Of a stretch of DNA of 64,000 nucleotides, positions 1-64,000 are shown in pieces. The translations under genes were made by a program, and so were the position numbers. This DNA comes from Desulfofarcimen acetoxidans DSM 771. GTDB taxonomy: Bacteria; Bacillota; Desulfotomaculia; Desulfotomaculales; Desulfofarciminaceae. The stretch is taken from positions 4,030,001 through 4,094,000 of the forward strand of contig NC_013216.1 of NCBI RefSeq assembly GCF_000024205.1, given 5' to 3'. Position 1 is the first letter of the stretch. The number at the start of each line of letters is the position of its first letter. Below the pieces are notes generated by a model. It worked only from the letters and a program-made list of their open reading frames with translations, did not search any database and was not told the DNA's origin.

Positions 1-642
1 ATAACTGACAGCCTTCAGCCTCTTATAGCTGCCGCCCTGTCAAATGAATTAATTTCCGGTTATCCTGACGGAACTTTTAGGCCTGAGCAATCTTTAACCA
101 GGTCACAGGCGGCAGTTTTGTTATACAGGGCCTTTTGCAGAACCAATTCAGTTATAAAAAATATGATTAGTTTGGGAGATATTACAACTATCAACACATC
201 GGATCAAATATTTACACAGTTATCCAAACAATTAAATAATTCCACTTCCCGTGCCATTATTGACGGTGAAACTTACAATTTTGAAGTATATGTCAAAAAC
301 GCTGCACAAAACACAGAACAATTAAAAGACCTTATTTATGTTTTTGTTAAAAGCAGCGCTCCTTTTAGTTTTGAGGCAGCAAATAAATATCATCCCGAAC
401 AGGTGCAGGAATACATGAATAAAATAAAAAACATGGTTAATAACTATTATCCGGCATACCCTCTGTTAATTATGACCGGTTTTAGAAAACAATACGATGA
501 ATACGAGTGGGTACAGACAAGAAGTCTGTTTGAGGATACTGATTATCAGATTACTAAAGATGAGAATAGCAAAAGTCACCTGGTAGATAAATTTTTTTCC
601 GGTGTTTTGTATATTAACGGTAAAGCAATTGAAAGTTTTTAA
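1..642 (+). CDS. C-terminal part of an SLH-domain surface protein (5' end outside window)
   Basis: The frame is open from base 1, so the gene begins upstream of the window. The first 45 codons spell the second half of an S-layer homology repeat, including the words SGYPDGTFRPEQ and LTRSQAAVLLYRAF. SLH repeats anchor exported proteins to pyruvylated cell-wall polymers. The remaining ~170 residues have no motif I recognise; they contain a K/Y-rich segment and end in a short hydrophobic strand. The protein probably sits on the cell surface with the SLH repeats upstream and this domain at the C-terminus. The SLH assignment is firm; the role of the tail is unknown. Confidence 0.85.
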   Translation: MTDSLQPLIAAALSNELISGYPDGTFRPEQSLTRSQAAVLLYRAFCRTNSVIKNMISLGDITTINTSDQIFTQLSKQLNNSTSRAIIDGETYNFEVYVKNAAQNTEQLKDLIYVFVKSSAPFSFEAANKYHPEQVQEYMNKIKNMVNNYYPAYPLLIMTGFRKQYDEYEWVQTRSLFEDTDYQITKDENSKSHLVDKFFSGVLYINGKAIESF

Positions 643-769
643 TGCAAATTTTATAACCCATTAAAACTATGATCTATATCATAACAAGATATGCGTTTAT
701 TAATAGTTATTGTAAAAAATAATAAACGTTGAACGAGCATTTCAAGTTCTCAAAAAAATTTGCGTTATA

Positions 770-3439
770 CTATGGGATAAAAACTCTGCCTTCATCACCA
801 TCCACCGTTATTTTTTGGCCGTCTTTAACAACCTTCATAACGCCGGGAATATTAACTACCGCCGGAATGCCGTATTCCCGGGCTACAATGGCGCCGTGAG
901 ACATAAATCCCCCGGTTTCCATAACCACTGCGCAGGCTTTTAAAAACAAAGGAGTCCAGGCAGGGTCGGTAGACGGTGCCACAAGTACATCACCCGATTG
1001 CAATTTGCTTCCCTCAACCGGGTTATTGATCAATCGTACAGTGCCGGAAGCTTTACCGGCGGCAACCGCCACCCCCTGTAGCCCGCTATCTAAGTTGAGG
1101 GTAACCGGCTCTGTATATCTGGGTGTTTCACCAAAAATTATATCCGGGGGAGAAATAGATTCCATTTTACTCATCAGGGACTTTCTTTCAACAATTAGAA
1201 CCTTTAGTCCGATACCGTCCCATGCTCCGGTTAACACCGAGAATAATTCCGGCCAAGTGCAAAAAAAGATGTCAGCCTGTTTTTCAATAATCCCCTTTAA
1301 ATAAAAACGGGAACCCAACTCCAAAGCCATTATCCGGCATACATTAGTAACCTTTACCAAAATCGATTTAGCCATTTCCCGCACCGCGGCCCCGGCCTGA
1401 GCCTCCTTGACCCATTTCTCTATGGAGTAATGCTCGCTTACGGGCACCTTATCTTTAATTTCCTCCCAAACCCGTTCATATTTCTCTTTTTGTTTCGTCC
1501 TGATTTCTCCGATATCGGCAGTGTCAATGCTGCCACGGATAATATCCAGCAGGTAAGTAGGGTCTTCCTGCCACCTGGGGTTCCTTATATCCAATTCATA
1601 GACAGCTCGGTGCCCGTAATCATTGAGAAATTGCCGAAAAGACTGCTTGAAGGGAGATTCCTCGGGCAGCTGTTCCTCCCATTTGAGCAGTCTAAAATCG
1701 GCGATATTAAAGAATCGAACAGCGTCATTGTCCCGGCGGGCCAATGACGCCAGTTCCACTAGCCTGTAACCGTGATCCGCGCTGGTTATGCCCACCTCAC
1801 TGCCCACCATCAAGGCATTAAAAACCATTGCGGCCCTGTGACCCAAATACTGGTTGAGTACCGTAAACAACGAACCCACTGCTGAGGCGCCTGTGCCGCT
1901 CAAAAACCTAAATTCCCGGGCATATTCTTTAGCCAACCGTGCCAATTCATTATAAGCATTGATAATCTCAGTACCCTGCCGCTGCTCAAAACCTTTTTCG
2001 GTTAGAATATTTACACGGTGTAATACGTGACTAAATGTCTTCGGAGCATCTTCCATGGCCTTATCTATCAACAAGGCATTTTTTTGCAATCTTTCCAACC
2101 TCTTTGCACCTGCGTCGCCTTGATACGGTTCGGTCTCCTTGATATCTATTTCCGGCTGGTGCCCTCCCCAAAAACTGTTAACATCCCTGGGCAAAATGCC
2201 CATGGAATCATACCAGGCCCACTGCAGGACAGAGATATTAGCATAAAGCCGGCCATTAAAATATCTGGAAAACCTTAAACCCTTGGGTAGTTGGTAGCCA
2301 ATGCGGGTATAGGAGGCTTCGTGGATAGTATCTATTATGTCGATGCATAACCGGCGATTCAGGGGTGACTGAACCATGGGCACGGCATCCCGATAATTGC
2401 CGTTGGACCAAATATCCGGCTGGCCTTTTAAAGCCGGAAAGGTGTTGCGAGGCAGGCTTGTCACAGGTCTGGCCTGGACCAAAACAAATTCCCGCCCGTC
2501 AAAGACCCATTCCACATCCTGGTGCTGCTCACCATCTCCCAGGGCGTAAAGCACCCTCAGTAGGAGCAGGCCAAGTTTTTCAACTTCCTCGTTGGACAAT
2601 ACCGGCTGACCGGATAATTGTTCATTATGTATAAATTGAGTCCCACCATCCTTTTTATTGATGGTTACTCCTTCCTTTCGACCGGTTTTACGTTCAATTA
2701 GCCCCGGTACCGCTTCCCAAGGCTGTGCATTCAAATAATAGGTATCCGGTTCTACAACCCCGTTTACCACCGATTCACCCAAACCGAAATTGGCACTGAT
2801 CACCAAAACATCCTGCTGTCCAGACCGGGGATCACATGTAAACCCCACACCGGCGGCATGTGCCTCAACCATGGACATGATTACCACTGCCATAGCTGAA
2901 TCATCATCACTGATATTTATTTTTCTCCGATATGCCACTGCCCGGGGTGACCAAAGCGAAGCGTAACATTCTTTTATTGCCGCCAGTATATTGTCCAGTC
3001 CGCTTACATTCAGAAATGATTCATGGATACCGGCAAAGGAGGCCTGCACTGAATCTTCCGCCGCTGCTGATGATCTCACAGCCAACGACTTATCTGCCAA
3101 CTCCGGTTCTTTGATCAGGTTGGTTATTTCCGATACGACATGTTGCGGCACGGCACCTCTCCTGATTTTATTTCTTAAATCAGTCAAAATGTCCCGGCTG
3201 TAAGTTTCATTTATATTTGCCGCGGTTACTGATGCGGCAATGTCTTGCACCTGTTCCTGAAGTTTATTTAAGTTAATAAATTCAGCATAAGCCCGAGTAG
3301 TAAGAATTCCTCCCGGGGGAATGTTAAAACCATACCTGGCTAGGCGTCCCAGGTTCCAGCCTTTGCCACCGGCATGACGGGTACCTAAATGAAAAACCTC
3401 TGACCAGTTTAAAATGCATTTTGTTCCGGAATTTTTCAC
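770..3439 (-). CDS. PEP synthase-like (pyruvate, water dikinase family) enzyme
   Basis: About 890 residues with the layout of the PEP-utilizing family. The N-terminal ATP-grasp half has GGKGWNLGRL, AVRSSAAAEDS and VQARPVTSLP. A linker follows, and the C-terminal phosphohistidine domain carries GGFMSHGAIVARE with the catalytic His. Members transfer phosphate from ATP through the His to pyruvate or, in rifampicin phosphotransferases, to a drug. I prefer the GTG at 3439 because AAAGGAGG lies just upstream; an ATG at 3496 without a clear ribosome site would add 19 residues. The gene lies directly downstream of a TetR gene on the same strand, so co-transcription and control by that regulator are likely. 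Substrate cannot be decided from sequence: true pyruvate water dikinase or an antibiotic phosphotransferase-like paralogue. Confidence 0.8.
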   Translation of the reverse strand: MKNSGTKCILNWSEVFHLGTRHAGGKGWNLGRLARYGFNIPPGGILTTRAYAEFINLNKLQEQVQDIAASVTAANINETYSRDILTDLRNKIRRGAVPQHVVSEITNLIKEPELADKSLAVRSSAAAEDSVQASFAGIHESFLNVSGLDNILAAIKECYASLWSPRAVAYRRKINISDDDSAMAVVIMSMVEAHAAGVGFTCDPRSGQQDVLVISANFGLGESVVNGVVEPDTYYLNAQPWEAVPGLIERKTGRKEGVTINKKDGGTQFIHNEQLSGQPVLSNEEVEKLGLLLLRVLYALGDGEQHQDVEWVFDGREFVLVQARPVTSLPRNTFPALKGQPDIWSNGNYRDAVPMVQSPLNRRLCIDIIDTIHEASYTRIGYQLPKGLRFSRYFNGRLYANISVLQWAWYDSMGILPRDVNSFWGGHQPEIDIKETEPYQGDAGAKRLERLQKNALLIDKAMEDAPKTFSHVLHRVNILTEKGFEQRQGTEIINAYNELARLAKEYAREFRFLSGTGASAVGSLFTVLNQYLGHRAAMVFNALMVGSEVGITSADHGYRLVELASLARRDNDAVRFFNIADFRLLKWEEQLPEESPFKQSFRQFLNDYGHRAVYELDIRNPRWQEDPTYLLDIIRGSIDTADIGEIRTKQKEKYERVWEEIKDKVPVSEHYSIEKWVKEAQAGAAVREMAKSILVKVTNVCRIMALELGSRFYLKGIIEKQADIFFCTWPELFSVLTGAWDGIGLKVLIVERKSLMSKMESISPPDIIFGETPRYTEPVTLNLDSGLQGVAVAAGKASGTVRLINNPVEGSKLQSGDVLVAPSTDPAWTPLFLKACAVVMETGGFMSHGAIVAREYGIPAVVNIPGVMKVVKDGQKITVDGDEGRVFIP

Positions 3440-3502
3440 TTTGTTGACCTCCTTTGGAATTATTGGATCATAAATATACTCACAGGCTTTTTCCATTGTT
3501 TT

Positions 3503-4132
3503 TTATTCAGAATCATCGCGGTTAGCTGCCCCGTTTAAAAAAAGGTCTGTTACCATGACCATCTTTCGGCGCAGTTCAAACCTGGACATATCCTTTAACC
3601 AATCCATGACCACGGCACCCCGGAGAATATCTATTTGGGTGGCCAGTACAGTCACCGGAAAATCGCGTCTGATTTCACCGCTTTCCTGGCCCAGACGGAT
3701 AATCTCAGAAACAATACTTCGAGTTCCTGTTACGCTATTTTCATCTTCTGAGCCCCGGCATATGTTTTTCATTCGATAACCCAGGCAGATTCCTGCAAAC
3801 TCCGGGTTTTCTTCCACCCATTGGTAGGCTTTATCCAGTGCAGCCACTAAACGGGATTTGGTATCAGGCAGGTCCCTTATGGCTTTCATGCTTTTCTTGG
3901 CAAATTCGCTGGAAATATCCCGCATATACTCGTCAACAATAGCTTCCTTGACGGGAAAGTGATTATAAAGCGTTTTTCTGGCAATGTCTGTTTTTTCAGC
4001 TATTTGCTCCATGGTAGTGTTATTAAACCCCTGCCGCCGGAATAAATCCAGAGCGGTTGTAATAATCTTTTGTCGAGTTTCCCTTTTCTTACGCTCAAGC
4101 CTGTTTTCAGGCAACATATTTCCTGAACCCAT
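3503..4132 (-). CDS. TetR/AcrR family transcriptional regulator
   Basis: About 209 residues with a typical N-terminal TetR helix-turn-helix (RQKIITTALDLFRRQGFNNTTMEQIAEKTDIARKTLYNHFPVKEAIV, residues ~20-65, given here as landmarks around TTMEQIA and LYNHF) followed by a helical ligand domain. The ATG at 4132 has GGAGG at proper spacing. The stop lies about 65 bases before the favoured start of the PEP-synthase-like gene on the same strand, so the two form an operon in which the regulator probably controls both. The ligand is unknown. Family is certain, target is inference. Confidence 0.88.
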   Translation of the reverse strand: MGSGNMLPENRLERKKRETRQKIITTALDLFRRQGFNNTTMEQIAEKTDIARKTLYNHFPVKEAIVDEYMRDISSEFAKKSMKAIRDLPDTKSRLVAALDKAYQWVEENPEFAGICLGYRMKNICRGSEDENSVTGTRSIVSEIIRLGQESGEIRRDFPVTVLATQIDILRGAVVMDWLKDMSRFELRRKMVMVTDLFLNGAANRDDSE

Positions 4133-4178
4133 TAGCAACCTCCAATATAAATTTTAAAAAAGAGAACCGGGGAAGCAA

Positions 4179-4210
4179 TTATACAAAGCATAGTTATATA
4201 CATTGTGTAA
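4179..4210. promoter_or_regulatory. Candidate operator dyad upstream of the tetR gene
   Basis: An imperfect inverted repeat, TTATACAAAG and CATTGTGTAA with a 12-base spacer (8 of 10 positions match), lies 47-78 bases upstream of the TetR start. TetR-family proteins commonly bind such dyads in their own promoter. This is inference from position and symmetry only. Confidence 0.35.
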
Positions 4211-4328
4211 TTAATTTATCACTACATTCATTGTTGTGTCAATAGTATTTCTTACTATGCTTTTGAACAATAAAAACCGGACAGGACCTCTATTCCGAAT
4301 TTTTTTAAAATTTCCCAGACTACAAATA

Positions 4329-4350
4329 AAACCCGCTTTTGAGCGGGTTG
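4329..4350 (-). terminator. Rho-independent terminator after the AraC-type gene
   Basis: Perfect 8-base stem AACCCGCT/AGCGGGTT with a TTTG loop; on the minus strand it is followed by a T-rich run. It lies just beyond the stop codon at 4374 of the AraC-type regulator. Confidence 0.75.
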
Positions 4351-4373
4351 ATGTGTTCATCATGTTCTTTTAG

Positions 4374-5519
4374 TTATTCACGGGAATCTCTCGCTCCTAC
4401 TAACGGCAGGCGACGAAGGGCATAGTCGAAAGACATGACCCGGTATTGCGTTTGGAGAGCGAGAGTCGTGCCGTCCAATTGGTAAGCCTTGCGGAAATCA
4501 GAAGGAGTGGAGCGGAAGAAGCGTTTAAAATACTTGATTAGGTATTTGTTATCGGAAAAGCCACAGTCCGCCGCGATCTCAACGATGCGCCTGTCGGTAC
4601 CCAACAATAGTCTCGCCGCGTGTTCGCACCGGCTGTAACACAACAGTTCCTGAAAGGTCATTCCGAATTTTTTCCTGATGTCGCCGCTTAAATGCTGGGC
4701 ACTGATGCCAAGCTCGGCAGCAAGAGCCGTCAGACCCATCTGTACCTCCGCGTCACTGGTTGTATGCTTTGCCATCTGACGCAGCCTTGATACGCGCTTT
4801 TCGTCAAAGGGTTCCGTTCCATAGCCCCAGCGTATAAAGTCAAAGTTGTATGTGGTATAGATCAGCATTTCTTTCAGCAGCTTCTCAACGGTATTCTGAT
4901 CGGTAATGCGCGGGCCTGCGCCGAGCATCACGGCCAGCCGTGCAATATATTCCTTCAAGACGTTATACTTCTCCGGTGCCTGGGCCTCGTGGTAAGGGGA
5001 GCAGCAGTATATAAACAGGTAATGGTCCGGCAGGACGCGGCGGCAGAAGTCGTTGTCGATGTGGATAAACAGGATTTCCTCTTCTCCATCACCCGCCATG
5101 CGGTGAATTTCGCCCATGTTCGTAACGGCAATGTCACCTTCCTGCAACAGCAGGTCATCGTCGCCCATGCCGATGTTGACCGAGCCTTTGAGAACCTGAA
5201 TGATTTCCAGTGCGTCGTGCCAGTGGTAAGGGTATTGGTTGCCGCTCCGGGCAAACGCCCTGACCGGCATTCCGTTATTAAATTCTATCAGTTCAGGACG
5301 CATCTTTACCACCTGCCTTTTTAAGATTTCAGCAGAGCTTATCCGATTCTTTCTGTGTAATCTTGGATCGGAAGGTTTTTGCGCGCTTTGGGGTATAAAC
5401 CATGCGCCGGATTTTTTTATAGATCCTGGAATTTTGTCCTGTCTGCATAATATCTGTACACGCCTTCCTGTTATACCCCATTTTTCCGCAGCTTCCTCAA
5501 CAGTCATATAATCAAACAT
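4374..5519 (-). CDS. Regulator with MerR/excisionase-like HTH, cupin sensor and AraC DNA-binding domain
   Basis: About 381 residues. Residues ~1-50 form a small winged-helix of the excisionase/MerR type (TVEEAAEKWGITGRRVQILCRQ). The middle is a cupin-like sensor (YHWHDALEIIQVLKGS, with metal or ligand His residues). The C-terminal ~100 residues hold the two AraC helix-turn-helix motifs (ALAAELGISAQHLSG and IAADCGFSDNKYLIKYFKRF). The ATG at 5519 has GTGAGG upstream; the longer open frame adds four residues from a GTG. Three DNA- or ligand-binding modules in one chain suggest a ligand-responsive activator. No neighbouring target gene stands out, so its regulon is unknown. Confidence 0.8.
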   Translation of the reverse strand: MFDYMTVEEAAEKWGITGRRVQILCRQDKIPGSIKKSGAWFIPQSAQKPSDPRLHRKNRISSAEILKRQVVKMRPELIEFNNGMPVRAFARSGNQYPYHWHDALEIIQVLKGSVNIGMGDDDLLLQEGDIAVTNMGEIHRMAGDGEEEILFIHIDNDFCRRVLPDHYLFIYCCSPYHEAQAPEKYNVLKEYIARLAVMLGAGPRITDQNTVEKLLKEMLIYTTYNFDFIRWGYGTEPFDEKRVSRLRQMAKHTTSDAEVQMGLTALAAELGISAQHLSGDIRKKFGMTFQELLCYSRCEHAARLLLGTDRRIVEIAADCGFSDNKYLIKYFKRFFRSTPSDFRKAYQLDGTTLALQTQYRVMSFDYALRRLPLVGARDSRE

Positions 5520-5975
5520 AGCAAACCTCACAAAAATATATATTCACACAAGTTCATACCTGCATTCTATTCGATTTTTCGAATAAAAACAACAGTTTTG
5601 AGTGGAAAAAGCGGGCCGGTTGAGCCGGACTCCCTGCTCTTGGTTAGGCATTTAAGTATATTATTAACATGTTGGTTCATCCAATCATTTTTCTTGAGTC
5701 CTTAAAGAATGGCATAAAAAACAGGCACATAATCGATATGCTCTACCCGTGAGAAAATCAAGTTATGGGTGGAAAAATACAGACGGAGGTTCACTCAGGA
5801 GATTATGGAAATATATTAAATTCCGCAATTATCCAAAGAAAAAAAGGATTTTCATCCTCCAGAGAGAATAAATTCTGTAGAGTACCTATAGTAGCGCAGG
5901 AAATGCAATACTCTAAACTGGTTCTATCTCAAATAACGTAATCTGTCGGTAAAATTATTTAGAAGGAGGAAGCAT
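5520..5975. other. Intergenic region, no gene seen
   Basis: This 456-base stretch separates the divergently transcribed AraC-type and usp genes. I see no convincing open frame. A short G+C-rich patch (GGGCCGGTTGAGCCGG) could fold into a small hairpin. It probably contains the promoters of both flanking genes. Confidence 0.5.
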
Positions 5976-6413
5976 ATGAAAAACATACTTTTAGCAGTTG
6001 ACGGATCCGAAAACTCACTGCGTGCGGCAGAAAAAACCTTGAGTCTGACTAAATTGCATAGCGATTTGAAGTTCACCGTTATTTTCGTGGCTCCTACCTG
6101 TTTTGATCTTTTTCCTGAGCCGGGTATATGTGCTTGGATAAATCGCAATGAGCTGGAAAAAGATATTCAATCCCGTGCGGCAATAGTTTCAGAAAAGGTT
6201 TCTGAAATATTTAAAGCTGAAGGGCTATCTCCACAATTTATACTGGGTAGAGGAAATACAGCCGAAACTATATGCAAAACCGCTGAAGAAGGGAATTTCG
6301 ATATGATTGTTATCGGCAGCCGAGGATTTGGTGACATAAAAAGCGCATTGCTGGGAAGTGTAAGCCACAAGGTACTACACTGCAGTCACTGCCCGGTACT
6401 GGTAGTAAAGTAA
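5976..6413 (+). CDS. Universal stress protein, UspA family
   Basis: 145 residues, the usual length for a single Usp domain. It begins MKNILLAVDGSENS, the typical first strand, and ends with the nucleotide-binding signature GSRGFGDIKSALLGSVS followed by CPVLVVK (the G-2x-G-9x-G-S pattern of ATP-binding Usp proteins). AGAAGGAGG precedes the ATG at ideal spacing. The gene stands alone, flanked by long intergenic regions. The role is cytosolic, ATP-binding stress tolerance by family knowledge; the specific stress is unknown. Confidence 0.92.
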   Translation: MKNILLAVDGSENSLRAAEKTLSLTKLHSDLKFTVIFVAPTCFDLFPEPGICAWINRNELEKDIQSRAAIVSEKVSEIFKAEGLSPQFILGRGNTAETICKTAEEGNFDMIVIGSRGFGDIKSALLGSVSHKVLHCSHCPVLVVK

Positions 6414-6896
6414 ACCTCCTCCGGGACGAGTCCATGGGTTTTCAGGAGCGATTTTCTATAAAACTTTATACTATTATAAATGAACAAAATTTGAGTGATT
6501 ATTTACCATGCAAAAAAAGAGACGAGTTTGTTATTATAGCTGATAGTTCTTCTTAATTTATTAATCCTCACAAAATATAAATAATATCAATTTACAATAA
6601 TAAATTACCACAAAAATCAAAGAAAATCGATTACTAACAATCCGGAGTTAAGGAAAATAAAAAGGGGGCAGTTATAGGCTGCTCCTTTTCTTTTGCACCA
6701 GACAGCTTCATTTCCTTTTCTTCATAATCCACAATTAACTTATACCAAAACTCAACAATTACAGTTTATGGTTCCTCAGATCTATACAAACATCTATAAG
6801 TGTAAATAAACAACATTGTATTTAAATGTAACAAATAATACCAAGAGCAATAATATAGTAATAAACTAAGGATACGGGAAAAGGAGGATAAATATA
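6414..6896. other. Intergenic region with a terminator-like hairpin at 6659-6692
   Basis: The stretch is AT-rich with no supported gene. At 6659-6692, AAAAGGGGGCAG pairs with CTGCTCCTTTT around a 7-base loop and is followed by a T-rich run, so it can act as a plus-strand terminator. The last 50 bases contain the ribosome site of the next small gene. Confidence 0.5.
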
Positions 6897-7025
6897 ATGG
6901 CTTATGGTACAGATACATGTACAGATACAACCCCTGCTGGAGCAGCGGTTTTCGGAAGTTGGCCCTTTGTTCTCTTCTTAATTTTAATTCTATTAATTTT
7001 TGCAATACCTGCTGCTTGTGTGTGA
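6897..7025 (+). CDS. Small single-pass membrane protein (42 aa)
   Basis: A 42-codon frame starts with ATG after AAAGGAGG at ideal spacing. The first ~20 residues are polar with one Cys (MAYGTDTCTDTTPAGAAVFG); the rest is one hydrophobic segment (WPFVLFLILILLIFAIPAA). The shape resembles the short YjcZ-like sporulation-associated membrane peptides of Firmicutes, but this is only a resemblance. The stop codon lies a few bases from the end of the IS605-type element, which inserted immediately downstream and may have removed the native terminator. Confidence 0.6.
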   Translation: MAYGTDTCTDTTPAGAAVFGSWPFVLFLILILLIFAIPAACV

Positions 7026-7029
7026 ACTA

Positions 7030-7060
7030 CCCCCGCTTACGTTCCACTAAGAAGCGGGGG
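7030..7060. repeat. Terminal hairpin of the IS605-type element (tnpB side)
   Basis: Nine-base perfect stem CCCCCGCTT/AAGCGGGGG with a 13-base loop, located 4 bases after the stop of the 42-aa gene. Hairpins near the ends are recognised by Y1 transposases. On the minus strand this is also the region expected to hold the 3' end of the omega RNA made from the tnpB transcript. Confidence 0.6.
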
Positions 7061-7188
7061 CTTCCAAAGGAACATCAACGAGCGTTTCCTGATTCATCAG
7101 CCACGGCCTACCGTTACAAAGAGCAATAGGTCTTACACGGCCTCCAGCAGGCATGACTTCGGGCGGTCCCCGCCCTACAACTATATAT

Positions 7189-8289
7189 CTAAGCCGCTAG
7201 CATTTCTAAGCCACGACGTTCTATCAATATGGCTGACACCAAATCCCTGGGCATAACCATTCCACAAGCAGGACACCGGTGCACTCTGACACTCAAATCC
7301 TTTGGCACATTGGCACCACAAAGACATGTCTGGGAAGTGCCATGAGGAGGGACAGGAAGAAATATTTTACCATATCTGTGACATTTATACTCAACAAAGT
7401 TTCTGAATGTACCCCATGAAGCATCATGTATGCTTTTAGCTAGGTAGTGGTTTTTGACCATGTTCTTGATCTTTAGATCTTCCATGAAGACAATATCATG
7501 GCTCTGAACCACGTCTAGACTGGCCTTGTGTAGAAAGTCTTTTCGTTGATTAGTTATCTTAGCATGAAGTTTAGCCACTTTAGTTTTGGCTTTCCCTCGG
7601 TTGTTAGAACCTTTCTTTTTGCGAGAAAGTCTTCGCTGTTGTTTGGCTAACTTCCTTTCTGATTTACGATAGTATTTTGGGGTTCCTATTTCTGTACTAT
7701 CAGACAATACAGCAAAATGTTCAAGGCCCACGTCTATTCCAATGGATTTGGTACTGTCGATAAGATTTTCGAGTACTTCCACTTCGGCAGTCAAATTAGC
7801 GTACCACTTACCACCGTGATACTTTATGTTAACCCTGGATATTTGACTGGCATCAAATTCCCGGTGAGTTGTCATTTTTACGAAACCTATTTTAGAAAGA
7901 TAGATTTTACCCGGCTTAGAGAAAGTTTTCTTTACAGCATCCACCTGGGGATAGGTAAACGATGTGTAATGGTCACGGTTTTTGAACCGGGGGTATCCGG
8001 CTTCTTTGGCAAAAAACCGCTGATAGGCAAAGTCTACCCGGCGCAAAGTATCCTGCATTACCTGACTGTGAACTTGCTTGTATTCCAGATGTTCTTTTGT
8101 ATAGCCCGGCAGCATATTCTGCTGTTTATTATATGTCAACCCTTGGCCGGTTTCTTTATACACACGCTGACGCTCAGATAAAGACCAGTTATAGAGTTTC
8201 CGGCAAAGTTTTAGTGTGTGAAACATTTTTTTCTGTTGCTCTTTGGTCGGACGCATTTCAAACCGGTAGACAATTTGCAAATGATTCAC
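7189..8289 (-). CDS. tnpB: TnpB, RNA-guided endonuclease of an IS605-type element
   Basis: 366 residues with the three RuvC acids: D186 in SIGIDVGLEHF, E270 in IVFMEDLKI and D349 in MPRDLVSA. The zinc ribbon lies between the last two (TCLCGAN and HRCPACG); its first pair is C-x-C with one residue fewer than the usual C-x-x-C. The N-terminal helix-turn-helix region (MRPTKEQQKKMFHTL) is present. TnpB proteins use an RNA from the element's 3' end to cut DNA matching the donor site, which favours element retention. The start overlaps the tnpA stop by 4 bases (ATGA), so translation is coupled. The catalytic acids are present; the compact zinc ribbon is the one odd point. Confidence 0.9.
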   Translation of the reverse strand: MNHLQIVYRFEMRPTKEQQKKMFHTLKLCRKLYNWSLSERQRVYKETGQGLTYNKQQNMLPGYTKEHLEYKQVHSQVMQDTLRRVDFAYQRFFAKEAGYPRFKNRDHYTSFTYPQVDAVKKTFSKPGKIYLSKIGFVKMTTHREFDASQISRVNIKYHGGKWYANLTAEVEVLENLIDSTKSIGIDVGLEHFAVLSDSTEIGTPKYYRKSERKLAKQQRRLSRKKKGSNNRGKAKTKVAKLHAKITNQRKDFLHKASLDVVQSHDIVFMEDLKIKNMVKNHYLAKSIHDASWGTFRNFVEYKCHRYGKIFLPVPPHGTSQTCLCGANVPKDLSVRVHRCPACGMVMPRDLVSAILIERRGLEMLAA

Positions 8290-8690
8290 CTCTTTTCACC
8301 CTGGGTTTCAATGTACTTCTTAATTACTTCAATGGGTGCACCACCTGTAGTTAGAAGACAAAAACTTTGCGACCAAAAATATTCTTTCCACAGCTGCTTT
8401 CTAACTTCCGGAAACTCCTTTTTAATAAGTCTGGATGATGCACTTTTGAATGCATTGATGTACTTAGAAATTTCCGTATTAGGGTGAGCCTTGAACAATA
8501 TGCGTGTGTGATCTTTGTCATGGTTGTATTCAAGAAAACTAATATTATATTTTGGTGCAATATACTCACCAATTTCTTTGATACGGTTTGCTATTGTGTC
8601 GTTTATAACTTTTCTGCGATATTTTACTACCAAAATCAGATGATATGTGAGTAAGAAGACCGAGTGGCTATTTGTATCAAGTTTGCTCAA
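8286..8690 (-). CDS. tnpA: TnpA, Y1 HUH transposase of IS200/IS605 type, HUH motif altered
   Basis: 134 residues with the fold markers of IS200-type single-strand transposases: a Y1 tyrosine at position 126 (EVIKKYIETQ) and the central strand KDHTRILF at residues 60-66. In active relatives the latter is H-hydrophobic-H (for example H64 and H66 of the IS608 enzyme). Here it is His61-Thr62-Arg63, so the second metal-binding His is replaced by Arg through a single CAC to CGC change. The length is normal and the frame is open, so the gene is recent but likely inactive for strand cleavage. It is co-transcribed with tnpB. Confidence 0.88.
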   Translation of the reverse strand: MSKLDTNSHSVFLLTYHLILVVKYRRKVINDTIANRIKEIGEYIAPKYNISFLEYNHDKDHTRILFKAHPNTEISKYINAFKSASSRLIKKEFPEVRKQLWKEYFWSQSFCLLTTGGAPIEVIKKYIETQGEKR

Positions 8691-8915
8691 TAATAATCAG
8701 CCTTTCGTTATTGCGTCTGATTATATTTTGCCACATCATAGAGGCTTTGGCAAACATTTTATTAGTACACAAAACAAGGCCGCCATTCATCCCACCACCT
8801 TAGAGGTGGGGGAATTCTGGCGGGGTTTGGTTAAAAAAACATTAAATAATATAAGTCACGGTGGTATAGATTATAATAACAGCCATAGATGTTGATGAAA
8901 TAGGAGGATATAATT

Positions 8916-9800
8916 ATGCAAAGAATAGTTCCACACTTATGGTACAACAAGGAAGCTAAAGAGGCAGCTTTGTTTTATATTAGTCTATTTGACCAATCAA
9001 AATTATTAAATATAACAATTATAGAAAATACCCCCTCAGGGAAAGCAGAAATTGTTAGTTTTGAACTGGCTGGACAACAATTCGAGGCGATTAGTGCCGG
9101 CCCTTTCTTCAAATTCAACCCCTCCATTTCCTTGATGGTAGCCTGTTTCTCTGTAGAAGAAGTAAATACCAAATGGAAAGCTTTATCTGAAGGTGGAACG
9201 GAATTAATGCCTTTGGGTGAATACCCCTTTAGTAAGTGGTACTGTTGGGTCCAGGACCGGTATGGATTGTCCTGGCAGCTAATGCTTACCGATAATGCAC
9301 AAACTGTTCAAAAGATTACACCCAACTTACTTTTTTCAAAAGAATCATGTGGTAAAGCTGAAGAAGCAGTAAAGTACTACACCGAAGTATTTGAAAACTC
9401 AGAATTAGGAGCAATCAGCAGGTATGGAGAAGGAGAAGCAGTGTCACCAAAGGCAAAGATAAATTATGCTGCTTTCAAACTAGCCGGTATTGCTTTTTCT
9501 GCAATGGATAATGGCTTTGAGGCGGATTTCAACTTTAATGAAGCAATTTCTTTTAAAGTAAACTGTAACGACCAGCAAGAGATTGATTACTTCTGGCAAA
9601 AGCTTTCTGCCGTACCTGAGGCAGAACAATGCGGGTGGATAAAGGATAAGTTTGGAGTGTCGTGGCAGATCGTACCTACAGTTATGAATGAGATGATAAA
9701 GTCCGGTGACAGAGAAAAGATACGGCGTGTGACCGAGGCGCTCCTGAAAATGAAAAAATTTGATTTGGGAGCTTTGCAAAAAGCTTATGCTGGAATTTAA
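8916..9800 (+). CDS. Two-domain VOC (glyoxalase/PhnB-like) protein
   Basis: 294 residues forming two tandem copies of the PhnB/VOC fold often annotated as 3-demethylubiquinone methyltransferase-like. Copy 1 starts RIVPHLWYNKEAKEAALFY and ends YGLSWQLML; copy 2 starts KITPNLLFSKESCGKAEEAV and ends FGVSWQIVP. The repeated WQ near each end is typical. Fold members bind small ligands or metals; the methyltransferase name is a historical misnomer. AGGAGG precedes the ATG. The gene is monocistronic, and its substrate is unknown. Confidence 0.8.
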   Translation: MQRIVPHLWYNKEAKEAALFYISLFDQSKLLNITIIENTPSGKAEIVSFELAGQQFEAISAGPFFKFNPSISLMVACFSVEEVNTKWKALSEGGTELMPLGEYPFSKWYCWVQDRYGLSWQLMLTDNAQTVQKITPNLLFSKESCGKAEEAVKYYTEVFENSELGAISRYGEGEAVSPKAKINYAAFKLAGIAFSAMDNGFEADFNFNEAISFKVNCNDQQEIDYFWQKLSAVPEAEQCGWIKDKFGVSWQIVPTVMNEMIKSGDREKIRRVTEALLKMKKFDLGALQKAYAGI

Positions 9801-10418
9801 GGTGTGTCTCTGGAAAAGCAAAAACCAGAGACAGCGATGTATATTTAAATGAACGAAGTAGACGCATATATAAAAGGCTTGGGGATGTACCCCTCCCGGG
9901 GACTGGCTTTTTTATATTCGGGACGGACTGACGGATTGATTTAGTCTATTTTAATTTAATTATTCTAGTCTAATTTAAAGTGAACGGTGACAATTAAGCA
10001 TAAAGAATTAAAGGATTACAGCGTTTATAGAAAATTGTTATGAGTTAAGGCATCTTTTTTAACCAAACTTTTCAGAAAAGACATATCTTCCTCCAAGAGG
10101 AAGGTATGTCTTTGTTTATGAAATGCGGCATGATAAAAAAGACAACTTACTGATTTATAGATTTTTCGTTGGAAGGAGATGGTTTGCATGGAATTCAGAT
10201 ATATCCATGTAGCAGTGCTTAAAATTTTGAGGAGGATGACCATATTTTAAGCTGATGTTCAACCTTATTTAAGATAGAAGTCCCTTAATTACAGGGTCTT
10301 CGATAAAAAGTTCTATACTACATCATGAATCACCGCTTTTTAAATTATGAAAATATTTTTTAGTTTTGAAAGAATTCTTTGCTTTAAGGTGTCTAATAGC
10401 TAAAAGGAGGCTGAAGTA
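9801..10418. other. Intergenic region before the sigma factor gene
   Basis: AT-rich, with no clear gene. A strong hairpin lies at 10079-10111. A 20-codon frame at 10189 (MEFRYIHVAVLKILRRM, then three more residues) has GGAAGGAG upstream but is too short to call. The sigma factor promoter should lie near 10300-10400. Confidence 0.45.
10079..10111. terminator. Strong 15-bp hairpin, terminator-like
   Basis: AGACATATCTTCCTC pairs with GAGGAAGGTATGTCT (one G-T wobble) around a CAA loop, followed by TTGTTTA. No gene ends immediately before it on the plus strand; it may close a lost transcript or act as an attenuator. Confidence 0.5.
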
Positions 10419-10937
10419 ATGGGTTATATCTCGGTACCAAATAGAAAACCTATACCTGATATAAATAATCTCATAGAAAAATATGGCAACTCACTGCTTA
10501 GAATGTGCCTTATTTACCTTAAAGATTCACATTTAGCAGAAGATGCTGTACAAGATACTTTCATTAAGATACATAAAAGCTATCCAAAGTTTAGAGGTGA
10601 CAGTAAGGAAAGAACATGGATAATGAGAATAGCAATCAATGTTTGCAAAAATTACTTGCGCTCTTCCTGGTGGAAACGCATTGATGAAACAATGGTTTTA
10701 GAAAATATGCCTTCAAATAACAGCAATGATGCTTTGCAAGATGAGGCGCTCCTTTTAGAAATAATGAAGTTATCTTCTAAATACAAGGAAGTGATACTTC
10801 TGTTCTACTATCAAGATATGAAAATCCGCGAAATTGCAGAGGTGTTGAAAACACCGGAGGCAACTATATCTATTAGGTTGAAGAGAGCAAGAGAAATATT
10901 AAAAATAAATTTGAAAGGATGGTATTATGATGAATAG
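10419..10937 (+). CDS. ECF-type RNA polymerase sigma factor
   Basis: 172 residues. Region 2 is visible in HLAEDAVQDTFIKIHKSY with the core-binding and -10 reading helix. Region 4 is visible in KEVILLFYYQDMKIREIA and TPEATISIRLKRAREILK. AAAGGAGG precedes the ATG. The last 11 bases overlap the downstream DUF4179 gene, indicating translational coupling of the sigma factor with its likely membrane anti-sigma factor. The system resembles SigV/SigM-type surface stress regulators of Firmicutes; the stimulus is not shown by the sequence. Confidence 0.92.
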   Translation: MGYISVPNRKPIPDINNLIEKYGNSLLRMCLIYLKDSHLAEDAVQDTFIKIHKSYPKFRGDSKERTWIMRIAINVCKNYLRSSWWKRIDETMVLENMPSNNSNDALQDEALLLEIMKLSSKYKEVILLFYYQDMKIREIAEVLKTPEATISIRLKRAREILKINLKGWYYDE

Positions 10938-12258
10938 AACAATTAAGAATGTTATTGATACAAGGCTTGCTAACATTAAAATTAGTGATGAGCTTAAAGG
11001 TAAAATTTTAAGTAATTCCTATAAAAAAAGAAAAACAGTAAAAAGAGTATTTGCCATAGCTGCAGCGATTTTATGTGTTATGCTGTCCGTTTCTGTTATG
11101 GCAGCAACTATTCCAAACTTTAATAAACTTTTATATACTGTAAGTCCGCAAATAGCACAATTCCTTCAGCCAATAGGAGTTACTTCTGAAGATAACGGAA
11201 TTAAAATGGAAGTGGTTGCAGCAATGAGTGATGATGATACTGCTGTTGTGTACATCTCAATGCAAGACCTGACTGCTGATAGAGTTGATGAGGATATCGA
11301 CTTTTATAATTACAGTATTACAGGATTGCATAGTTTTACAAGTCAAGTAATATCATATGATAAAGCTTCAAGGACTGCAATTGTAAGATTACTTGCGAAT
11401 GGAGGCAGCAGACTGAATGGTAAAAAAGTAACAGTTAATGTAAATTCATTTTTAAGTGATAAACAAAGTTATAACTTATTTGATACCGGCATTGACTTGG
11501 TAAAGGCTGTAAACGACTCTAATACAAGCACAATTCCCCTTGACATGCATAATATTCCCGGTGGCAGCGGTGATTTATTTAATAAATTAATTGAAAAAGG
11601 AACTATAAATATATTAAAAACCGATGAAATGAATATTGCACTACCAAATATAAATTTTGCACATATATCAAATATTGGAATTATTGATGGGCAGCTTCAT
11701 GTTCAAACTAAATGGAACGGTAATGGAATTGATGATCATGGTACCTTTGCGTTAATTGACAGTTCGGGTAATAGAATAAACCCAAGTAACATTTATTTTG
11801 GTACTGATGAAAAAGGAAATACCAAATATGGCAGTGAATATGTTGAGTATATTTTCCAAGTAAAGAAAACCGAGCTTAATAACTATAGGCTCAATGCAGA
11901 TCATTTTACGACATCCGGACAGTATACTGAAGGCAAATGGCAGACTACATTTAAAATTGAAGCAGTGGAAAAAAGCACAGTAGTTGACTGTGATATGAAT
12001 TCGGGCGGAATAAAAATAAATAAGGTTTCTGTTTCCCCCATTGGTGTTTCAATAATTGGTAATGGAAACATAAAGGACAATACTAACGATATTAGCGTAT
12101 CGGTAAAAATGAATGATGGTAGTATTCTAGCCCTGAAATCCGTAATCTCACAAAGAGAAGATGACATGATTATCTGCAAATATATGCCTACAGAGCCTAT
12201 TAAGGTTGCAAATGTTAAAGAAATTAACATTAATGGAAAGGTTGTGAGACTAAAATAA
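10927..12258 (+). CDS. DUF4179-type membrane anti-sigma factor
   Basis: 443 residues. A short cytoplasmic N-terminus (about 35 residues) is followed by one transmembrane helix (AIAAAILCVMLSVSVMAAT) and a ~380-residue external domain of DUF4179 character rich in Asn, Ser and Ile. The architecture and coupling to the ECF sigma gene fit an anti-sigma factor that holds the sigma factor at the membrane until a signal arrives. No zinc-binding HxxxCxxC motif is seen in the N-terminus, so inhibition would use another contact, as in RsiV-like proteins. Confidence 0.8.
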   Translation: MMNRTIKNVIDTRLANIKISDELKGKILSNSYKKRKTVKRVFAIAAAILCVMLSVSVMAATIPNFNKLLYTVSPQIAQFLQPIGVTSEDNGIKMEVVAAMSDDDTAVVYISMQDLTADRVDEDIDFYNYSITGLHSFTSQVISYDKASRTAIVRLLANGGSRLNGKKVTVNVNSFLSDKQSYNLFDTGIDLVKAVNDSNTSTIPLDMHNIPGGSGDLFNKLIEKGTINILKTDEMNIALPNINFAHISNIGIIDGQLHVQTKWNGNGIDDHGTFALIDSSGNRINPSNIYFGTDEKGNTKYGSEYVEYIFQVKKTELNNYRLNADHFTTSGQYTEGKWQTTFKIEAVEKSTVVDCDMNSGGIKINKVSVSPIGVSIIGNGNIKDNTNDISVSVKMNDGSILALKSVISQREDDMIICKYMPTEPIKVANVKEININGKVVRLK

Positions 12259-12425
12259 GTATCAATATTATGAACCTAATAATCCATGGGAGATTTACTT
12301 CGTTTTTCAACATATGACAGTAATGAGGAAATTGTACCATGTCAAAGGGGACGGGTACATTGACACGCTTCTGACCAAATTATAAAATATGCATATGGAG
12401 GCTGAAACATGCCAAGAAAGGATAG
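12259..12425. other. Remnant of a REP-associated Y1 transposase start, cut by an IS
   Basis: Just before the IS1634-like left end, GGAGG is followed by ATG and five codons reading MPRKD, the typical beginning of REP-associated tyrosine transposases (RAYT). The run CAAAGGGGACGG upstream is also common near such genes. The frame is lost where the IS begins, and nothing on the far side of the IS continues it, so only the 5' scrap survives. Confidence 0.4.
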
Positions 12426-14501
12426 CTAGCGGGAGTTTACGAATTAGCATGTCGTTATGAACAAATGAACAGAAATTATCATCTAAAAAACTAGTGGAGG
12501 CCTTGATTTTAAAGGACTTTTTTGCAATTAAAAAGTGGTATTGATGAAGAAAAAGTGTATTACCCTACCGCATAACTCATATTTAACATTTTAGACATGT
12601 TTTTTGGTTATGAAATGCTTAATTTCAAAGACTTTATTGATGTATGCAGGAATTTTATGCATAAGTGTCGAAGTTATGTATTACCCTACCATAATAAAGG
12701 GAGGTTTCCATGGCTTCGATCATTAAAAAGAAGAAAAAAAATCAATTTTATTACTATCTGGTAGAGTCTGCCCGAGTTAACGGTAAGCCAAGAATTGTCC
12801 GGCAAAAATATCTTGGACGTGCCGAGGATATTGCCAAGGCTGTTGAAGGCAAATCTGATTTGGAAAATCCCAAGTACAGTATTGTTTTAGAGTTTGGCAC
12901 CGTGTGTGCTTTGTATGATATTGCCAAGCAGCTCGGTGTTATTGAAATAATTGATAAGTATGCTCCCAAACGCGAACAAGGGTTAAGTGTCGGAGAATAT
13001 ATGCTGCTGGCTGCTATAAACAGGGTCGTTAAACCTGTTAGCAAGTTCCAAATTGGTGAATGGTATGATAAAACAATGCTTTATAGAATGCTGCCTGCTC
13101 CAAAACAATCATTAACAAGTCAAAGATTCTGGGATAATATGAGTTTATTATCTGACTCAGCTATTGAGAGTTTTGAAAATGAATTTACGCAACTTATCGT
13201 TGATAAATATAATCTTTCTACCGATTTGCTTATTTACGATGCAACCAACTTTTTTACATATATTGATACGTTATCAGCCGATAAGTTACCACAACGGGGC
13301 CACAGCAAGGAAAAGAGGTCTGATTTGAAGATTGTCGGTTTAGCAATGATGGTTACTCCCGATTTCAATGTCCCTCTTTTTTATGATGTTTATCCGGGCA
13401 ATGACAACGACTCTGTTGAGTTTAAGGCAGTTATTGAGAAACTTAAGAACCGCTATATTAATATTTGCGGTAAACCGGGAAATGCAACCCTTGTTTTTGA
13501 TAAGGGAAACAATTCTCTAAATAATATGGATCTTGTTATGAGCGGTGAATTTGCTTTTAATGTTGTAGGTTCTCTTAGGCTTTCTCAAAATAAATCCTTG
13601 CTTGATATTCCAATTCAAGAATACGAGTCGGTTAACAGTGATAATTTTAGAAATGTTAAGGCATACCGGACTACGCTTTCCGTTTATAACCGGGAAATGA
13701 CAGTTTTAGTGGTTTGCAATCCTGAGTTATTTGCCGGACAGATGCAGAGCATTGCAATTAATATTGAAAAATGTACTCTTAAGTTACGAGTACTGCAGAA
13801 ATCATTACTTGATCGTGTTGCCGGTGTAACTACAAAAGGGCGTAAGCCCACGGTTACATCTGTACAAAAAAATGTTGCCACTATTCTTCACGGCGAGTTT
13901 ATGAGTGATATTTTCGATGTTCAGATATATGAACAAGATGGTCTTGCTCATCTTGATTTTTCTATTAATATCAAACAATTTAACTATGTTAAAGAACATT
14001 TTCTTGGCAAGACAGTCTTATTTACGGATAATCATGATTGGCCAAATGATAAGATAATCTCCACATACAGATCACAATATCATATAGAAGACGATTTTAG
14101 GCAAATGAAAGACACTACATTTTTAGGTTTTCGTCCAATACATCATTGGACTGATCAAAAAATTAAAGTTCATGCTTTCTATTGCGTGCTGGCCTTAAGA
14201 CTTTGTTGTTTGTTAAACCGCGTTCTGCATGAAAATGGCCTTAAAATGAGTATAAACAAAATGCTGTCAAGATTATCTGATATTAAACAGGTTATTACCG
14301 TTTATCCAAAGAAGGGTAATTCAAAAAAGGACAGGGAGTGTTTTTCATTAACGAAAATATCTGCTGAAGAAAAGAGATTATTAGAGGTTTTAGATATAGG
14401 GAAGTATGCACTTGGTGGGTAATACACTTTTATCCCTCCGATGCCTTGTGATTGCTGGCATAGAAGGGATCTGTTTCTAATAATTCGTAAACTCCCGCTA
14501 G
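12426..14501. mobile_element. Intact IS1634-like element with 21-bp perfect inverted repeats
   Basis: The terminal repeats at 12426-12446 and 14481-14501 are exact reverse complements over 21 bases, starting CTAGCGGGAGTTTACG. They enclose one transposase gene and total 2076 bp. The outermost CTAG is palindromic, so the true end and any target duplication are ambiguous; flanks GATAG and GTTAA do not match. Within the element, TATTACCCTACC occurs twice upstream of the gene and as GGGTAATACAC just after it. Confidence 0.85.
12710..14422 (+). CDS. IS1634-like transposase (IS4 superfamily, DDE)
   Basis: 570 residues with DDE landmarks: LLIYDATNFFTY (first Asp), LVFDKGNNS (second Asp) and YHIEDDFRQMK (catalytic Glu with the downstream Lys of the E-6x-K pattern). 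The N-terminus (YYLVESARVNGKPRIVRQKYLG) matches IS1634-type enzymes. GGGAGG precedes the ATG, the frame is uninterrupted and the ends are perfect, so the element is probably still active. Confidence 0.9.
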   Translation: MASIIKKKKKNQFYYYLVESARVNGKPRIVRQKYLGRAEDIAKAVEGKSDLENPKYSIVLEFGTVCALYDIAKQLGVIEIIDKYAPKREQGLSVGEYMLLAAINRVVKPVSKFQIGEWYDKTMLYRMLPAPKQSLTSQRFWDNMSLLSDSAIESFENEFTQLIVDKYNLSTDLLIYDATNFFTYIDTLSADKLPQRGHSKEKRSDLKIVGLAMMVTPDFNVPLFYDVYPGNDNDSVEFKAVIEKLKNRYINICGKPGNATLVFDKGNNSLNNMDLVMSGEFAFNVVGSLRLSQNKSLLDIPIQEYESVNSDNFRNVKAYRTTLSVYNREMTVLVVCNPELFAGQMQSIAINIEKCTLKLRVLQKSLLDRVAGVTTKGRKPTVTSVQKNVATILHGEFMSDIFDVQIYEQDGLAHLDFSINIKQFNYVKEHFLGKTVLFTDNHDWPNDKIISTYRSQYHIEDDFRQMKDTTFLGFRPIHHWTDQKIKVHAFYCVLALRLCCLLNRVLHENGLKMSINKMLSRLSDIKQVITVYPKKGNSKKDRECFSLTKISAEEKRLLEVLDIGKYALGG

Positions 14502-14527
14502 GTTAAATTAATGGCATCTTTTTTTAC

Positions 14528-14810
14528 CTAACTTCTCAATTTTACTTTGGCCACCTTTCTCATAGCGGTCAGCGCGTTAAGGTAAGAGCATGTCCTCATA
14601 GGAAAGCATGGCAGAAAGGCACCCGACTGCATGGACTGGCTCCATCCGTTGACACGCACCAATTCCTGCTGCGGCACCAGCATGGGTACCGCGGCTTGAA
14701 TGGCCGGGCTGTGAAACACATTACCCACCGCCCTGACGCCCAGCGCCACGCAAACCGACCAATACCAAGCAGAAAGAAGAAGAAAACAGGGGCCACCAGT
14801 CCTCGGGATT
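14528..14810 (-). pseudogene. Fragment of an MFS transporter
   Basis: One frame reads NVFHSPAIQAAVPMLVPQQ and LVRVNGWSQSMQSGAFL, the conserved third-to-fourth helix region of MFS drug exporters. The preceding residues (VFFFFLLGIGRF) are found only in another frame and the following part does not match, so at least one frameshift and both ends are lost. It is debris beside the IS element. Confidence 0.6.
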
Positions 14811-14909
14811 AATGAAGTTGTTCAAAAATTCGATCATTACAATATTTCAAGAAGCACACAAGCCATTTCTTGAAAACTACTGGAACAATTCACTATGTGC
14901 TACAACACC

Positions 14910-16292
14910 TTATTTGTCAAGTTCTCCCGTCAGGCTAATATGTTTCACTAGTTCATCTGCCAACCCAATATACTTCTGAGGACTCAATTCCATTAGTCGC
15001 ATTTTATCTTCTTCAGGTAGTTCAACGCTTGAAATAAATGCTCTTATTTCTTCTTTTCCAATCATCTTTCCACGAGTAATTTCCTTGAGCCTTTCATATG
15101 GGTTGCAATAGCCATGCTTTCTCATAACTGTTTGTACAGCTTCAGCAATAACTTCCCAGGCTTCCTCAAAATCATCTTCAATAGTCTTGGGATTTATAGA
15201 TATTTTTCTGAACCCTCTCAAAGTAGAATTAATCGCTATGTATGAATACGCAATTGCCGCCCCTATATTCCTCTGAGCAGATGAATCGCTAAGATCTCTT
15301 TGCATACGTGATATTGGAAGCTTATTCGCGAGAAATCGCAGTATAGAATTGCTTATCCCAAGGTTCGCTTCAGCATTCTCAAAATCAATCGGATTGACTT
15401 TATGCGGCATTGTTGAAGATCCAACCTCTCCTTTTGCCATTTTCTGTTTAAAATATCCAAGTGAAATATATAACCATACATCCCTGTCAAAATCTAAAAC
15501 AATATTGTTAAAACGACTGATTGCATGGAAACATTCAGCCATATAATCATGAGACTCGATCTGCGTGGTCATGGGATTATACTCTAGGCCCAAGCCGCAT
15601 ACAAACTCCTTGGATACTTTCTCCCATTCAACATCAGGATACGCGATTTTATGAGCATTGAAATTACCTACAGCTCCATTAAATTTACCAAGATATTCAA
15701 GTGAACAAACTAACTTTAGCTGTCGGTTCCACCTATAAACAAATATTGCCAGTTCCTTCCCGACAGTAGTTGGCGAGGCTGGCTGCCCATGAGTATGGGA
15801 TAACATTGGAACATCTTTTAATTCTTCTGCCATATTAGCAACTTCATCCACAAGTTTTTTCGCCATCGGTAACCAAGCTTCATTCATTCCCTGTTTTAAC
15901 ATTAAAGCATAGGACAAATTATTTATGTCTTCTGATGTACAAGCAAAATGAATAAATTCAATTACATCCGAAAGTGATGTATCTTTTAGCATTTCCCTCA
16001 AGAAATATTCCACCGCTTTCACATCATGGTTAGTAACCTTTTCAATCTCTTTTATTTTTAAAGCGAGTTCTTCATTAAAATTAGCTGCTATATTTCTGAG
16101 AAACTGTGTTTCTTCAATAGTCAAGCCTCTTATGTCGTGAAATTCCGGATTAGAAGCCATTGTAATCAGCCATTCAACCTCAATATGCACGCGGAATTTC
16201 ATTAATGCCCACTCAGAAAAATAGTTTTCTAAGTTTGTTGTTACACTGCCATAGCGACCTTCAATCGAAGTCAAAGCTTTAATTCTATTCAT
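14910..16292 (-). CDS. purB: Adenylosuccinate lyase
   Basis: About 460 residues, the length of the E. coli-type PurB. It has the fumarase/aspartase superfamily signature GSSTMPHKVNPIDFE and the conserved TSEDINNL and SHTHGQPASPTTVGKE segments. The enzyme cleaves SAICAR in purine synthesis and adenylosuccinate on the way to AMP, in the cytosol. I place the start at 16292 (MNRIKALTS) because AGGGA lies 6 bases before it; the open frame runs nine codons further. It is not next to other pur genes here; a hairpin and tnpB debris lie upstream, so its promoter region may have been reshaped by the element. Confidence 0.93.
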   Translation of the reverse strand: MNRIKALTSIEGRYGSVTTNLENYFSEWALMKFRVHIEVEWLITMASNPEFHDIRGLTIEETQFLRNIAANFNEELALKIKEIEKVTNHDVKAVEYFLREMLKDTSLSDVIEFIHFACTSEDINNLSYALMLKQGMNEAWLPMAKKLVDEVANMAEELKDVPMLSHTHGQPASPTTVGKELAIFVYRWNRQLKLVCSLEYLGKFNGAVGNFNAHKIAYPDVEWEKVSKEFVCGLGLEYNPMTTQIESHDYMAECFHAISRFNNIVLDFDRDVWLYISLGYFKQKMAKGEVGSSTMPHKVNPIDFENAEANLGISNSILRFLANKLPISRMQRDLSDSSAQRNIGAAIAYSYIAINSTLRGFRKISINPKTIEDDFEEAWEVIAEAVQTVMRKHGYCNPYERLKEITRGKMIGKEEIRAFISSVELPEEDKMRLMELSPQKYIGLADELVKHISLTGELDK

Positions 16293-16318
16293 ACACATTC
16301 CCTGGTTTCTAAAACCCA

Positions 16319-16342
16319 CTAAAAACTACAAGTAGTTTTTTC
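16319..16342 (-). terminator. Hairpin with T-run between the tnpB remnant and purB
   Basis: AAAACTAC pairs with GTAGTTTT on a 2-base loop, with A and T runs on both sides, so it can terminate the tnpB/omega-RNA transcript. It may alternatively be the terminal hairpin of the element. Confidence 0.5.
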
Positions 16343-16344
16343 AC

Positions 16345-16559
16345 CCGTCCGACAAACGGGTGGCAGTGTCACAGGATTCAACTGCTAGGCCATAGGCTCT
16401 CGCCTATGTTCCGGGTGGTCTCCTCTAAAAGAGTTCCCCGCCACTGCTTAAAGCAAGCGTACTACCCGGAGAAGGTGTTACCTCCGCCTGGGTTCTGACT
16501 TGCGGCAACAGCCTTTCGCTGCGTGTACTGTGCCGCCCGCAAAATTTATAGCAAAGGGA
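16345..16559 (-). ncRNA. Candidate omega RNA downstream of the tnpB remnant
   Basis: The 215 bases after the tnpB stop are markedly more G+C-rich than the neighbours and are full of inverted words: CATAGGC/GCCTATG, ACCCGT/ACGGGT, and CCGGGT with ACCCGG. No open frame explains them. TnpB loci encode their guide RNA scaffold exactly here, overlapping and following the 3' end of tnpB. The assignment rests on position and structure only. Confidence 0.5.
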
Positions 16560-17390
16560 TTAACCTATACCTAACACATTTTTCCGGTGAATCTGCCATG
16601 AAACCAGGCTATTCACCTTCTTCCTTTTCGTGATTTTTTTAATCTTGGCCAGCACAGACTTTTTAACTGCTGACCATTGTTTCCAATTTGCCATTTGTTT
16701 AAATTCAGGTTTCTTTTTAACCAGTTTATCAAGCAATATCTTGGGTATCTTCTCATGATCAAAGCCCAAGCCACGCTGGGCTTTGACATAGCCTGCCGCT
16801 TCGTGAACAGCTATGCCGTACATGTGCTGGTATTTTAGGATGCCTATGACTGAAGTAAAAGCCGGTTTTACCTTTAATATCGGCACTTCCTCACGGGCAG
16901 CACTCCGGTCAACTGCTTTTAGAAACTTTGACCAGACAAAACTGTGATTCATTCGGTTAAACTTGGCAGTTACGGACTTGTCATTTTTAAACTTCAAGTC
17001 CTCTACCGCCAGGGCGTAACCTTTTTCTTTAGCCCGGAGGATCACTTTCTTAGCCATTTCGCAGGTCTGGTTATCTCTCCGGTTTGTTCTGGCATAAGTC
17101 CATTCGCCTTGACCCAGCCATTCACTGCCCCGGTATTGCCCCAGACATTCTACCTGGGTTACACCTAATCCGTCCGGGTTGGTGTCTACACCAAACGCAC
17201 CCTTATGGTTATATGGCATCGGAGCTTCTTCTTCAATACTCACATGGACGTAATATTTCCCGTCTCTGCGGAGGATTTCTACCTGATAGGCACTGCCTGT
17301 TTTAAGATAATCCAAAACCATTTGCCGGTAGTTGATACCGTTAATCTTGCCGGTCTTTTTCGATGGCTTTTGAGCTAAATAGATCGGCAC
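16560..17390 (-). pseudogene. TnpB-related protein, N-terminally truncated
   Basis: 276 residues covering the RuvC-like half of a TnpB-related protein: GVDTNPDGLGV (first Asp), ALAVEDLKFKN (Glu) and the later helical region KYQHMYGIAVHEAAGYVKAQRGLG. The usual zinc-ribbon cysteines are absent, as in the TnpB-related clade that replaces them with this His-containing segment. Full-length members are about 450-550 residues, so the N-terminal recognition half is missing and no continuing frame is visible upstream. Probably inactive, although the RNA region downstream is preserved. Confidence 0.65.
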
Positions 17391-18020
17391 CGTTATACTA
17401 TGATGTGTTATTTACGCATTTACTACATTATGATGTGTCGGTAGATTCAGTTCAATAAAAAGTTTTAGTTCCGGGCTGTTTCTTAAAAGTTGCAATCTCA
17501 CTTAAAAAATGGGAAGGCCGGTACCTCGTTATTACCGATGCCATCGGCGGTAACTACCAAACAACGAGGCAGTTATTCAGGGTAGAAAACCTGAAACGGA
17601 AAAATCATAGCTCGCTAGCTAACGCTGGCGAGTTCTTTTTTTGCACCACCTACATACTAAGTCATCTTTAAAACTGTATTAGTCTTCCGGCAAATCAAAA
17701 TATTTTCGTTCTTAAGTATGTCCCATGTTGGATCAGACTATATAAGACGTAGTATTATGTAGAAATTAATTAACCATAATAAAATAATATAACTTTAAAT
17801 AAATTATTATTTTTTTCAACATTCTTTACTTCTTGCAAGATATGATAAATTGTGATAAATTTTTACTTGGGTGTACACCCAAATACTACTTATGAAGGTA
17901 ATTAGCAATTGAGTAGAATTTTTATGCTTTGTATGCTTAATTTAAGTATAGCTGTGTCAATTGCACTTTGCAATTAATCAACAAACCAAAGGCGAAAGTT
18001 AAGTAGGTGGTTATATAGCA
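17391..18020. other. Intergenic region with terminator and a 16-bp palindrome
   Basis: An open plus-strand frame without start (17459 to ~17670) includes EGRYLVITDAIGGNYQTTR, which I do not recognise; it may be the tail of a lost gene. At 17611-17642 a 9-base stem (CTCGCTAGC/GCTGGCGAG) precedes a T-run and is a clear plus-strand terminator. At 17867-17882 the sequence TTGGGTGTACACCCAA is a perfect palindrome, a possible operator. Confidence 0.5.
17611..17642 (+). terminator. Rho-independent terminator
   Basis: Stem CTCGCTAGC/GCTGGCGAG (one wobble) with a TAAC loop, then TTCTTTTTTT. It would end the transcript of the start-less frame at 17459. Confidence 0.7.
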
Positions 18021-18245
18021 ATGTTGATGTTAATATTTATTTTGGTAATTTTATGTTTGGTGGCTTGTGTATATTTTTTAAGAAAATATAAGGTGGATAA
18101 AAAAATAGTGAATTTGATAATAGGTTTTTTATTATTGTTTTCAACATTGACATTTATAATGGTATCAATAAAATACACCACACACCCAATTCGCTCTACT
18201 TCTCTTGTGACAACAGGCCTTATTAGGTTTTTATGTTTTTCCTGA
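18021..18245 (+). CDS. Small membrane protein, two predicted helices (74 aa)
   Basis: 74 residues with two hydrophobic stretches (LMLIFILVILCLVACVYFL and IGFLLLFSTLTFIMV) joined by a Lys-rich turn. AGGTGG lies about 10 bases before the ATG. I know no family. Base composition matches the AT-rich surroundings, so a chance frame cannot be excluded. The perfect palindrome ~140 bases upstream could be its operator. Confidence 0.4.
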   Translation: MLMLIFILVILCLVACVYFLRKYKVDKKIVNLIIGFLLLFSTLTFIMVSIKYTTHPIRSTSLVTTGLIRFLCFS

Positions 18246-18290
18246 AAACTAGCCCAATAGTCTTTAAATATTTGCTTAATTTTTTGTATA

Positions 18291-18350
18291 TGTCAAGTCA
18301 AAAATCAGCCAAGTTATAATCGAAAAACCAGCCACTATGGGTCAAAAAAT
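18291..18350. repeat. Short repeats resembling an IS21-type terminus
   Basis: AAAAATCAGCCA and AAAAACCAGCCA occur 25 bases apart, preceded by TGTCAAGTCA and followed by GGGTCAAAAAAT. Such repeated words occur near the ends of IS21-family elements. No istA or istB is present, so this would be an isolated scar. Confidence 0.25.
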
Positions 18351-18485
18351 AAAACAATAAGTGTATAAATATTCTTCTGACTGGAAGCCCGGCAACCTTG
18401 AAATAACCGTAAATTTCTGCGTATCATTCACTCAATAATGAAAATAAAAGTATCTAGTCCAATATTTCATTTGAAACAGACTGCC

Positions 18486-19985
18486 CTATAAACCCTGCTT
18501 TTTTGCTTTGTTGTAATACATATCTTTATCCGCAATTTCAATGATTCGCTCCAAGCTCAGGTTCATTTCCGGTTTATACGAGAATACCCCAAAACTCGCG
18601 TCAATCCAATAAGGTTTTTGTTTGCTTTGGTTCAAGGCCTCAAACTGCTGTGCAATTCGAGCACAGGTTTCTCTGACTTCCCGTTCACAGCTGTTCTCGA
18701 ATAATATCACGAATTCATCCCCGCCATAGCGGAAAATAACGTCGTCCTGATGCAGTTCTTGCATGATAACCTTGCAAACGTCGATAATCATAGCATCCCC
18801 TTCCAAATGTCCGAAGGTATCATTTACCGTTTTAAGATTATCTATATCAAAAAAACAAAGGCTAAATCCCGTTTTCCCGCACTGGACGCCTTCAAACCGC
18901 ATCTGAAGCAGATCCATCCCGGCCCTTCTGTTTAAAACACCGGTCAATGGGTCGGTGGAGGCATGAAGGTTCAATTTGTTTTCGATCCTCTTTATTTCAC
19001 TGATGTCCGCGACGCCACTTAAAATTGACTTTTCACCGAAATAATCGATCAGTTCGCAATTAACAACAGTATACTTAGTCTGCCCCAGCAATGTCTTTTG
19101 CTCTACTAAATAATCGGTCACTTTTCTGTCCGCTTCCAGCTTCTTGCGGATGCTGTTGAAATCCTGGACGTTTTTATAGAAATGTGTATAGTTTAAATCA
19201 TCAGATGGCTCCTCTGGGAGCCCATAAAACAACACAGCTCTATTGTTTGCGTACTGGATTTTCCCATCATCAAACCTGCAGATCAGCAGAGGAAAGGGAT
19301 TGATCTCAAACAGTTTAATAAAAGTCTGTCTATCTTCTTTGAGCATTTCCTCATTTAAGAAGTTTGTCACATTGTAGCGATATAAGAGTAGGAACAAAAC
19401 AGCCGCTATCAATATGGTGGTAGTAGCATTAAACTGCTTGACAACAACGGAATTATCCGTGCACAAATAGGAAAGGCCGATCAGAAATAGCATATGGTTC
19501 ACAGCATAAATCGAAAGCACCCATTTCGGATAAATAGGAATGACCAGCGCTGCCGCAAGGACAATCATAATGTATGCATTAATGTTTCCGGTAAATCTTT
19601 GGCTGTTTAAAGATAGAGCGGATGCGAACAAAACAATTAGGGATATTTCAGAAAGGAGCAAAGCTTTGGCAGCACAAGAGTTTGGAAGATTCTTCTTAAG
19701 CAAGCTATAGGCTACAAGATAGACTATTGAGAGCAGAAAAATGATAACGTGCATTGTGAAAAGGTTCCGGAGGTATATAATATCCACAGAAGGGTCTTGA
19801 TGCAGTATAAAATCCAAATAAAAGTTTAAAAAACTTAAAATGAAAACAAACCCGGTGAAGATTTCCCCCCTCTGCAAACTTAACAGAAGGTGCTTTCTTT
19901 CAAATTCCAGATGGTTTTTAAAATCCATATTCAACAATAAAATGTTTGAAAACCGGCTCAAACCTCTGAAATACTCTCTTACCAA
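18486..19985 (-). CDS. Membrane-bound diguanylate cyclase with PAS domain
   Basis: 499 residues. Residues ~35-215 contain six or so hydrophobic helices. A PAS-like domain follows (FKLFEINPFPL, ADISEIKRIE), and the C-terminal GGDEF domain has DPLTGVLNRR and the active-site RYGGDEFVILF. The enzyme makes cyclic di-GMP from two GTP at the inner face of the membrane, probably tuned by the sensor half. The start is a TTG with GAGGAGAG upstream; an internal ATG would shorten it by 19 residues. No inhibitory RxxD motif is obvious just before GGDEF. It is a stand-alone gene. Confidence 0.9.
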   Translation of the reverse strand: MVREYFRGLSRFSNILLLNMDFKNHLEFERKHLLLSLQRGEIFTGFVFILSFLNFYLDFILHQDPSVDIIYLRNLFTMHVIIFLLSIVYLVAYSLLKKNLPNSCAAKALLLSEISLIVLFASALSLNSQRFTGNINAYIMIVLAAALVIPIYPKWVLSIYAVNHMLFLIGLSYLCTDNSVVVKQFNATTTILIAAVLFLLLYRYNVTNFLNEEMLKEDRQTFIKLFEINPFPLLICRFDDGKIQYANNRAVLFYGLPEEPSDDLNYTHFYKNVQDFNSIRKKLEADRKVTDYLVEQKTLLGQTKYTVVNCELIDYFGEKSILSGVADISEIKRIENKLNLHASTDPLTGVLNRRAGMDLLQMRFEGVQCGKTGFSLCFFDIDNLKTVNDTFGHLEGDAMIIDVCKVIMQELHQDDVIFRYGGDEFVILFENSCEREVRETCARIAQQFEALNQSKQKPYWIDASFGVFSYKPEMNLSLERIIEIADKDMYYNKAKKQGL

Positions 19986-20146
19986 GGACTCTCTCCTCTT
20001 TCTGCTGCTGTATCAACTGCAAGTATATCACAAGAAATAAAAAAAATCGACGTTTCTTATAAATAACATATCGGATCGTTCATTCAAAAAACCTTTGTAT
20101 CCCGAAAGTAATTTTAATACACTATAAAGCTTCCTTAAACAAAAAT

Positions 20147-20182
20147 ACCCACAAAGCAAGCAACACTGCCAGATCTGTGGGT
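20147..20182 (-). terminator. Rho-independent terminator
   Basis: ACCCACA/TGTGGGT stem with a long loop; the minus strand continues into a T-rich run. It follows the XRE fragment whose stop is at 20200. Confidence 0.6.
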
Positions 20183-20199
20183 CAATTGTCTTATTAATA

Positions 20200-20523
20200 T
20201 TAGGCTTTAATTACCGTGCTATCTTTGCGCTGCAGCCATTTGTTTTCGAGAAGACTCTTTTTGGTCGCCAAGGCAATTTCATAAATAATCTGCTTTTCAT
20301 AGCTGGTACAACCCTCTATAATCCGCGCCAAATCTGTCAGATATTCTGCCTGATCGTTTGTCTGATTGCCACTTAGCAAGTGATCCACTGTAACGCCAAG
20401 AACATTCGCAATCCGCACCAGCGATTCCAGACTCGCATGCTTTTTGGCTGTTTCAACGTGACTTATGTGGGTCACTGACATCATTAAATCCCTGGTGGAA
20501 TCATACGGCTTGTTCATTTCGTC
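20200..20523 (-). pseudogene. XRE-family regulator, N-terminus lost
   Basis: The frame carries the second half of an XRE helix-turn-helix (SVTHISHVETAKKHASLESL and VRIANVLGVTVDHLLSGN), followed by a helical tail. The first ~25 residues with helices 1 and 2 are replaced by unrelated sequence (MNKPYDSTRDLM), so the fold is incomplete. The break coincides with the start of an unrelated plus-strand fragment at ~20530, marking a recombination joint. Confidence 0.6.
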
Positions 20524-20529
20524 GAACAA

Positions 20530-20857
20530 AGTTCCCGGCGGTATCTGCGCTGTATCCTGTCTAGAGTATATTCATCAGAAATTCGGATTCCATGTGCTGG
20601 ATCGCACCTTGCGTCTCTGCGTCGGGACATGGGAAGGCGATTACAATTCGCTGTCCGCTAATATGCTGAAAGGTATAGCCCAGCTGATTGTGGCTTTTGG
20701 CAATGTTCTGAAGGACGATATTTTTAAAGAAAAAGTCGGCAAGTTTTCCTCCAAAGAAATAGGGCGCACAGCAAAGGAACGAAAGGCCGGATCTCTTGGT
20801 TATGCTGAGGCCATGCTTATCGCATACAACAAGAAAATGAAATCTCCGCTGAAATAG
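20530..20857 (+). pseudogene. C-terminal fragment of a ParB-related/DUF6551-like protein
   Basis: From about 20530 the plus strand encodes LRLCVGTWEGDYNSLSANML and IAQLIVAFGNVLKDDIF, then a basic tail to a stop at 20857. This is similar in feel to C-terminal halves of DUF6551/ParB-related proteins of mobile elements. The N-terminal nuclease-like domain is absent because the frame abuts the broken XRE gene. A 29-codon acidic frame at 20870-20959 (MTKSAAPEDDFGKEYEE and on) follows and may be the start of another lost gene. Family identity is tentative. Confidence 0.4.
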
Positions 20858-20974
20858 TCAAAATTGTATATGACCAAATCTGCTGCACCAGAGGATGACT
20901 TTGGCAAGGAGTACGAAGAAAGCGACTTCGATACTAAAGAAGAAGAGGATGCGGTCTGAAGCACCGCGGGCCCT

Positions 20975-21376
20975 CTATGCTTGGATGATCATCCCATTTT
21001 TAAATGTAAACCGCACGTTGAACTGGGATATCAAACCATCCTGTTTTCTCAGGCTGTCGATGAAGGCTTCAGCTATATCCAGTCGGGCCTTTTTTTCTGA
21101 AAGTAAATCGCCGACTTCCACGAATCTGTGTTTTGCCGTTTCAAAGCGGCCGACCAGCCCCTCGTACCGCGCTGGTGGTATTCGTCCTGACTCTGAGTAA
21201 CGCGGGCATTCTCGTCCACGCACTTCTGCATCATTTCGGCAAGAACAGCCATCTCGGTTTACAGTTCAGCACGTTCCGCGTCAAAGACGGCGGTATCGAA
21301 AAGCACCTGCTTCACCGTCTTGAGGTTTGCGAGGATTTCAGCCATATCAACCAGCAGCTTATTGACCGACGACATA
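20975..21376 (-). pseudogene. C-terminal remnant of a large serine recombinase
   Basis: The minus strand gives VGRFETAKHRFVEVGDLLSE, then IDSLRKQDGLISQF and NVRFTFKNGMIIQA, the coiled-coil and final strand of large serine recombinases. Upstream the match continues in a different frame (MAEILANLKTVKQVLFDTAV) with an in-frame TAA, so there is one stop and one frameshift. The catalytic and zinc-ribbon parts are missing. It is a scar of an integrated element. Confidence 0.65.
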
Positions 21377-21410
21377 AATAGTCTGTAAGTATTCAGTGAA
21401 CCCACTATAA

Positions 21411-21916
21411 AAATCAAAAATCGTAGTTAAAGAACTAAAAAATGCTGAATATCAACACAAAATAGCTAATCTAACTTTAATCGCTGCTGGTACATTCTTA
21501 ACAATCGCTTTTACTAAAAAAGAAAATCAGTATTGGTTTTGCTAGTATATCCTATTGTATCAATGTTTTTAGCAGGTAGGTGGGTTAGTAATGGCAAAAC
21601 AATTATGAACATAGCTAGATATATAAGGGATGAAATAGAAATAAACAATCCTGGTCTAGGGTGGGAAACATATCTCAAAAATAATTCATCAATGCCCGCA
21701 TTCAATATAATGTTTATGTTTTCAATTGGAGGACTGTTCTTACTAACTCAATTAGTAACTATACTCCTTGCCGAACTTAAAATTTATACTGAATCAGGCG
21801 ATTTTTTACCAAGCGATCCAGTGCAAAAATTTATATTACTACTTGCATATTATTCAATTATAAGTACCATTATCTTGCTTATTCATTTCAAAATCAAACA
21901 TTGCAGGAGAACATAA
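21411..21916 (+). pseudogene. Frameshifted three-helix membrane protein
   Basis: The first part (ELKNAEYQHKIANLTLIAAG, TFLTIAFTKKENQYWF) runs to a TAG at 21543. The same protein appears to continue in the +1-shifted frame from about 21533 (LLVYPIVSMFLAGRWVSNGK) through two more hydrophobic segments to 21916. A one-base change in the TTGGTTTTGC run explains the break. The 5' end has no start codon after the TAA at 21408, so it is also truncated. The family is unknown. Confidence 0.5.
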
Positions 21917-22168
21917 CTATATCAGTAAAAAGCCCCGGCAACTACTCAGTATATTAGAGCAGTTCCGGGCTAAGAAAATTAATTCACGTTATTATATTTT
22001 ATACGAAAGCAGGGATTACCATTTATAAATGAACGTTTCTACACTGTAACTCAGCTGGCATATTATCCTGGCCCAGTTTTAACTTCTATTTGTTGCTTAT
22101 ATAGCTGCCGGGGATATTATAAAAGAATGGTTGGTATACTAACAAGAAAATAAATGGGAGGAATACCA

Positions 22169-22330
22169 ATGCCAATGATGTTTGGTTATAATAGTACTTA
22201 TGGAGTATGGGGAATACTCATGATGCTCATTTCTGCAGGATTATTCGGTTATATTGTCTACTGGGCTGTGTTTTCCGGCGTGAAGAATGCCATAAAGGTT
22301 AGTAATAACAAAGAGGATTCTAAAAAATAA
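22169..22330 (+). CDS. Small membrane protein (53 aa)
   Basis: A 53-codon frame with GGGAGG 6 bases before the ATG. It starts MPMMFGYNSTYGVWG, has one hydrophobic helix (ILMMLISAGLFGYIVYWAVF) and ends in a charged tail (NKEDSKK). A good terminator follows directly. The gene is convergent with the DUF2680 gene; in relatives of both, Met/Tyr-rich small membrane proteins near metal-related exported proteins are common, but no function can be assigned. Confidence 0.6.
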   Translation: MPMMFGYNSTYGVWGILMMLISAGLFGYIVYWAVFSGVKNAIKVSNNKEDSKK

Positions 22331-22333
22331 AAA

Positions 22334-22352
22334 CCCTCCCCGAAGGGAGGTG
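22334..22352 (+). terminator. Terminator after the 53-aa membrane protein gene
   Basis: CCTCCC-CGAA-GGGAGG hairpin just after the stop codon, followed by TGTAAAAAG. Only a weak T-run on the plus strand, but the preceding A-run makes it a good minus-strand terminator for the convergent DUF2680 gene too. Confidence 0.6.
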
Positions 22353-22374
22353 TAAAAAGTTGTTCGTGCTTAAT

Positions 22375-22728
22375 TTAGTTTGTAGGTACCGGAGCTACAG
22401 AAGTTTGACCGCCCCACATACCCATTCCATTACCACGCATCATGCCATTGCCTTTTCCATATCCCATGCCAGGACCACCACCGGGACAAATATAGCCGTT
22501 TTGCTCATGAAATTCGGCCATTTGGTCGAAATGTTCTTTCCAAACCTGTCCTTGCTCCTCAGTAATTCTACCGTCCTTAACCGCCTGATCTACTGCTGCC
22601 TTTTTGGCTGCAAACTTCTGCTCAAACCACGTTTTAGCATCGATGGCCGTATTGGTAGCCGCAAAAACCGGAACGGCGAAGGATACTAAAACTAATAGGG
22701 CTACACCAATTATCCATTTACGTTTCAT
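22375..22728 (-). CDS. Exported DUF2680-type protein
   Basis: 117 residues. A signal peptide is clear (MKRKWIIGVALLVLVSFAVPVFA). The mature part begins with a short helical DUF2680 segment (WFEQKFAAKKAAVDQAVKDG, then ITEEQGQVWKEHFDQM) and ends in a flexible tail rich in Gly and Met (GMGYGKGNGMMRGNGMGM), which resembles metal-binding tails. GGAGGGGATC precedes the ATG. DUF2680 proteins are secreted or cell-wall proteins of Clostridia with no established role. Confidence 0.75.
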   Translation of the reverse strand: MKRKWIIGVALLVLVSFAVPVFAATNTAIDAKTWFEQKFAAKKAAVDQAVKDGRITEEQGQVWKEHFDQMAEFHEQNGYICPGGGPGMGYGKGNGMMRGNGMGMWGGQTSVAPVPTN

Positions 22729-22829
22729 GTGATCCCCTCCTGTTTTGTTTTTATAATTATAAACAATAAGTTTTGCAAAACAAGGACAAAAGTTTAACAG
22801 TTTTGTTACGAATCTAATTAGACAAACAA

Positions 22830-22860
22830 AAAAAGCCCTGTCATATTAACAGGGCAAAAG
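22830..22860 (-). terminator. Terminator for the 22902-23189 gene
   Basis: GCCCTGT/ACAGGGC stem with a 7-base loop; on the minus strand it is followed by TTTTTTTGTTTG. Confidence 0.75.
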
Positions 22861-22901
22861 AAAATTAATACGCGTCATTATATTTTATCCAATATACAGA
22901 C

Positions 22902-23189
22902 TTATGATGTTTGATTTTCCAGCTCTTCCGAAATAGATCTCGCCGTATCACTAAAAACAAAGCTAACTTTTTTCTGCCCAGCAACAGCCTGTTCAATCAA
23001 ATGAGAAATCCAAGCCTCCAAGTCACCATATTTACCAGACAAAATTTCCTTCGCTTCTTCACTTAAAATAGAATTCACATCAGCAATAACCTTGTTCTTC
23101 ACTGCCCTGGCTCCTGCCGGCGTAAGGGTACCGGTACCGGATTTGGATTTGATCGTATCAACAACCGTCTGCTTTGCAGAAGTAACCAC
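22902..23189 (-). CDS. Helical protein of phage-like character, start uncertain
   Basis: At least 95 residues, largely helical (SAKQTVVDTIKSKSGTGTLT, ALKNKV-like Lys/Val repeats, ISHLIEQAVAGQKKV). The same frame is open a further ~35 codons upstream (KEQIIKNDALRTAAESATSE), with AAGGAG present but no standard start codon at the right spacing. This suggests a lost start or a small frameshift. It resembles in style the soluble tail of phage LLH-type holins; that is a weak guess. It lies next to phage tail debris. Confidence 0.4.
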   Translation of the reverse strand: MVTSAKQTVVDTIKSKSGTGTLTPAGARAVKNKVIADVNSILSEEAKEILSGKYGDLEAWISHLIEQAVAGQKKVSFVFSDTARSISEELENQTS

Positions 23190-23320
23190 GGCGGCTATAA
23201 TCTTTTCAAGCTCCGAAGTGGCTGATTCTGCCGCTGTGCGAAGGGCATCATTTTTGATGATTTGCTCCTTGGCTTTTATGAGTTTTGTTAAACGGACCTT
23301 TTCTGTTTACAAATGGATCT

Positions 23321-23816
23321 TTAAACAGTGTTAATCACCAACTTTATCCCAGCTGTTATCTTGTGCGGGCCATTAACTAACACGCCTTGATTATCCTGAT
23401 AGAGTTGCTCCCACTTATTTGGGTCACCTAATAGGTTTGCAGCAATGCGACTCAGTGTATCTCCTGATTTAACGATATAGTCCTGACTATTTGTGACAGT
23501 TGATTGAGCCACCATCACAGCGGACTTATCTACCGCATCAGCTACCAGAGTTTGATTTGTTATCAATGACTCGACGTAAGATAATAGAAAAAGGAATTCG
23601 CCGGTTATTTTTATAGTCCGGTAAGAATTCCTCTATCATCACAGGTATTGTAAATTTTTCAGTTGTAAGCTGTACTGGTTTTCCGGCAGTTCGCATAAGT
23701 CCAACGATCATCATTCGGTCATAAGCATCAGCACCCACAAAAATGCCATTCCAGGTTATAGGGCGGTATGCCGGACAGCTTATGATTAGGTATGATTTGG
23801 CTACCCCGAGGCACAT
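23321..23816 (-). pseudogene. Phage tail LysM protein (XkdP-like), frameshifted
   Basis: Two overlapping frames together read as one phage baseplate/tail protein. The first (23538-23816) has PITWNGIFVGADAYDRMM and VQLTTEKFTIPVMIEEF. The second (23321-23566) carries a C-terminal LysM motif (YIVKSGDTLSRIAANLLGDP and WEQLYQDNQ). The shift lies near 23560. In myophage tail operons, such proteins link peptidoglycan-binding LysM to the baseplate. No other tail gene is nearby, so it is a prophage scrap. Confidence 0.6.
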
Positions 23817-23840
23817 TCATTAACTCAGGACCTTTTTCTC

Positions 23841-24188
23841 CTACCCAGGGGCTAAACCACCAGAGGCGTTATCAGTACCCGAAGCGTATTGAGCTATATT
23901 ATTATATATATTACTGGCGAGTGTCTGCCCACCAAACGAGCCTAAACCCGCCCCGACTGCTGCACCCATCATTGCTGTCCAGGGCGATAAAACGCCGGCA
24001 CCAACAAGCAATCCTGTTACAGCACCAGTCAAAGCTCCAACTCCTAAAGAACCTAACGCAGAGCCAAGTTCTTTTATTACTACTTGCTTTTTATCATTTG
24101 CACTGATGATTTCCGATATAGAAACAAATAATGCTAATGGCATGGCTAATAGTAAAATTAATAATAATCTTAATGATACTTTTCTCAT
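23841..24188 (-). CDS. Exported or membrane glycine-zipper protein
   Basis: About 115 residues from the ATG at 24188, which has AAGGAGG upstream. A hydrophobic N-terminal signal (LRLLLILLLAMPLALFV) is followed by a Gly/Ala-rich zipper (LGVGALTGAVTGLLVGAG and GAAVGAGLGSFGG) that can form packed membrane helices. A polar tail ends the protein. Glycine zippers occur in small bacteriocins and in membrane-inserting lipoproteins; either is possible. No immunity or export gene is adjacent. Confidence 0.5.
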   Translation of the reverse strand: MRKVSLRLLLILLLAMPLALFVSISEIISANDKKQVVIKELGSALGSLGVGALTGAVTGLLVGAGVLSPWTAMMGAAVGAGLGSFGGQTLASNIYNNIAQYASGTDNASGGLAPG

Positions 24189-24303
24189 ACAACCCCTCCT
24201 TTTCCGCAATAATACGCCAGCAAAAGGGGAAATTCCTTCTCTTCCCGAAAATGTTACAACTTTCGATAATTCTATTTTATAAAACCACCGCCTTTATGGC
24301 AAA

Positions 24304-24336
24304 ACAAAAACACCCTGATTATGGGTGTTTTTGTTA
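24304..24336. terminator. Bidirectional terminator hairpin
   Basis: AAAAACACCC/GGGTGTTTTT stem with a TGATTAT loop, with A-run and T-run on either side. Confidence 0.75.
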
Positions 24337-24379
24337 ACTACCTTACTTAACCCGTCAAGTGAATAACAGATATAATACT

Positions 24380-24416
24380 TATCCCCCAGTTAAAATTTAA
24401 ACCGGGGGATTTCTTT
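24380..24416 (+). terminator. Second terminator-like hairpin
   Basis: ATCCCCC and GGGGGAT pair around an AT-rich loop, followed by TTCTTT. It isolates the HicAB operon from upstream transcription. Confidence 0.55.
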
Positions 24417-24493
24417 ATTTCATTATCTATTTACCCAAAAACTCTTGATATTATAGTACTATATGTAGTACCATAATATCAGAGGTGAGGGCA

Positions 24494-24739
24494 ATGGGTA
24501 AACTTGAAAAACTGCTAAAGAAAATAAAAAACAACCCTAAAGCCATGCGATTTGAAGAACTGGACAAAATTCTAATACGGACAGGCTTCAATAGGAGGCA
24601 GCCTCGAAAAGGCTCAAGCCATTACATATACTCAAAAGGGTCCAAGAGGTTAACAGTTCCGTTTGATGAGCCTCATATCAAAACCATTTATGTAGAACTG
24701 GCCATAAATTTACTGAAAGGAGAAATAAACAATGACTAA
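24494..24739 (+). CDS. hicA: HicA-type mRNA interferase toxin
   Basis: 81 residues from the ATG at 24494 (AGAGGTGAGG upstream; the open frame also has a GTG at 24485). The double-stranded RNA-binding-like fold of HicA is marked by NRRQPRKGSSHYIYSK with the catalytic His and by RLTVPFDEPHIKTIYV. HicA cleaves mRNA and is blocked by HicB. The stop overlaps the hicB start by 8 bases, so translation is coupled. Confidence 0.88.
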   Translation: MGKLEKLLKKIKNNPKAMRFEELDKILIRTGFNRRQPRKGSSHYIYSKGSKRLTVPFDEPHIKTIYVELAINLLKGEINND

Positions 24740-25097
24740 AGATCTTCAATATTACCTAGAACTACCTTACCGGGTACTCCTTCATCCTGCCGAAGAAGGC
24801 GGATATGCAATTGAAATACCGGAACTTCCCGGATGCATCAGCCAGGGTGAAACATTGGAAGAAGCATACAAAATGATTCAGGATGCTAAAATATGCTGGT
24901 TGGAAACCGCCCTTGAGGATGGCATAGAGATTCCCGAGCCGGTCAAGATACAGAATGAATACTCCGGCAAACTCAACATCCGTATACCTAAAACCCTTCA
25001 CCGCTTATTGGCTGAAAAAGCAAAAGATGAAAAGGTTAGTCTCAATCAATATATTATGTATCAGTTGTCCCGAAATACAGGACATCCGGTTAAGTAA
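24732..25097 (+). CDS. hicB: HicB-type antitoxin
   Basis: 121 residues. The N-terminal degraded RNase H-like domain has YAIEIPELPGCISQGETLEE, the HicB hallmark. The C-terminal ~45 residues form a ribbon-helix-helix DNA-binding domain (KLNIRIPKTLHRLLAEKAKD, LNQYIMYQLS), so the protein should repress its own operon. It is the second gene of the hicAB pair and is followed by a terminator. Confidence 0.9.
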   Translation: MTKDLQYYLELPYRVLLHPAEEGGYAIEIPELPGCISQGETLEEAYKMIQDAKICWLETALEDGIEIPEPVKIQNEYSGKLNIRIPKTLHRLLAEKAKDEKVSLNQYIMYQLSRNTGHPVK

Positions 25098-25129
25098 ATT
25101 TCTTGATTTGAAAAATAATATACTTTTGC

Positions 25130-25168
25130 AAAGCCCCATTATCTAAATTAGGGGTTTTGTTTTTTTTA
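25130..25168 (+). terminator. Terminator of the hicAB operon
   Basis: AAAGCCCC pairs with GGGGTTTT (one wobble) and is followed by GTTTTTTTT. Confidence 0.75.
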
Positions 25169-25207
25169 GCAATAAGAAAGAGTCCGGAGGCTCTTATACT
25201 AAATCAT

Positions 25208-25555
25208 TCAATTATTTTCACTGATAAACAACATAAATCTATAAATCTTATCTCCACCTTGTACTTCAATCAATGTCTGACCTTCCTCTGGTTCGGTTAG
25301 CAATTCTTCGGAAGTAGATACCCAATACTTTCTAAATGTTGGGTTAATTTTATACCCAAAATTCTTAATTCCATCGATAATAAATTAAATTAATTTATCT
25401 TTTTCCTGAATGGAAAAATGAATATAGGCACCCCTAACTCCCATTCCAACTTTAGCATTTTTTAAGATATATCTTTTTTCGTTCCGAGGAATGTTTGGAT
25501 AAAATCCAATTTCAATTTCTATGCCAATAGTTTTCTCTATGTCGCATACCATCAT
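25208..25555 (-). pseudogene. Unknown protein with an in-frame TAA
   Basis: The minus strand from 25555 reads MMVCDIEKTIGIEIEIGFYP, then YILKNAKVGMGVRGAYIHFS, reaches a TAA at 25385-25387 and continues in the same frame with DGIKNFGYKINPTFRKYW to a stop at 25208. The continuity of hydrophilic, protein-like sequence on both sides suggests one ~115-residue gene with a nonsense mutation. No ribosome site is obvious before the start. I recognise no family. Confidence 0.4.
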
Positions 25556-25769
25556 ATGCGGGTAGAGTTACATTCCATTACTACTGGAGATGATATACCC
25601 CGTGCACTGACTCAGGAGCTGGTTACACTTCGCAGACCGGCTCTAAAACTTAATCTTTATATAAAGTTGCATGAAAAGCAGCTCATGCCCGCGTTTCCTC
25701 AAAGGAGCATGCCGAGAAAGAACTATCTATCCCAGCCCAGCTAAACGTTATACGCAAATTTTGTAAGGA

Positions 25770-26318
25770 CAGAAATGATAGCTATCGCCAAAAAACAGAC
25801 CTAAAAACGAGTGGATTGTTACAGCCAATGCGCATGAGCCGTTAGTATCAAGGGATTTGTTTAATGCAGTAAAGCAACGAGGAACAGACAGAACAAATAA
25901 TGCGGAAGCAATTAAAAAATCCTCTAAGGTTAGCCCTTTCATTTTGAAAGGGCTATTGTTATGTCCTGATTGCGGTAATAAGATGGTCACCGGATCAAAT
26001 AGTATTAAATCCCGTAGCTATACCAGATATTATCACTGCGGCACATACCAAAGAAAAGGTCCTATTTCCTGCAAGAGAAATCCGGTGCCCAAAGATCGTT
26101 TCGGAGCAAAATTATTAGACGTGTTCGTTAGTGAATTGTCACAATTACTTGAGCCTGGTATTTTCGAATTAGAAATTGAAAGATACACTGACAAGTTAAA
26201 TAAAGATATTTATAATCAAATTACTGAGTTGGAGGGAGGAATTAAATATATTGCAAAACGGATTGAACGGCTTAATGATGTCGCTGAGTCTAAAGAAACA
26301 CCTAACATCAGGACACAA
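25770..26318 (+). pseudogene. Serine recombinase fragment (recombinase domain and zinc ribbon)
   Basis: From about 25805 the frame reads NEWIVTANAHEPLVSRDLFN, the junction before the zinc ribbon of large serine recombinases, then GLLLCPDCGNKMVTG and YYHCGTYQRKGPISCKRNP with the four Cys. A coiled-coil follows (YNQITELEGGIKYIAKRIER). The N-terminal catalytic domain is missing. The last residues after RIERLNDVAE are encoded by foreign DNA, the antisense of an E2-like gene. The true end of recombinase homology is therefore near 26290-26318. Confidence 0.65.
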
Positions 26319-26360
26319 TTGTGCTTTTAATTCTTTAAGCTGATCCTCCGGGTATCTCAT
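26305..26360 (-). pseudogene. Start of an E2-like (ubiquitin-conjugating) gene, truncated
   Basis: Twelve bases after the stop of the ubiquitin-like gene, AGGGGG is followed at proper spacing by ATG and about 19 codons reading MRYPEDQLKELKAQLCPDV. This looks like the N-terminal helix of the E2-like proteins that follow ubiquitin-like genes in bacterial conjugation operons. The reading then runs into serine recombinase DNA in antisense, so the rest of the gene and any E1/JAB genes are gone. The match is short and tentative. Confidence 0.45.
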
Positions 26361-26372
26361 CTTGCAACCCCC

Positions 26373-26648
26373 TTAGGAAGAACCGCCGGATGGCGCACAA
26401 GACTTAAAGCGTTCCTCACCTTTGATAGTAATAGAATCGTTATCGTTTAAAGCTGCTTCGTAATTTGGCATCAGATATAGTATATCAGTTGAAGGAACAT
26501 TACCAACTGCCTTAATTGCTGCCACCGCTTGATGACCACGATGTATTTCTACTGCTATATCGTTGACATAAATCATAACCATTTCTTTACCATGATTGTC
26601 GCCATGAACGACAGATCCCTTTACTTCTTCTTGCTCTTTTCCTGTCAT
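26373..26648 (-). CDS. Putative ubiquitin-like beta-grasp protein
   Basis: 91 residues. The first ~25 are polar and probably disordered. The rest fits a compact beta-grasp pattern: strand (MVMIYVNDIAVEIHRG), helix (HQAVAAIKAVGNVP), strand (DILYLMPNYEAAL), then NDNDSITIKGEERFKSC and a C-terminal GGSS. The strand order, the NDNDSITIKGEE turn and the di-Gly near the C-terminus resemble ubiquitin-like proteins of bacterial conjugation operons. A ribosome site and the start of an E2-like frame follow 12 bases after its stop, supporting this reading. No E1, JAB peptidase or full E2 is in the window, so it would be orphaned. Confidence 0.5.
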   Translation of the reverse strand: MTGKEQEEVKGSVVHGDNHGKEMVMIYVNDIAVEIHRGHQAVAAIKAVGNVPSTDILYLMPNYEAALNDNDSITIKGEERFKSCAPSGGSS

Positions 26649-26882
26649 TTTTCAGTACCTAACCCTTCATTAAATTTGGGCTTTGAGTCAGGAAATTAAC
26701 TAAAATTTCCCCAACTTGGCACAAGTCCAGCAGGAAATACATAAAACGTGGCGAACTGTAACATAATATAATAATGGAGTCCGTCATGGGAAATCGATTT
26801 ATATGTAATTTCCCCCGGACTTGGCGAGATAGTAGGGTTCCCAACCTTTCTATCTGCTTGGATCTTTCAAAAATAGGATCTC

Positions 26883-26923
26883 AAAGTAAAAAGAGCATCG
26901 GCCAGGATGTTCTTTTTACTTTT
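26883..26923 (-). terminator. Terminator after the 54-aa gene
   Basis: AAAGTAAAAAGA-CATC pairs with GATG-TCTTTTTACTTT around a short loop, leaving one unpaired base on each arm. On the minus strand it lies 36 bases after the stop at 26959. Confidence 0.7.
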
Positions 26924-26958
26924 TTCTTCCTTGCAAAGTGCACCACCCCTTTCGAAAG

Positions 26959-27123
26959 TTATTCTTTTGTAACCCCTTTAAATGGGTTCCCATCTGACTT
27001 CACATCCATAAACCGGCCAGTGCTACTATCGCGTTTGACCCATGTAGCGTTTTTTGGGTTGTAAGCTTGGGTCCGGTTAGAAACCGCACCATGTCTATGG
27101 TTTTTGCCCGTGTTTTTGGCCAT
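26959..27123 (-). CDS. Small conserved basic protein (54 aa)
   Basis: 54 codons from an ATG with AGGGGGTGGG just upstream. The sequence is basic and Asn/Gly-rich: MAKNTGKNHRHGAVSNRTQ, then YNPKNATWVKRD and TGRFMDVKSDG. I recall similar short proteins in many bacteria, often near restriction or toxin-antitoxin genes, without a known role. It is divergent from the XRE-ImmA gene, with which it shares a ~140-base promoter region, and has its own terminator. Confidence 0.6.
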   Translation of the reverse strand: MAKNTGKNHRHGAVSNRTQAYNPKNATWVKRDSSTGRFMDVKSDGNPFKGVTKE

Positions 27124-27262
27124 CTTCCCACCCCCTTTGGCTTAATGTGGATAAGCCTAGCTCAAACTAATTATATACAGAAAATTATTTTTTAGCAAGT
27201 ATAATTATCAAGTATTCAAATTTTGTTTTTTTGTATATAATAAGAATAAAAGGGTGGTAACT

Positions 27263-28414
27263 ATGGATCAAAAAATTATTGGTGCGAACCTTCGCCGGAT
27301 TCGCGAGGCCAAGGGTTGGACTCAATCCCAGGTAGCCGATCTGGCTGGGATTTCAAGGGTTGCTTATCGAAATATTGAAAACGGTAATACAACCCCCAAA
27401 GTATCGACCCTGCAAAACATCGCTTCCGCTGTTGGAGTAAAACTCCAGGATTTATTCATTCCGGTTCGCACCTTAAAGGGAGTCCGATTTCGAGCATCGA
27501 AAAAGATGAACAGCCGGGACAATATTTTGACTGAAGTAGCACATTGGCTTGATGATTTTAATTACCTGGAAAGGTTACTAAATGATCACAAAGACTACCA
27601 GTTCGAAGATCTTACCAGGGAGTTGTCTTCAATGCCTCCTGGAGATGACAGAGCTAAGCATGCAGCCGAACGAGTAAGAAAAAAATTGAAACTCAAAGAA
27701 AAAGAGCCTATCCGCGATATTGCTGGTCTGCTGGAAGCATGCGGGATAAAAGTATACCCTCTGAGTCTTGTATCAGACGGTTTTTTCGGCTTATCTGTTG
27801 CCGGAGAAGATGGCGGCCCTGCAGTCATTGTTAATGTTTGGGGAAGAATATCCGTTGAGCGATGGATTTTTAGCGCTGCTCACGAACTAGGGCATTTACT
27901 TCTTCATTTAGATACCTATAACATAGAAGAAAGTTTTGAAGACAAAGACCAAGAAAATGAAGCAAATGTCTTTGCTTCCCATTTTTTGATGCCAGAAAAA
28001 GCTTTTCAAGCTGAATGGATAGATACTTACGGCTTGTCCTTTGTCGACCGGGTTTTTAAAGTTAAGCAAATATTCCTGGTAAGCTACAAAACTGTTCTAT
28101 ATCGCCTTTCTGAAAGTCTGGGAAATTCCGTGTGGAAAAAATTTCAGATTGCTTATAAGATGAAAACTGGCAAAACATTGAGTATTGCGGATGAGCCGGA
28201 GGCTTTGTCCCCAGATAAATTTCAACAATCATCGCCAGAAGTATTGCGTTCCAGAGAACCTGACTCTCTATCCCCCTCACACTTTATTGAAGATCGTTTA
28301 TCTAGATTGGTTCGTAAAGCTATCGAAAAGGATGAAATCACCATGAGTCGTGGGGCAGAAATTCTTAGATTAGATCTTGAGGCCATGCGAGAAATGGTCT
28401 CTTCATGGGTGTGA
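27263..28414 (+). CDS. XRE regulator fused to an ImmA/IrrE-type metallopeptidase
   Basis: About 383 residues from the ATG at 27263 (GGGTGG upstream). Residues ~5-60 are an XRE helix-turn-helix (RIREAKGWTQSQVADLAGIS). The middle carries the zinc peptidase motif HELGHLLLH with a downstream Glu-rich NEANVFASHFLMP, which supplies the third ligand. Family members cleave repressors (ImmA) or act as antitoxins. The downstream PIN gene starts 4 bases after its stop, so the pair is an operon that looks like a toxin-antitoxin or stress switch. Confidence 0.85.
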   Translation: MDQKIIGANLRRIREAKGWTQSQVADLAGISRVAYRNIENGNTTPKVSTLQNIASAVGVKLQDLFIPVRTLKGVRFRASKKMNSRDNILTEVAHWLDDFNYLERLLNDHKDYQFEDLTRELSSMPPGDDRAKHAAERVRKKLKLKEKEPIRDIAGLLEACGIKVYPLSLVSDGFFGLSVAGEDGGPAVIVNVWGRISVERWIFSAAHELGHLLLHLDTYNIEESFEDKDQENEANVFASHFLMPEKAFQAEWIDTYGLSFVDRVFKVKQIFLVSYKTVLYRLSESLGNSVWKKFQIAYKMKTGKTLSIADEPEALSPDKFQQSSPEVLRSREPDSLSPSHFIEDRLSRLVRKAIEKDEITMSRGAEILRLDLEAMREMVSSWV

Positions 28415-28418
28415 ATAA

Positions 28419-28922
28419 ATGGGGACAAAAAAGAGGCATTTTCTAATACTGGATGCTAACATACTCATCGATTTCTGTAAATGTGACAGGACGATTATTA
28501 AATTGATTTGTACCTATGTAGGTCAAATCTATTTAGCTACGCCTGTTTTATATGAAATTAATGAAATCGATGAGGGTGACTGCGTTGAACTTGGAATTAT
28601 ACTTGTGGAACCAGAACTATGGCAGGTTATGATAGCAGCAGAGAAAAAAGGCCCACTATCTTTTCAAGATAATTTATGTTTAATTCTTGCAAAAGAACAT
28701 GGTTGGGCCTGTGTAACAAACGATAAACCTTTGAGACAAAAGTGTGAAATTGAAGGAGTGCCAATAATATGGGGGATTGAACTAATATGCATATTAGTTC
28801 AATCTGGCGGGCTGCCTGTTGAACATGCGAGAGATATTATAGTAGAAATACAAAAGATTAATCCTAAATACATCACCGACAATATCGTAGAAAAAGCCTT
28901 TAAAAGACTTGGGGTTATTTAA
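28419..28922 (+). CDS. PIN-domain ribonuclease-like protein
   Basis: 167 residues with PIN-domain landmarks: ILDANILIDFC (first acidic residue), LYEINEID (second) and WACVTNDKPLRQKCE (third and fourth). PIN toxins of the VapC/DUF3368 type cut RNA. The gene follows the XRE-ImmA gene by 4 bases and was therefore probably co-opted as its partner. Whether the upstream protein is its antitoxin is inference from position. Confidence 0.75.
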   Translation: MGTKKRHFLILDANILIDFCKCDRTIIKLICTYVGQIYLATPVLYEINEIDEGDCVELGIILVEPELWQVMIAAEKKGPLSFQDNLCLILAKEHGWACVTNDKPLRQKCEIEGVPIIWGIELICILVQSGGLPVEHARDIIVEIQKINPKYITDNIVEKAFKRLGVI

Positions 28923-29859
28923 TTGTTCTCGATTATTTAAAGTACATCACTATTAAAACCGGGAGGGAAGGTTGTTCGAGAGCCGCAGTAAAATCTTTTC
29001 TCCCGGTACCCGGTCATAAGAAAAGCAAGCCAGCGCTGCAACCGAAAAAGCCATCAATCGGACCTGAAAAACGCAGACGTTATTTACTGTGCAATAACCA
29101 ATACAGCAAATTGGCCCAAAACTGGAGCCTATCTCCACCCGAATGCGTTAGTTACCGACCCCCAAAGAGGGGTGCTCTAAGCCCCCCCACCTCTGGCCGG
29201 ATGAACCGTATCCGACCTTCGCGAGCCTGAAGCGGCGACAAGCTATCATAAGGACGAGAATCGTTCGTTTAACACAAATGTTGCCGGATACTGTTTAAGG
29301 GATTATATAATGGAAAGTGCGGGAGGTGCATATTTCGGAGACATCCGGGGTTCTTCCGCAATATTGGGTATAAAAGTCTAAAATAAAAAGCTAATAGATA
29401 ATCTTAGCTCTGAGAAGATCTAAACCGGCTCTTCCATACATGGTGCGTTTGATCATTTTTAGACGATTGTTATTACCTTACTCTGATCCTTTACTCGTAT
29501 ATTCGTACCACAGCAATTAAAAAGCCTGTTTTAGAAAAAGACAAAAAAACCGTTTGGAATTTATACCAAACGGAATTGTTCTTTAATATATCTGGTATGC
29601 GTTTATTAATTGTTCAAAACTGAACCTCAATACAACTAGAATGAATATTACTTCTTTGGTTAGTGTTCATTTTTGAAAGATGTTTTTCAAAAGACTCATG
29701 TTATCGCTTTCTTATTATTTAATGCAACTATTAGGTAACTAAATTATGTATTAATTATGTATAGTAATATGTACTCTGCAATAGCAAGATAACATTTCTT
29801 TTACCAAACATCTTTAAAATCTTCTTTTTCCTTGTAAAGTACTTTCACAACAGACTATT
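28923..29859. other. Intergenic region of mixed origin, no gene recognised
   Basis: The first ~450 bases are more G+C-rich than the flanks, with no convincing coding frame; a 60-codon minus frame lacks a ribosome site. ACCGGGAG at ~28957 and CTCCCGGT at ~29000 form an 8-base inverted repeat bracketing about 35 bases. CCCCCAAAGAGGGG at ~29160 can form a small hairpin. At 29550-29573 CCGTTTGG/CCAAACGG is a terminator-like hairpin. The rest is AT-rich and empty. The G+C-rich part may be an insertion or RNA remnant. Confidence 0.45.
29550..29573. terminator. Terminator-like hairpin
   Basis: CCGTTTGG and CCAAACGG pair around an 8-base loop, preceded by an A-run. Confidence 0.55.
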
Positions 29860-30270
29860 TTAATTTGCTAAATTTTTTGGTGTAAGCTTTTCCCATAGTG
29901 AAGATCTTTTAATAGCATCATTTAATCTATCTAATATCTTACCTTTAATATTTCCTGAGAAAGAATTAAAATCAAATCTCTGCAAACTAACAGGCATAGT
30001 ATTTAAAACATTGCACCAGCGAGTTATATTTTTAAAACCATAAACCTTATCTACTTCAACATATAACTCAGTCTTTTTCTGTTCATCCGTTGGTTCTTGA
30101 CTAGTTAATGGAACTACAATAGCTGTATTACCTCCTACTCGCAATACTATTGCAGGATGTTTTCCACCAAATTCTTGACCTATATTTACTCCAAAATCTA
30201 CCCAAAAAACGGTACCCCTTTTAATGTTTATTCCATCTGGAATAGTAAAGGAATCTTCCTGAATAAACAT
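29860..30270 (-). CDS. MazF/PemK-family toxin-like protein, N-terminus possibly broken
   Basis: 136 residues with the PemK/MazF core: IKRGTVFWVDFGVNIGQEFG, KHPAIVLRVGG and AIVVPLTSQEPTDEQKK. These proteins are ribonucleases that cleave mRNA or rRNA. The same frame continues upstream of the ATG (LVKKLGIKDKKIVQAYFK) past a TAG and then to another ATG near the IS left end (NDLWKLVVKLEE). So the gene may once have had a longer N-terminus that is now separated by a stop. No antitoxin gene is adjacent, consistent with a solitary or decayed locus. Confidence 0.7.
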   Translation of the reverse strand: MFIQEDSFTIPDGINIKRGTVFWVDFGVNIGQEFGGKHPAIVLRVGGNTAIVVPLTSQEPTDEQKKTELYVEVDKVYGFKNITRWCNVLNTMPVSLQRFDFNSFSGNIKGKILDRLNDAIKRSSLWEKLTPKNLAN

Positions 30271-30478
30271 CTGTGTTTTATTCTCTATGTGCTTAAAATA
30301 TGCTTGTACAATTTTTTTATCTTTAATTCCTAATTTTTTAACTAACTAAATAAGTTCTTCAAGTTTAACAACTAATTTCCACAAGTCATTACAAAGATCC
30401 CACCTTCCGCAAGATAAAAATTTAAACCTGTAAAATAGTGGAGCATAAATAATATTAATTACAACCATAAAAAAAACT

Positions 30479-32399
30479 GATCCATAAACTGGAAGGATCT
30501 CTGTTTTTTGTGTCGAATTATCACTAATAAGAATAAATATTAGTGAGGGATCGTCATGGACTTACAACCTATTTTAGAACAACTAGCTAAATTACCCCCC
30601 GAAATATTGATGAAGATAATGCCCGAATTAAAAGTAGAAGTTCCGAAGGCAGATCCCTCAGGTGCAGTACTTATCGGTGTCTTTTTAGCAAGAAGCCTGG
30701 GCATCGGTAAAATAATTGACAACTTTATAGGCGAAGAATATGTTACTTATGAGCATCTACGTGAAGACAGAGCCAACGGTTCTAAATGTCGGGTAAGTAC
30801 TGGTTTGGCATGTGAAATAATGGTTGGCGACATGCTGGGCAGAAATAAAGATCTCACCCGTTTATATAAATTTGAAGAAGCTTGTAAAAACTGGCAAGTC
30901 GAAACAATACTCGGTATACCGTCCGAAAAATTTAATTATGACAAAATGGTAGAGCCCTTGACGCTATAAACTCAAATGCAAAATATATGGCTAATGTATT
31001 GCAGGATATTGTTTTATCAGCATCCAAGAAATTTGGAGTTCCACTTAACACTTTTTACAATGACACATCTTCCATTCCAGTCTCTGGTGTTATGGAGGAT
31101 AACGATAAAGTTCAATACGGGTATGGTGGTCTACCGGGTTTAAAACAATTAATCCTTAATCTTACGATAGCCTCTGGTGCATCTTTGCCGGTAACATCAT
31201 CAATTGATTCCGGTAATGTTCAAGGCGGTACGACTTTTGAGCGTTCATTCGAGAAGGTTAAAGAGATTACCGATGACCAAGAATTTGAGATGATTATTGA
31301 TCGTGGTATCCTAACCCAAGATAATATGCATTTGATGCTTACTAATAGCAACCAAAAGGCCTTTTTTATAGGTCCACTCAAGGATGAGCTATCAAAAAAT
31401 TGGGTCTTAGAGCAATTAAATGAGGCTAAAAAAGATGATTTTGCTGCTATTGACTATCGCTCTAAGAAAGAAATAGAAAGAAATCTACCCAGACACTACG
31501 AGGCGTTAGAGACAAAATATACGTTTAAGGTAAAACTTGAGCCTCCCTCAGAGGGTAGTAAGAACAAAAAGCAACTCAAAAAAAGTAAGCGAATATTTGC
31601 GACACATACTATAAGGGCGGTTATTTATTGTGATTTAAACAAAAAACCTAAGGAACAAGAGCGTCGTCAAAAGCGTATAACCAGCACAGAAGATGCATTA
31701 GTAGAACTAAATGGTAAGCTCAACAAACGTAACTTAATTACGAAGGAAGCCTGTGAAAAAGCAGTAGATAATATTTTTAAAGGGCAGCCTGAAATGCGTA
31801 GGCTGTTTAATGTAACAATTAAACTAAATCAACATAATGCTATTGTTATGTCCTGGTCAAAAGATGAAGCTATAATTCCGGAGCTTGAGAAAACCGACGG
31901 TATCTTTGTGCTTTTAACCAACCATGACAAAGAGAAGGTTGATGCTAATGAACTGCTTACCCGCTATCGTGGTAGGAACGACATCGAAATCAGTTTTAGG
32001 TTTTTAAAGGGTTCTCTTGATTTACAACAAGTATTCCTTCGCAATCCTGAAAGAGTAGATGCCTATTGCTTTCTAAAAGTATTGGCTATGCTTGTGCTTA
32101 ATTTAGCAGCCTGGCTGTTAGCTAAAAATGGCAAAAAGATGTCTCCCCAAAAATTACAGAGAGAACTTGGCGACCTAACTATCTCAGAACAAAGGTTGCA
32201 GCCTATTGGTATACGCCATTGGAATGGGACGAATATTCCTAATACTATTGATGTATTGGTTAATCTGTTTAAATTACCACATCCACTTGAATTAATAGAG
32301 GTTATTAATTCAGCAATCAATTTTTCTTATCATATTGAGAAATGGTTTAAGGATAATTTTAGAAAATAAGGTTTGGCAGTGGTTCCCAGTTTAATGATC
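30479..32399. mobile_element. IS1634-like element with imperfect ends and a frameshifted transposase
   Basis: The ends share GATC followed two bases later by TAAACTGG (left 30479-30492, right inverted around 32386-32399), so the element spans about 1.92 kb. It carries one transposase gene with a single-base frameshift. I could not identify a target duplication. It inserted just upstream of the MazF-like gene's extended frame. Confidence 0.7.
30556..32369 (+). pseudogene. IS1634-like transposase, one-base frameshift
   Basis: Frame 1 (30556-30969) encodes the N-terminal part (PPEILMKIMPELKVEVPKAD, ARSLGIGKIIDNFIG). Frame 2 (to 32369) begins RALDAINSNAKYMANVLQ and carries the DDE core: FYNDTSSIPVSG, EMIIDRGILT and YRGRNDIEISFRFLK with the E-6x-K spacing. 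At about 30950 the expected ATG-GGT-AGA reads ATG-GTA-GAG, so one G is missing from a short G run. Everything else is intact, which points to a recent loss or a sequencing error. Confidence 0.85.
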
Positions 32400-32498
32400 C
32401 CTTGGTGCGAAACCTGGGGGGTAACAGTGATATTATAACCCCTTTGGCTTTATTAGTATCGGGATAAATCAAAGTAATCCCTCCCTGATAATATTCAA

Positions 32499-33359
32499 TT
32501 AGTTCCCGTTCTGTTTATTAAGCACTTTCATTTTATCCGCTTCATCCAGTATCGAAATTTGATAGCCAGCTATTTCTAATAATATCTTAAACCTTTCTTC
32601 TTTGCTTTTTCCTTCCTTTATCAATTCAGCATTATGTGTTTCAAGATTGGATAAAACCGTCAGTTCGTTTATTGAGGCGAAGTCTCTGATGTTATTTTTC
32701 TTTGCCAATTCTTCATTTGCCTGTCTCCATTGTTTCGCCGTACAGCCGAAAAGTGCAACATTTAATAAATCAGCTTCGTCTGCATAAGCAAGCCATTCTG
32801 TTTGTTTTACATAATCACTCTGTGGAAGTATATATTTTTTGACAGCATCCGTATGTATTAAATAATTTGTTTTTGATAAAAATCTTTTGGCATCCCACTC
32901 CAATTTCTGTTGATCGTACTCTAAATCTTTGAGACGTTGATACTCTTTGAGAAGATACAGTTTGAATACAGGACTGATTGCAGACCCGAATTCAAAGGCA
33001 ATATCTTTATGGGCATAAGTGCCGCCGTATCTGCCGGCTTGAACATATAAACCGATCGCATTTGTCTTTTCAATCCATTGCTTTGCACTTAATACAAAAG
33101 TCGGTAACCCAGCTTGCATTTTAAAGTGGTCGAATTCGACCACTTTAAAATTGGAATTATACATCTTCTCCCAAGTTCCTAAAAACTCCAGCGTAGAGCG
33201 ATTCCGTATCCAGTTTTTAATAATGTCGGCAGCCCGTGCATCACCATCTTTTGCTTTTGCCATATCAGTGATGCAAATATAATCATTCATATCAGATGAA
33301 GCTATAGTAACCGAAATATCTTGTACTGATATAACACTTGTTTTCTTATTTTTACTCAT
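32499..33359 (-). CDS. KilA-N domain protein
   Basis: About 286 residues. The N-terminal KilA-N domain spans residues ~10-140 with DYICITDMAKAKDGDARAAD, IIKNWIRNRSTLEFLGTWEK and GGTYAHKDIAFEFGSAISP. A helical C-terminal region follows (RLKDLEYDQQKLEWDAKRFL; LAYADEADLLNVALFG). KilA-N proteins bind DNA and occur in phages and mobile elements. The start at 33359 has TAGGTGAG upstream. A second, shorter KilA-N gene lies 1.6 kb away. Confidence 0.85.
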   Translation of the reverse strand: MSKNKKTSVISVQDISVTIASSDMNDYICITDMAKAKDGDARAADIIKNWIRNRSTLEFLGTWEKMYNSNFKVVEFDHFKMQAGLPTFVLSAKQWIEKTNAIGLYVQAGRYGGTYAHKDIAFEFGSAISPVFKLYLLKEYQRLKDLEYDQQKLEWDAKRFLSKTNYLIHTDAVKKYILPQSDYVKQTEWLAYADEADLLNVALFGCTAKQWRQANEELAKKNNIRDFASINELTVLSNLETHNAELIKEGKSKEERFKILLEIAGYQISILDEADKMKVLNKQNGN

Positions 33360-33458
33360 ATTTTTACTCACCTACCCTTAACCCTGCTTTAATTTTCTTA
33401 TCAACATTATATCAAACATATGTTCCGTATTGCAATACAAAACAAAATTTACCTATAT

Positions 33459-33629
33459 TTATAAAGATTTCATGCCCTCAATTTCTTTGCCAGAAATCAA
33501 ACCATTAACCAATGGGTCATATTTGTTCGCTCTAGCGTTGAAAATGATCCGCTTCATAATAAAGTCATTAGAATATGCCTTGCCACCAAATTGAATATTG
33601 ATTCCATTGCCGAGTAAAACAGATCTCAT
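33459..33629 (-). pseudogene. N-terminal fragment of a SIR2-like defence gene
   Basis: A 56-codon frame with GGAGG upstream reads MRSVLLGNGINIQFGGKAY, then NDFIMKRIIFNARANKYDP and NGLISGKEIEG. GNGIN is the nucleotide-binding loop found at the start of SIR2-like and related NAD-handling effector proteins. Full genes have several hundred residues; here the frame ends after about 56 and the next gene is unrelated, so the gene is 3'-truncated. It is the last gene of a three-gene minus-strand operon. Confidence 0.5.
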
Positions 33630-33661
33630 ACAAAACCACCTCCAAAAGATTTTTATGGTAA

Positions 33662-34126
33662 TTATTCCAATTCTTCTCTACTCATGCTGTTTTGAATTGC
33701 ATCAATTAGTCCCATTATGAGCGACTTTGGAAGAAAAAATAAACCTTTTTCCCAATTCCCAATGATAGTGGAATCAATAAACTTGATAGACTGGTCAGTG
33801 GCACAATCATGAACTAAACCGCAACGAATAACATGATATATTATATCTTCAATGCCTGCATATCCATTCTCATCCAACTTCAAGTTTTTCACATTAGCAT
33901 TTACTTTTATTTTAATAAAATCTGCAGATACACCAGGGAATCCTTTGCCGCAAATTCTTCTAAAGTTGGTGGAAATAAATTTTTTATATCTTTCACCAAC
34001 TTTTAAACTCGGATACTGTATCTGGGCGGAAGCATCTGATGCAACACATACCAAACAAAATGCTCCATCATAGAAATTGTTATCATAAAGATATTGCGCC
34101 GCTTTGAGAAATGACTGTACGCTCAT
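33662..34126 (-). CDS. Unknown protein, possibly HEPN-like helical
   Basis: 154 residues, mainly helical (FLKAAQYLYDNNFYDGAFCL; RYKKFISTNFRRICGKGFPG). The segment YHVIRCGLVHDCATD looks like the Arg-x(3-6)-His signature seen in some HEPN domains, but this is weak. The gene overlaps the upstream gene by 4 bases (ATGA) and precedes the SIR2-like fragment by about 30 bases, so it is the middle member of an operon. I know no family name. Confidence 0.55.
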   Translation of the reverse strand: MSVQSFLKAAQYLYDNNFYDGAFCLVCVASDASAQIQYPSLKVGERYKKFISTNFRRICGKGFPGVSADFIKIKVNANVKNLKLDENGYAGIEDIIYHVIRCGLVHDCATDQSIKFIDSTIIGNWEKGLFFLPKSLIMGLIDAIQNSMSREELE

Positions 34127-34893
34127 AATATTTCCTCACAATTACTTAATCTCCCAATCTCCGGCGCAATAGAAACATCAATTTTCTTAGACTTAATAAA
34201 TCCAAGGAAATCAACGACAATTTTCTCAATTTCTATCCGGAGTCCTCCAAGCCGTTCCTTCAAAGAATGATGAGCTTCAAAGTATTCAGAGAATGCAATG
34301 AGCACAATTTCTATCAGTTCGTATAAATGTGTACAAAGATATCGGTCAATATAATAAGCATTCAAGTTGATAACCAGTGATTTTGTGTTCAACTCCATCG
34401 CACATTTTTTTTCATCGATAAACTCGAGATATACATTCCATTTTGCCTGTTCAGGAGTGCAATGGCTATAGTTATTAAGAGCGTGTCGGATTATTTTCCG
34501 GTACTCACTAAGATAAATCCCATCAGACATAACTAAGTTTACCGCATTCGTCCATATTTTTGCGGCATCGCTGCTCTTCAAATTTCCTTCTGCCCAATTC
34601 TTTGCGGCATTAATATCCAGAGCAACTGCAGCAAAACAATCGGTAGCATCTTCAATGGGACGAAACATTGTAATTGCAGCGGAATGATAGCCACGGCAAT
34701 TAATTAAACCGGTACTATCACATAGCCCCAATAAGTGCGTCAAAATAAGAGCGGATGCTGATCTGGATTGATCTGAATTTGCGTTTGGCATCGGCTTTTC
34801 ATCGGCTAATATACGAAGGTGTCTTAATGCCTGCTGTACTGGGCTATCTTCACCGACTATATCTTGAAAGGGCATCTGCAAGTTGTTACTCAT
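34123..34893 (-). CDS. Unknown helical protein of a SIR2-associated operon
   Basis: 256 residues, largely alpha-helical, with no catalytic motif I recognise. Landmarks are ALRHLRILADEKPMPNANSD, ILTHLLGLCDSTGLINCRGY and YLCTHLYELIEIVLIAFSEY. GGAGG lies 7 bases before the ATG. Its stop overlaps the start of the 154-aa gene. It may be the structural or sensor component of a three-gene defence operon, but this is inferred only from the truncated SIR2-like gene at its end. Confidence 0.55.
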   Translation of the reverse strand: MSNNLQMPFQDIVGEDSPVQQALRHLRILADEKPMPNANSDQSRSASALILTHLLGLCDSTGLINCRGYHSAAITMFRPIEDATDCFAAVALDINAAKNWAEGNLKSSDAAKIWTNAVNLVMSDGIYLSEYRKIIRHALNNYSHCTPEQAKWNVYLEFIDEKKCAMELNTKSLVINLNAYYIDRYLCTHLYELIEIVLIAFSEYFEAHHSLKERLGGLRIEIEKIVVDFLGFIKSKKIDVSIAPEIGRLSNCEEIL

Positions 34894-34952
34894 CGTTTCG
34901 CCTCCGTTTCACTTTTCTGTAGCCTACTTGATATAGCAATCACACAAAGTAA

Positions 34953-35546
34953 CTATTTCTCTATGCTTGCCATGCGAAACTTCTTGACGACATCTAGCCT
35001 ATATGCTGGATCAATCCACATGCTGAACTCACAGGCAATGTCCGGATGGGCAAAGGTACCGCCGTTTTTGCCCTGCTTCGATGTAATCCCTACCGCACCT
35101 GTATTGGCAATCCACTGCTTAAGCGTCAGTGTAAAAGAGCTGGATTTCATTCTTTCGATTAACGCCGTACATTCTTCATCTACGAATTTTGGATTACTCT
35201 CTTTCTCCCACAAACGAAGGAATTCAATTGTTCCATAGTTGCGCAGCCAGCTTTGAATGACATAACTTGGCACTTCCGTATCTTTCTGCCGGGCTATCTC
35301 GGTCAGTGACATATAGGTGTTATCCGGAAAAGCAATTTGAATGCGCTTCGCAATCATAGCTTCACCGACTGATGATCGGCGAAATCCGGGTATGTCATTT
35401 ACATTCAGCTGCTCAAGCATCCTTTCGGAAAGCGTATCCGCGAGATATTGAGGCATGATATTTTTCTCAACCAGACGCTTTAAGACTTTTTCTCTTGCTA
35501 TGCAATATGTCCAAATAGCTTCTGCTCTTTCTTCCTCAGTCAACAT
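34953..35546 (-). CDS. KilA-N domain protein, short at the C-terminus
   Basis: About 197 residues. The KilA-N domain is clear: YMSLTEIARQKDTEVPSYVI, WLRNYGTIEFLRLWEKESNP and GKNGGTFAHPDIACEFSMWI. It is preceded by an ~75-residue helical part. Related proteins, including the one at 32499-33359, have about 100 more residues after the domain, which are missing here. The frame stops at DVVKKFRMASIEK. The start at 35546 has GGGAG 6 bases upstream. A shortened but possibly functional DNA-binding protein. Confidence 0.75.
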   Translation of the reverse strand: MLTEEERAEAIWTYCIAREKVLKRLVEKNIMPQYLADTLSERMLEQLNVNDIPGFRRSSVGEAMIAKRIQIAFPDNTYMSLTEIARQKDTEVPSYVIQSWLRNYGTIEFLRLWEKESNPKFVDEECTALIERMKSSSFTLTLKQWIANTGAVGITSKQGKNGGTFAHPDIACEFSMWIDPAYRLDVVKKFRMASIEK

Positions 35547-35621
35547 ACTCATCTCCCATTAAAACAAAACCTGAATATATTTATATAATACTTTTGTTCG
35601 AGGGAGTTTGCATAGCGCTGA

Positions 35622-36254
35622 TCAGAGAATTGAAAACCGTTGCATATGTTTATGCTCAAAAGAGAGCGTTTCGAAATGATTGATCAGGATTTGATTCAGC
35701 GAATTTCTGACATGCTCCGCATCAAAAGTATGCATGCTAAGCTCATTGCAAACCAACAGGATTATATCTTGCTCGGCAATTGATAGGGACTGTGTGCAGC
35801 TTCTACGTTCCACACGGTTTGCACAACGCCATACCACTTCTCCGGAGGCACGTGTGATTCTGCGGTAATTCGCGCCGCACTCCGCACAAATCAAAAGGCC
35901 GCTCAGTACATTCTGTGAATTATACCGAGTGGCCTTCCGCTGTGTGCTTCCGTTATTACGCAGTTCTTGATTTGAGCGCGCCGCTTTTTCAAATTGTACT
36001 GCGGTATACAGTTCCAAGCTAATAATGAGCGGAACATACTTTGAACTGAACAATAGCTTATCAATCGCGGCCCGCCCCCAACACTTATTTCCTGATGGTG
36101 AGGGAATAGCCCGGCTTTCCAGCATTCTTGCCAACCCTCCAAGGCTATTGCCGTTAAGGTATTCTCTAAAAATCATCTGTATAACTTGCGCTTGCGTTTT
36201 TTCAACAGTAACCTTGCCATGATTATCTACAGTAAAACCATAAGGAATTTTCAT
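35622..36254 (-). CDS. Recombinase-domain protein lacking the serine catalytic domain
   Basis: About 210 residues: a recombinase domain (IPYGFTVDNHGKVTVEKTQA, IPSPSGNKCWGRAAIDKLLF) followed by a zinc ribbon (LLICAECGANYRRI, WRCANRVERRSC). The N-terminal resolvase domain with the catalytic Ser is absent. AAGGA lies 8 bases before the ATG at 36254, so it may be a genuine stand-alone gene of the accessory type rather than a fragment. Such proteins occur beside large serine recombinases in Clostridia. Confidence 0.65.
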   Translation of the reverse strand: MKIPYGFTVDNHGKVTVEKTQAQVIQMIFREYLNGNSLGGLARMLESRAIPSPSGNKCWGRAAIDKLLFSSKYVPLIISLELYTAVQFEKAARSNQELRNNGSTQRKATRYNSQNVLSGLLICAECGANYRRITRASGEVVWRCANRVERRSCTQSLSIAEQDIILLVCNELSMHTFDAEHVRNSLNQILINHFETLSFEHKHMQRFSIL

Positions 36255-36380
36255 AGAAGGCATCCTTAAACATTATTATTTGTGGGTTTATAATTTCACC
36301 AGCGGCCCAAACCTACGGTAATTTATGTTACGATTTGAATTGCCGAGCAGTAATCCTTCGCTTTTTACAATTTAAGGGCA

Positions 36381-36430
36381 TAAAAAAAGACAAACCCACT
36401 TTTAACTAAGTTAAAAAAGTAGGTTTGTCT
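36381..36430 (-). terminator. Terminator of the tmRNA gene
   Basis: AGACAAACC pairs with GGTTTGTCT around an AT-rich loop that itself contains inverted TTTTAAC/GTTAAAA. The minus strand continues into TTTTTTTA. It lies 4 bases beyond the CCA end of the tmRNA. Confidence 0.8.
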
Positions 36431-36433
36431 ACT

Positions 36434-36622
36434 TGGTGGAGGCGGGGGGAGTCGAACCCACCGTCCGAAAGAACGACCACAAGAGTATCTCCGAGCTGAA
36501 ACCCTTGTGCCACCTGGCCTGCAGCATATTCAATGATGAAAGACTATTTTCAGTTCATTCGAACACTTGACTTTAACAAAGTAAAATGTGACTGGAGTTC
36601 AAGTGACCTGCACGTATTCATC
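36434..36622 (-). ncRNA. ssrA: 3' part of transfer-messenger RNA
   Basis: On the minus strand the end reads GGTGGGTTCGACTCCCCCC, then CGCCTCCACCA: a T-arm, the 3' acceptor strand and an encoded CCA, exactly as in tmRNA. Upstream lie GATACTCTTGTGG and TTCTTTCGGACGG (the H2/H5-type region) and inverted words that could be the last pseudoknots. The 5' half with the GGGGGCG start, the D-loop analogue and the tag frame is absent in the ~200 bases further upstream. So this is a truncated gene or one recombined at its middle, still followed by its own terminator. Prophages and islands often integrate in ssrA. Confidence 0.7.
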
Positions 36623-36831
36623 ATAACATAAAAAATATGCTAAGCAAAACATTTCTTCCACCATTTAGGTTGAGGAATATTACCATTTGACTCAATAATT
36701 GTCTTCTAACTTAAAATATCATTCAACAATAATTACAGTATCATCAAATATATTATAATTATTTCCTCCTTGAAGCTTACTGTATTCCGTAATATAATAA
36801 ACATATAAATACCACCAGGAGGCCAATCACT

Positions 36832-37320
36832 ATGACAATAACTAACCCTATTCACGAATCTATCACAGTTAAACCCGAAGTAACCACACTGGTCAATCAA
36901 ATTATAAAAAACGGCTACTACAAAAAAGAATCCAACACCGAAAGATTCACCATGCTTAAATCTTTGGCTGAAAATATCTGCCGGATTTACAACGTATCCC
37001 CTGTTAAAATCATAACCCAGAATGTACCCCTCGGAGCCTATGCCTGTTACGTCCCTTCAGCTAATACAATTAAACTCGGCAATACCAGCATAGTCAGCTT
37101 CCTACATGAACTCCGTCACCACCTACAATTTACCGGCGACAAACAAAAACGTGGTCTTAATAAAGAACAGGATGCACATGCATGGAGTTTGAGAGTCTTT
37201 AGTATAGCTGTTCCAAAAATGTTTGAGAAGGACGTTAAGGAAGATAAAATTGCAGCATTGGCCTGGGATGATGATAATCAAAAAGTAGTTAACCGTATCG
37301 GCTACAGTCAGATTATTTAA
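36832..37320 (+). CDS. Zincin-like protein with HELRH motif
   Basis: 162 residues. SFLHELRHHLQFTGD carries an H-E-x-x-H zinc-binding motif, and a later Glu/Asp-rich region (NKEQDAHAWSLRVF) could supply the third ligand, as in zincin-type peptidases. AGGAGG precedes the ATG. It is a plus-strand gene at the border of the minus-strand phage block and has its own terminator at 37325. Phages carry similar small zincin-like genes of unknown target. The motif is solid; peptidase activity is inferred. Confidence 0.6.
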   Translation: MTITNPIHESITVKPEVTTLVNQIIKNGYYKKESNTERFTMLKSLAENICRIYNVSPVKIITQNVPLGAYACYVPSANTIKLGNTSIVSFLHELRHHLQFTGDKQKRGLNKEQDAHAWSLRVFSIAVPKMFEKDVKEDKIAALAWDDDNQKVVNRIGYSQII

Positions 37321-37324
37321 TCAA

Positions 37325-37349
37325 AGAGAGGGATTTTCCCCTCTCTTAT
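37325..37349 (+). terminator. Terminator of the zincin-like gene
   Basis: AGAGAGGG/CCCTCTCT with a short ATTTTC loop, followed by TATT. Confidence 0.75.
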
Positions 37350-37476
37350 TAAATTAATCCCAAGAACTTCAAACAAAAAATCATCACTGTGGTATCATAG
37401 ACTGGCCAGACATTATTAATAACAAAATATATCGAACGGTAAAAACTGACTGTAAGCAGTACTCCTGCAAATACTG

Positions 37477-37869
37477 TCAACTTACATTACCTCCATTACA
37501 ATACTTCTTTTTCCGTCCGTTCAACATATGCTTTTTATTTGATGTATATCCCGATAACTCGGCTTTTACTTGTTCCCTATTATCTCTGAGTTGTAGCTGT
37601 TCTTGACCCAAAACCGGATATTCTGTTTTGGCCACTTTATCTGACAGTTTATTGGCCAGGTCATCCATTAATATATAATTAGCCAGTTCAGTTAACTGGT
37701 TACTATCTGGCAACTCTTTGATTGATTCAACATAAGCATCCGTAATGTCCTGTACTGCTTTAATTCGCCAGGGTAACGGCATTTTATTTTTGATAAGTAA
37801 ACTAACCTCGTCTTTAAAAGCTGCCTTATAATCCATATCATGCCGGAATTTGCTGCTGTAAACATTCAC
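37477..37869 (-). CDS. Phage protein of unknown function (130 aa)
   Basis: 130 residues, helical and charged (YKAAFKDEVSLLIKNKMPLP; LTELANYILMDDLANKLSDK), with a basic tail (HMLNGRKKKYCNGG). It overlaps the sigma-like gene by 32 bases and is the last gene of the minus-strand block on this side. No family recognised; in this position of phage late or early operons such genes are usually small structural or regulatory proteins. Confidence 0.5.
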   Translation of the reverse strand: MNVYSSKFRHDMDYKAAFKDEVSLLIKNKMPLPWRIKAVQDITDAYVESIKELPDSNQLTELANYILMDDLANKLSDKVAKTEYPVLGQEQLQLRDNREQVKAELSGYTSNKKHMLNGRKKKYCNGGNVS

Positions 37870-38227
37870 AGTAACTTTCCTCCTTGCCTTTGTTAACCAT
37901 TGCTATCTTGTGAACCACACTGTTAACATGGTCACTGACTGCCTGTTGTGAAATATTTAGTATCCTGGCCACTTGCTGTTGGGTTAAATCTTTTTCGAAA
38001 ACCAGATAAATAACTTGCTTTTGTCGGTCAGTTAAATTAGCCTCTGTCATTGATTTCTCAAAGTCTAACAGCAAGACACTGGCTTCATAATCACCCCTGA
38101 TAAATCTGCTTTCCCTGACATGATGAATTTGTGAAAACAAGGCATGAACACCTTTTTTCGTATCAATCGGAAATCTATCATCCAACTTTTTCATCTTTGT
38201 TGCCATGTCCACTTTGAACCCGGCCAC
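37838..38227 (-). CDS. Sigma-70 region 4-like HTH regulator
   Basis: 129 residues from a GTG with GGGAGG 8 bases upstream. The C-terminal half has LTDRQKQVIYLVFEKDLTQQ, then QVARILNISQQAVSDHVNSV, a region-4-type helix-turn-helix as in phage late-gene activators. The N-terminal half is charged and lacks region 2. It overlaps dNMP kinase upstream by 50 bases and the 130-aa gene downstream, so translation is coupled. A regulator of phage transcription is likely. Confidence 0.65.
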   Translation of the reverse strand: MAGFKVDMATKMKKLDDRFPIDTKKGVHALFSQIHHVRESRFIRGDYEASVLLLDFEKSMTEANLTDRQKQVIYLVFEKDLTQQQVARILNISQQAVSDHVNSVVHKIAMVNKGKEESYCECLQQQIPA

Positions 38228-38750
38228 TACTACATACCTCCCTCAATTTCTGTTCTATCTGTTGGTACAGTTCATCCAGTGTACCGTCATTATTAATCTG
38301 ATAATCAACAGAAAAGGAATCAATTAATTGTTCTGTCTCATGCTTTATATCTGCCATAGAAAAGTTATCACCACTGTCATTCATTCTTCTAATTCTGTTA
38401 TCCAGCCTAGAATTCACCCGTACAATGATAAAGCCATTCTGCTTTAAAGCCATATATTCATTTTGTTGCCTTAGATCCGTAAGAACTAAATTGGTTCCGG
38501 GTGATTCCTTATTTAACTGCTTAAATAGCTTATTAATCCAAACATCAGTTTCAATTGTCCTCATACCTTGTCCTACAGCTTGATATAAGTATCGTGGTTT
38601 ACCTTTTACCAAAGTTTCGGGAAACAGTTCTTGGCATATTGACCGGATAGCATCACCAAAAGCAAACTTTTTAAAGTTATGCTTTCTAACAAGATAATCA
38701 CCCACTGTGTCTTTACCACTTCTCATTTTACCTGTTACTGCTATCCTCAT
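38178..38750 (-). CDS. Deoxynucleoside monophosphate kinase (phage type)
   Basis: About 190 residues. The P-loop AVTGKMRSGKDTVGDYL opens the protein; LVLTDLRQQNEY and the DNRIRRMNDSGDNF lid-like segment follow, as in phage dNMP kinases that phosphorylate dGMP, dTMP or modified dCMP. The start at 38750 (MRIAVTG) has AAAGGGG 13 bases upstream; the open frame is 18 codons longer. Together with ThyX, dUTPase and NrdD it completes a nucleotide-supply set. Confidence 0.7.
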   Translation of the reverse strand: MRIAVTGKMRSGKDTVGDYLVRKHNFKKFAFGDAIRSICQELFPETLVKGKPRYLYQAVGQGMRTIETDVWINKLFKQLNKESPGTNLVLTDLRQQNEYMALKQNGFIIVRVNSRLDNRIRRMNDSGDNFSMADIKHETEQLIDSFSVDYQINNDGTLDELYQQIEQKLREVCSSGRVQSGHGNKDEKVG

Positions 38751-39006
38751 TCTTTTTACTATTCCCCTTTCTTTTTTTGCTTTGTCCGGCTTTATTATTT
38801 TCATTTACTGCATCCCACTGCTGCAGCTTAGCCAATCTTTTTTCCAGTCTCTCGAAGTATTGCAATTCTATTGGGTCAAGACATTCCAGTTCTTCTTCTA
38901 AACTCGTTCCGTTAAACTTTGCCAGTTCATCCATCTCATTTAGAAAATCATCAAGTTCCTTTTGATACCTGGTCATTACATCACGATAATCTATAACTCC
39001 ACTCAT
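38728..39006 (-). CDS. Small acidic/basic phage protein (92 aa)
   Basis: From the ATG at 39006 (GGGAGG upstream) the frame gives 92 residues: a helical acidic first half (RDVMTRYQKELDDFLNEMDE; EEELECLDPIELQYFERLEK) and a Lys/Asn-rich tail (GQSKKRKGNSKKNEDSS). It overlaps the genes on either side by about 25 bases. No known family; a scaffold-like or DNA-binding accessory is possible. Confidence 0.5.
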   Translation of the reverse strand: MSGVIDYRDVMTRYQKELDDFLNEMDELAKFNGTSLEEELECLDPIELQYFERLEKRLAKLQQWDAVNENNKAGQSKKRKGNSKKNEDSSNR

Positions 39007-39514
39007 CAGATTTGCCTCCCTTAAAACTTGTCCAATCAAATTCTTTTGCCTTAAGTTCGTAACACAATTTCCCACCCCACGGTAGAAAATAAATAGGTAT
39101 CTTTACTTTCTTAATACGTTCCATGTCTATTTTTTTGATAACAGTAAAGACCGGATTATCAGTTTCATAACCGTTAACCCAAAGAACCACAGCCTCTTGC
39201 TTTAGATAACTGTTTAACTGGTCAACCTTAAAGTGAAATATCGTTAAATAATGTTTATTTAACTTAACCTCGACTGGCTTGCCGTTAACTAAAAAATCAG
39301 CTTTGCTGTTAACCTTCGATAAACTCAAAAGCTTACCGATGTTATCACAACCATTATCTAAAACGGTGAGATTTTCTCCATACTTTTTCCGGTAATACTC
39401 AACATACCAATCAATAATTACCCTTTCAGCTTTTGAACCGTTTTTAATATCCCTGGCAAATTGTTCTGTTGTCCGGTAGTCCATCCTGTACCGGTTATAA
39501 GGGTTTGCTGTCAT
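38981..39514 (-). CDS. PD-(D/E)XK nuclease-like phage protein
   Basis: 177 residues. The segment SKADFLVNGKPVEVKLNKHY has the Asp-x(n)-Glu-x-Lys pattern (ADF, EVK) of PD-(D/E)XK nucleases and Holliday-junction resolvases, and the N-terminus has a candidate acidic residue (SKAERVIIDWYVEYY). AAGGGGGGG lies before the ATG. It is first in a four- or five-gene overlapping minus-strand cluster. Nuclease activity is inferred from the motif only. Confidence 0.55.
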   Translation of the reverse strand: MTANPYNRYRMDYRTTEQFARDIKNGSKAERVIIDWYVEYYRKKYGENLTVLDNGCDNIGKLLSLSKVNSKADFLVNGKPVEVKLNKHYLTIFHFKVDQLNSYLKQEAVVLWVNGYETDNPVFTVIKKIDMERIKKVKIPIYFLPWGGKLCYELKAKEFDWTSFKGGKSDEWSYRLS

Positions 39515-39657
39515 GTCTTGTGTCCCCCCCTTAAATAACCCTCTACTATTACATTCCGTAATTAAAATTCATTTGTGACACTGCAATTACTTGATTTCGT
39601 AAAAATATTTATATATAATAGGATTACGTTAAACAGTAATCACCATGGAGGAATATC

Positions 39658-39879
39658 ATGCCTTTAAAATTTACTGTAAGATTGAAACAAATTTTATTCG
39701 AAAGAGGAATGACACAGAAAGAACTGGTGGAGTTAACCGGACTCAGACCTGCTGCTATTAGTGAATTTGCTAATAACAGGAGATCGGTTATTAATACGGA
39801 GCATTTAGTGAGAGTTGCAGAAGCTTTAAATATCAAGGATATTAGTGAATTGATTCGTTTTGAAGAAGTGAAACAATAA
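39658..39879 (+). CDS. XRE/Cro-type repressor (73 aa)
   Basis: 73 residues comprising only a helix-turn-helix domain: LKQILFERGMTQKELVELTG, then LRPAAISEFANNRRSVINTE. GGAGGAATATC precedes the ATG. It is divergent from the minus-strand nuclease-like cluster (150 bases apart) and thus well placed to control it, as a phage Cro or C repressor would. A hairpin follows the stop. Confidence 0.85.
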   Translation: MPLKFTVRLKQILFERGMTQKELVELTGLRPAAISEFANNRRSVINTEHLVRVAEALNIKDISELIRFEEVKQ

Positions 39880-39910
39880 CGTCCACGTGTTACTGTGAAA
39901 CGTTATTGTT
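39872..39910 (+). terminator. Terminator-like hairpin after the XRE gene
   Basis: AACAATAACGT and ACGTTATTGTT are perfect 11-base inverted repeats separated by 17 bases and followed by GTTTG. The first arm overlaps the XRE stop codon. Confidence 0.6.
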
Positions 39911-39964
39911 GTTTGAATCATCAATGATTTAGGATTCTGTTTAATAACAAGGAGAGTGTTTGCC

Positions 39965-40474
39965 ATGTTAATCAGAACGGCCACTATCAGTGATGTATCT
40001 GCCATAGCAAAGGTTACTGTTGATACTTGGAAAACAACTTATCGTGGAATTATACCTGATGACTACTTAAATAGTCTAACCTATGAAGAACGAGAAAAAG
40101 GTTGGAGGGAATTTCCGTTTCATAATTCTTTTGTCTACATAGCTGAAGACGAAAACCAAAATATAGTTGGTTTTGCAGCTGCAGGTCATGAAAGAACATC
40201 AAATCCTATTTATAAGGGAGAAATTTATGCAATATATGTTTTAGAAAGTTATCAAAATAAAGGTATAGGAAGTTCTCTCATTAAGGCAATTATGAGTAAT
40301 TTTAAGCAACTAGACATTTATTCAGTTATAGTTTGGGTGTTATCTGATAATAATTATCGGAAGTTTTATGAATTACACCAAGGAGAAAAAGTAGATTGTA
40401 AGCAATTCGATTTCAAGTATTTTGAAGCCGAAATAACTTCCTACGGTTGGACTGACATTAAGGAAATTTTTTAA
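39965..40474 (+). CDS. GNAT-family N-acetyltransferase
   Basis: About 169 residues from the ATG at 39965 (AAGGAG 10 bases upstream; a GTG at 39956 is also in frame). GNAT landmarks are RTATISDVSAIAKVTVDTWK, IVGFAAAGHE and YVLESYQNKGIGSSLIKAI, the acetyl-CoA loop. Substrate unknown; most relatives acetylate small molecules, peptides or drugs. It lies within a minus-strand phage block on the plus strand beside the XRE gene, typical of a moron gene. Confidence 0.85.
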   Translation: MLIRTATISDVSAIAKVTVDTWKTTYRGIIPDDYLNSLTYEEREKGWREFPFHNSFVYIAEDENQNIVGFAAAGHERTSNPIYKGEIYAIYVLESYQNKGIGSSLIKAIMSNFKQLDIYSVIVWVLSDNNYRKFYELHQGEKVDCKQFDFKYFEAEITSYGWTDIKEIF

Positions 40475-40508
40475 GACACTTTGCATAGGAGTAATTTAAA
40501 AACCTGTA

Positions 40509-41159
40509 CTAACCCACTTTCTGTTTTACCATGTGTTTACCACATGAACCGTGAATTTCTGGACAATAGCCTAATTCATTACCCTTACAGTTCAATTCCT
40601 TAAATATAACCGGCATAATTTCTGACAGTATATATTTTAATCTATTGGCCAGTTGTCTAATCTCCCACTCCGCTCTTTCACAGAGTCTTAGCTGTAGGAA
40701 TTCGTACAAAGCTTGATAATTGCCGGATAATACAAGGTCTGTGGTACTTCCTAACGGTAACATTAGCTTTGCCAGTTCGTTCCTCTGTTCACGGTTATTG
40801 TAACCGTCTTTTTCTGACCACTTATGATATATTTTCATTATTGTTTCATAGTCATCGTTATACTCAAAACGGTCAGTCAAGCTAATAAACGGTGGTACAG
40901 CATTATTAACTTCATCCATATTACAGAAACGTGATGATTTAACGGTCAAATTAATATGAGGATGACGGCTTAATTGTCTGAGTAAGCTTTGACTAACACC
41001 TTCCACAAGAAAAGAAGCCATGCCGTGTCTGGCAATACTTCTGTGACCACTGTTCCATACACGGCTTACAACATCTATACTTTCTTTGCTTTGATAAGGC
41101 ATTGCTGTAGCTTTTATAACGGCAAGTGGTGATGTGTACTCTATCAGTAATACTTTCAT
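40509..41159 (-). CDS. thyX: Flavin-dependent thymidylate synthase
   Basis: 216 residues. The ThyX motif region reads LLRQLSRHPHINLTVKSSRF, a variant of RHRxxSxxxxSxR with the substrate-binding Arg and the last SSR retained. LSGNYQALYEFLQLRLCERA is the second signature. The enzyme makes dTMP from dUMP using FAD and NADPH. Phage copies supply thymidine for replication; this one stands with dUTPase and NrdD in the same block. The Arg-to-Pro change in RHR (RHP) is notable but appears in some relatives as far as I recall. Confidence 0.88.
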   Translation of the reverse strand: MKVLLIEYTSPLAVIKATAMPYQSKESIDVVSRVWNSGHRSIARHGMASFLVEGVSQSLLRQLSRHPHINLTVKSSRFCNMDEVNNAVPPFISLTDRFEYNDDYETIMKIYHKWSEKDGYNNREQRNELAKLMLPLGSTTDLVLSGNYQALYEFLQLRLCERAEWEIRQLANRLKYILSEIMPVIFKELNCKGNELGYCPEIHGSCGKHMVKQKVG

Positions 41160-41634
41160 TATTCCACTCTCCTATCAGTTATTTGGCAAAGATGTGATTA
41201 CCGATTTTTACAGTTTGAGGTCTTGTCCAAATCCAACTGCTGGTTGAAGTGTCAGGGTTAAAGAAAAACAAAGCACCGTAAGAAGGGTCGAGACCTTTAA
41301 CAGCATCGTATGTTGCCAAATATGCTGTTGAATTAGGTGTTAAGTAAATCTGTCCATCCATCACACTTGAAAAGGCCCAAGGCTGGTATATTACGTCAAC
41401 TACTTTTTTAGGGAAATCAGAACTTTTTACCCGGTTTAAAACAACTGCTGCCACTGCCACCTGTCCTGAGTATGGTTCTCCCCTGCTTTCGGCATATACT
41501 GTTCTGGCTATTAGGTCAATATCAGTCTGGTTATAATTTTGTTGATTGTCTGACTGATTGATTTCTTTATCATAATACAGTAACTCCCCCGGATAGATGT
41601 AATCACTTGATAAGTTATTAATCTTTTTTAAGGA

Positions 41635-43643
41635 CCCTAGTTTGGCGACATAATTTGCCAAATGCAGATATGACAAGGGCTTGAGCCCTATAGGTTTAAG
41701 AGTGTTGTCCCTACAACCAACACTCCGCTGCTTTTAGAACTGGTTCGACACGCTTTTTATCAATAACAACCTCACATTTCAACGCATGGAGAATCTCCTT
41801 TAATTGAGATGAAGGTTGCGTAATACTCAACCAAGAACGATTTGTTTGTTGAATGGCAAGACGATTAACCAGACATTCTCTTAGGGTACCAATAACTTCT
41901 TCAGTAGAATAAGCCAGATCATTTTGCTTTAACCGGTACTCTATGTCATTGAAAATGAAGTATGCCAATACACAAATTATTACATGTGCCATAACCCTTT
42001 GTTCTCGGGTAAGGTAAATTGGTCTTAAATCTAGATGATCTTTAATTTCATGGAATGCTTCTTCAACTTTGTTTTTGCGACGATACCATTGAATAATGTC
42101 AATTGCTGTATGTGATGTAACATCCAAATTGGTAATAAAGCATGTAATACCATGAATTCTTTGCTCATTTTTTTGTGCCACGGTATTAATCGTGTACGAC
42201 AGTTGAAAGGATTGAATGGTTCGTGAGTTACCCCGTTTATTGATAACTTCAAAATCATATGGTTCAATATTGACGGATACCCATTTTTTTAAATGTTTAC
42301 GCTTCAGCATAGCGGCAACTTCCCGTTCAAGCAAACTTTGACAACGTTTCTTTTTAGCTTCACGGAGTGACTGATTTTTAACGGTTAGCCATTGAACAAA
42401 ATAGGCAACATTATTTAATTGTGCATGATGTTCATCAAAAAAACGAGCCACGTCAAAGGTCAGGATATAACGTCTATCATCAATTATAAACTCGCGATAA
42501 TATAAAAAAGCGTTTTCGTCAAAGGGGAGAAACTCTTGCATGACCATAATTTGTTCATAATTATCTGGGGTAACTGATTCCGGTAATGCTGTATTGAAAA
42601 AATCTGCTTTTTTAATCTCATCCCGATCCATTGCAGAAACATACGTCCATTTTTCGCATTCCAACGCAACAATGTTGTCTGTAGATACCATACCACGATC
42701 AAATACCATGGTACAGTTTTTTAGTGCAAAGCGAGCTTTAACATCCTCAATCAAAGGCTTAATTGTTGTGATGTCCTGAGTGTTTCCCGGCATAACACGC
42801 CAGTAAAAAGGATACCCCTCAGGAGTAATCATCAGGGCAATTACTATTTGTTCGCAATCGGGTCGGTGATCTCTGGAGTAACCAAGTTTAGCGATTACAC
42901 AACGACTGCCCGTCAAGTAAGATGAGGTGATGTCATAAAAAAACGCATTCTCTGTATGTGGCCATCGGTTTTTTATCTGATGGAAAAGGAACGTTTGTAG
43001 TTCACCTTCTGATTTATGCAATCTGTCAAGAGTACGATAAACTTCAAATTTATCAAGTTTGGTAGGATCATCGATACCCAAATAGGCAGGAATAACTGTT
43101 TTCTCCATCCAATCCTTGATATTAATTTTCGCTTTTGGGTCGATACATCGGTTAATTACAAGTGCTTCTACCCACTGATCTTTTGAAAAGAATTGATGAA
43201 AATGCCACTCGTGCCATAAATGGTTTAGTACTGCTACATCAAGATATGCAGCATGCTTGGTCACAACAATTTGTTCCGGTTTTGAAACAATAATATCTGG
43301 ATTGTTATGAGCATTTAGAGTAATTCGTAAACGTTCGGCCTGTTCATCTGACAATGTGCCGACGTTAAATAAAATGCGGTGTTTAACCTTTCCGTCTTCA
43401 CGATAGGATTCTACTATTTTATAATGACAGTATATTTTATTGTTTCGTTTGAAAATCGATTTTTTTAGAAACATTGTAGCCCTCCATTATTATTGGGACT
43501 ACAATAATTATACCCAAAAACCTTATATAATCAAGAGTTAAGTCGACTTTTCTTAAAAAAGTGTTGGGACTACACTTTTTTAAGTAGATACCCTTTAGGC
43601 CTTGGTATTACAGGGTTTGGCAATATATGTCGCCAAACTAGGG
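41635..43643. mobile_element. IS1634-like element with 6-bp target duplication
   Basis: The inverted ends start CCCTAGTTTGGCGACATA and match over 18 bases or more. TAAGGA is present on both sides (41629-41634 and 43644-43649), a clear target duplication. The 2009-bp element holds a complete transposase gene. It sits inside the SleB-like gene of the phage block, so it arrived after the phage and probably recently. Confidence 0.92.
41711..43474 (-). CDS. IS1634-like transposase
   Basis: 587 residues, intact. DDE landmarks are AFFYDITSSYLTGSRC, TMVFDRGMVSTDN and YRRKNKVEEAFHEIKDHLDL with the catalytic Glu and following Lys. GGAGGGC precedes the ATG. It differs clearly from the two other IS1634-like transposases in this window, so three distinct lineages are present. 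Confidence 0.92.
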   Translation of the reverse strand: MFLKKSIFKRNNKIYCHYKIVESYREDGKVKHRILFNVGTLSDEQAERLRITLNAHNNPDIIVSKPEQIVVTKHAAYLDVAVLNHLWHEWHFHQFFSKDQWVEALVINRCIDPKAKINIKDWMEKTVIPAYLGIDDPTKLDKFEVYRTLDRLHKSEGELQTFLFHQIKNRWPHTENAFFYDITSSYLTGSRCVIAKLGYSRDHRPDCEQIVIALMITPEGYPFYWRVMPGNTQDITTIKPLIEDVKARFALKNCTMVFDRGMVSTDNIVALECEKWTYVSAMDRDEIKKADFFNTALPESVTPDNYEQIMVMQEFLPFDENAFLYYREFIIDDRRYILTFDVARFFDEHHAQLNNVAYFVQWLTVKNQSLREAKKKRCQSLLEREVAAMLKRKHLKKWVSVNIEPYDFEVINKRGNSRTIQSFQLSYTINTVAQKNEQRIHGITCFITNLDVTSHTAIDIIQWYRRKNKVEEAFHEIKDHLDLRPIYLTREQRVMAHVIICVLAYFIFNDIEYRLKQNDLAYSTEEVIGTLRECLVNRLAIQQTNRSWLSITQPSSQLKEILHALKCEVVIDKKRVEPVLKAAECWL

Positions 43644-43888
43644 TAAGGAATCAACTGAAGTTCCTAACTGCCGAGATATCTTCCATAAGGTATCATTTTT
43701 TTTAACGGTGTAACTCATTCGTTGTGTGTAATAAGAAAGTACTTTTATCGGGTTTGATTCTTCAGGCTGCTTTGTACTCCAACCTCTACCGTCAAACTCA
43801 ACATTAGACCAGGAAAATGCTTGGACTGGAATTGCAATTAATAGATTTGCTATAAGTACACTGACACCCAAGGTAACTTTATATCTCT

Positions 43889-44023
43889 TTATATTTGCCA
43901 ATAAACCAACCTCCCCGATAATTCCTTAACCGTATGATAATCAAAGCCCATCATATACCAGTAAAGTAGCAGTAAAGCTATTGAAACAATCAAATAAAAC
44001 ATTCCTTTATCCCGTATGACCAT
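43889..44023 (-). CDS. Small membrane protein nested between dut and the sleB-like gene (44 aa)
   Basis: A 44-codon frame (or 37 from an internal ATG at 44002) overlaps the end of dut by 17 bases and the start of the SleB-like gene by 13. One hydrophobic helix is obvious (GMFYLIVSIALLLLYWYMMG), followed by a short tail. GGGAGG lies just before the first ATG, though closely spaced. Position next to a lysin-like gene makes a holin role possible, but this is only inference. Confidence 0.5.
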   Translation of the reverse strand: MVIRDKGMFYLIVSIALLLLYWYMMGFDYHTVKELSGRLVYWQI

Positions 44024-44498
44024 AGCCTCCCTCTCCCCTTCCCGTTGATGTCAGCTTCGAAGTTTCCTGCAAGTTTACATAATGCAAAATCGGTTGAAAT
44101 ACTAACTGTGCAATTCTGTCACCTTTTGTTATTGTAAAAATATCTTTGCTGTGGTTTACAAGGATAACCCCTATATCCGATCTGTAATCACTGTCTAAAG
44201 TGGCAGGACTATTTAACACAGTTATCCCATGTTTTATAGCCAGACCACTTCTCGGTCTTATCTGTGCCTCCATGCCAGGGTTCATTTGTAAAGCCAGACC
44301 GGTTCTAACCAATACCCTTTCACCTGGGTCAAGTTCATAAAATGTAAAACCGTTATCATACATATCTTTTATACCATTAACAGTAACTACATCAAGACAG
44401 TGTAAATCTAAACCACTTGACAGTTCTGTTTGCCTTTTAGGAATGATTGCATCATTATGAAGTTTTTTGACGAGAACCAGATTATTTGTGTTAGTCAT
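44007..44498 (-). CDS. dut: dUTP diphosphatase
   Basis: 163 residues with the trimeric dUTPase motifs: GLDLHCLD, RPRSGLAIKHG, SDYRSDIGVILVNH, KGDRIAQLVFQPI and the C-terminal GRGEGGYGHTG. It hydrolyses dUTP to dUMP, feeding ThyX and keeping uracil out of DNA. It follows the scaffold-NrdD fusion by 15 bases and overlaps the next small gene, so it is part of the same transcript. Confidence 0.93.
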   Translation of the reverse strand: MTNTNNLVLVKKLHNDAIIPKRQTELSSGLDLHCLDVVTVNGIKDMYDNGFTFYELDPGERVLVRTGLALQMNPGMEAQIRPRSGLAIKHGITVLNSPATLDSDYRSDIGVILVNHSKDIFTITKGDRIAQLVFQPILHYVNLQETSKLTSTGRGEGGYGHTG

Positions 44499-44512
44499 TG
44501 CTGTCTCCCCCC

Positions 44513-46879
44513 TTAAGCAGTCTGGTTAAATCTTCTTCTCTCAAACTCATAATTTTTTCTTACATCTCCCCATGATGAAGTTTTTGAGAAATAACCTATC
44601 ACCCTGGTTAAATAATCATCTATGGGTTTACCACATATCGGACAAACTTTGCCATTACCCACTATTGATGTGTGACCTTCTGAACAAATTCCGAAACCAT
44701 AGTTAACTGCAAAATGTTCTACTCCTTCTTTTAAACACATTAGAATTAACTTTTTCATGGTGTCAGGGTTGGTTACACGGTCTTGAACGTTAAGGTGTAA
44801 GATACCACCACCGGAGACATACTTCATAAACCTGCCGGTTAATTTAATACGGTCAATAGTGTCCATGTCAGCTATCAGGGGTATATACTGGTTGCTGTAT
44901 AAGGCAAATGGCTGTTTATCTTCGCCATATATTATCCGGTCTTTTTTTGCCAAAGTTACTGCAGTTGATTCAGCAGGTATTTCCTCGGTGTTAAAGCTGT
45001 GGCCAGTTTCTTTACTAAATGCCAAGGCATAATCCTCAATCTTTTTTAACACTGCTTCTGTGAAATCTTGACCTGCCAGGTTTTCCATGTCAAATCCTAA
45101 GAAGTGGCACATTTCATATAAACCGTGAATCCCGATTGTAGAAAAAAGCATGTCCAGATTAAACCACTTCAACGGGTTAAAGAATTTTAAAAATCCTCTT
45201 TCCACTCTTCTTCGTAAGATTTCCTCACGATGAACTAAAAGTAAGTCTTTTGCCATTTTTGTACGACTGTCAAGAATATTGAAGAAATCTTCTCTTGACT
45301 TAGCTTCCATTGCTATCCTCGGAAAATTTATTGTTACCACTCTATGAGACCCAATATTTAAGCCACCGTTGCCAAAGGTGTCAACACGGTAGTTCATTCT
45401 TTGATTTGTTGAAGGGGAAAATCTGCAACACATTGCTATTTTACTTCCCTCGTTGATGTAGATATTGTAAATACCAAGTTGGGTATTTGTTTTTGCCACA
45501 AAGTCAAGAAAATCTAAATCCAGAGGGTTTCTATTTTCGTCAACAGATAAGTTAACAGTCATTACCGGAAATCTATACGGCAATCCAGTTGACGGGTCTC
45601 CCTTTGAAAAGAATTCTGCTATGATTTTTTGAACATCCATGATGTAATCAATATTTACCTCACTGCCATCCGGGTAACGGTAATCTGTAAACAGTTTTTT
45701 TAAATTCTCTCGGTCAAAAATACTCACGTTAGTGAACGGACTCTGACCAGATACTCTAAATTTGTTATTCATCACATGAATAAATTTTTGCCAGAGATTT
45801 TCAATATACTTTCTACCCTCGCTGCTTTCGGTATCAATACCTTCACGTTCTAAGTACCAGCATAGGTTTACGATAAAATCACCGGGAGCTACAGCACCCA
45901 CAAACTCTTGACTTAAATCCATTGTCGTTTCAATAACCTGGGCTACAAAGGAATCAGAACGGTTGGGTGGTAAACTGTATAACTGACCATACATTCTGCC
46001 TTCAGTCATTAAATTAGCTGTTGAATAAGCAAAACAATAAGGCAATTGTACTCCGTAGCCTGAAGCATCGTGAAAATATAACTCGCCATTCCAAATAGCT
46101 TTAATTAACTCGTTAGCCCTTCTTGTTCCAAATCTCTTTTTTGAGTATCGCCAAAGCAGGTAATAACCTTCGAGTTTTAATATCCCTTTGGTAACTTCGG
46201 CTTGATAATTATTGGCTGAAAGTTCCTCATTGGCATTAGCATTAACATCTACTGAAGCATCAGCCAGTCTTTTGGTAAAGTAATCATGGGACATCTGGCC
46301 GACATCTACCTTACGGGGAGAAATACCGTCCAAACTGTTTAAGTCTTTGGTTTGGCTACTGCCAGGGTTAGTATTCTCCCCCACTGGTTCATTTTTCTTT
46401 TGTGATACAGATTTGAAAAGTCCTTTGCTTTCGGCATTTGATAACCAGGATAACTTTGCTTCCGGGGTTAAATTGGCAGGAACTAAATCGTGAAACTCTT
46501 TGGGTACATCAGCCAGCTTTGCTTCCAGTAAGCCATTGATTACAGTTTCTAATTCCTGTACACGAACACTGGTGGACTTGTAGCTGTCTTTTACCTTTAC
46601 CAGTTCCTCATTGGCCGTCTTATAAAGTTCTTCATATTTGCCTTGTTCTTCTTTGGCTTTCTTGTCTGCCTTTACTTTTTCAGTGTCAGCTTTTTCTTTC
46701 TCAGCCAGCAGTGACTCAAGTTTAGCCTGTATGTCCTTATATTTCTGGTTAACTTCCTCAAAACTTGATTTGGGAATCATATCTTCCTGCTGGTTGGTTT
46801 GACTCCTATTTTCCATGTTTTTCTCGGTAGATGTATTTTGTTCGTTCCCTGTGTTCTGATTATTGATTGCATCAACCAT
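44513..46879 (-). CDS. Phage scaffold protein fused in frame to anaerobic ribonucleotide reductase (NrdD)
   Basis: 788 residues from the ATG at 46879 (GGGAGG upstream). Residues ~1-170 are a Gpo-like phage scaffold: Gln/Asn-rich start, a coiled-coil (YKDIQAKLESLLAEKEKADT) and AKLADVPKEFHDLVPANLTP, the usual C-terminal scaffold region, then ENTNPGSS. From about residue 180 the chain is NrdD: QMSHDYFTKRLADASVDVNA, GYYLLWRYSKKRFG, the thiyl-radical region VQLPYCFAYS, Cys pairs near the end (GICSEGHTS, CPICG) and the glycyl-radical site RVIGYFSK. The normal NrdD N-terminal ATP-cone is missing. The joint looks like a deletion fusing two genes that kept the frame. NrdD activity requires NrdG, which is not in the window. 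Confidence 0.85.
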   Translation of the reverse strand: MVDAINNQNTGNEQNTSTEKNMENRSQTNQQEDMIPKSSFEEVNQKYKDIQAKLESLLAEKEKADTEKVKADKKAKEEQGKYEELYKTANEELVKVKDSYKSTSVRVQELETVINGLLEAKLADVPKEFHDLVPANLTPEAKLSWLSNAESKGLFKSVSQKKNEPVGENTNPGSSQTKDLNSLDGISPRKVDVGQMSHDYFTKRLADASVDVNANANEELSANNYQAEVTKGILKLEGYYLLWRYSKKRFGTRRANELIKAIWNGELYFHDASGYGVQLPYCFAYSTANLMTEGRMYGQLYSLPPNRSDSFVAQVIETTMDLSQEFVGAVAPGDFIVNLCWYLEREGIDTESSEGRKYIENLWQKFIHVMNNKFRVSGQSPFTNVSIFDRENLKKLFTDYRYPDGSEVNIDYIMDVQKIIAEFFSKGDPSTGLPYRFPVMTVNLSVDENRNPLDLDFLDFVAKTNTQLGIYNIYINEGSKIAMCCRFSPSTNQRMNYRVDTFGNGGLNIGSHRVVTINFPRIAMEAKSREDFFNILDSRTKMAKDLLLVHREEILRRRVERGFLKFFNPLKWFNLDMLFSTIGIHGLYEMCHFLGFDMENLAGQDFTEAVLKKIEDYALAFSKETGHSFNTEEIPAESTAVTLAKKDRIIYGEDKQPFALYSNQYIPLIADMDTIDRIKLTGRFMKYVSGGGILHLNVQDRVTNPDTMKKLILMCLKEGVEHFAVNYGFGICSEGHTSIVGNGKVCPICGKPIDDYLTRVIGYFSKTSSWGDVRKNYEFERRRFNQTA

Positions 46880-46966
46880 TTCGAAGCCTCCCTTTATTAC
46901 CTGTAATACAATTAATTTGTGGTATACTAGATATAGTGGGAACATCAAACCGGGAGTTGGTAAATT

Positions 46967-47323
46967 ATGATGCCAAGATTTATTAGAATCAACGGTCAAA
47001 CGAGAGAAGATAGGCATGATATGATTAGTAAAGTTAATACCGCTATATCTAATAGTGGAGCCTGGATACTTAACTTTAAAATGTTTTCCAACAGGCTAAT
47101 CAATATACTTTTTGAAGTTCCTACGAATAACATAGACAAACTCTATGCATCATTGTTAGATACTGGCCTTGAATTATATGAGGAAAGCAAAGCATTATTG
47201 GAGGAATGTAGCAACCAGCAAAAGTATGTTAATGACGATTTTGATATTGCTGGTACTCTCCAGGTAACATTTATTCACAATGAACCTGATTTAAAAATTG
47301 ATGTACCACCATTTGATTTATAA
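46967..47323 (+). CDS. Hypothetical protein between scaffold and minor capsid genes (118 aa)
   Basis: 118 residues on the plus strand, against its neighbours, with GGGAG before the ATG. It looks like a soluble alpha/beta protein (ISKVNTAISNSGAWILNFKM; RLINILFEVPTNNIDKLYAS). Its end overlaps the end of the minor capsid gene by 6 bases. I recognise no family. Its opposite orientation suggests an inserted moron gene with its own promoter in the 90-base gap from the scaffold gene. Confidence 0.55.
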   Translation: MMPRFIRINGQTREDRHDMISKVNTAISNSGAWILNFKMFSNRLINILFEVPTNNIDKLYASLLDTGLELYEESKALLEECSNQQKYVNDDFDIAGTLQVTFIHNEPDLKIDVPPFDL

Positions 47324-48202
47324 AGTTTGGGGTTTTTGTTTATGCTTTACCAAGACTGATTTGGGTAGTAACGATATATTTCGTAATGGCGATATATGAT
47401 GTTTGCAGTTTGGATGAAATATTTTGCCACTCTGCCTTAACTCCCGATATGTCTTATAACCAGGTGTTACACCGTTCATAGAAATAACCATACCCTCATA
47501 ATTACGGCAAGCATCTTTGGCACCGTGAGAAGAAATAACGGCCAGGTCAACACCTCTTTCCAGTGACTCTACCCTTACCCCTTCAATGTGTGACTGTTGT
47601 AGTTTGGTTCTAACTACCATCTCAGCATAAGTTGATAAGTTCCACCTTCTCCCTGCTTTATCTACTATGCCTACCCAAGCTTCAGATTCAAGTCTTCTTG
47701 ATAATCCTTGCCGGGTGAGTTTATCTACAATTTCATTTCTTTGTGTTCTCCGGCCAAGCTGTTCAATTGTTCTGAGTCTCATGGTGTCACTGACAACACT
47801 TCTGACAAGCTGCTTTATTTTTCTCTCCGTGTTTTGTGTTGCCATGAGTAAATCGGTATAGGTATCATTTATTAAAGATTCAACCGTATCTCTTGCCAGA
47901 AGTGAAAAGGAAGCTAGACTGGCAGCTTCGGCAAGTGAAGCTGCTTCTCCGATTGTCCATATTGTACCAGCCTGTCCATCTATAAAAGCCTGTGTTACTG
48001 TCTCCTCTGTCCACTGCTGTGTTTGGTTGTTCAATTCGTTTAAAATATAAGCTATCTGATTTAACAGTGAGGTAGCATGTGACATTTCTATTCCGTTGGT
48101 AATTCCTCTGAGTTCGTAAGCTATTTTTTGCAATGCTTTTTTGTAATAGTTAATTAATCTTTGTTCATCCCGTTCATAACTGAGTTCCGGTATAGTTCGC
48201 AT
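47318..48202 (-). CDS. Phage minor capsid protein (Min_cap2-like)
   Basis: 294 residues. The N-terminal helical part (YKKALQKIAYELRGITNGIE; IAYILNELNNQTQQWTEETV) and the C-terminal VISSHGAKDACRNYEGMVIS, then GKIFHPNCKHHISPLR, match minor head proteins that follow the portal gene in Siphoviridae-type operons; the latter region is similar to the Mu-F-like domain. Its start overlaps the portal stop by one base. Structural role in the head-portal vertex. Confidence 0.85.
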   Translation of the reverse strand: MRTIPELSYERDEQRLINYYKKALQKIAYELRGITNGIEMSHATSLLNQIAYILNELNNQTQQWTEETVTQAFIDGQAGTIWTIGEAASLAEAASLASFSLLARDTVESLINDTYTDLLMATQNTERKIKQLVRSVVSDTMRLRTIEQLGRRTQRNEIVDKLTRQGLSRRLESEAWVGIVDKAGRRWNLSTYAEMVVRTKLQQSHIEGVRVESLERGVDLAVISSHGAKDACRNYEGMVISMNGVTPGYKTYRELRQSGKIFHPNCKHHISPLRNISLLPKSVLVKHKQKPQTL

Positions 48203-49668
48203 TAGCTGCCACCTACGGAGGCTTCTACATTAAATGCAGTAGGGTCTGCTGCTAACATTGAGTCTTCTTCATCTTGAATTCTTTTTAGTTCAATGTCAGC
48301 CTGTTCTTCAGTCAGATTATCCAGCCACATTATAGCTGATTTCTGTGATACCGTGGCTTTACCGGCAGTACGAATAGCCATGATGTTTGCCATTTCCGTT
48401 TCATCATCAGGTAAACCATCATTAAATTTAATTTTCGGTATGGTAACTGTGTAATCTATTGTTTGACGGCTTTGTTCTAATAGCTGGGCAATGAGTAAAA
48501 TCTGCTTTAACCCTTTGTCATAATACTGTCTTTTACGGTTAATCTTGGCTAACAGTGAATTCATTCGCCACTTGATTGACAGTCCAGATGAACCACTGGT
48601 GCCGGAATCACCTTTACCCAGTGCCACTGCCGGTATCTCAGAGTTAATTAACAGAATATCGATTAATTTTTCCAATTCCATAAATGCTGCCTGTAACTGG
48701 CCATCCCAGGTGATGTATTGAGGTACAATATCATCTTTACCCAGCATTTCAAATACTTTATCAATGCCAACACGGAATACCGGGTTACCCTGTTCGTCTT
48801 CTCCCAGTGTGCCAGTGGGAACAGCAATGGCTGGGTCTGCATGTTTATCTAAAATGGTAGCAATCTGAGAAAGACGGTGGTTTATTTCGTCAAACAGTCC
48901 TTTGTTTTCGGAGATGTCATCAATACCCTGCCAGTCTTCGTCAGTGGCGAAGTTAGGGATGTGTACTACTAGGGGGAAAGGTACTCCTGTTTCTACAGTG
49001 TTTTCGGCTGAATATATTTCTGCTGATATACCCCATTCCGTTATTTCATTGTCAACCGTGATAACCAAAGGGTTTAATCTCCACTTGCTGTATTTGATTA
49101 AGCCGGGGTAATGTGATTCAACATTTAATATCCATTTTTCATCGTCACTGTCTTTGACCAGTAACGGGTAAGCAATGTGATAAGCAATTATTTTATTGGC
49201 ATCTCCCGGTATTGTTTCGGGAAAGACATACTCAGCATTTTGGGGTTCGATAAATACTCGAAACGGGTCAATACTTACATCAATTAAACCACCGTACATC
49301 TGGCCGTAACGGATTTTATAAAAACTGTCTCCACGGTAAGCATTGCCAATGGCACTTTCATAATTGGTTATATTAAGGTCGTTATCTGCCACTAATTGGT
49401 CAATTTTCACTTGTTCAAGGGAATTATCCTCTTTACCGGCTGAGAAAACGGGAGCTTCACCAAATAAAAAATCTGCCGACTTCTTGCAGATAATCCCCGG
49501 CAGGTTTGCTGATATATACACTATTTCGTTTTGTCTTGAAGTAAGCCGGTCTTGGACTTTTTTAAATACATCGTAATGCTGGCCTAAGAACAGCTTTTTA
49601 TTCTCTCTGTATCGTTTGATTCTTTCCCTGTGGGAAGGTGGAGGGTAGTATCCACCAATAGCAAACAT
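48202..49668 (-). CDS. Phage portal protein
   Basis: 488 residues of the SPP1 gp6/phage_prot_Gp6 type: RYRENKKLFLGQHYDVFKKV, IVYISANLPGIICKKSADFL, EDWQGIDDISENKGLFDEIN and GDSGTSGSSGLSIKWRMNSL near the C-terminus. Twelve such subunits form the DNA entry vertex of the capsid. It sits between TerL and the minor capsid gene, the canonical order. Confidence 0.92.
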   Translation of the reverse strand: MFAIGGYYPPPSHRERIKRYRENKKLFLGQHYDVFKKVQDRLTSRQNEIVYISANLPGIICKKSADFLFGEAPVFSAGKEDNSLEQVKIDQLVADNDLNITNYESAIGNAYRGDSFYKIRYGQMYGGLIDVSIDPFRVFIEPQNAEYVFPETIPGDANKIIAYHIAYPLLVKDSDDEKWILNVESHYPGLIKYSKWRLNPLVITVDNEITEWGISAEIYSAENTVETGVPFPLVVHIPNFATDEDWQGIDDISENKGLFDEINHRLSQIATILDKHADPAIAVPTGTLGEDEQGNPVFRVGIDKVFEMLGKDDIVPQYITWDGQLQAAFMELEKLIDILLINSEIPAVALGKGDSGTSGSSGLSIKWRMNSLLAKINRKRQYYDKGLKQILLIAQLLEQSRQTIDYTVTIPKIKFNDGLPDDETEMANIMAIRTAGKATVSQKSAIMWLDNLTEEQADIELKRIQDEEDSMLAADPTAFNVEASVGGS

Positions 49669-49708
49669 GGCATCACCCCTTACTTATATAGTTAGCTGGC
49701 GACACTTT

Positions 49709-51376
49709 TTACAACCCTTTTGGCTTCTGGTGATAAGTTTTTCTTCTACCACCTCCACAAAGTTCAACAGCCATCTGCAATGCATCCGGTAAGTCATCAT
49801 GGTCATGTGTGGGGAACTGTTCCAGCATTTCGAGTAGCAGCCTTTGATGTTTCATTAGTCGTAATATACCGTTTTCTAAAAGTGGCTCCAGTGATTCGAT
49901 TCTTTCTTCTTTACGGGTTTTGCTGGTAACAGCTTTGATTTTGGTGTAGTAGATTTTTTCTTGGGGAAGACGGTCACGAAGTTGACGGAAGAAATCAATC
50001 TGAGCTTGAACTGTTTCAACGGCAAAGACCTTTGGCCTGTACTGTCGTATTTTTTCTACTGCCACATTTAAGGCTTCATGTGCCGGACATTTTTTTGACC
50101 AGGTATCAATACAGAAAATGATGCCGGTTATTCTGTCTCTTGCCACTGTTACTATGGCATTGTAATCACTTCTGTTATTTTTGCCGAAGGCTATGTCCCA
50201 GGCTGAGAAGTAATCTAACGGTAAATTCCTGCCTCTTCTGTCTTTTAAATCACTGTAATCAAAATATGTGTAAATTGACGGCCTGAATATCTGTGTATCT
50301 TCGTCAATCGGATTATTCATGTATTCAGAACCGAAAGCCCTGGAGCCAATATTAACCTTTTCCATCATAAGCTTGGCATAAGAGAACCGGCCTGACCATA
50401 ACACTTTAACACCTTTATCCATTTCATCAGTATTGGCATGGTAGAAAGCTAAAGCATCTTCCAGCCGGTTTTCATTTTCCTGGTCACGGTAAATACTCTC
50501 AAATTTCTGCCAGAGATCTTCCCTATCCGGTGGGTTTACTATGGCTGAGTAAATCCTGCTTTCAAAGTCGGCACGTTTTAAAACACTGATCAGTAGACCA
50601 GAGCCGTGGACTATCGTACCCATGTAGATAAAAGCAGTTCTGTCAGGGTCACCTATTGGCATAACAACTGAGTTAAACCAGTGAATATTCTTTTCTCTCA
50701 ATTCAGGGGTATTTGTATTTTTGGAACTCTCCAGGTCATCACATATTACCAGGTCTGGCCGGTAGGAACCGTTTCTTTTACCCCTTAACTGCTTACCCAT
50801 CGAAGCAGCTTCTACCAGAACACCGTTTTTTGTGAGAAATGCTTCCTGATTGTCACGGTCATTTAAAGATTTTTTGGGTGAAAGCAGTTCCCCGAAGTCT
50901 TCTCTTAGCTTTAGATTAAATTTTAGCTGCATGGCTATCCACTCAATGAATTTCTTGGCTGAAGTGTCGGTCTCGGAGATAATCAGAATGTACCGTCTTA
51001 ATCTAAAGCATATTTGGTGTACAGGGAAGCAGTTGGAGAGGTAGGCAGACTTAGCATGACCCCTGGGTGCAGCCCACCCTATCCTGGCTGTCGGATTTAG
51101 ACTGGATACTTCATCGAGGATTCCACATAAATCACGGTGAAAATTAGGGGCAATAGCTAAACTTACACCAGCAGGTATTAAATTTTGTTCATTTGCCGGG
51201 TTTTTGCTGTCAGAAAAATATTCATACATGAAATACAAAACATCTGATTCCGAACGGTCTATTCTTTTTAATCTTACAATTTCTTTTAAGTCAGAGAGAT
51301 AGTTTTCCCACTGTTCTTCATCTAGTTCTGTGGTGTCTTTTATGTTTTCATACAGATTTATCCTTTTATCCAGCAA
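49709..51376 (-). CDS. terL: Phage terminase large subunit
   Basis: 555 residues from a TTG at 51376. The Walker A-like segment is IGWAAPRGHAKSAYLSN, Walker B is DLVICDDLE, and the C-terminal nuclease half has FSAWDIAFGKNNRSDYNAIV and VFAVETVQAQIDFFRQLRD with the metal-binding acids. The protein cuts and pumps concatemeric DNA into proheads. The frame stays open to an ATT at 51418 with GGGGTG at good spacing and no standard start in between, so the real start may be that AUU codon or the TTG. Portal follows 40 bases after its stop. Confidence 0.93.
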   Translation of the reverse strand: MLDKRINLYENIKDTTELDEEQWENYLSDLKEIVRLKRIDRSESDVLYFMYEYFSDSKNPANEQNLIPAGVSLAIAPNFHRDLCGILDEVSSLNPTARIGWAAPRGHAKSAYLSNCFPVHQICFRLRRYILIISETDTSAKKFIEWIAMQLKFNLKLREDFGELLSPKKSLNDRDNQEAFLTKNGVLVEAASMGKQLRGKRNGSYRPDLVICDDLESSKNTNTPELREKNIHWFNSVVMPIGDPDRTAFIYMGTIVHGSGLLISVLKRADFESRIYSAIVNPPDREDLWQKFESIYRDQENENRLEDALAFYHANTDEMDKGVKVLWSGRFSYAKLMMEKVNIGSRAFGSEYMNNPIDEDTQIFRPSIYTYFDYSDLKDRRGRNLPLDYFSAWDIAFGKNNRSDYNAIVTVARDRITGIIFCIDTWSKKCPAHEALNVAVEKIRQYRPKVFAVETVQAQIDFFRQLRDRLPQEKIYYTKIKAVTSKTRKEERIESLEPLLENGILRLMKHQRLLLEMLEQFPTHDHDDLPDALQMAVELCGGGRRKTYHQKPKGL

Positions 51377-51511
51377 TAGAATCCGTTCACGTCTTTGTCG
51401 TTGGTCTAAAATGTCAATACTATTTCACCCCTAACACGTCACCAGGCTTCGGTAAATATGTCCCTTTTAAGTATGGATTTAACGGTAATGTATTTGCTTA
51501 TGCAAAATAAT

Positions 51512-51540
51512 AAAGACGTACCAAAGCGATCCTGGCACGT
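51512..51540 (-). terminator. Terminator after the Panacea-partner gene
   Basis: GACGTACCA pairs with TGGCACGTC (one wobble) around a 9-base loop, with a T-rich minus-strand tail. It separates the toxin-antitoxin pair from terL. Confidence 0.65.
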
Positions 51541-51557
51541 CCTATAAGTATTCTTAA

Positions 51558-52001
51558 TTAAGTATGTTTTAGTTTGGATTTATAAAACTCGTGGTCTTTA
51601 TCTAAAAAGACTACATAAAAAACATTTCTGACAACATGACCGATAATACATTGCTTACCAGTTATATGAATTCTTGCCCATAATGCATCATCTGGAATGT
51701 GTTTAGGGTGGAAAAATTCAGTAACATTTTTAGGAGGAAAATCACCATATACTGTAAATTTATCGGTATTAGACTGTGATGTAAGTGTAGAACAGCAATA
51801 ATTCCTTATTAATTCAAAAGCTCTGGCAAGAATTCCTTCCTTTTCCCACTCAATTAACGATTGCCCTTGTTCCCTGTCTAAATCTTTTAAACTAAATAGA
51901 AACATGCTATTTGAATCTTGTTCATCCTGTTTTGCTTTGTTATTGTTTGATAATCCTGTAAACAAACTTCTTTGTTTTTTAGTCTTCGGTATTTTTGCCA
52001 T
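51558..52001 (-). CDS. Putative toxin partner of the Panacea-domain protein
   Basis: 147 residues from the ATG at 52001 (GGGAG upstream). The N-terminal ~45 residues are basic and low-complexity. The C-terminal part has WARIHITGKQCIIGHVVRNV, then FYVVFLDKDHEFYKSKLKHT. Proteins ending in a FLDKDHxF-type motif are common as second genes after Panacea (DUF4065/SocA-like) antitoxins. Its start overlaps the end of the Panacea gene by 23 bases, as in coupled toxin-antitoxin pairs. Toxin activity is inference. Confidence 0.6.
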   Translation of the reverse strand: MAKIPKTKKQRSLFTGLSNNNKAKQDEQDSNSMFLFSLKDLDREQGQSLIEWEKEGILARAFELIRNYCCSTLTSQSNTDKFTVYGDFPPKNVTEFFHPKHIPDDALWARIHITGKQCIIGHVVRNVFYVVFLDKDHEFYKSKLKHT

Positions 52002-52470
52002 AAAGCATGCTCCCATAGAATTGCTTTATCAAATCTTTATATATTACGGCTTCACATTTATCACTTGGAGCATAACCAAGTCTTGCTCTTCGCCATGGTT
52101 CTTCAGAATGAGTTAGGCACTCTAAATAATATGCTGTTTTATCCCCATATTCATCTAAAACATCATTTATCAGTTCTAATTGTTCACTGCTAATGTATTC
52201 AGATATATCAAAATAACCTTCCTCTAATTTAATTGGGTCATATAAAACTGATTTATCTCTAAAGTAATTCCAGATATTACGAACTACCGGGCCATGCATC
52301 CATGCTTCAAATTGATCTTCAATTAAAGGTTGGTTAAAATAAACATTATGCCATGCATCAACATAATATATTAGTTTTTGCAATTTCAAATGACTTACTT
52401 CATGGCCTTTATCATTAACATACTTAATGACATGCCTAGATAAATCAATTGGATTTATTTGTTTCAACAT
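51979..52470 (-). CDS. Panacea (DUF4065/SocA-like) domain protein
   Basis: 163 residues from the ATG at 52470 (AAGGGGGG upstream). The domain reads VSHLKLQKLIYYVDAWHNVY, then FNQPLIEDQFEAWMHGPVVR and IWNYFRDKS, the classic Panacea sequence. These domains act as antitoxins with very varied toxins, often by binding or by delivering proteins to proteolysis. It is followed by an overlapping partner gene. Known hyperpromiscuous antitoxin context fits a phage-carried toxin-antitoxin or anti-phage module. Confidence 0.85.
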   Translation of the reverse strand: MLKQINPIDLSRHVIKYVNDKGHEVSHLKLQKLIYYVDAWHNVYFNQPLIEDQFEAWMHGPVVRNIWNYFRDKSVLYDPIKLEEGYFDISEYISSEQLELINDVLDEYGDKTAYYLECLTHSEEPWRRARLGYAPSDKCEAVIYKDLIKQFYGSMLYGKNTED

Positions 52471-52564
52471 AATATTAACCCCCCTTCTCATAATTAAATA
52501 ATACCATAATAACATTGCTTTTAGAATAAGTAACATTAAACTAAATTTTTACTGATATATTTTC

Positions 52565-53023
52565 TTAAACTAGATTAAGTTTAAAGTTTGCCGTTTCAAG
52601 GTTTTTGATATCTATTCCCCAATCACTATAACCATCGGCAATTATACTGAAATATGCTTCCCCCGGAGGTGTCAGCATATAGTGGTCAAGCATACGATAA
52701 ACAAAGGCTTTAACTATCTCCCCGGTATCTTCTCTGACAACTTCGATAACATGCCTGTTATACAGCCGGGGATAACCTTCATAACGGTCAAGTGATTCAC
52801 GGTCAAATTTTGATACTTTGTATATTGCACCTGTTACAGAGTCACCATCTTTTGGCTGTATGTCAGCTACCCCGTTTCCTCTCCAGTTCCCCTTAAAGGT
52901 TAACTCATAATCTGCCAACGTTGCCTTGGCAATTGGTATGCTGTCAGGACATCTATTTTGCATTTGTTCTTTATGAAGATTGGAACCGTAAGCGAAGTAA
53001 TATAGTTGCAGCAGTCTTTTCAT
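52565..53023 (-). CDS. AIG2-like gamma-glutamylcyclotransferase-family protein
   Basis: 152 residues with YYFAYGSNLHKEQM, the signature of the GGCT/AIG2 fold, then GDSVTGAIYKVSKFDRESLD and YEGYPRLYNRHVIEV, which contains the catalytic Glu. Members cyclise gamma-glutamyl amides and release the amine, giving pyroglutamate. AGGAGG precedes the ATG. It lies in the same cluster as an amidoligase and an ABC-GNAT fusion, which suggests a role in making or reversing gamma-glutamyl-type amides. Confidence 0.85.
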   Translation of the reverse strand: MKRLLQLYYFAYGSNLHKEQMQNRCPDSIPIAKATLADYELTFKGNWRGNGVADIQPKDGDSVTGAIYKVSKFDRESLDRYEGYPRLYNRHVIEVVREDTGEIVKAFVYRMLDHYMLTPPGEAYFSIIADGYSDWGIDIKNLETANFKLNLV

Positions 53024-53109
53024 TATGTCAAACCTCCTGAAGTTGCCTGTAAATGTTTTATATGTATATTATATTACGGAATAGGGTAAATTTCAAGGAC
53101 AGAAAAGAA

Positions 53110-53137
53110 AAAAGACGGGATTTTATTCCACGTCTTA
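53110..53137 (-). terminator. Terminator after the 91-aa gene
   Basis: AAGACG/CGTCTT inverted repeat with a 13-base loop; the minus strand continues into TTTTTTCTTTTC. Confidence 0.65.
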
Positions 53138-53138
53138 G

Positions 53139-53414
53139 TTATTCTTGTATTTTGAGGTTTGTAATAATTTCTACCCTTACGAGTTCAAGAATAAAGCTTT
53201 CATAGTCAGTATAGGAAATTTCTTTGCCGGTCTGGAACTGTACCCTTCTTTGGGTGTCCTTCATGTATTCTTTAACGTCTTTTCCCGGTTTAAAAGATGT
53301 ACTACGAAGTTTTCTCACTAATTCCTCATAGGTTTTACCCTCTAAGACTAACCCATCTATAAAGGTAGCTATAAGCATTTTTAACAACCTTTCCTTTTTA
53401 GCTGATTGTGCCAC
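53139..53414 (-). CDS. Small phage protein in the amidoligase cluster (91 aa)
   Basis: From the GTG at 53414 (GGAAGGGG upstream) the frame encodes 91 residues: SAKKERLLKMLIATFIDGLV, EELVRKLRSTSFKPGKDVKE and FQTGKEISYTDYESFILELV. It is helical and charged; I know no family. It lies 70 bases after the amidoligase gene and before the AIG2 gene with a terminator between, so it is transcribed with the former. A substrate peptide or carrier is conceivable but unsupported. Confidence 0.5.
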   Translation of the reverse strand: MAQSAKKERLLKMLIATFIDGLVLEGKTYEELVRKLRSTSFKPGKDVKEYMKDTQRRVQFQTGKEISYTDYESFILELVRVEIITNLKIQE

Positions 53415-53487
53415 TATTATTATTCCCCTTCCGGTTAATTTATTATATATGGAGAGTCGGGCTATTACAACCCGACCCTTTATTCTA

Positions 53488-54351
53488 TTAGGCTGCCTGG
53501 GATTCAAAATGCTGGCGACGTTTAATCTGGAATTTAATTGCTTGGCCATATTCGTTTTCCAGGCTTTCACGGGTAACTTCACCGAATAAGGTTCTTCTAA
53601 GTCTTCTTTCATGGTTGAAGTTTGTTACTGCATCACGGTCATGGTCTTTTTTAGCTAATCTTATAGTTTCAAGCTTTGCTCTTTCAACTATCGATTGTGT
53701 AAACATTACCCAGTTAGTTGCTTTGTCTGCATCTACAGTGCCACTATGCTGGCGAAATTCAATGGTTTCATGTCTGAAGTAGGACTGGAAATTTAATTTC
53801 AGGTAACGGTCTGGGAGGCTATGCCTTAAGTCGTTTATGGTTCTTGCCTTTTCAACTGATTCAATTATTTCTTTGTTAATTCCCTTGCAGTAGATATTAT
53901 GGCTCCCTCTCCTGCTGGCCGGTACTACGGAATCGAAGTAGTTTTCAAATTTGTAGTAGATGTAGTAGATATTCTGGAAGTCTTTGACCTGGTAATCGGT
54001 AACATCATGGTGTACATGCAATCCACAACTTCTGTCAACTTTAGCACCGGCTTGGTCAAGTGCCTTCATAACGGTAGCTAATTCGACTAATCCCTGCTTG
54101 CCAGTTAATTTTGGGCTTACTACTTCCCAACCCCCTCTGGCTAAGCCTGTTCCTCTGTTGTTCACGGATGCATCGGTAACTAATTTCCAATGAGGTCTGG
54201 TTGAGTGGTTGTAGCCTTCTTTGTAGATTGTGATTCCTGCTGTTCTTATAGCCTGGATAGCTGTTTCAGAACTGATTCCATTGAATTCAATTTCTACTCC
54301 GAAGGTACGGTTCTCGTTAAAGTTGAAGCTTTTTAGTGTGTTCATTGCCAT
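53488..54351 (-). CDS. Amidoligase (glutamine-synthetase-fold carboxylate-amine ligase)
   Basis: About 287 residues from the ATG at 54351 (GGAGG 9 bases upstream). The GS-like core shows RTFGVEIEFNGI (metal-binding Glu pair), SCGLHVHHDVTDY (His-x-His) and RHETIEFRQHSGTVDADKAT, the last strand with Glu and Arg. These are the marks of amidoligase_2 proteins, which join carboxylates to amines using ATP. The gene is in a phage block next to an ABC-GNAT fusion and an AIG2 protein; comparative work by Iyer, Aravind and colleagues on amidoligases describes such ligases with cyclotransferases and acetyltransferases. The substrate is unknown. Confidence 0.85.
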   Translation of the reverse strand: MAMNTLKSFNFNENRTFGVEIEFNGISSETAIQAIRTAGITIYKEGYNHSTRPHWKLVTDASVNNRGTGLARGGWEVVSPKLTGKQGLVELATVMKALDQAGAKVDRSCGLHVHHDVTDYQVKDFQNIYYIYYKFENYFDSVVPASRRGSHNIYCKGINKEIIESVEKARTINDLRHSLPDRYLKLNFQSYFRHETIEFRQHSGTVDADKATNWVMFTQSIVERAKLETIRLAKKDHDRDAVTNFNHERRLRRTLFGEVTRESLENEYGQAIKFQIKRRQHFESQAA

Positions 54352-54497
54352 TAGTGTCATCCTCCATGTTGTCCGTTTTTATTGGTTCCTTGTTCTGAAA
54401 TTATTATATTACGGAAAGGAGGAATTATCAAGGATAAACTGCCACTTTCTTCAACTTTTTGCCACTTATTAGATTATAATGCCGATACTTGGTTTAC

Positions 54498-55892
54498 CTA
54501 GCTTGCCGACCATTCAGGGTTTTCCCAGATGTAATATATCCGGTTTTTAGGAAGGATTTCTTTTATCATTGCTGCCACTTCTTCTTTGGTATATTCATCT
54601 GCCGTCCTATCACTGGCTTTCTTCTTGTTAGGGTTAACTCCCTGCACCCCACCGTCTTTGGCTTGACGGACTTTTTTAACGATTGGGTCAGCTATGAGTT
54701 TATATGTGGCTTCATCGAGTTCGTTTAGTTTCTGTAAGTTATACTGCCGGGAGTTGGCTAATACCATATCCCAACCTAACAGTTGTAGCTGTGAACGGAT
54801 TTTTTTAAAACGATCATTGCTGGTGTAATCAACTTTAGTCATACCAGCTTTTTCAGCAAAGGGATTAAAGTTTCCCATTGTAGTCAACATTTCAACGTAC
54901 CTCTTGCCGGTTAACGGTAGAGTATCTTTGATTAATTTTGAACCAAGGCCAATTCCACGGTATTTCGGGTGTAGGACTACCCGGCTTATCAGTGCCACTT
55001 CTTGGTTTAGTAGCCTTGCAACTTCACTTGTGGCAGCTTTATATCTCTGGGTAAATTGATTACGTCCGGCTAAAGCCAGATAAGTGTAGCAATATATTAT
55101 AACACCGGTTGTTTCTTCGCCGTTTGTGTACTTATATATTTTCTGTGGTACTGTGACTTTACCAGAACGATAATGGAAACGGGAAAGGGTTTTGTAGTCA
55201 TCAAGGGTTCCATCTTGCAGCTTTAGGTTTTTGATTAGAGAACATTGAAGGGGTTCGGTAACAGGCAAATAAAAAAGGGCTACCTCTTTCTCTAGCCCTT
55301 TACGGATAAGAATATTTGGTTGTAGGTCATCTTTTAAATCATTGTGAGTGGTTGCCACTACTAGAGTTTTGTTAAACTTTCGGCAAATCTTCTGCATGTT
55401 AAAAGCTACTACTTTAGCTGTCTCCCGGTCAAGTAAGGCACAGAATTCATCTATGAAGTAAGCATCTGCTGTTGTTTCCAGCAGCTTGGCCAGTTGGTAA
55501 CGGTATTTCTGACCGTCAGATAACTCCTTATATTTACGGAGAAAGATGAAAGCATCGTTAAGTCCAACCAGTGTTAGGTAATATATAGCCTGGTCAATGT
55601 TTTGGCCTACACCATCAATGATTACAGTGTCAGGTTCTATTTGTAGTTCATTTGTTGCTACGGCATTGGGATATTGCTGACGGAGTTCTTTTAGCAGTAT
55701 TGATTTACCACTGCCGGAATCACCGGTTATGTAGATGATATTCCCCTGGGATATATCGAGTTTTAAGTTATCATATATGGTAAATGTGAATTCATCGTCT
55801 AATGAGATGCCAAAGGCTTCGGATACGGCTAATGTTCTTTCGGTGATTTTAGTTTTCATTGTGAATTGCTTAGTTATACAGTACTTTGCCAC
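54498..55892 (-). CDS. ABC-type ATPase fused to a GNAT acetyltransferase
   Basis: 464 residues from a GTG with GGGGGA upstream. The N-terminal half is an ABC ATPase: Walker A GDSGSGKSILLKEL, signature YKELSDGQKYRYQLAKLLE and Walker B AYFIDEFCALLD, with an H-loop THNDLKDD. The C-terminal half is a GNAT domain with VALISRVVLHPKYRGIGLGS (acetyl-CoA loop) and a tail rich in Lys/Asp. No transmembrane segment exists, so it is not a transporter. The domain pair is found in phages and has been discussed in connection with Mom-like DNA base modification and with peptide tagging; the actual substrate is unknown. Confidence 0.8.
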   Translation of the reverse strand: MAKYCITKQFTMKTKITERTLAVSEAFGISLDDEFTFTIYDNLKLDISQGNIIYITGDSGSGKSILLKELRQQYPNAVATNELQIEPDTVIIDGVGQNIDQAIYYLTLVGLNDAFIFLRKYKELSDGQKYRYQLAKLLETTADAYFIDEFCALLDRETAKVVAFNMQKICRKFNKTLVVATTHNDLKDDLQPNILIRKGLEKEVALFYLPVTEPLQCSLIKNLKLQDGTLDDYKTLSRFHYRSGKVTVPQKIYKYTNGEETTGVIIYCYTYLALAGRNQFTQRYKAATSEVARLLNQEVALISRVVLHPKYRGIGLGSKLIKDTLPLTGKRYVEMLTTMGNFNPFAEKAGMTKVDYTSNDRFKKIRSQLQLLGWDMVLANSRQYNLQKLNELDEATYKLIADPIVKKVRQAKDGGVQGVNPNKKKASDRTADEYTKEEVAAMIKEILPKNRIYYIWENPEWSAS

Positions 55893-55978
55893 TTTGTTCC
55901 CCCAACTGGCTAGTTTTTAGAGTTACAAAATGTAACCATATAGAATTTGAAATGTTCATCATGAACTTAGCAAAATCC

Positions 55979-56476
55979 TCATCGCTTGTCAGATAAAGAT
56001 ATTTTTTTATCATATCTTGTCTTGTTACCTTTGTATATCGTGTCTTCACCTACAGCTGCAATTGAAAACCACGTAAGAAAAGATAATCCGGCAATATTTA
56101 AAACATAGCTTATAAGAAAATTAAAATCATGTAGATGTTTAAAAGCTCCAAAATAAACCATAATATACTCAGAAATACTCAGCAGTCCACTAAAAAGACT
56201 TATTAGTAATATTTTATATAAAGGATTTCTTTGCATCCAATTTACTAAAAGTATTCCTCCTGCAGCCCCACCAACCATATGAAATAACGGTATACTAGCA
56301 ATATAAGCGAACCCATTTACAAATCGGTAATAACCGAGGTATGTAAATATATACTCCAAGATAAATAACCAAATAAAAGATATAACTGCTACTGGCCATA
56401 GCTTTTTAACTCTTTGAATAGGGATTAATAAAAAAACCAGTAACCAAAGCATAATAGACCAGAACAAATTTTCCAT
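55979..56476 (-). CDS. Integral membrane protein, five or so helices
   Basis: 165 residues with about five hydrophobic segments (MLWLLVFLLIPIQRVKK, VISFIWLFILEYIFTYLG, IPLFHMVGGAAGGILLVNW, ILLISLFSGLLSISEYI, YVLNIAGLSFLTWFSI) and a short charged tail. The pattern resembles the CBO0543-type small membrane proteins of Firmicutes. Within a phage block it may be a lysogenic-conversion gene. No catalytic motif is seen. Confidence 0.5.
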   Translation of the reverse strand: MENLFWSIMLWLLVFLLIPIQRVKKLWPVAVISFIWLFILEYIFTYLGYYRFVNGFAYIASIPLFHMVGGAAGGILLVNWMQRNPLYKILLISLFSGLLSISEYIMVYFGAFKHLHDFNFLISYVLNIAGLSFLTWFSIAAVGEDTIYKGNKTRYDKKISLSDKR

Positions 56477-56581
56477 CCTAATCTAACCCCTAAAGAATAT
56501 ATTTAAAATTCATTTGTTTTATTGCTTTTAGTCTTTCGTATTAGGGCTTAGCTTAAACAGATTTCTTAGAAATCCCTCTAT

Positions 56582-57469
56582 TTATCTCCAACTCAATTCT
56601 TCCACAGCTCTCTGTAAATCCTCTTCCCCTGGCTGTGTATATACGAGTGTTTGTTGAATGTTCGGAGTTCCATCAGTCCTCATATGTCCGGCCAGTCTTG
56701 CCACAACATCCAAAGATATTTTACGTGTGACTAACTCATGGCAAAAAGTATGTCTTAAAGCATGGCAATTGAAATGGTCAATACCGGTAAGTTTACGATA
56801 TTTCTCCATGATGTACTGTATATTCCGGGTAGTCATTTTATCCCCGGTTTTAGAAGGGAACAAATAGGCACTTATGCTGTACTCCGTCAGATATTTTTTC
56901 AGCAAGTGTCTCACGTCAGCATTAAGTGGTATTTCTCTGTGACGGTCATGCTTACCCTGTCTTACGATAACTTTACCCTTTCTTTCGCCAATTTCAATGT
57001 CAACCAACCGTAAATCAGCCAGTTCCTGTACCCGAAGGCCGGTATGGAGTAACAGGGTTGTCATGGTGAGTTCACGGAGGTCTCCATATTTCCTAACGTA
57101 CCGGATTATAGTGTTCTGTTCAGTCCGTGTAAGCCACTTGGGAGTTGTTTTAGCTGTGGTTATGGTAGCCACGAATTGAACAGGGTTATCGGGTATTATG
57201 TTTTGTGAAACAAGGAACTGAAAGTAGGAACGAAGGTGAGAGAGTGATTGTTTGACGGTATTAGGCTTGAAATTTCTGACAGCAAATCTTTTAAAATGTG
57301 ATATGTCTATTGCTGTAGCTTGCCCTATGCCGGTAGTACCCCCGTCCCCCCTTCCTACCCCTTCTGCCTCAAACCAGTTCTGGAATCTTGCCAGGCTTGA
57401 ACGGTATTGCCGGATGGTCAGGTCAGACTTACCCTCTCTTTTCAGTTTGTCCAAATAGATGTCAAACAA
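56582..57469 (-). CDS. Tyrosine recombinase / phage integrase
   Basis: About 295 residues from a TTG at 57469 (AAGGAAG at good spacing; another TTG lies three codons upstream). A SAM-like N-terminal domain (LTIRQYRSSLARFQNWF) precedes the catalytic domain with all five key residues in context: HTGLRVQELADLR (Arg), VRQGKHDRHREIP (Lys/His region), CHALRHTFCHEL (His-x-x-Arg), ARLAGH (His) and TLVYTQP (nucleophile Tyr). It should integrate or excise the phage element. It is surrounded by TTCGTATATC repeats upstream. Confidence 0.93.
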   Translation of the reverse strand: MFDIYLDKLKREGKSDLTIRQYRSSLARFQNWFEAEGVGRGDGGTTGIGQATAIDISHFKRFAVRNFKPNTVKQSLSHLRSYFQFLVSQNIIPDNPVQFVATITTAKTTPKWLTRTEQNTIIRYVRKYGDLRELTMTTLLLHTGLRVQELADLRLVDIEIGERKGKVIVRQGKHDRHREIPLNADVRHLLKKYLTEYSISAYLFPSKTGDKMTTRNIQYIMEKYRKLTGIDHFNCHALRHTFCHELVTRKISLDVVARLAGHMRTDGTPNIQQTLVYTQPGEEDLQRAVEELSWR

Positions 57470-57488
57470 CGATGTCAACTTCCTTTCC

Positions 57489-57587
57489 GATATACGAAGT
57501 AAAATCCAGTAGTTACGGAGGTCTTTTTACTGGGTTTCCGTACTTAAATTATAGGATTTCCTTCGTATATCGTCAAGGATATACGAA
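57489..57587. promoter_or_regulatory. Repeated TTCGTATATC boxes upstream of the integrase gene
   Basis: The decamer TTCGTATATC occurs at 57562-57571, its exact reverse complement GATATACGAA at 57578-57587 (a 10-bp inverted repeat with a 6-base spacer) and again at 57489-57498. The boxes lie between the integrase start and the end of the TerS-like gene. They could be regulator operators or integrase arm-type sites; which one is inference. Confidence 0.6.
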
Positions 57588-57596
57588 ATTGCCGTA

Positions 57597-58004
57597 TTAT
57601 TCTTCTAACTGCTTTTTAAGTTCTTCAATTTCTTCAGCGATAGCCGCATTGGAACGTCTATCCTCAACGGTAGCCTCAACCTTTTGAACGTCAGTTAACT
57701 TGCCACGGTTCTTTAACACTAACTCAATAGCTTTAACCTTGGCACTTTCAGAACGGCCAGTACGTACCATGCCTTTTAAGTGGACGTAAGTCTCGGCTAA
57801 GAACTGTTCCATCCATCTCTCTGCCACTTCGTTTTGGTATCTGATAAAGTGTTTATCATTTTTCCAACGGTACAAAGTGGCCTGACTGATGCCGACTTCT
57901 TCTGCCACTTGTCCCATGCTTAACTGGTGGTAATCATTTGTTGCTAAAATTTCAGCTGCTCTTTTTTGTTGTGCATTTAACACATCCATCCTTCTAGCCA
58001 TCAT
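57597..58004 (-). CDS. phBC6A51-type HTH protein, likely terminase small subunit
   Basis: 135 residues. An N-terminal helix-turn-helix reads QVAEEVGISQATLYRWKNDK and HFIRYQNEVAERWMEQFLAE, followed by helices (MVRTGRSESAKVKAIELVLK) and a charged C-terminal tail (EEIEELKKQLEE). This layout is that of phBC6A51 proteins annotated as small terminase subunits, which recognise pac or cos DNA. Gene spacing and the presence of TerL in the same block agree. The large non-coding region immediately upstream could include its target site. Confidence 0.7.
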   Translation of the reverse strand: MMARRMDVLNAQQKRAAEILATNDYHQLSMGQVAEEVGISQATLYRWKNDKHFIRYQNEVAERWMEQFLAETYVHLKGMVRTGRSESAKVKAIELVLKNRGKLTDVQKVEATVEDRRSNAAIAEEIEELKKQLEE

Positions 58005-58720
58005 TTTCCACCCCTCTTTCCATAGGTCATAACCCTTCGATTCTATGGCTTAAAATGGTTACAGTATTTATCGTGATAGTCGTCAAGTAACAGTACTTGA
58101 CGTTAATTGTCGTCATTCTGTTTTTTGCAAGTGAAAATTCCTCACTTTTGCAAAACATTTTCCCCATGCAACAGTGGTGAATTTTATTTGCAACTCTGTA
58201 CTGCTTAACTCGTCACACAACGAAATCCTGTAAGGATTATGTTAGTTAGCTGCTATTTATCCTGCCACTTCCGTTAATCCCATGCCACTTGACGATAGTA
58301 CCGGTAAACTAACGTCAGAGAAGGGATTAACGAAGATACGTTGATATACTGTAATGGCCAAACCTCTTAAGTTCTTGACGTTAGAATAACAGCTATAGTC
58401 ACGGTAAATTATGGCATTGCTATTAGCATTTTAGTTTACCACTTTACACATGACGGCCACCATCATTGAACGTCAAATGCAGTTACAGTCAAGGGTACTT
58501 ACAGTAATCATGTCAGCAACGGTAATAGCAGTTATAACAGCAATGGCAATATAATCACGATACTAACGTAAGTCGGGACGACTTTCGAGTATGACGATGA
58601 TTGCTGTATTTAACGTCAAGTTAATATGCTTGACAGCTAATCATCATACCAACAGTCAATACAGACCTACCGTAAAAATAAAACAACTTGCCAAATCTAA
58701 GGCAAGTACTGAAAACAGTG
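58005..58720. other. Non-coding region with short inverted words (left half of the origin-like region)
   Basis: No supported gene. A perfect hairpin CGTCAAGTA-ACAG-TACTTGACG lies at 58081-58102. Words such as TTGACGTT, AACGTCAA, ACGTCAAG, CGTAAACTAACGTCAG, GTTACAGT and TACAGTAATCATG recur many times on both strands between 58100 and 58720, an unusual density of related short words. This is likely a protein-binding or replication control region rather than decayed coding sequence. Confidence 0.5.
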
Positions 58721-58765
58721 ATATACAGTTCTTATTACAGCTATGGCAAAATACTGTCAGGTATA

Positions 58766-59255
58766 GGGGTGAGTAATTTCTGTCCAGGGGTGAGTAAATC
58801 CTGACCCCACACGAAGTTATATTTAATAATTATTATATATATTATTATAATTATATATTTATATTTATTTATATATTATTATATATTCTTGTTAGTGAGT
58901 AATCTGTGGTCACCCATGTAACATTTTTGTCTAGGGGTGAGTAAATTTTTGACCAGCATGAGTAATTTATTGACTGTTTATGTTTTGTGTTAATTACCGT
59001 AAGCAACAACGAGTTACAGTTATTTTCGTTGGTTAACGTTGTTTGCCGTGGGTTAAGTGTATTTACAGTTTTGGCCAAGGTACTGTTAGTTTGCTGTAGG
59101 TTACTGTTAATCTTACGGTATTACTATTTAACAAGTATTATATATAATTATTTATTACTCTTATCCGTTAGATTTATTATTAATAATATAATTATATATA
59201 ATATTACTTTATAGTTAGTGAGTAATTTCTGTCCACCCCTGTAACAGATTTGACT
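58766..59255. other. Candidate replication origin: iteron-like repeats with two AT-rich blocks
   Basis: Near-identical ~20-base repeats of the type GGGGTGAGTAAATTyTGACC lie at 58766-58785, 58787-58806, 58934-58954, 58956-58974 and in variant form at 58891-58910 and 59214-59233. Each of the last two is preceded by a long AT-rich block (58817-58890 and ~59130-59210) and belongs to a ~41-base direct repeat (58891-58931 and 59214-59255). Iterons beside AT-rich DNA are the classic layout of plasmid and phage origins. No initiator gene is next to it. Confidence 0.55.
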
Positions 59256-59710
59256 CACATAACACAGTTCTTTACAGTTCATTCATCTCTTGACCGTAAG
59301 AAATAAATTTATAACCTTCTCTACTACTTAGGGTAGCTGTAGAGGGTTTTTACAAGTTAGATTTAGGGTATTTGGCGTTAGAAATTTTTATCAGTTGGTA
59401 TAAGCCGAAGTTATCGTTTATGGCTGTTAGTTATTTTTTAGTTCAGTGTGATTACTCCTTTACCTATTAGGTAGCTGTTAAGGCTTTTTACAAGCACTAC
59501 TATTCAAGCCCTCTAAAACAAATTATTACTTACGGCTTGTAATCTAGGTAAGTTGTCATTGCTGACCATACCTACTAAAAAATGTTTTAAATTGCTATTA
59601 CGCTATTTACGAATTTTTATTATATTACCTATCAGACACTACTAATCTAAGTCATAATAAAGCACTCATGTTTCGGTAATGGTCTTAATCTCATTTTTAG
59701 TTCTAATAGA
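59256..59710. other. Non-coding tail of the origin-like region
   Basis: AT-rich, no gene. Two related segments, GGGTAGCTGTAGAGGGTTT at ~59331 and AGGTAGCTGTTAAGGCTTT at ~59470, each lead into TTACAAG and look like another diverged direct repeat about 140 bases apart. Confidence 0.4.
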
Positions 59711-60940
59711 CTAGTTAATTATTTTCCATATTCTTGTTGATGTTGCATTATAATCATCATCATAAGTATTCATCCTAGAAATGGGCTCAATTGATAGACG
59801 ATCTTTAGCTTCACCCAAGATTCTACCAATAGCCATATTTAAAGGATCTCCAACTATATAATCGTTACTATTAAGTTTTTTAACTAACTGTATTGTTGTA
59901 AATTCATTTTTATTGTTTAGCTTGAAATTATTTATTTCATTTTGAATATCTTCAATACAAATATCATGCTTTTCAATTATATTAATAGCACTTTTTAGAA
60001 GAAGATTTCTGTCAATAAGTTCTTCTATAGTAATTTTATCTTGTATTATTGAATTAAGTTCTTCTATATTAATATCTTCATTCACTGTTGAATTGATTTC
60101 CTCTAGACTAATTATTTCATGCACTGTCGGATCATCCTGGCTCATGCCGTCATATCCTAAAAACTTCTCTGGCCTATAAATCAAACAATGTACTTCTGCC
60201 TCGTTATACATTTCTTGGATTAATTCTGGCCTTGGTCCTAAAGTTTTACCATGTAAATTTAGCCACCAATCATCTTTTCTATCATCGGTTACAAATATAA
60301 TAGGTTTTTTTTGTTCTCTTGCATAATCAATAGTTTGTTGCCATAATATATAATCATTGTATTTGTCATTTCCCGACTTCCTCTCTTTATATCCTGGAGG
60401 TATTTCTTGGTCATACCTCAATTTAGCAATATTATATAGTTGCTCTAGTTTTTCTTTATTATAAGGTGTACCTATTCTTCCATCAAATAAATCAACAATT
60501 TGCTTAAGTATTATATCATCCTCTGAGTATTTTATATCACTACTTTTCGATTCCTTTAGCTCCTTAGAAATATCTTCACCTGTTTTTTCTAGAATACTTG
60601 TTATCTTTTCTATACTAATTGAAAAGTGTCTATCCTTATATTTTTTTAATTGACTTATTATTTTAGGAATATCTATGATAGATTCAATAGTATTATACAA
60701 ATTCTCCTGTTGAAAAATAACTTCCAAACGATTGGAAACATATTCTACTGCAACTTGATGGGGTATCCACATTCTATCCTGGTATTTTTCCAATACTTCT
60801 ATAAAAGCTTTTTGAGTACTTGAACTATATCTATATAAATTTAATAAAATATTAGTATCAAAAACAAAAATTCCATCGTTCCAAATCTCTTTAAATTGTT
60901 CTTCTGATGGTCTAATATGACCAATAAATAGACTATGCAA
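59711..60940 (-). CDS. PIN-like domain protein (DUF4935 type)
   Basis: About 409 residues from a TTG at 60940 with GGAGG 8 bases upstream. IFVFDTNILLNLYRYSSSTQ carries the first PIN Asp. MWIPHQVAVEYVSNRLEVI and KPIIFVTDDRKDDWWLNLHG carry later acidic residues; the latter, with PELIQEMYNEAEVHC, is typical of the larger PIN-like domain proteins. The C-terminal ~130 residues are Glu/Asn-rich repeats (EEINSTVNEDINIEELNSII). Probably an RNase; large PIN-like proteins occur in defence islands. The IS630 element lies directly upstream. Confidence 0.75.
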   Translation of the reverse strand: MHSLFIGHIRPSEEQFKEIWNDGIFVFDTNILLNLYRYSSSTQKAFIEVLEKYQDRMWIPHQVAVEYVSNRLEVIFQQENLYNTIESIIDIPKIISQLKKYKDRHFSISIEKITSILEKTGEDISKELKESKSSDIKYSEDDIILKQIVDLFDGRIGTPYNKEKLEQLYNIAKLRYDQEIPPGYKERKSGNDKYNDYILWQQTIDYAREQKKPIIFVTDDRKDDWWLNLHGKTLGPRPELIQEMYNEAEVHCLIYRPEKFLGYDGMSQDDPTVHEIISLEEINSTVNEDINIEELNSIIQDKITIEELIDRNLLLKSAINIIEKHDICIEDIQNEINNFKLNNKNEFTTIQLVKKLNSNDYIVGDPLNMAIGRILGEAKDRLSIEPISRMNTYDDDYNATSTRIWKIIN

Positions 60941-61056
60941 AAGCACTCCTCCAATAAGCAATCATTTAACTAAGCTTAAAAACTAAATTATTTGCATTGC
61001 TTGATTTTTAATTCTTTATATCTTCTAAGAGGTTATCAATACATAGATTTTAACTA

Positions 61057-62221
61057 TATAGAACCGAAATAATAAATATCGTTATAAATTAAACGCAAAG
61101 TCTCTTTTTCACATCTTCCGAACAGCATTTGATTTCCTCTAAAAACGAGTCAACAGATTTTTGAATTTCTGAAGCATTTTTATGAAAGCGATTATAAATA
61201 GCTGTATTTTTTAACCATTTCCATAACTCTTCTATGCAATTCAGATTGGGTGAGTAGGGTGGAAGAAATTTCAAAAACAGATGATCCTTATGCTCGTCTA
61301 AAAAGTCTTTAAGTAATTTTGCATGATGAACTCTTGCATTATCAAGAACAATGTAAATTTTAGAAATGTCATCTTTTAAAAAATGTGATACCAATTTTTT
61401 AAGAAAATCTTTGAATTTTTCTGCATTGATTTTGTCATAATTTACACAAAAAACTTTACCCGTATAGTAGTTTAAAGCACCGTATAATGTAACTTTTGCA
61501 TGGTGTCCATAGGTCTTAATCTTTTTTTGCTCACCTTTTGGGAACCATGCTCGTTGTAAACCTTGATAGTCCCTAATGTGAGATGCATCCACATATAGGA
61601 GTATTTCACATTCAGTGAGATTTTTTAACTCTTCCAGCTCATCTTGAAAAGCTTTTTGCTTTTCCGGATCAGCTTTGGCTAATACATAAGTGGGACGATT
61701 ATAACGAAAATCCATCTTAAGAAGCATGCGCCAAACACCATCTGATGTATATTTAATGCCGTATGTATCATGAATGTAAGCAGCGAGGGTTTTACAATTC
61801 CAAGTAGTATGGGTACTAAAACCAACCTCTGATGGTGATTTTTTCAGTACCTCTTTGACCTCTTCTTTTTGTTCATTGGTTAGCCTTGGCGGTCTTCCCG
61901 GTTTTTTTGATACATGAAGCAGTTTTTCAACTCCACCTTCATTAAAGTAAGCAACGTATTTTCTTATGGTTTGTTCACTTATATCAAGATATTCGGCAAT
62001 CTGCTTTGCTTGTCTCCCTTTCATGACAAGAATAACAGCTTGAACTCTGCATCTTAGTTTATATGGTGTTTCTCTTTTTATCTTATTCAAATCCTCAATG
62101 GTTAAATTTTGTGGATTGTTTAAATGCAATTTCCTCATGGTAATAATACCCCTCCCCACACTTGATTCTATTTTACAGGATAGGAGTAAAAATTACCATT
62201 ACTTTATTAATCGTTTCTATA
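61057..62221. mobile_element. IS630-family element inserted at TA
   Basis: Ends TATAGAAnCGA (left) and its inverse TCGnTTCTATA (right) flank one transposase gene; TA is present outside both ends as expected for IS630 target duplication. The element is 1165 bp by this reading. It separates the PIN-like gene from the ASCH gene. Confidence 0.8.
61089..62138 (-). CDS. IS630-family transposase
   Basis: 349 residues from the ATG at 62138 (GGAGG upstream; the open frame extends 7 codons to a GTG). Two N-terminal helix-turn-helix motifs (QIAEYLDISEQTIRKYVAYF) precede a DDE core: LLYVDASHIRDYQG, KIYIVLDNARVHHAKLL and YSPNLNCIEELWKWLK. Intact, so probably active. Confidence 0.92.
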   Translation of the reverse strand: MRKLHLNNPQNLTIEDLNKIKRETPYKLRCRVQAVILVMKGRQAKQIAEYLDISEQTIRKYVAYFNEGGVEKLLHVSKKPGRPPRLTNEQKEEVKEVLKKSPSEVGFSTHTTWNCKTLAAYIHDTYGIKYTSDGVWRMLLKMDFRYNRPTYVLAKADPEKQKAFQDELEELKNLTECEILLYVDASHIRDYQGLQRAWFPKGEQKKIKTYGHHAKVTLYGALNYYTGKVFCVNYDKINAEKFKDFLKKLVSHFLKDDISKIYIVLDNARVHHAKLLKDFLDEHKDHLFLKFLPPYSPNLNCIEELWKWLKNTAIYNRFHKNASEIQKSVDSFLEEIKCCSEDVKKRLCV

Positions 62222-62263
62222 TAGTAGACAAGCTCTCAGTGGTATCCTGTAAGCTCTAGTTGG

Positions 62264-62677
62264 CTAATACTGAGTGATTTTACCGTCAACATTAAACAAA
62301 CCTAACTGCCCCCGGTAATTAACTGGTTTATCAATTAGCATTGCATCTTTCATACGTAGACCATACAGGTTCTCTGTATATTCCCAGTTAGTTAAATGCA
62401 ATCCCCGGTCTAAGTCAAACTTCTCGGCATTATCGTATAGGAACATTTCTATCAAGTTTACCATACCGATAATAGCCCCTCTTACTTTACTTGTCTCAAA
62501 CTGTTCAGCTAATTGCCATACTTCTACCGGAGCCGTCTTATCCACTCTGCTGCCAGTATGAATGTATAATGACTGTGGTAGTATGTTATATTTCCGTTTC
62601 CAGTTACGGAGTTCGATTGTTTTTAAACCGTGGACTACAAGAGTGGCCCAGGGTTGACGGATTGAGATTGCTTTCAT
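62264..62677 (-). CDS. ASCH-domain protein
   Basis: 137 residues. MKAISIRQPWATLVVHGLKTIE with ELRNW is the ASCH start; IIGMVNLIEMFLYDNAEKFD and NYRGQLGLFNVDG follow. ASCH domains bind RNA or modified nucleosides; some hydrolyse N4-acetylcytidine. It is located between a PARIS-like pair and a phage-linked PIN-like gene. Whether it belongs to the phage block or the defence pair is unclear. Confidence 0.8.
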   Translation of the reverse strand: MKAISIRQPWATLVVHGLKTIELRNWKRKYNILPQSLYIHTGSRVDKTAPVEVWQLAEQFETSKVRGAIIGMVNLIEMFLYDNAEKFDLDRGLHLTNWEYTENLYGLRMKDAMLIDKPVNYRGQLGLFNVDGKITQY

Positions 62678-62712
62678 TTGTGTTATTTTTGCTCCGTTTT
62701 TATTTAAAAAAA

Positions 62713-63633
62713 TTATGCAAGAGAATTTAGCTTTTCTTTTATATAATTTAATTCTTCCTCTTCAAAATTATTTAATAATTTATGATATATATGGTTAATT
62801 GTATAGTTAGCGTTTAACCTCCATAAGCATTTATCATTTTGTCCACAAAGACAGTATTGGCATTTTTTAATAGTTCCTTGTTCACATGCTTCACTAAGAT
62901 TTTTAATTTGCATAAAAACGCTATTAGCAAAAGTCTTTAGTAGCCATTTTCCTTTAGCTATGATAGGCAAATCTTTTATTCCAAGATTTAATTCCTCTGC
63001 ATAAATATCTAGCTCTTTTTTCTTTTTACCAATATGACTTAAAAAATATCTTTTAGAATTCGTATCAGCTATTCTTCCGGATTTCACCTTATATCCTAAT
63101 ATAGCTTCATATTCCGGAACACAAGCTTTTTTTAATGCTTCAAGAGAAATATAATATAAATCCTTATAATCATTTTCAAGATTTTTTTGTACATAATTAA
63201 TACAATCTTCATCAATTTTTTTTACGCTACTCTCAGTAATCTGAGAAATCAAATATATTAGGCTCTGTTCCGTAGCAAAATGGCTTTCATAAGAATAATA
63301 TTTTAAAACAAATAACCCTAAAATATCATCAGGTATTTCTTTTCTAAAATATCTAGCATCTCGATCAATAATACCCATTATATATTTTATATTATCTTCT
63401 TTTTCCTCAATTTTATCTTGAAGTCTCCGCAAACATTCAATTACCTCATTACAACCTTCTGTATATTCCTCAAAATTTTCAACAGCATATACTTCAACAT
63501 CTTTTTTTTCATAATATGCGATCATTTCATAGAATTTAATATCGTCTTGTCCTTCAACAATAATTGCTGGAGTTTTACTCATTATTGCCCCGGTTATCAC
63601 TTCATCCAAATCAAATTTCATTGACGCACTCAT
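62713..63633 (-). CDS. DUF4435 protein, AriB-like TOPRIM effector
   Basis: 306 residues. PAIIVEGQDDIKFYEMIAYY gives the TOPRIM Glu and KYIMGIIDRDARYFRKEIPD the Asp-x-Asp. A helical C-terminal part contains a Cys cluster (KCQYCLCGQNDKCLWRL). This is the DUF4435 layout. It starts 6 bases after an ABC-ATPase gene, as in PARIS, where AriA (AAA/ABC ATPase) holds AriB inactive until a phage protein releases it and AriB then acts as a nuclease. The pair is recognised by context and motif; a search against PARIS proteins would settle it. Confidence 0.75.
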   Translation of the reverse strand: MSASMKFDLDEVITGAIMSKTPAIIVEGQDDIKFYEMIAYYEKKDVEVYAVENFEEYTEGCNEVIECLRRLQDKIEEKEDNIKYIMGIIDRDARYFRKEIPDDILGLFVLKYYSYESHFATEQSLIYLISQITESSVKKIDEDCINYVQKNLENDYKDLYYISLEALKKACVPEYEAILGYKVKSGRIADTNSKRYFLSHIGKKKKELDIYAEELNLGIKDLPIIAKGKWLLKTFANSVFMQIKNLSEACEQGTIKKCQYCLCGQNDKCLWRLNANYTINHIYHKLLNNFEEEELNYIKEKLNSLA

Positions 63634-63639
63634 TAATAA

Positions 63640-64000
63640 TTAAAGCCCCCTAAGTTCTACTAAATAATTTGTATTATTTTTTGCTATGGATGGGCTATGA
63701 GAGGCAACAATTATTTGTGATTGGGGGGCAAATTTACTGAGTAATGGAAGCAATTTTCTTTGCCATTTGATATTTAATGAAATTTCAGGCTCATCAATTA
63801 TCAGAAAATTTCTATTATTACCTTCAATAATAAACACAGTAAGGAATGATAATAAATGCCTTTCGCCACTTGACAATTCATTTAAACTATGACGATTATT
63901 TTCTCCTAAATCTATGTACACTTCATCTTCTGTTATAACCATTTGTTTCCACGGGGATATTTGATCATTAAATACTTCCTTTAAAATGTTAATAGAATTT
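63640..64000 (-). CDS. ABC-type ATPase, AriA-like (N-terminus outside window)
   Basis: The minus-strand frame is open to base 64000, so the gene starts beyond the window. The visible 120 residues hold the ABC signature LNELSSGERHLLSFL, Walker B NFLIIDEPEISLNIKWQRKL and an H-loop region IIVASHSPSIAKN. This is the ATPase half of AAA15/RecF/OLD-like proteins. It is followed by a DUF4435 gene after 6 bases, the AriA-AriB order of PARIS. Alternatives are other OLD-like or Septu-like ATPases. Confidence 0.75.
   Translation of the reverse strand, partial: NSINILKEVFNDQISPWKQMVITEDEVYIDLGENNRHSLNELSSGERHLLSFLTVFIIEGNNRNFLIIDEPEISLNIKWQRKLLPLLSKFAPQSQIIVASHSPSIAKNNTNYLVELRGL

Follow-up and report, generated by a model that had tools for sequence, protein, structure and literature searches.

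In the window analysed here, a stretch of 64,000 nucleotides from Desulfofarcimen acetoxidans DSM 771, a prophage catalogued in IMG/VR (L008, a contig of 34,467 bp) carries four genuine, co-oriented genes on the minus strand between positions 52565 and 55892, encoding an ABC-ATPase/GNAT fusion, an amidoligase, a small protein here called X91 and an AIG2-type cyclotransferase (Table 1). The explanation that we favour, at about even odds (roughly 0.5), is that they form two adjacent modules, the first a co-regulated system for amide conjugation and removal consisting of the amidoligase, X91 and AIG2, and the second an autonomous, DNA-directed ABC-GNAT. It is supported by the residues of ligase and GGCT active-site type, by the linkage of X91 to the ligase and by a promoter-like motif shared at orthologous genes. 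The clustering of the three enzymes on one strand within 3.4 kb, which had been read from the letters alone, agrees with both the profile matches and the gene calls. For more than ten years phage annotations have included amidoligases and AIG2 proteins, with family members lacking an established activity, substrate or product; these enzyme families are already known, while the X91 family and the regulon described below appear to be new.

Table 1. Positions of the four-gene block, its putative control elements and the genes on either side of it
Feature	Position	Strand	Basis or remark
ABC-ATPase fused to GNAT acetyltransferase domain (P0001, 464 aa, GTG start)	54498..55892	-	Pfam/PHROG
Amidoligase_2, glutamine-synthetase-fold carboxylate-amine ligase (P0002, 290 aa)	53488..54360	-	PF12224
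X91, 91-aa partner of amidoligase, no named family (P0014)	53139..53414	-	linkage, model
AIG2 / gamma-glutamyl-cyclotransferase-like protein (P0004, 152 aa)	52565..53023	-	PF06094
Promoter/operator-like motif TTGATAATTCCTCCTTTCCGTAATATAAT before amidoligase	54403..54431	-	one of the 3 copies in the whole genome
Promoter/operator-like motif TTGAAATTTACCCTATTCCGTAATATAAT before AIG2	53068..53096	-	genome-wide motif scan
Third motif copy, other arm of the prophage	36770..36798	+	genome-wide motif scan
Intrinsic-terminator-like hairpin and T run after X91	53108..53136	-	read from sequence
Metallopeptidase-like protein (P0021, 162 aa, HELRH motif)	36832..37320	+	behind third motif copy
Integrase/TerS-like genes	57478-56582; 58004-57597		flank the block on one side
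TerL	51376-49709		flanks the block on the opposite side

The interval between AIG2 and TerL holds a SocA/Panacea-like gene and one gene without an assigned family, both missing in the relatives. A Pfam/PHROG profile scan of ten neighbouring proteins found neither a glutamine amidotransferase nor an ATP-grasp enzyme, and PADLOC gave no match for the trio of amidoligase, X91 and AIG2, its ABC matches being generic.

The amidoligase matches PF12224 over residues 16–225 (2.8e-49; score 168.7 bits, curated cut-off 22), and the residues E23, E25, D63, E79, H115, R185, N190, E201 and R203 are invariant in all 85 aligned amidoligases; the conserved Glu/His residues of active-site type on which the first-pass annotation had staked its reading (E23, E25, E79, H115 and E201, with R203) are all kept. 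As single-sequence scans with the amidoligase and the ABC-GNAT gave few relatives, alignments were used instead, and a sequence search of the PDB returned no Amidoligase_2 structure. AIG2 matches GGACT (PF06094) at 1.2e-15 and aligns with human GGCT (2pn7) at 3.7e-12, with the YGSN motif and the catalytic-Glu position in LDxxEG retained. We propose that the ligase would join, at the expense of ATP, a carboxylate to an amine on its target, the carboxylate being, by family precedent, probably that of an amino acid such as glutamate acting through its gamma-carboxyl, and that AIG2 would remove gamma-glutamyl amides as 5-oxoproline, a step that could trim or deprotect the product or reverse stray conjugation. 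The logic is that of BtrJ/BtrG in butirosin synthesis, where a ligase puts gamma-Glu on an amine and an AIG2-type cyclotransferase takes it off as 5-oxoproline; the link would be one of analogy, BtrJ being an ATP-grasp enzyme, not a GS-fold one, and butirosin an antibiotic that is built while bound to an acyl carrier protein. Only 27 of 80 amidoligase loci include an AIG2 gene, so that the removal step is not obligatory, a point against the two-module explanation.

The trio is also tied together by its putative control elements. The long promoter-like motif before the amidoligase and before AIG2 has only 3 copies in the 4.5-Mb genome (0 in the control), and the hairpin and T run separate X91 from the motif of AIG2. 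The third copy precedes the gene for the metallopeptidase-like protein, whose match to the putative metallopeptidase family DUF6782 is weak and below the cut-off (0.059). A second genome (G008) likewise has exactly 3 copies and 0 in the control, all at orthologous genes, including an ortholog of the metallopeptidase-like gene (1.3e-56), and in a close relative (L128) equivalents of the motif stand before both the amidoligase and AIG2. We suppose that both transcription units would be switched on together by a common type of phage promoter which also drives the metallopeptidase-like gene; three motifs of the same type, without a further copy in the genome of the host, would define genes that act together. 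The ABC-GNAT gene is without this motif. The prophages L254 and L255 have no copy of the motif even with up to 3 mismatches allowed, which counts against the two-module explanation.

The 91-aa protein, which had been taken as a bystander, turned out to accompany the amidoligase more constantly than any other protein. Its gene runs from a GTG start at 53414 to 53139, this start being preferred to a 157-aa ORF (53139–53612) that overlaps the amidoligase and is an artefact of first-ATG choice. The combination of amidoligase and X91, in part with AIG2, is widespread among phages. Of 44 non-redundant IMG/VR clusters, 28 have X91 downstream of the amidoligase, and 53 of 80 amidoligase loci contain it; among 17,714 ORFs every X91 match (61/61) adjoins an amidoligase, while only 2 of 80 ABC-GNAT loci contain it, both being copies of the four-gene block. 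An independent scan of 398 genomes gave 8 matches in 5 genomes, and for the 7 outside the window the neighbour is an intact amidoligase in five cases and a truncated one in another. We regard X91 as a dedicated partner, jointly with the two-module explanation and at the same even odds, which may assist the ligase as an adaptor or specificity subunit or may be its substrate; the possibility that it is a substrate and not a helper counts against the two-module explanation. As a constant partner it offers a handle on phage amidoligase function. Members of the family (75–93 aa) have no convincing relative in Pfam, PHROG or the PDB, and the matches of single members to N_formyltrans_C, DUF7557 and MCM_C in Pfam/PHROG were inconsistent across members and were rejected. 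The structure prediction for X91 is confident (pLDDT 86.8) and shows a compact folded domain. A fold search with it found nothing similar in the PDB (best E 0.4, TM <0.3), and in the BFVD it matched unnamed phage proteins only (E 4e-4, TM 0.75–0.79).

A GS-fold ligase adjoining a constant small protein, together with a co-regulated metallopeptidase-like gene, would also suit a pupylation-like tagging, in which X91 is the small modifier or protein substrate and AIG2 or the metallopeptidase-like protein reverses the reaction. We consider this quite unlikely, because the predicted fold is compact and the C-terminus is variable, with neither a Gly-Gly-Glu/Gln tail nor the conserved C-terminal Glu/Gln of a Pup-type small modifier, and because the Foldseek rows linking X91 with the proteasomal ATPase Mpa are noise (E 0.4).

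Three related prophages from other genera and families have all four genes in the same order, again upstream of TerL and with 45–66% protein identity, so that the co-occurrence expected in other phages does exist within this prophage lineage. The neighbouring genes P0005, P0006 and P0007 are missing in these relatives, and such turnover would fit unlinked morons, that is, accessory genes without joint function that occupy the same insertion-tolerant region from TerS to TerL. For the block as a whole this is improbable, as the four genes kept their order amid the turnover and both the X91-amidoligase linkage and the shared motifs are far beyond chance; the ABC-GNAT alone could possibly be an unlinked moron relative to the trio.

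The first-pass annotation had combined the enzymes into one pathway towards a peptide, protein or DNA-base modification. In a single pathway to DNA, the trio would make an aminoacyl or gamma-glutamyl group and the ABC-GNAT would install it on, or further acylate it at, a DNA base, and the hypermodified phage DNA would evade restriction. The persistence of the block across four prophages of different genera hints at a functional tie between the modules and counts against their separateness; moreover, all 4 genomes found with a full-length long-form ABC-GNAT carry the trio alongside, L106, a high-GC contig of a distant phage, carries amidoligase, AIG2, ParB and ABC-GNAT inside ~5 kb, and the block adjoins the terminase. 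However, the four prophages share TerL and portal and represent one lineage, the amidoligase-X91 pair (with or without AIG2) and the ABC-GNAT (often with ParB) are apart in most phages, the promoter-like motif is not common to the ABC-GNAT, and L128 has the trio on a contig that ends just upstream, its remaining 548 bp containing no ABC-GNAT. The single pathway was thus not borne out, and we think it unlikely.

Returning to the two-module explanation, the second module would probably be an ATPase-aided acyltransferase on DNA. P0001 matches ABC_tran in Pfam at 1.2e-11, the GNAT part reaching only a sub-threshold Pfam score (0.003), and phrog_886 covers residues 215–460 at 2.6e-23. As in phage ABC-coupled GNATs, the single chain contains the complete ABC ATPase motifs (Walker A, LSDGQ signature, Walker B and H-loop) and the acetyl-CoA-binding loop RGIGLG, and across 49 homologues G57, S59, G60, K63, S125, D148, E149, H183, H240, Y241 and R304 are invariant. 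AlphaFold models the protein with confidence (pLDDT 90.7, pTM 0.86), residues 1–212 match solved ABC ATPases with Z of ~18, and in a PDB fold search with the whole protein the result list was occupied by ABC domains. The hhalign comparison of the GNAT part with Mom, for which the family scan supplied Mu-like copies only, gave no significant score (probability 1.2, E 0.045), with a His-Tyr pair in register. A weak ABC match in L138 was rejected, as the protein is another kind of NTPase that carries a deaminase-like part at its N-terminus.

The case for DNA comes from the genes around the ABC-GNAT homologues and from a published prediction. ParB lies within 600 bp of the ABC-GNAT in 42 of 79 loci, a frequent but not universal adjacency that is not strictly defining (L008 and L044 have no ParB profile match); furthermore, the ABC-GNAT forms a fusion with DNA polymerase B in L050 and adjoins ribonucleotide reductase/polymerase B in L053 and adenylosuccinate synthetase in L054. 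A phage ABC ATPase-coupled GNAT is predicted to acylate a DNA base in Tenacibaculum phage pT24, according to a passage of PMC7824862 that cites Iyer et al. 2013. The earlier suggestion of a DNA-base modification has a precedent in that prediction. It seems to us quite unlikely that a phage-encoded reversible amide conjugation, with X91 as its dedicated protein of a new family, works with the ABC-GNAT in this lineage to place a new kind of group derived from an amino acid on the phage DNA, or on a precursor nucleotide, controlled by a prophage regulon of its own that takes in the metallopeptidase-like protein; if DNA is the target, an amino-acid-type modification would join the known phage base hypermodifications.

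A modification of the cell surface has also been considered, in which the trio alters a component of the host envelope and blocks the adsorption of competing phages. A passage of PMC11318856 cites a proposal of this kind for the phiEco32 amidoligase, and carriage by a prophage suits superinfection exclusion, but the block has no transport or cell-wall gene, and neither its position between the integrase/TerS-like genes and TerL nor the co-regulated metallopeptidase-like gene points to the envelope, and we hold it, like the single pathway, to be unlikely.

Several known loci resemble parts of the block. Orf22-23 of Tn6164 in C. difficile (PMC3485107) are an amidoligase and an AIG2 close together directly upstream of the terminase, and genes 97-98 of Arthrobacter cluster AL (PMC5513430) and genes 41 and 45 of Bacillus phage 035JT001 are Amidoligase_2 and AIG2/GGCT near each other, as here; in these three pairs X91 was not recognised as a partner, no shared promoter was described and the ABC-GNAT is absent. 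The early cluster of LUZ24-like UFV-P2 (PMC3890496) likewise unites an amidoligase and AIG2, together with a COOH-NH2 ligase, glutamine amidotransferase and ATP-grasp enzyme, whereas the present block has X91 and the ABC-GNAT in place of the amidotransferase and ATP-grasp. The ABC-GNAT of pT24 has the same domain pair and was found among the homologues of P0001, which differs in adjoining an amidoligase, ParB being often the neighbour elsewhere, and in its longer GNAT part with a C-terminal extension. P0001 unites in a single gene what the SSU5-type phage-plasmids (L005) encode as SSU5_127 and SSU5_129, two split genes that are linked to ParB and not to an amidoligase.

The four-gene finding is real. 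The host genome is a single contig of 4.55 Mb, of which the window spans positions 4,030,001-4,094,000, and the block sits in a prophage catalogued by IMG/VR as a 34.5 kb contig, where the minus-strand genes, as transcribed, are those for TerS-like HTH and integrase, a membrane protein, ABC-GNAT (464 aa), amidoligase (290 aa), a small protein without named family, X91 (91 aa), AIG2 (152 aa), SocA/Panacea, an unknown protein, TerL and portal. The first-pass annotation had described the amidoligase/AIG2/ABC-GNAT locus correctly. The amidoligase matches PF12224 in a profile search (2.8e-49), and since its E23, E25, E79, H115, E201 and R203 are kept in every one of 85 aligned sequences, the loss of metal-binding Glu/His residues, named there as a refuting result, is excluded. 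AIG2 can be aligned with human gamma-glutamyl cyclotransferase and retains the YGSN and the catalytic-Glu position. ABC-GNAT carries the full set of ABC motifs and a GNAT CoA loop, its structure model is confident, and residues 1-212, the ABC part only, match solved ABC ATPases in a fold comparison whose list was taken up by ABC domains. The SocA/Panacea antitoxin-like gene (P0005) overlaps the small uncharacterised P0006, possibly as a toxin-antitoxin pair; these and the nearby prophage gene P0007 are without counterpart in the related prophages L044, L255 and L254. A gene for a PIN_8-domain protein lies just beyond the prophage edge.

Relatives of the block were located by profiles and tblastn. 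The order ABC-GNAT, amidoligase, X91, AIG2, TerL, portal recurs in a genome of the same taxonomic order (G008/L044) and in two genomes from a different family within the phylum (G405/L255 and G426/L254), and the identities to the window in L044, L255 and L254 are 60, 66 and 58% for ABC-GNAT, 66, 52 and 51% for amidoligase, 51, 47 and 45% for X91, 54, 58 and 53% for AIG2, and 76, 72 and 72% for TerL. The long ABC-GNAT is found in 3 of 398 genomes of the phylum, all three with the block (G008 came from a separate class search), and a second, broken piece occurs in G405. Because these prophages have structural genes in common, they represent one lineage rather than independent samples, and it is within this lineage that the proposed conservation of the four genes together holds.

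Two modules make up the block, and ABC-GNAT also occurs in other contexts. ParB lies within 600 bp of it in 42 of 79 ABC-GNAT loci; in L055, next to a terminase gene, one ORF has an N-terminal region matching a ParB profile built in this analysis, followed by ABC-GNAT, and in L050 DNA polymerase family B is fused in frame with ABC-GNAT (1310 aa). No amidoligase was found in the DNA examined of the long-form homologues L049, L051, L053, L054 and L056. The distant contig L106 holds amidoligase, AIG2, ParB and ABC-GNAT in about 5 kb in mixed orientation. In L054, an adenylosuccinate synthetase-family gene is directly 3' of ABC-GNAT, and in Gordonia phage AnClar (L021) a neighbouring gene annotated as tRNA-methyltransferase matches Formyl_trans_N. 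Amidoligase together with AIG2 has been annotated in Tn6164 (PMC3485107), Arthrobacter phages (PMC5513430) and LUZ24-like phages (PMC3890496). A jumbo-phage survey records the prediction that an ABC ATPase-coupled GNAT carries out an uncharacterised acylation of a DNA base (PMC7824862), and a role in receptor modification has been proposed for the phiEco32 amidoligase (as cited in PMC11318856). No product of these phage enzymes is reported in the literature found, and one common pathway for the block's enzymes is not established.

X91 is the constant partner of phage amidoligases, which is among the strongest new points. In IMG/VR, X91 is present in 53 and AIG2 in 27 of 80 amidoligase loci. 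A loose profile placed ABC-GNAT in three, two being the block itself and the other (L138) a false match. After clustering at 80% identity, X91 follows on the same strand in 28 of 44 amidoligase clusters, and 18 contain AIG2. None of 61 X91 matches among 17,714 ORFs searched lay away from an amidoligase, the remote ones being partly circular since the profile had gone through one round of rebuilding, with strong matches that it had itself made inside the fetched loci. A separate whole-genome scan agrees, with seven further matches, five adjoining an intact and one a truncated amidoligase. The AlphaFold model of X91 (pLDDT 86.8, pTM 0.74) is a compact domain of two strands, three helices and one strand; it has no match in the PDB by fold or sequence and no consistent one in Pfam or PHROG, and its sole structural lookalikes are unnamed viral models. 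An inverted repeat without T run between the amidoligase and X91 genes, also seen in L044 and the relative L128, is possibly an attenuator or processing hairpin.

Coordinates of features (window positions unless a locus is named)
Feature	Position	Strand
Third motif copy (at 36770) and HELRH gene	36770-37320	+
P0005 and P0006	51558-52536	-
Amidoligase-X91 inverted repeat	about 53455-53476	-
AAAGTGKCA-type repeats	54432-54500	-
PIN_8-domain protein	59711-60961	-
Amidoligase upstream region	L254 and L255 (5560-5690)	
ParB-like/ABC-GNAT ORF	L055:7011-9011	
Polymerase/ABC-GNAT fusion	L050:7439-11371	
Adenylosuccinate synthetase-family gene	L054:11473-12549	
Formyl_trans_N-matching gene	L021:2312-2962	

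Equally among the strongest new points is a predicted three-promoter regulon. A 29-bp motif, TTGA-N19-TATAAT over its full length with TTCCGTAA within, stands upstream of amidoligase and AIG2; the whole genome has three copies against no control matches, and the third precedes a gene for a 162-aa HELRH metallopeptidase-like protein. G008 also has three copies, one at each of the orthologues of these three genes, and L128 has the motif upstream of both amidoligase and AIG2. Neither the window nor G008 has the motif before ABC-GNAT, and the L254 and L255 prophages lack it. AAAGTGKCA-type repeats, possible regulator sites, lie 5' of the amidoligase promoter here and in L044 and L128. The amidoligase upstream regions of L254 and L255 are alike, unlike those of the others, and contain the inverted repeat ACGGTAAA...TTTACCGT.
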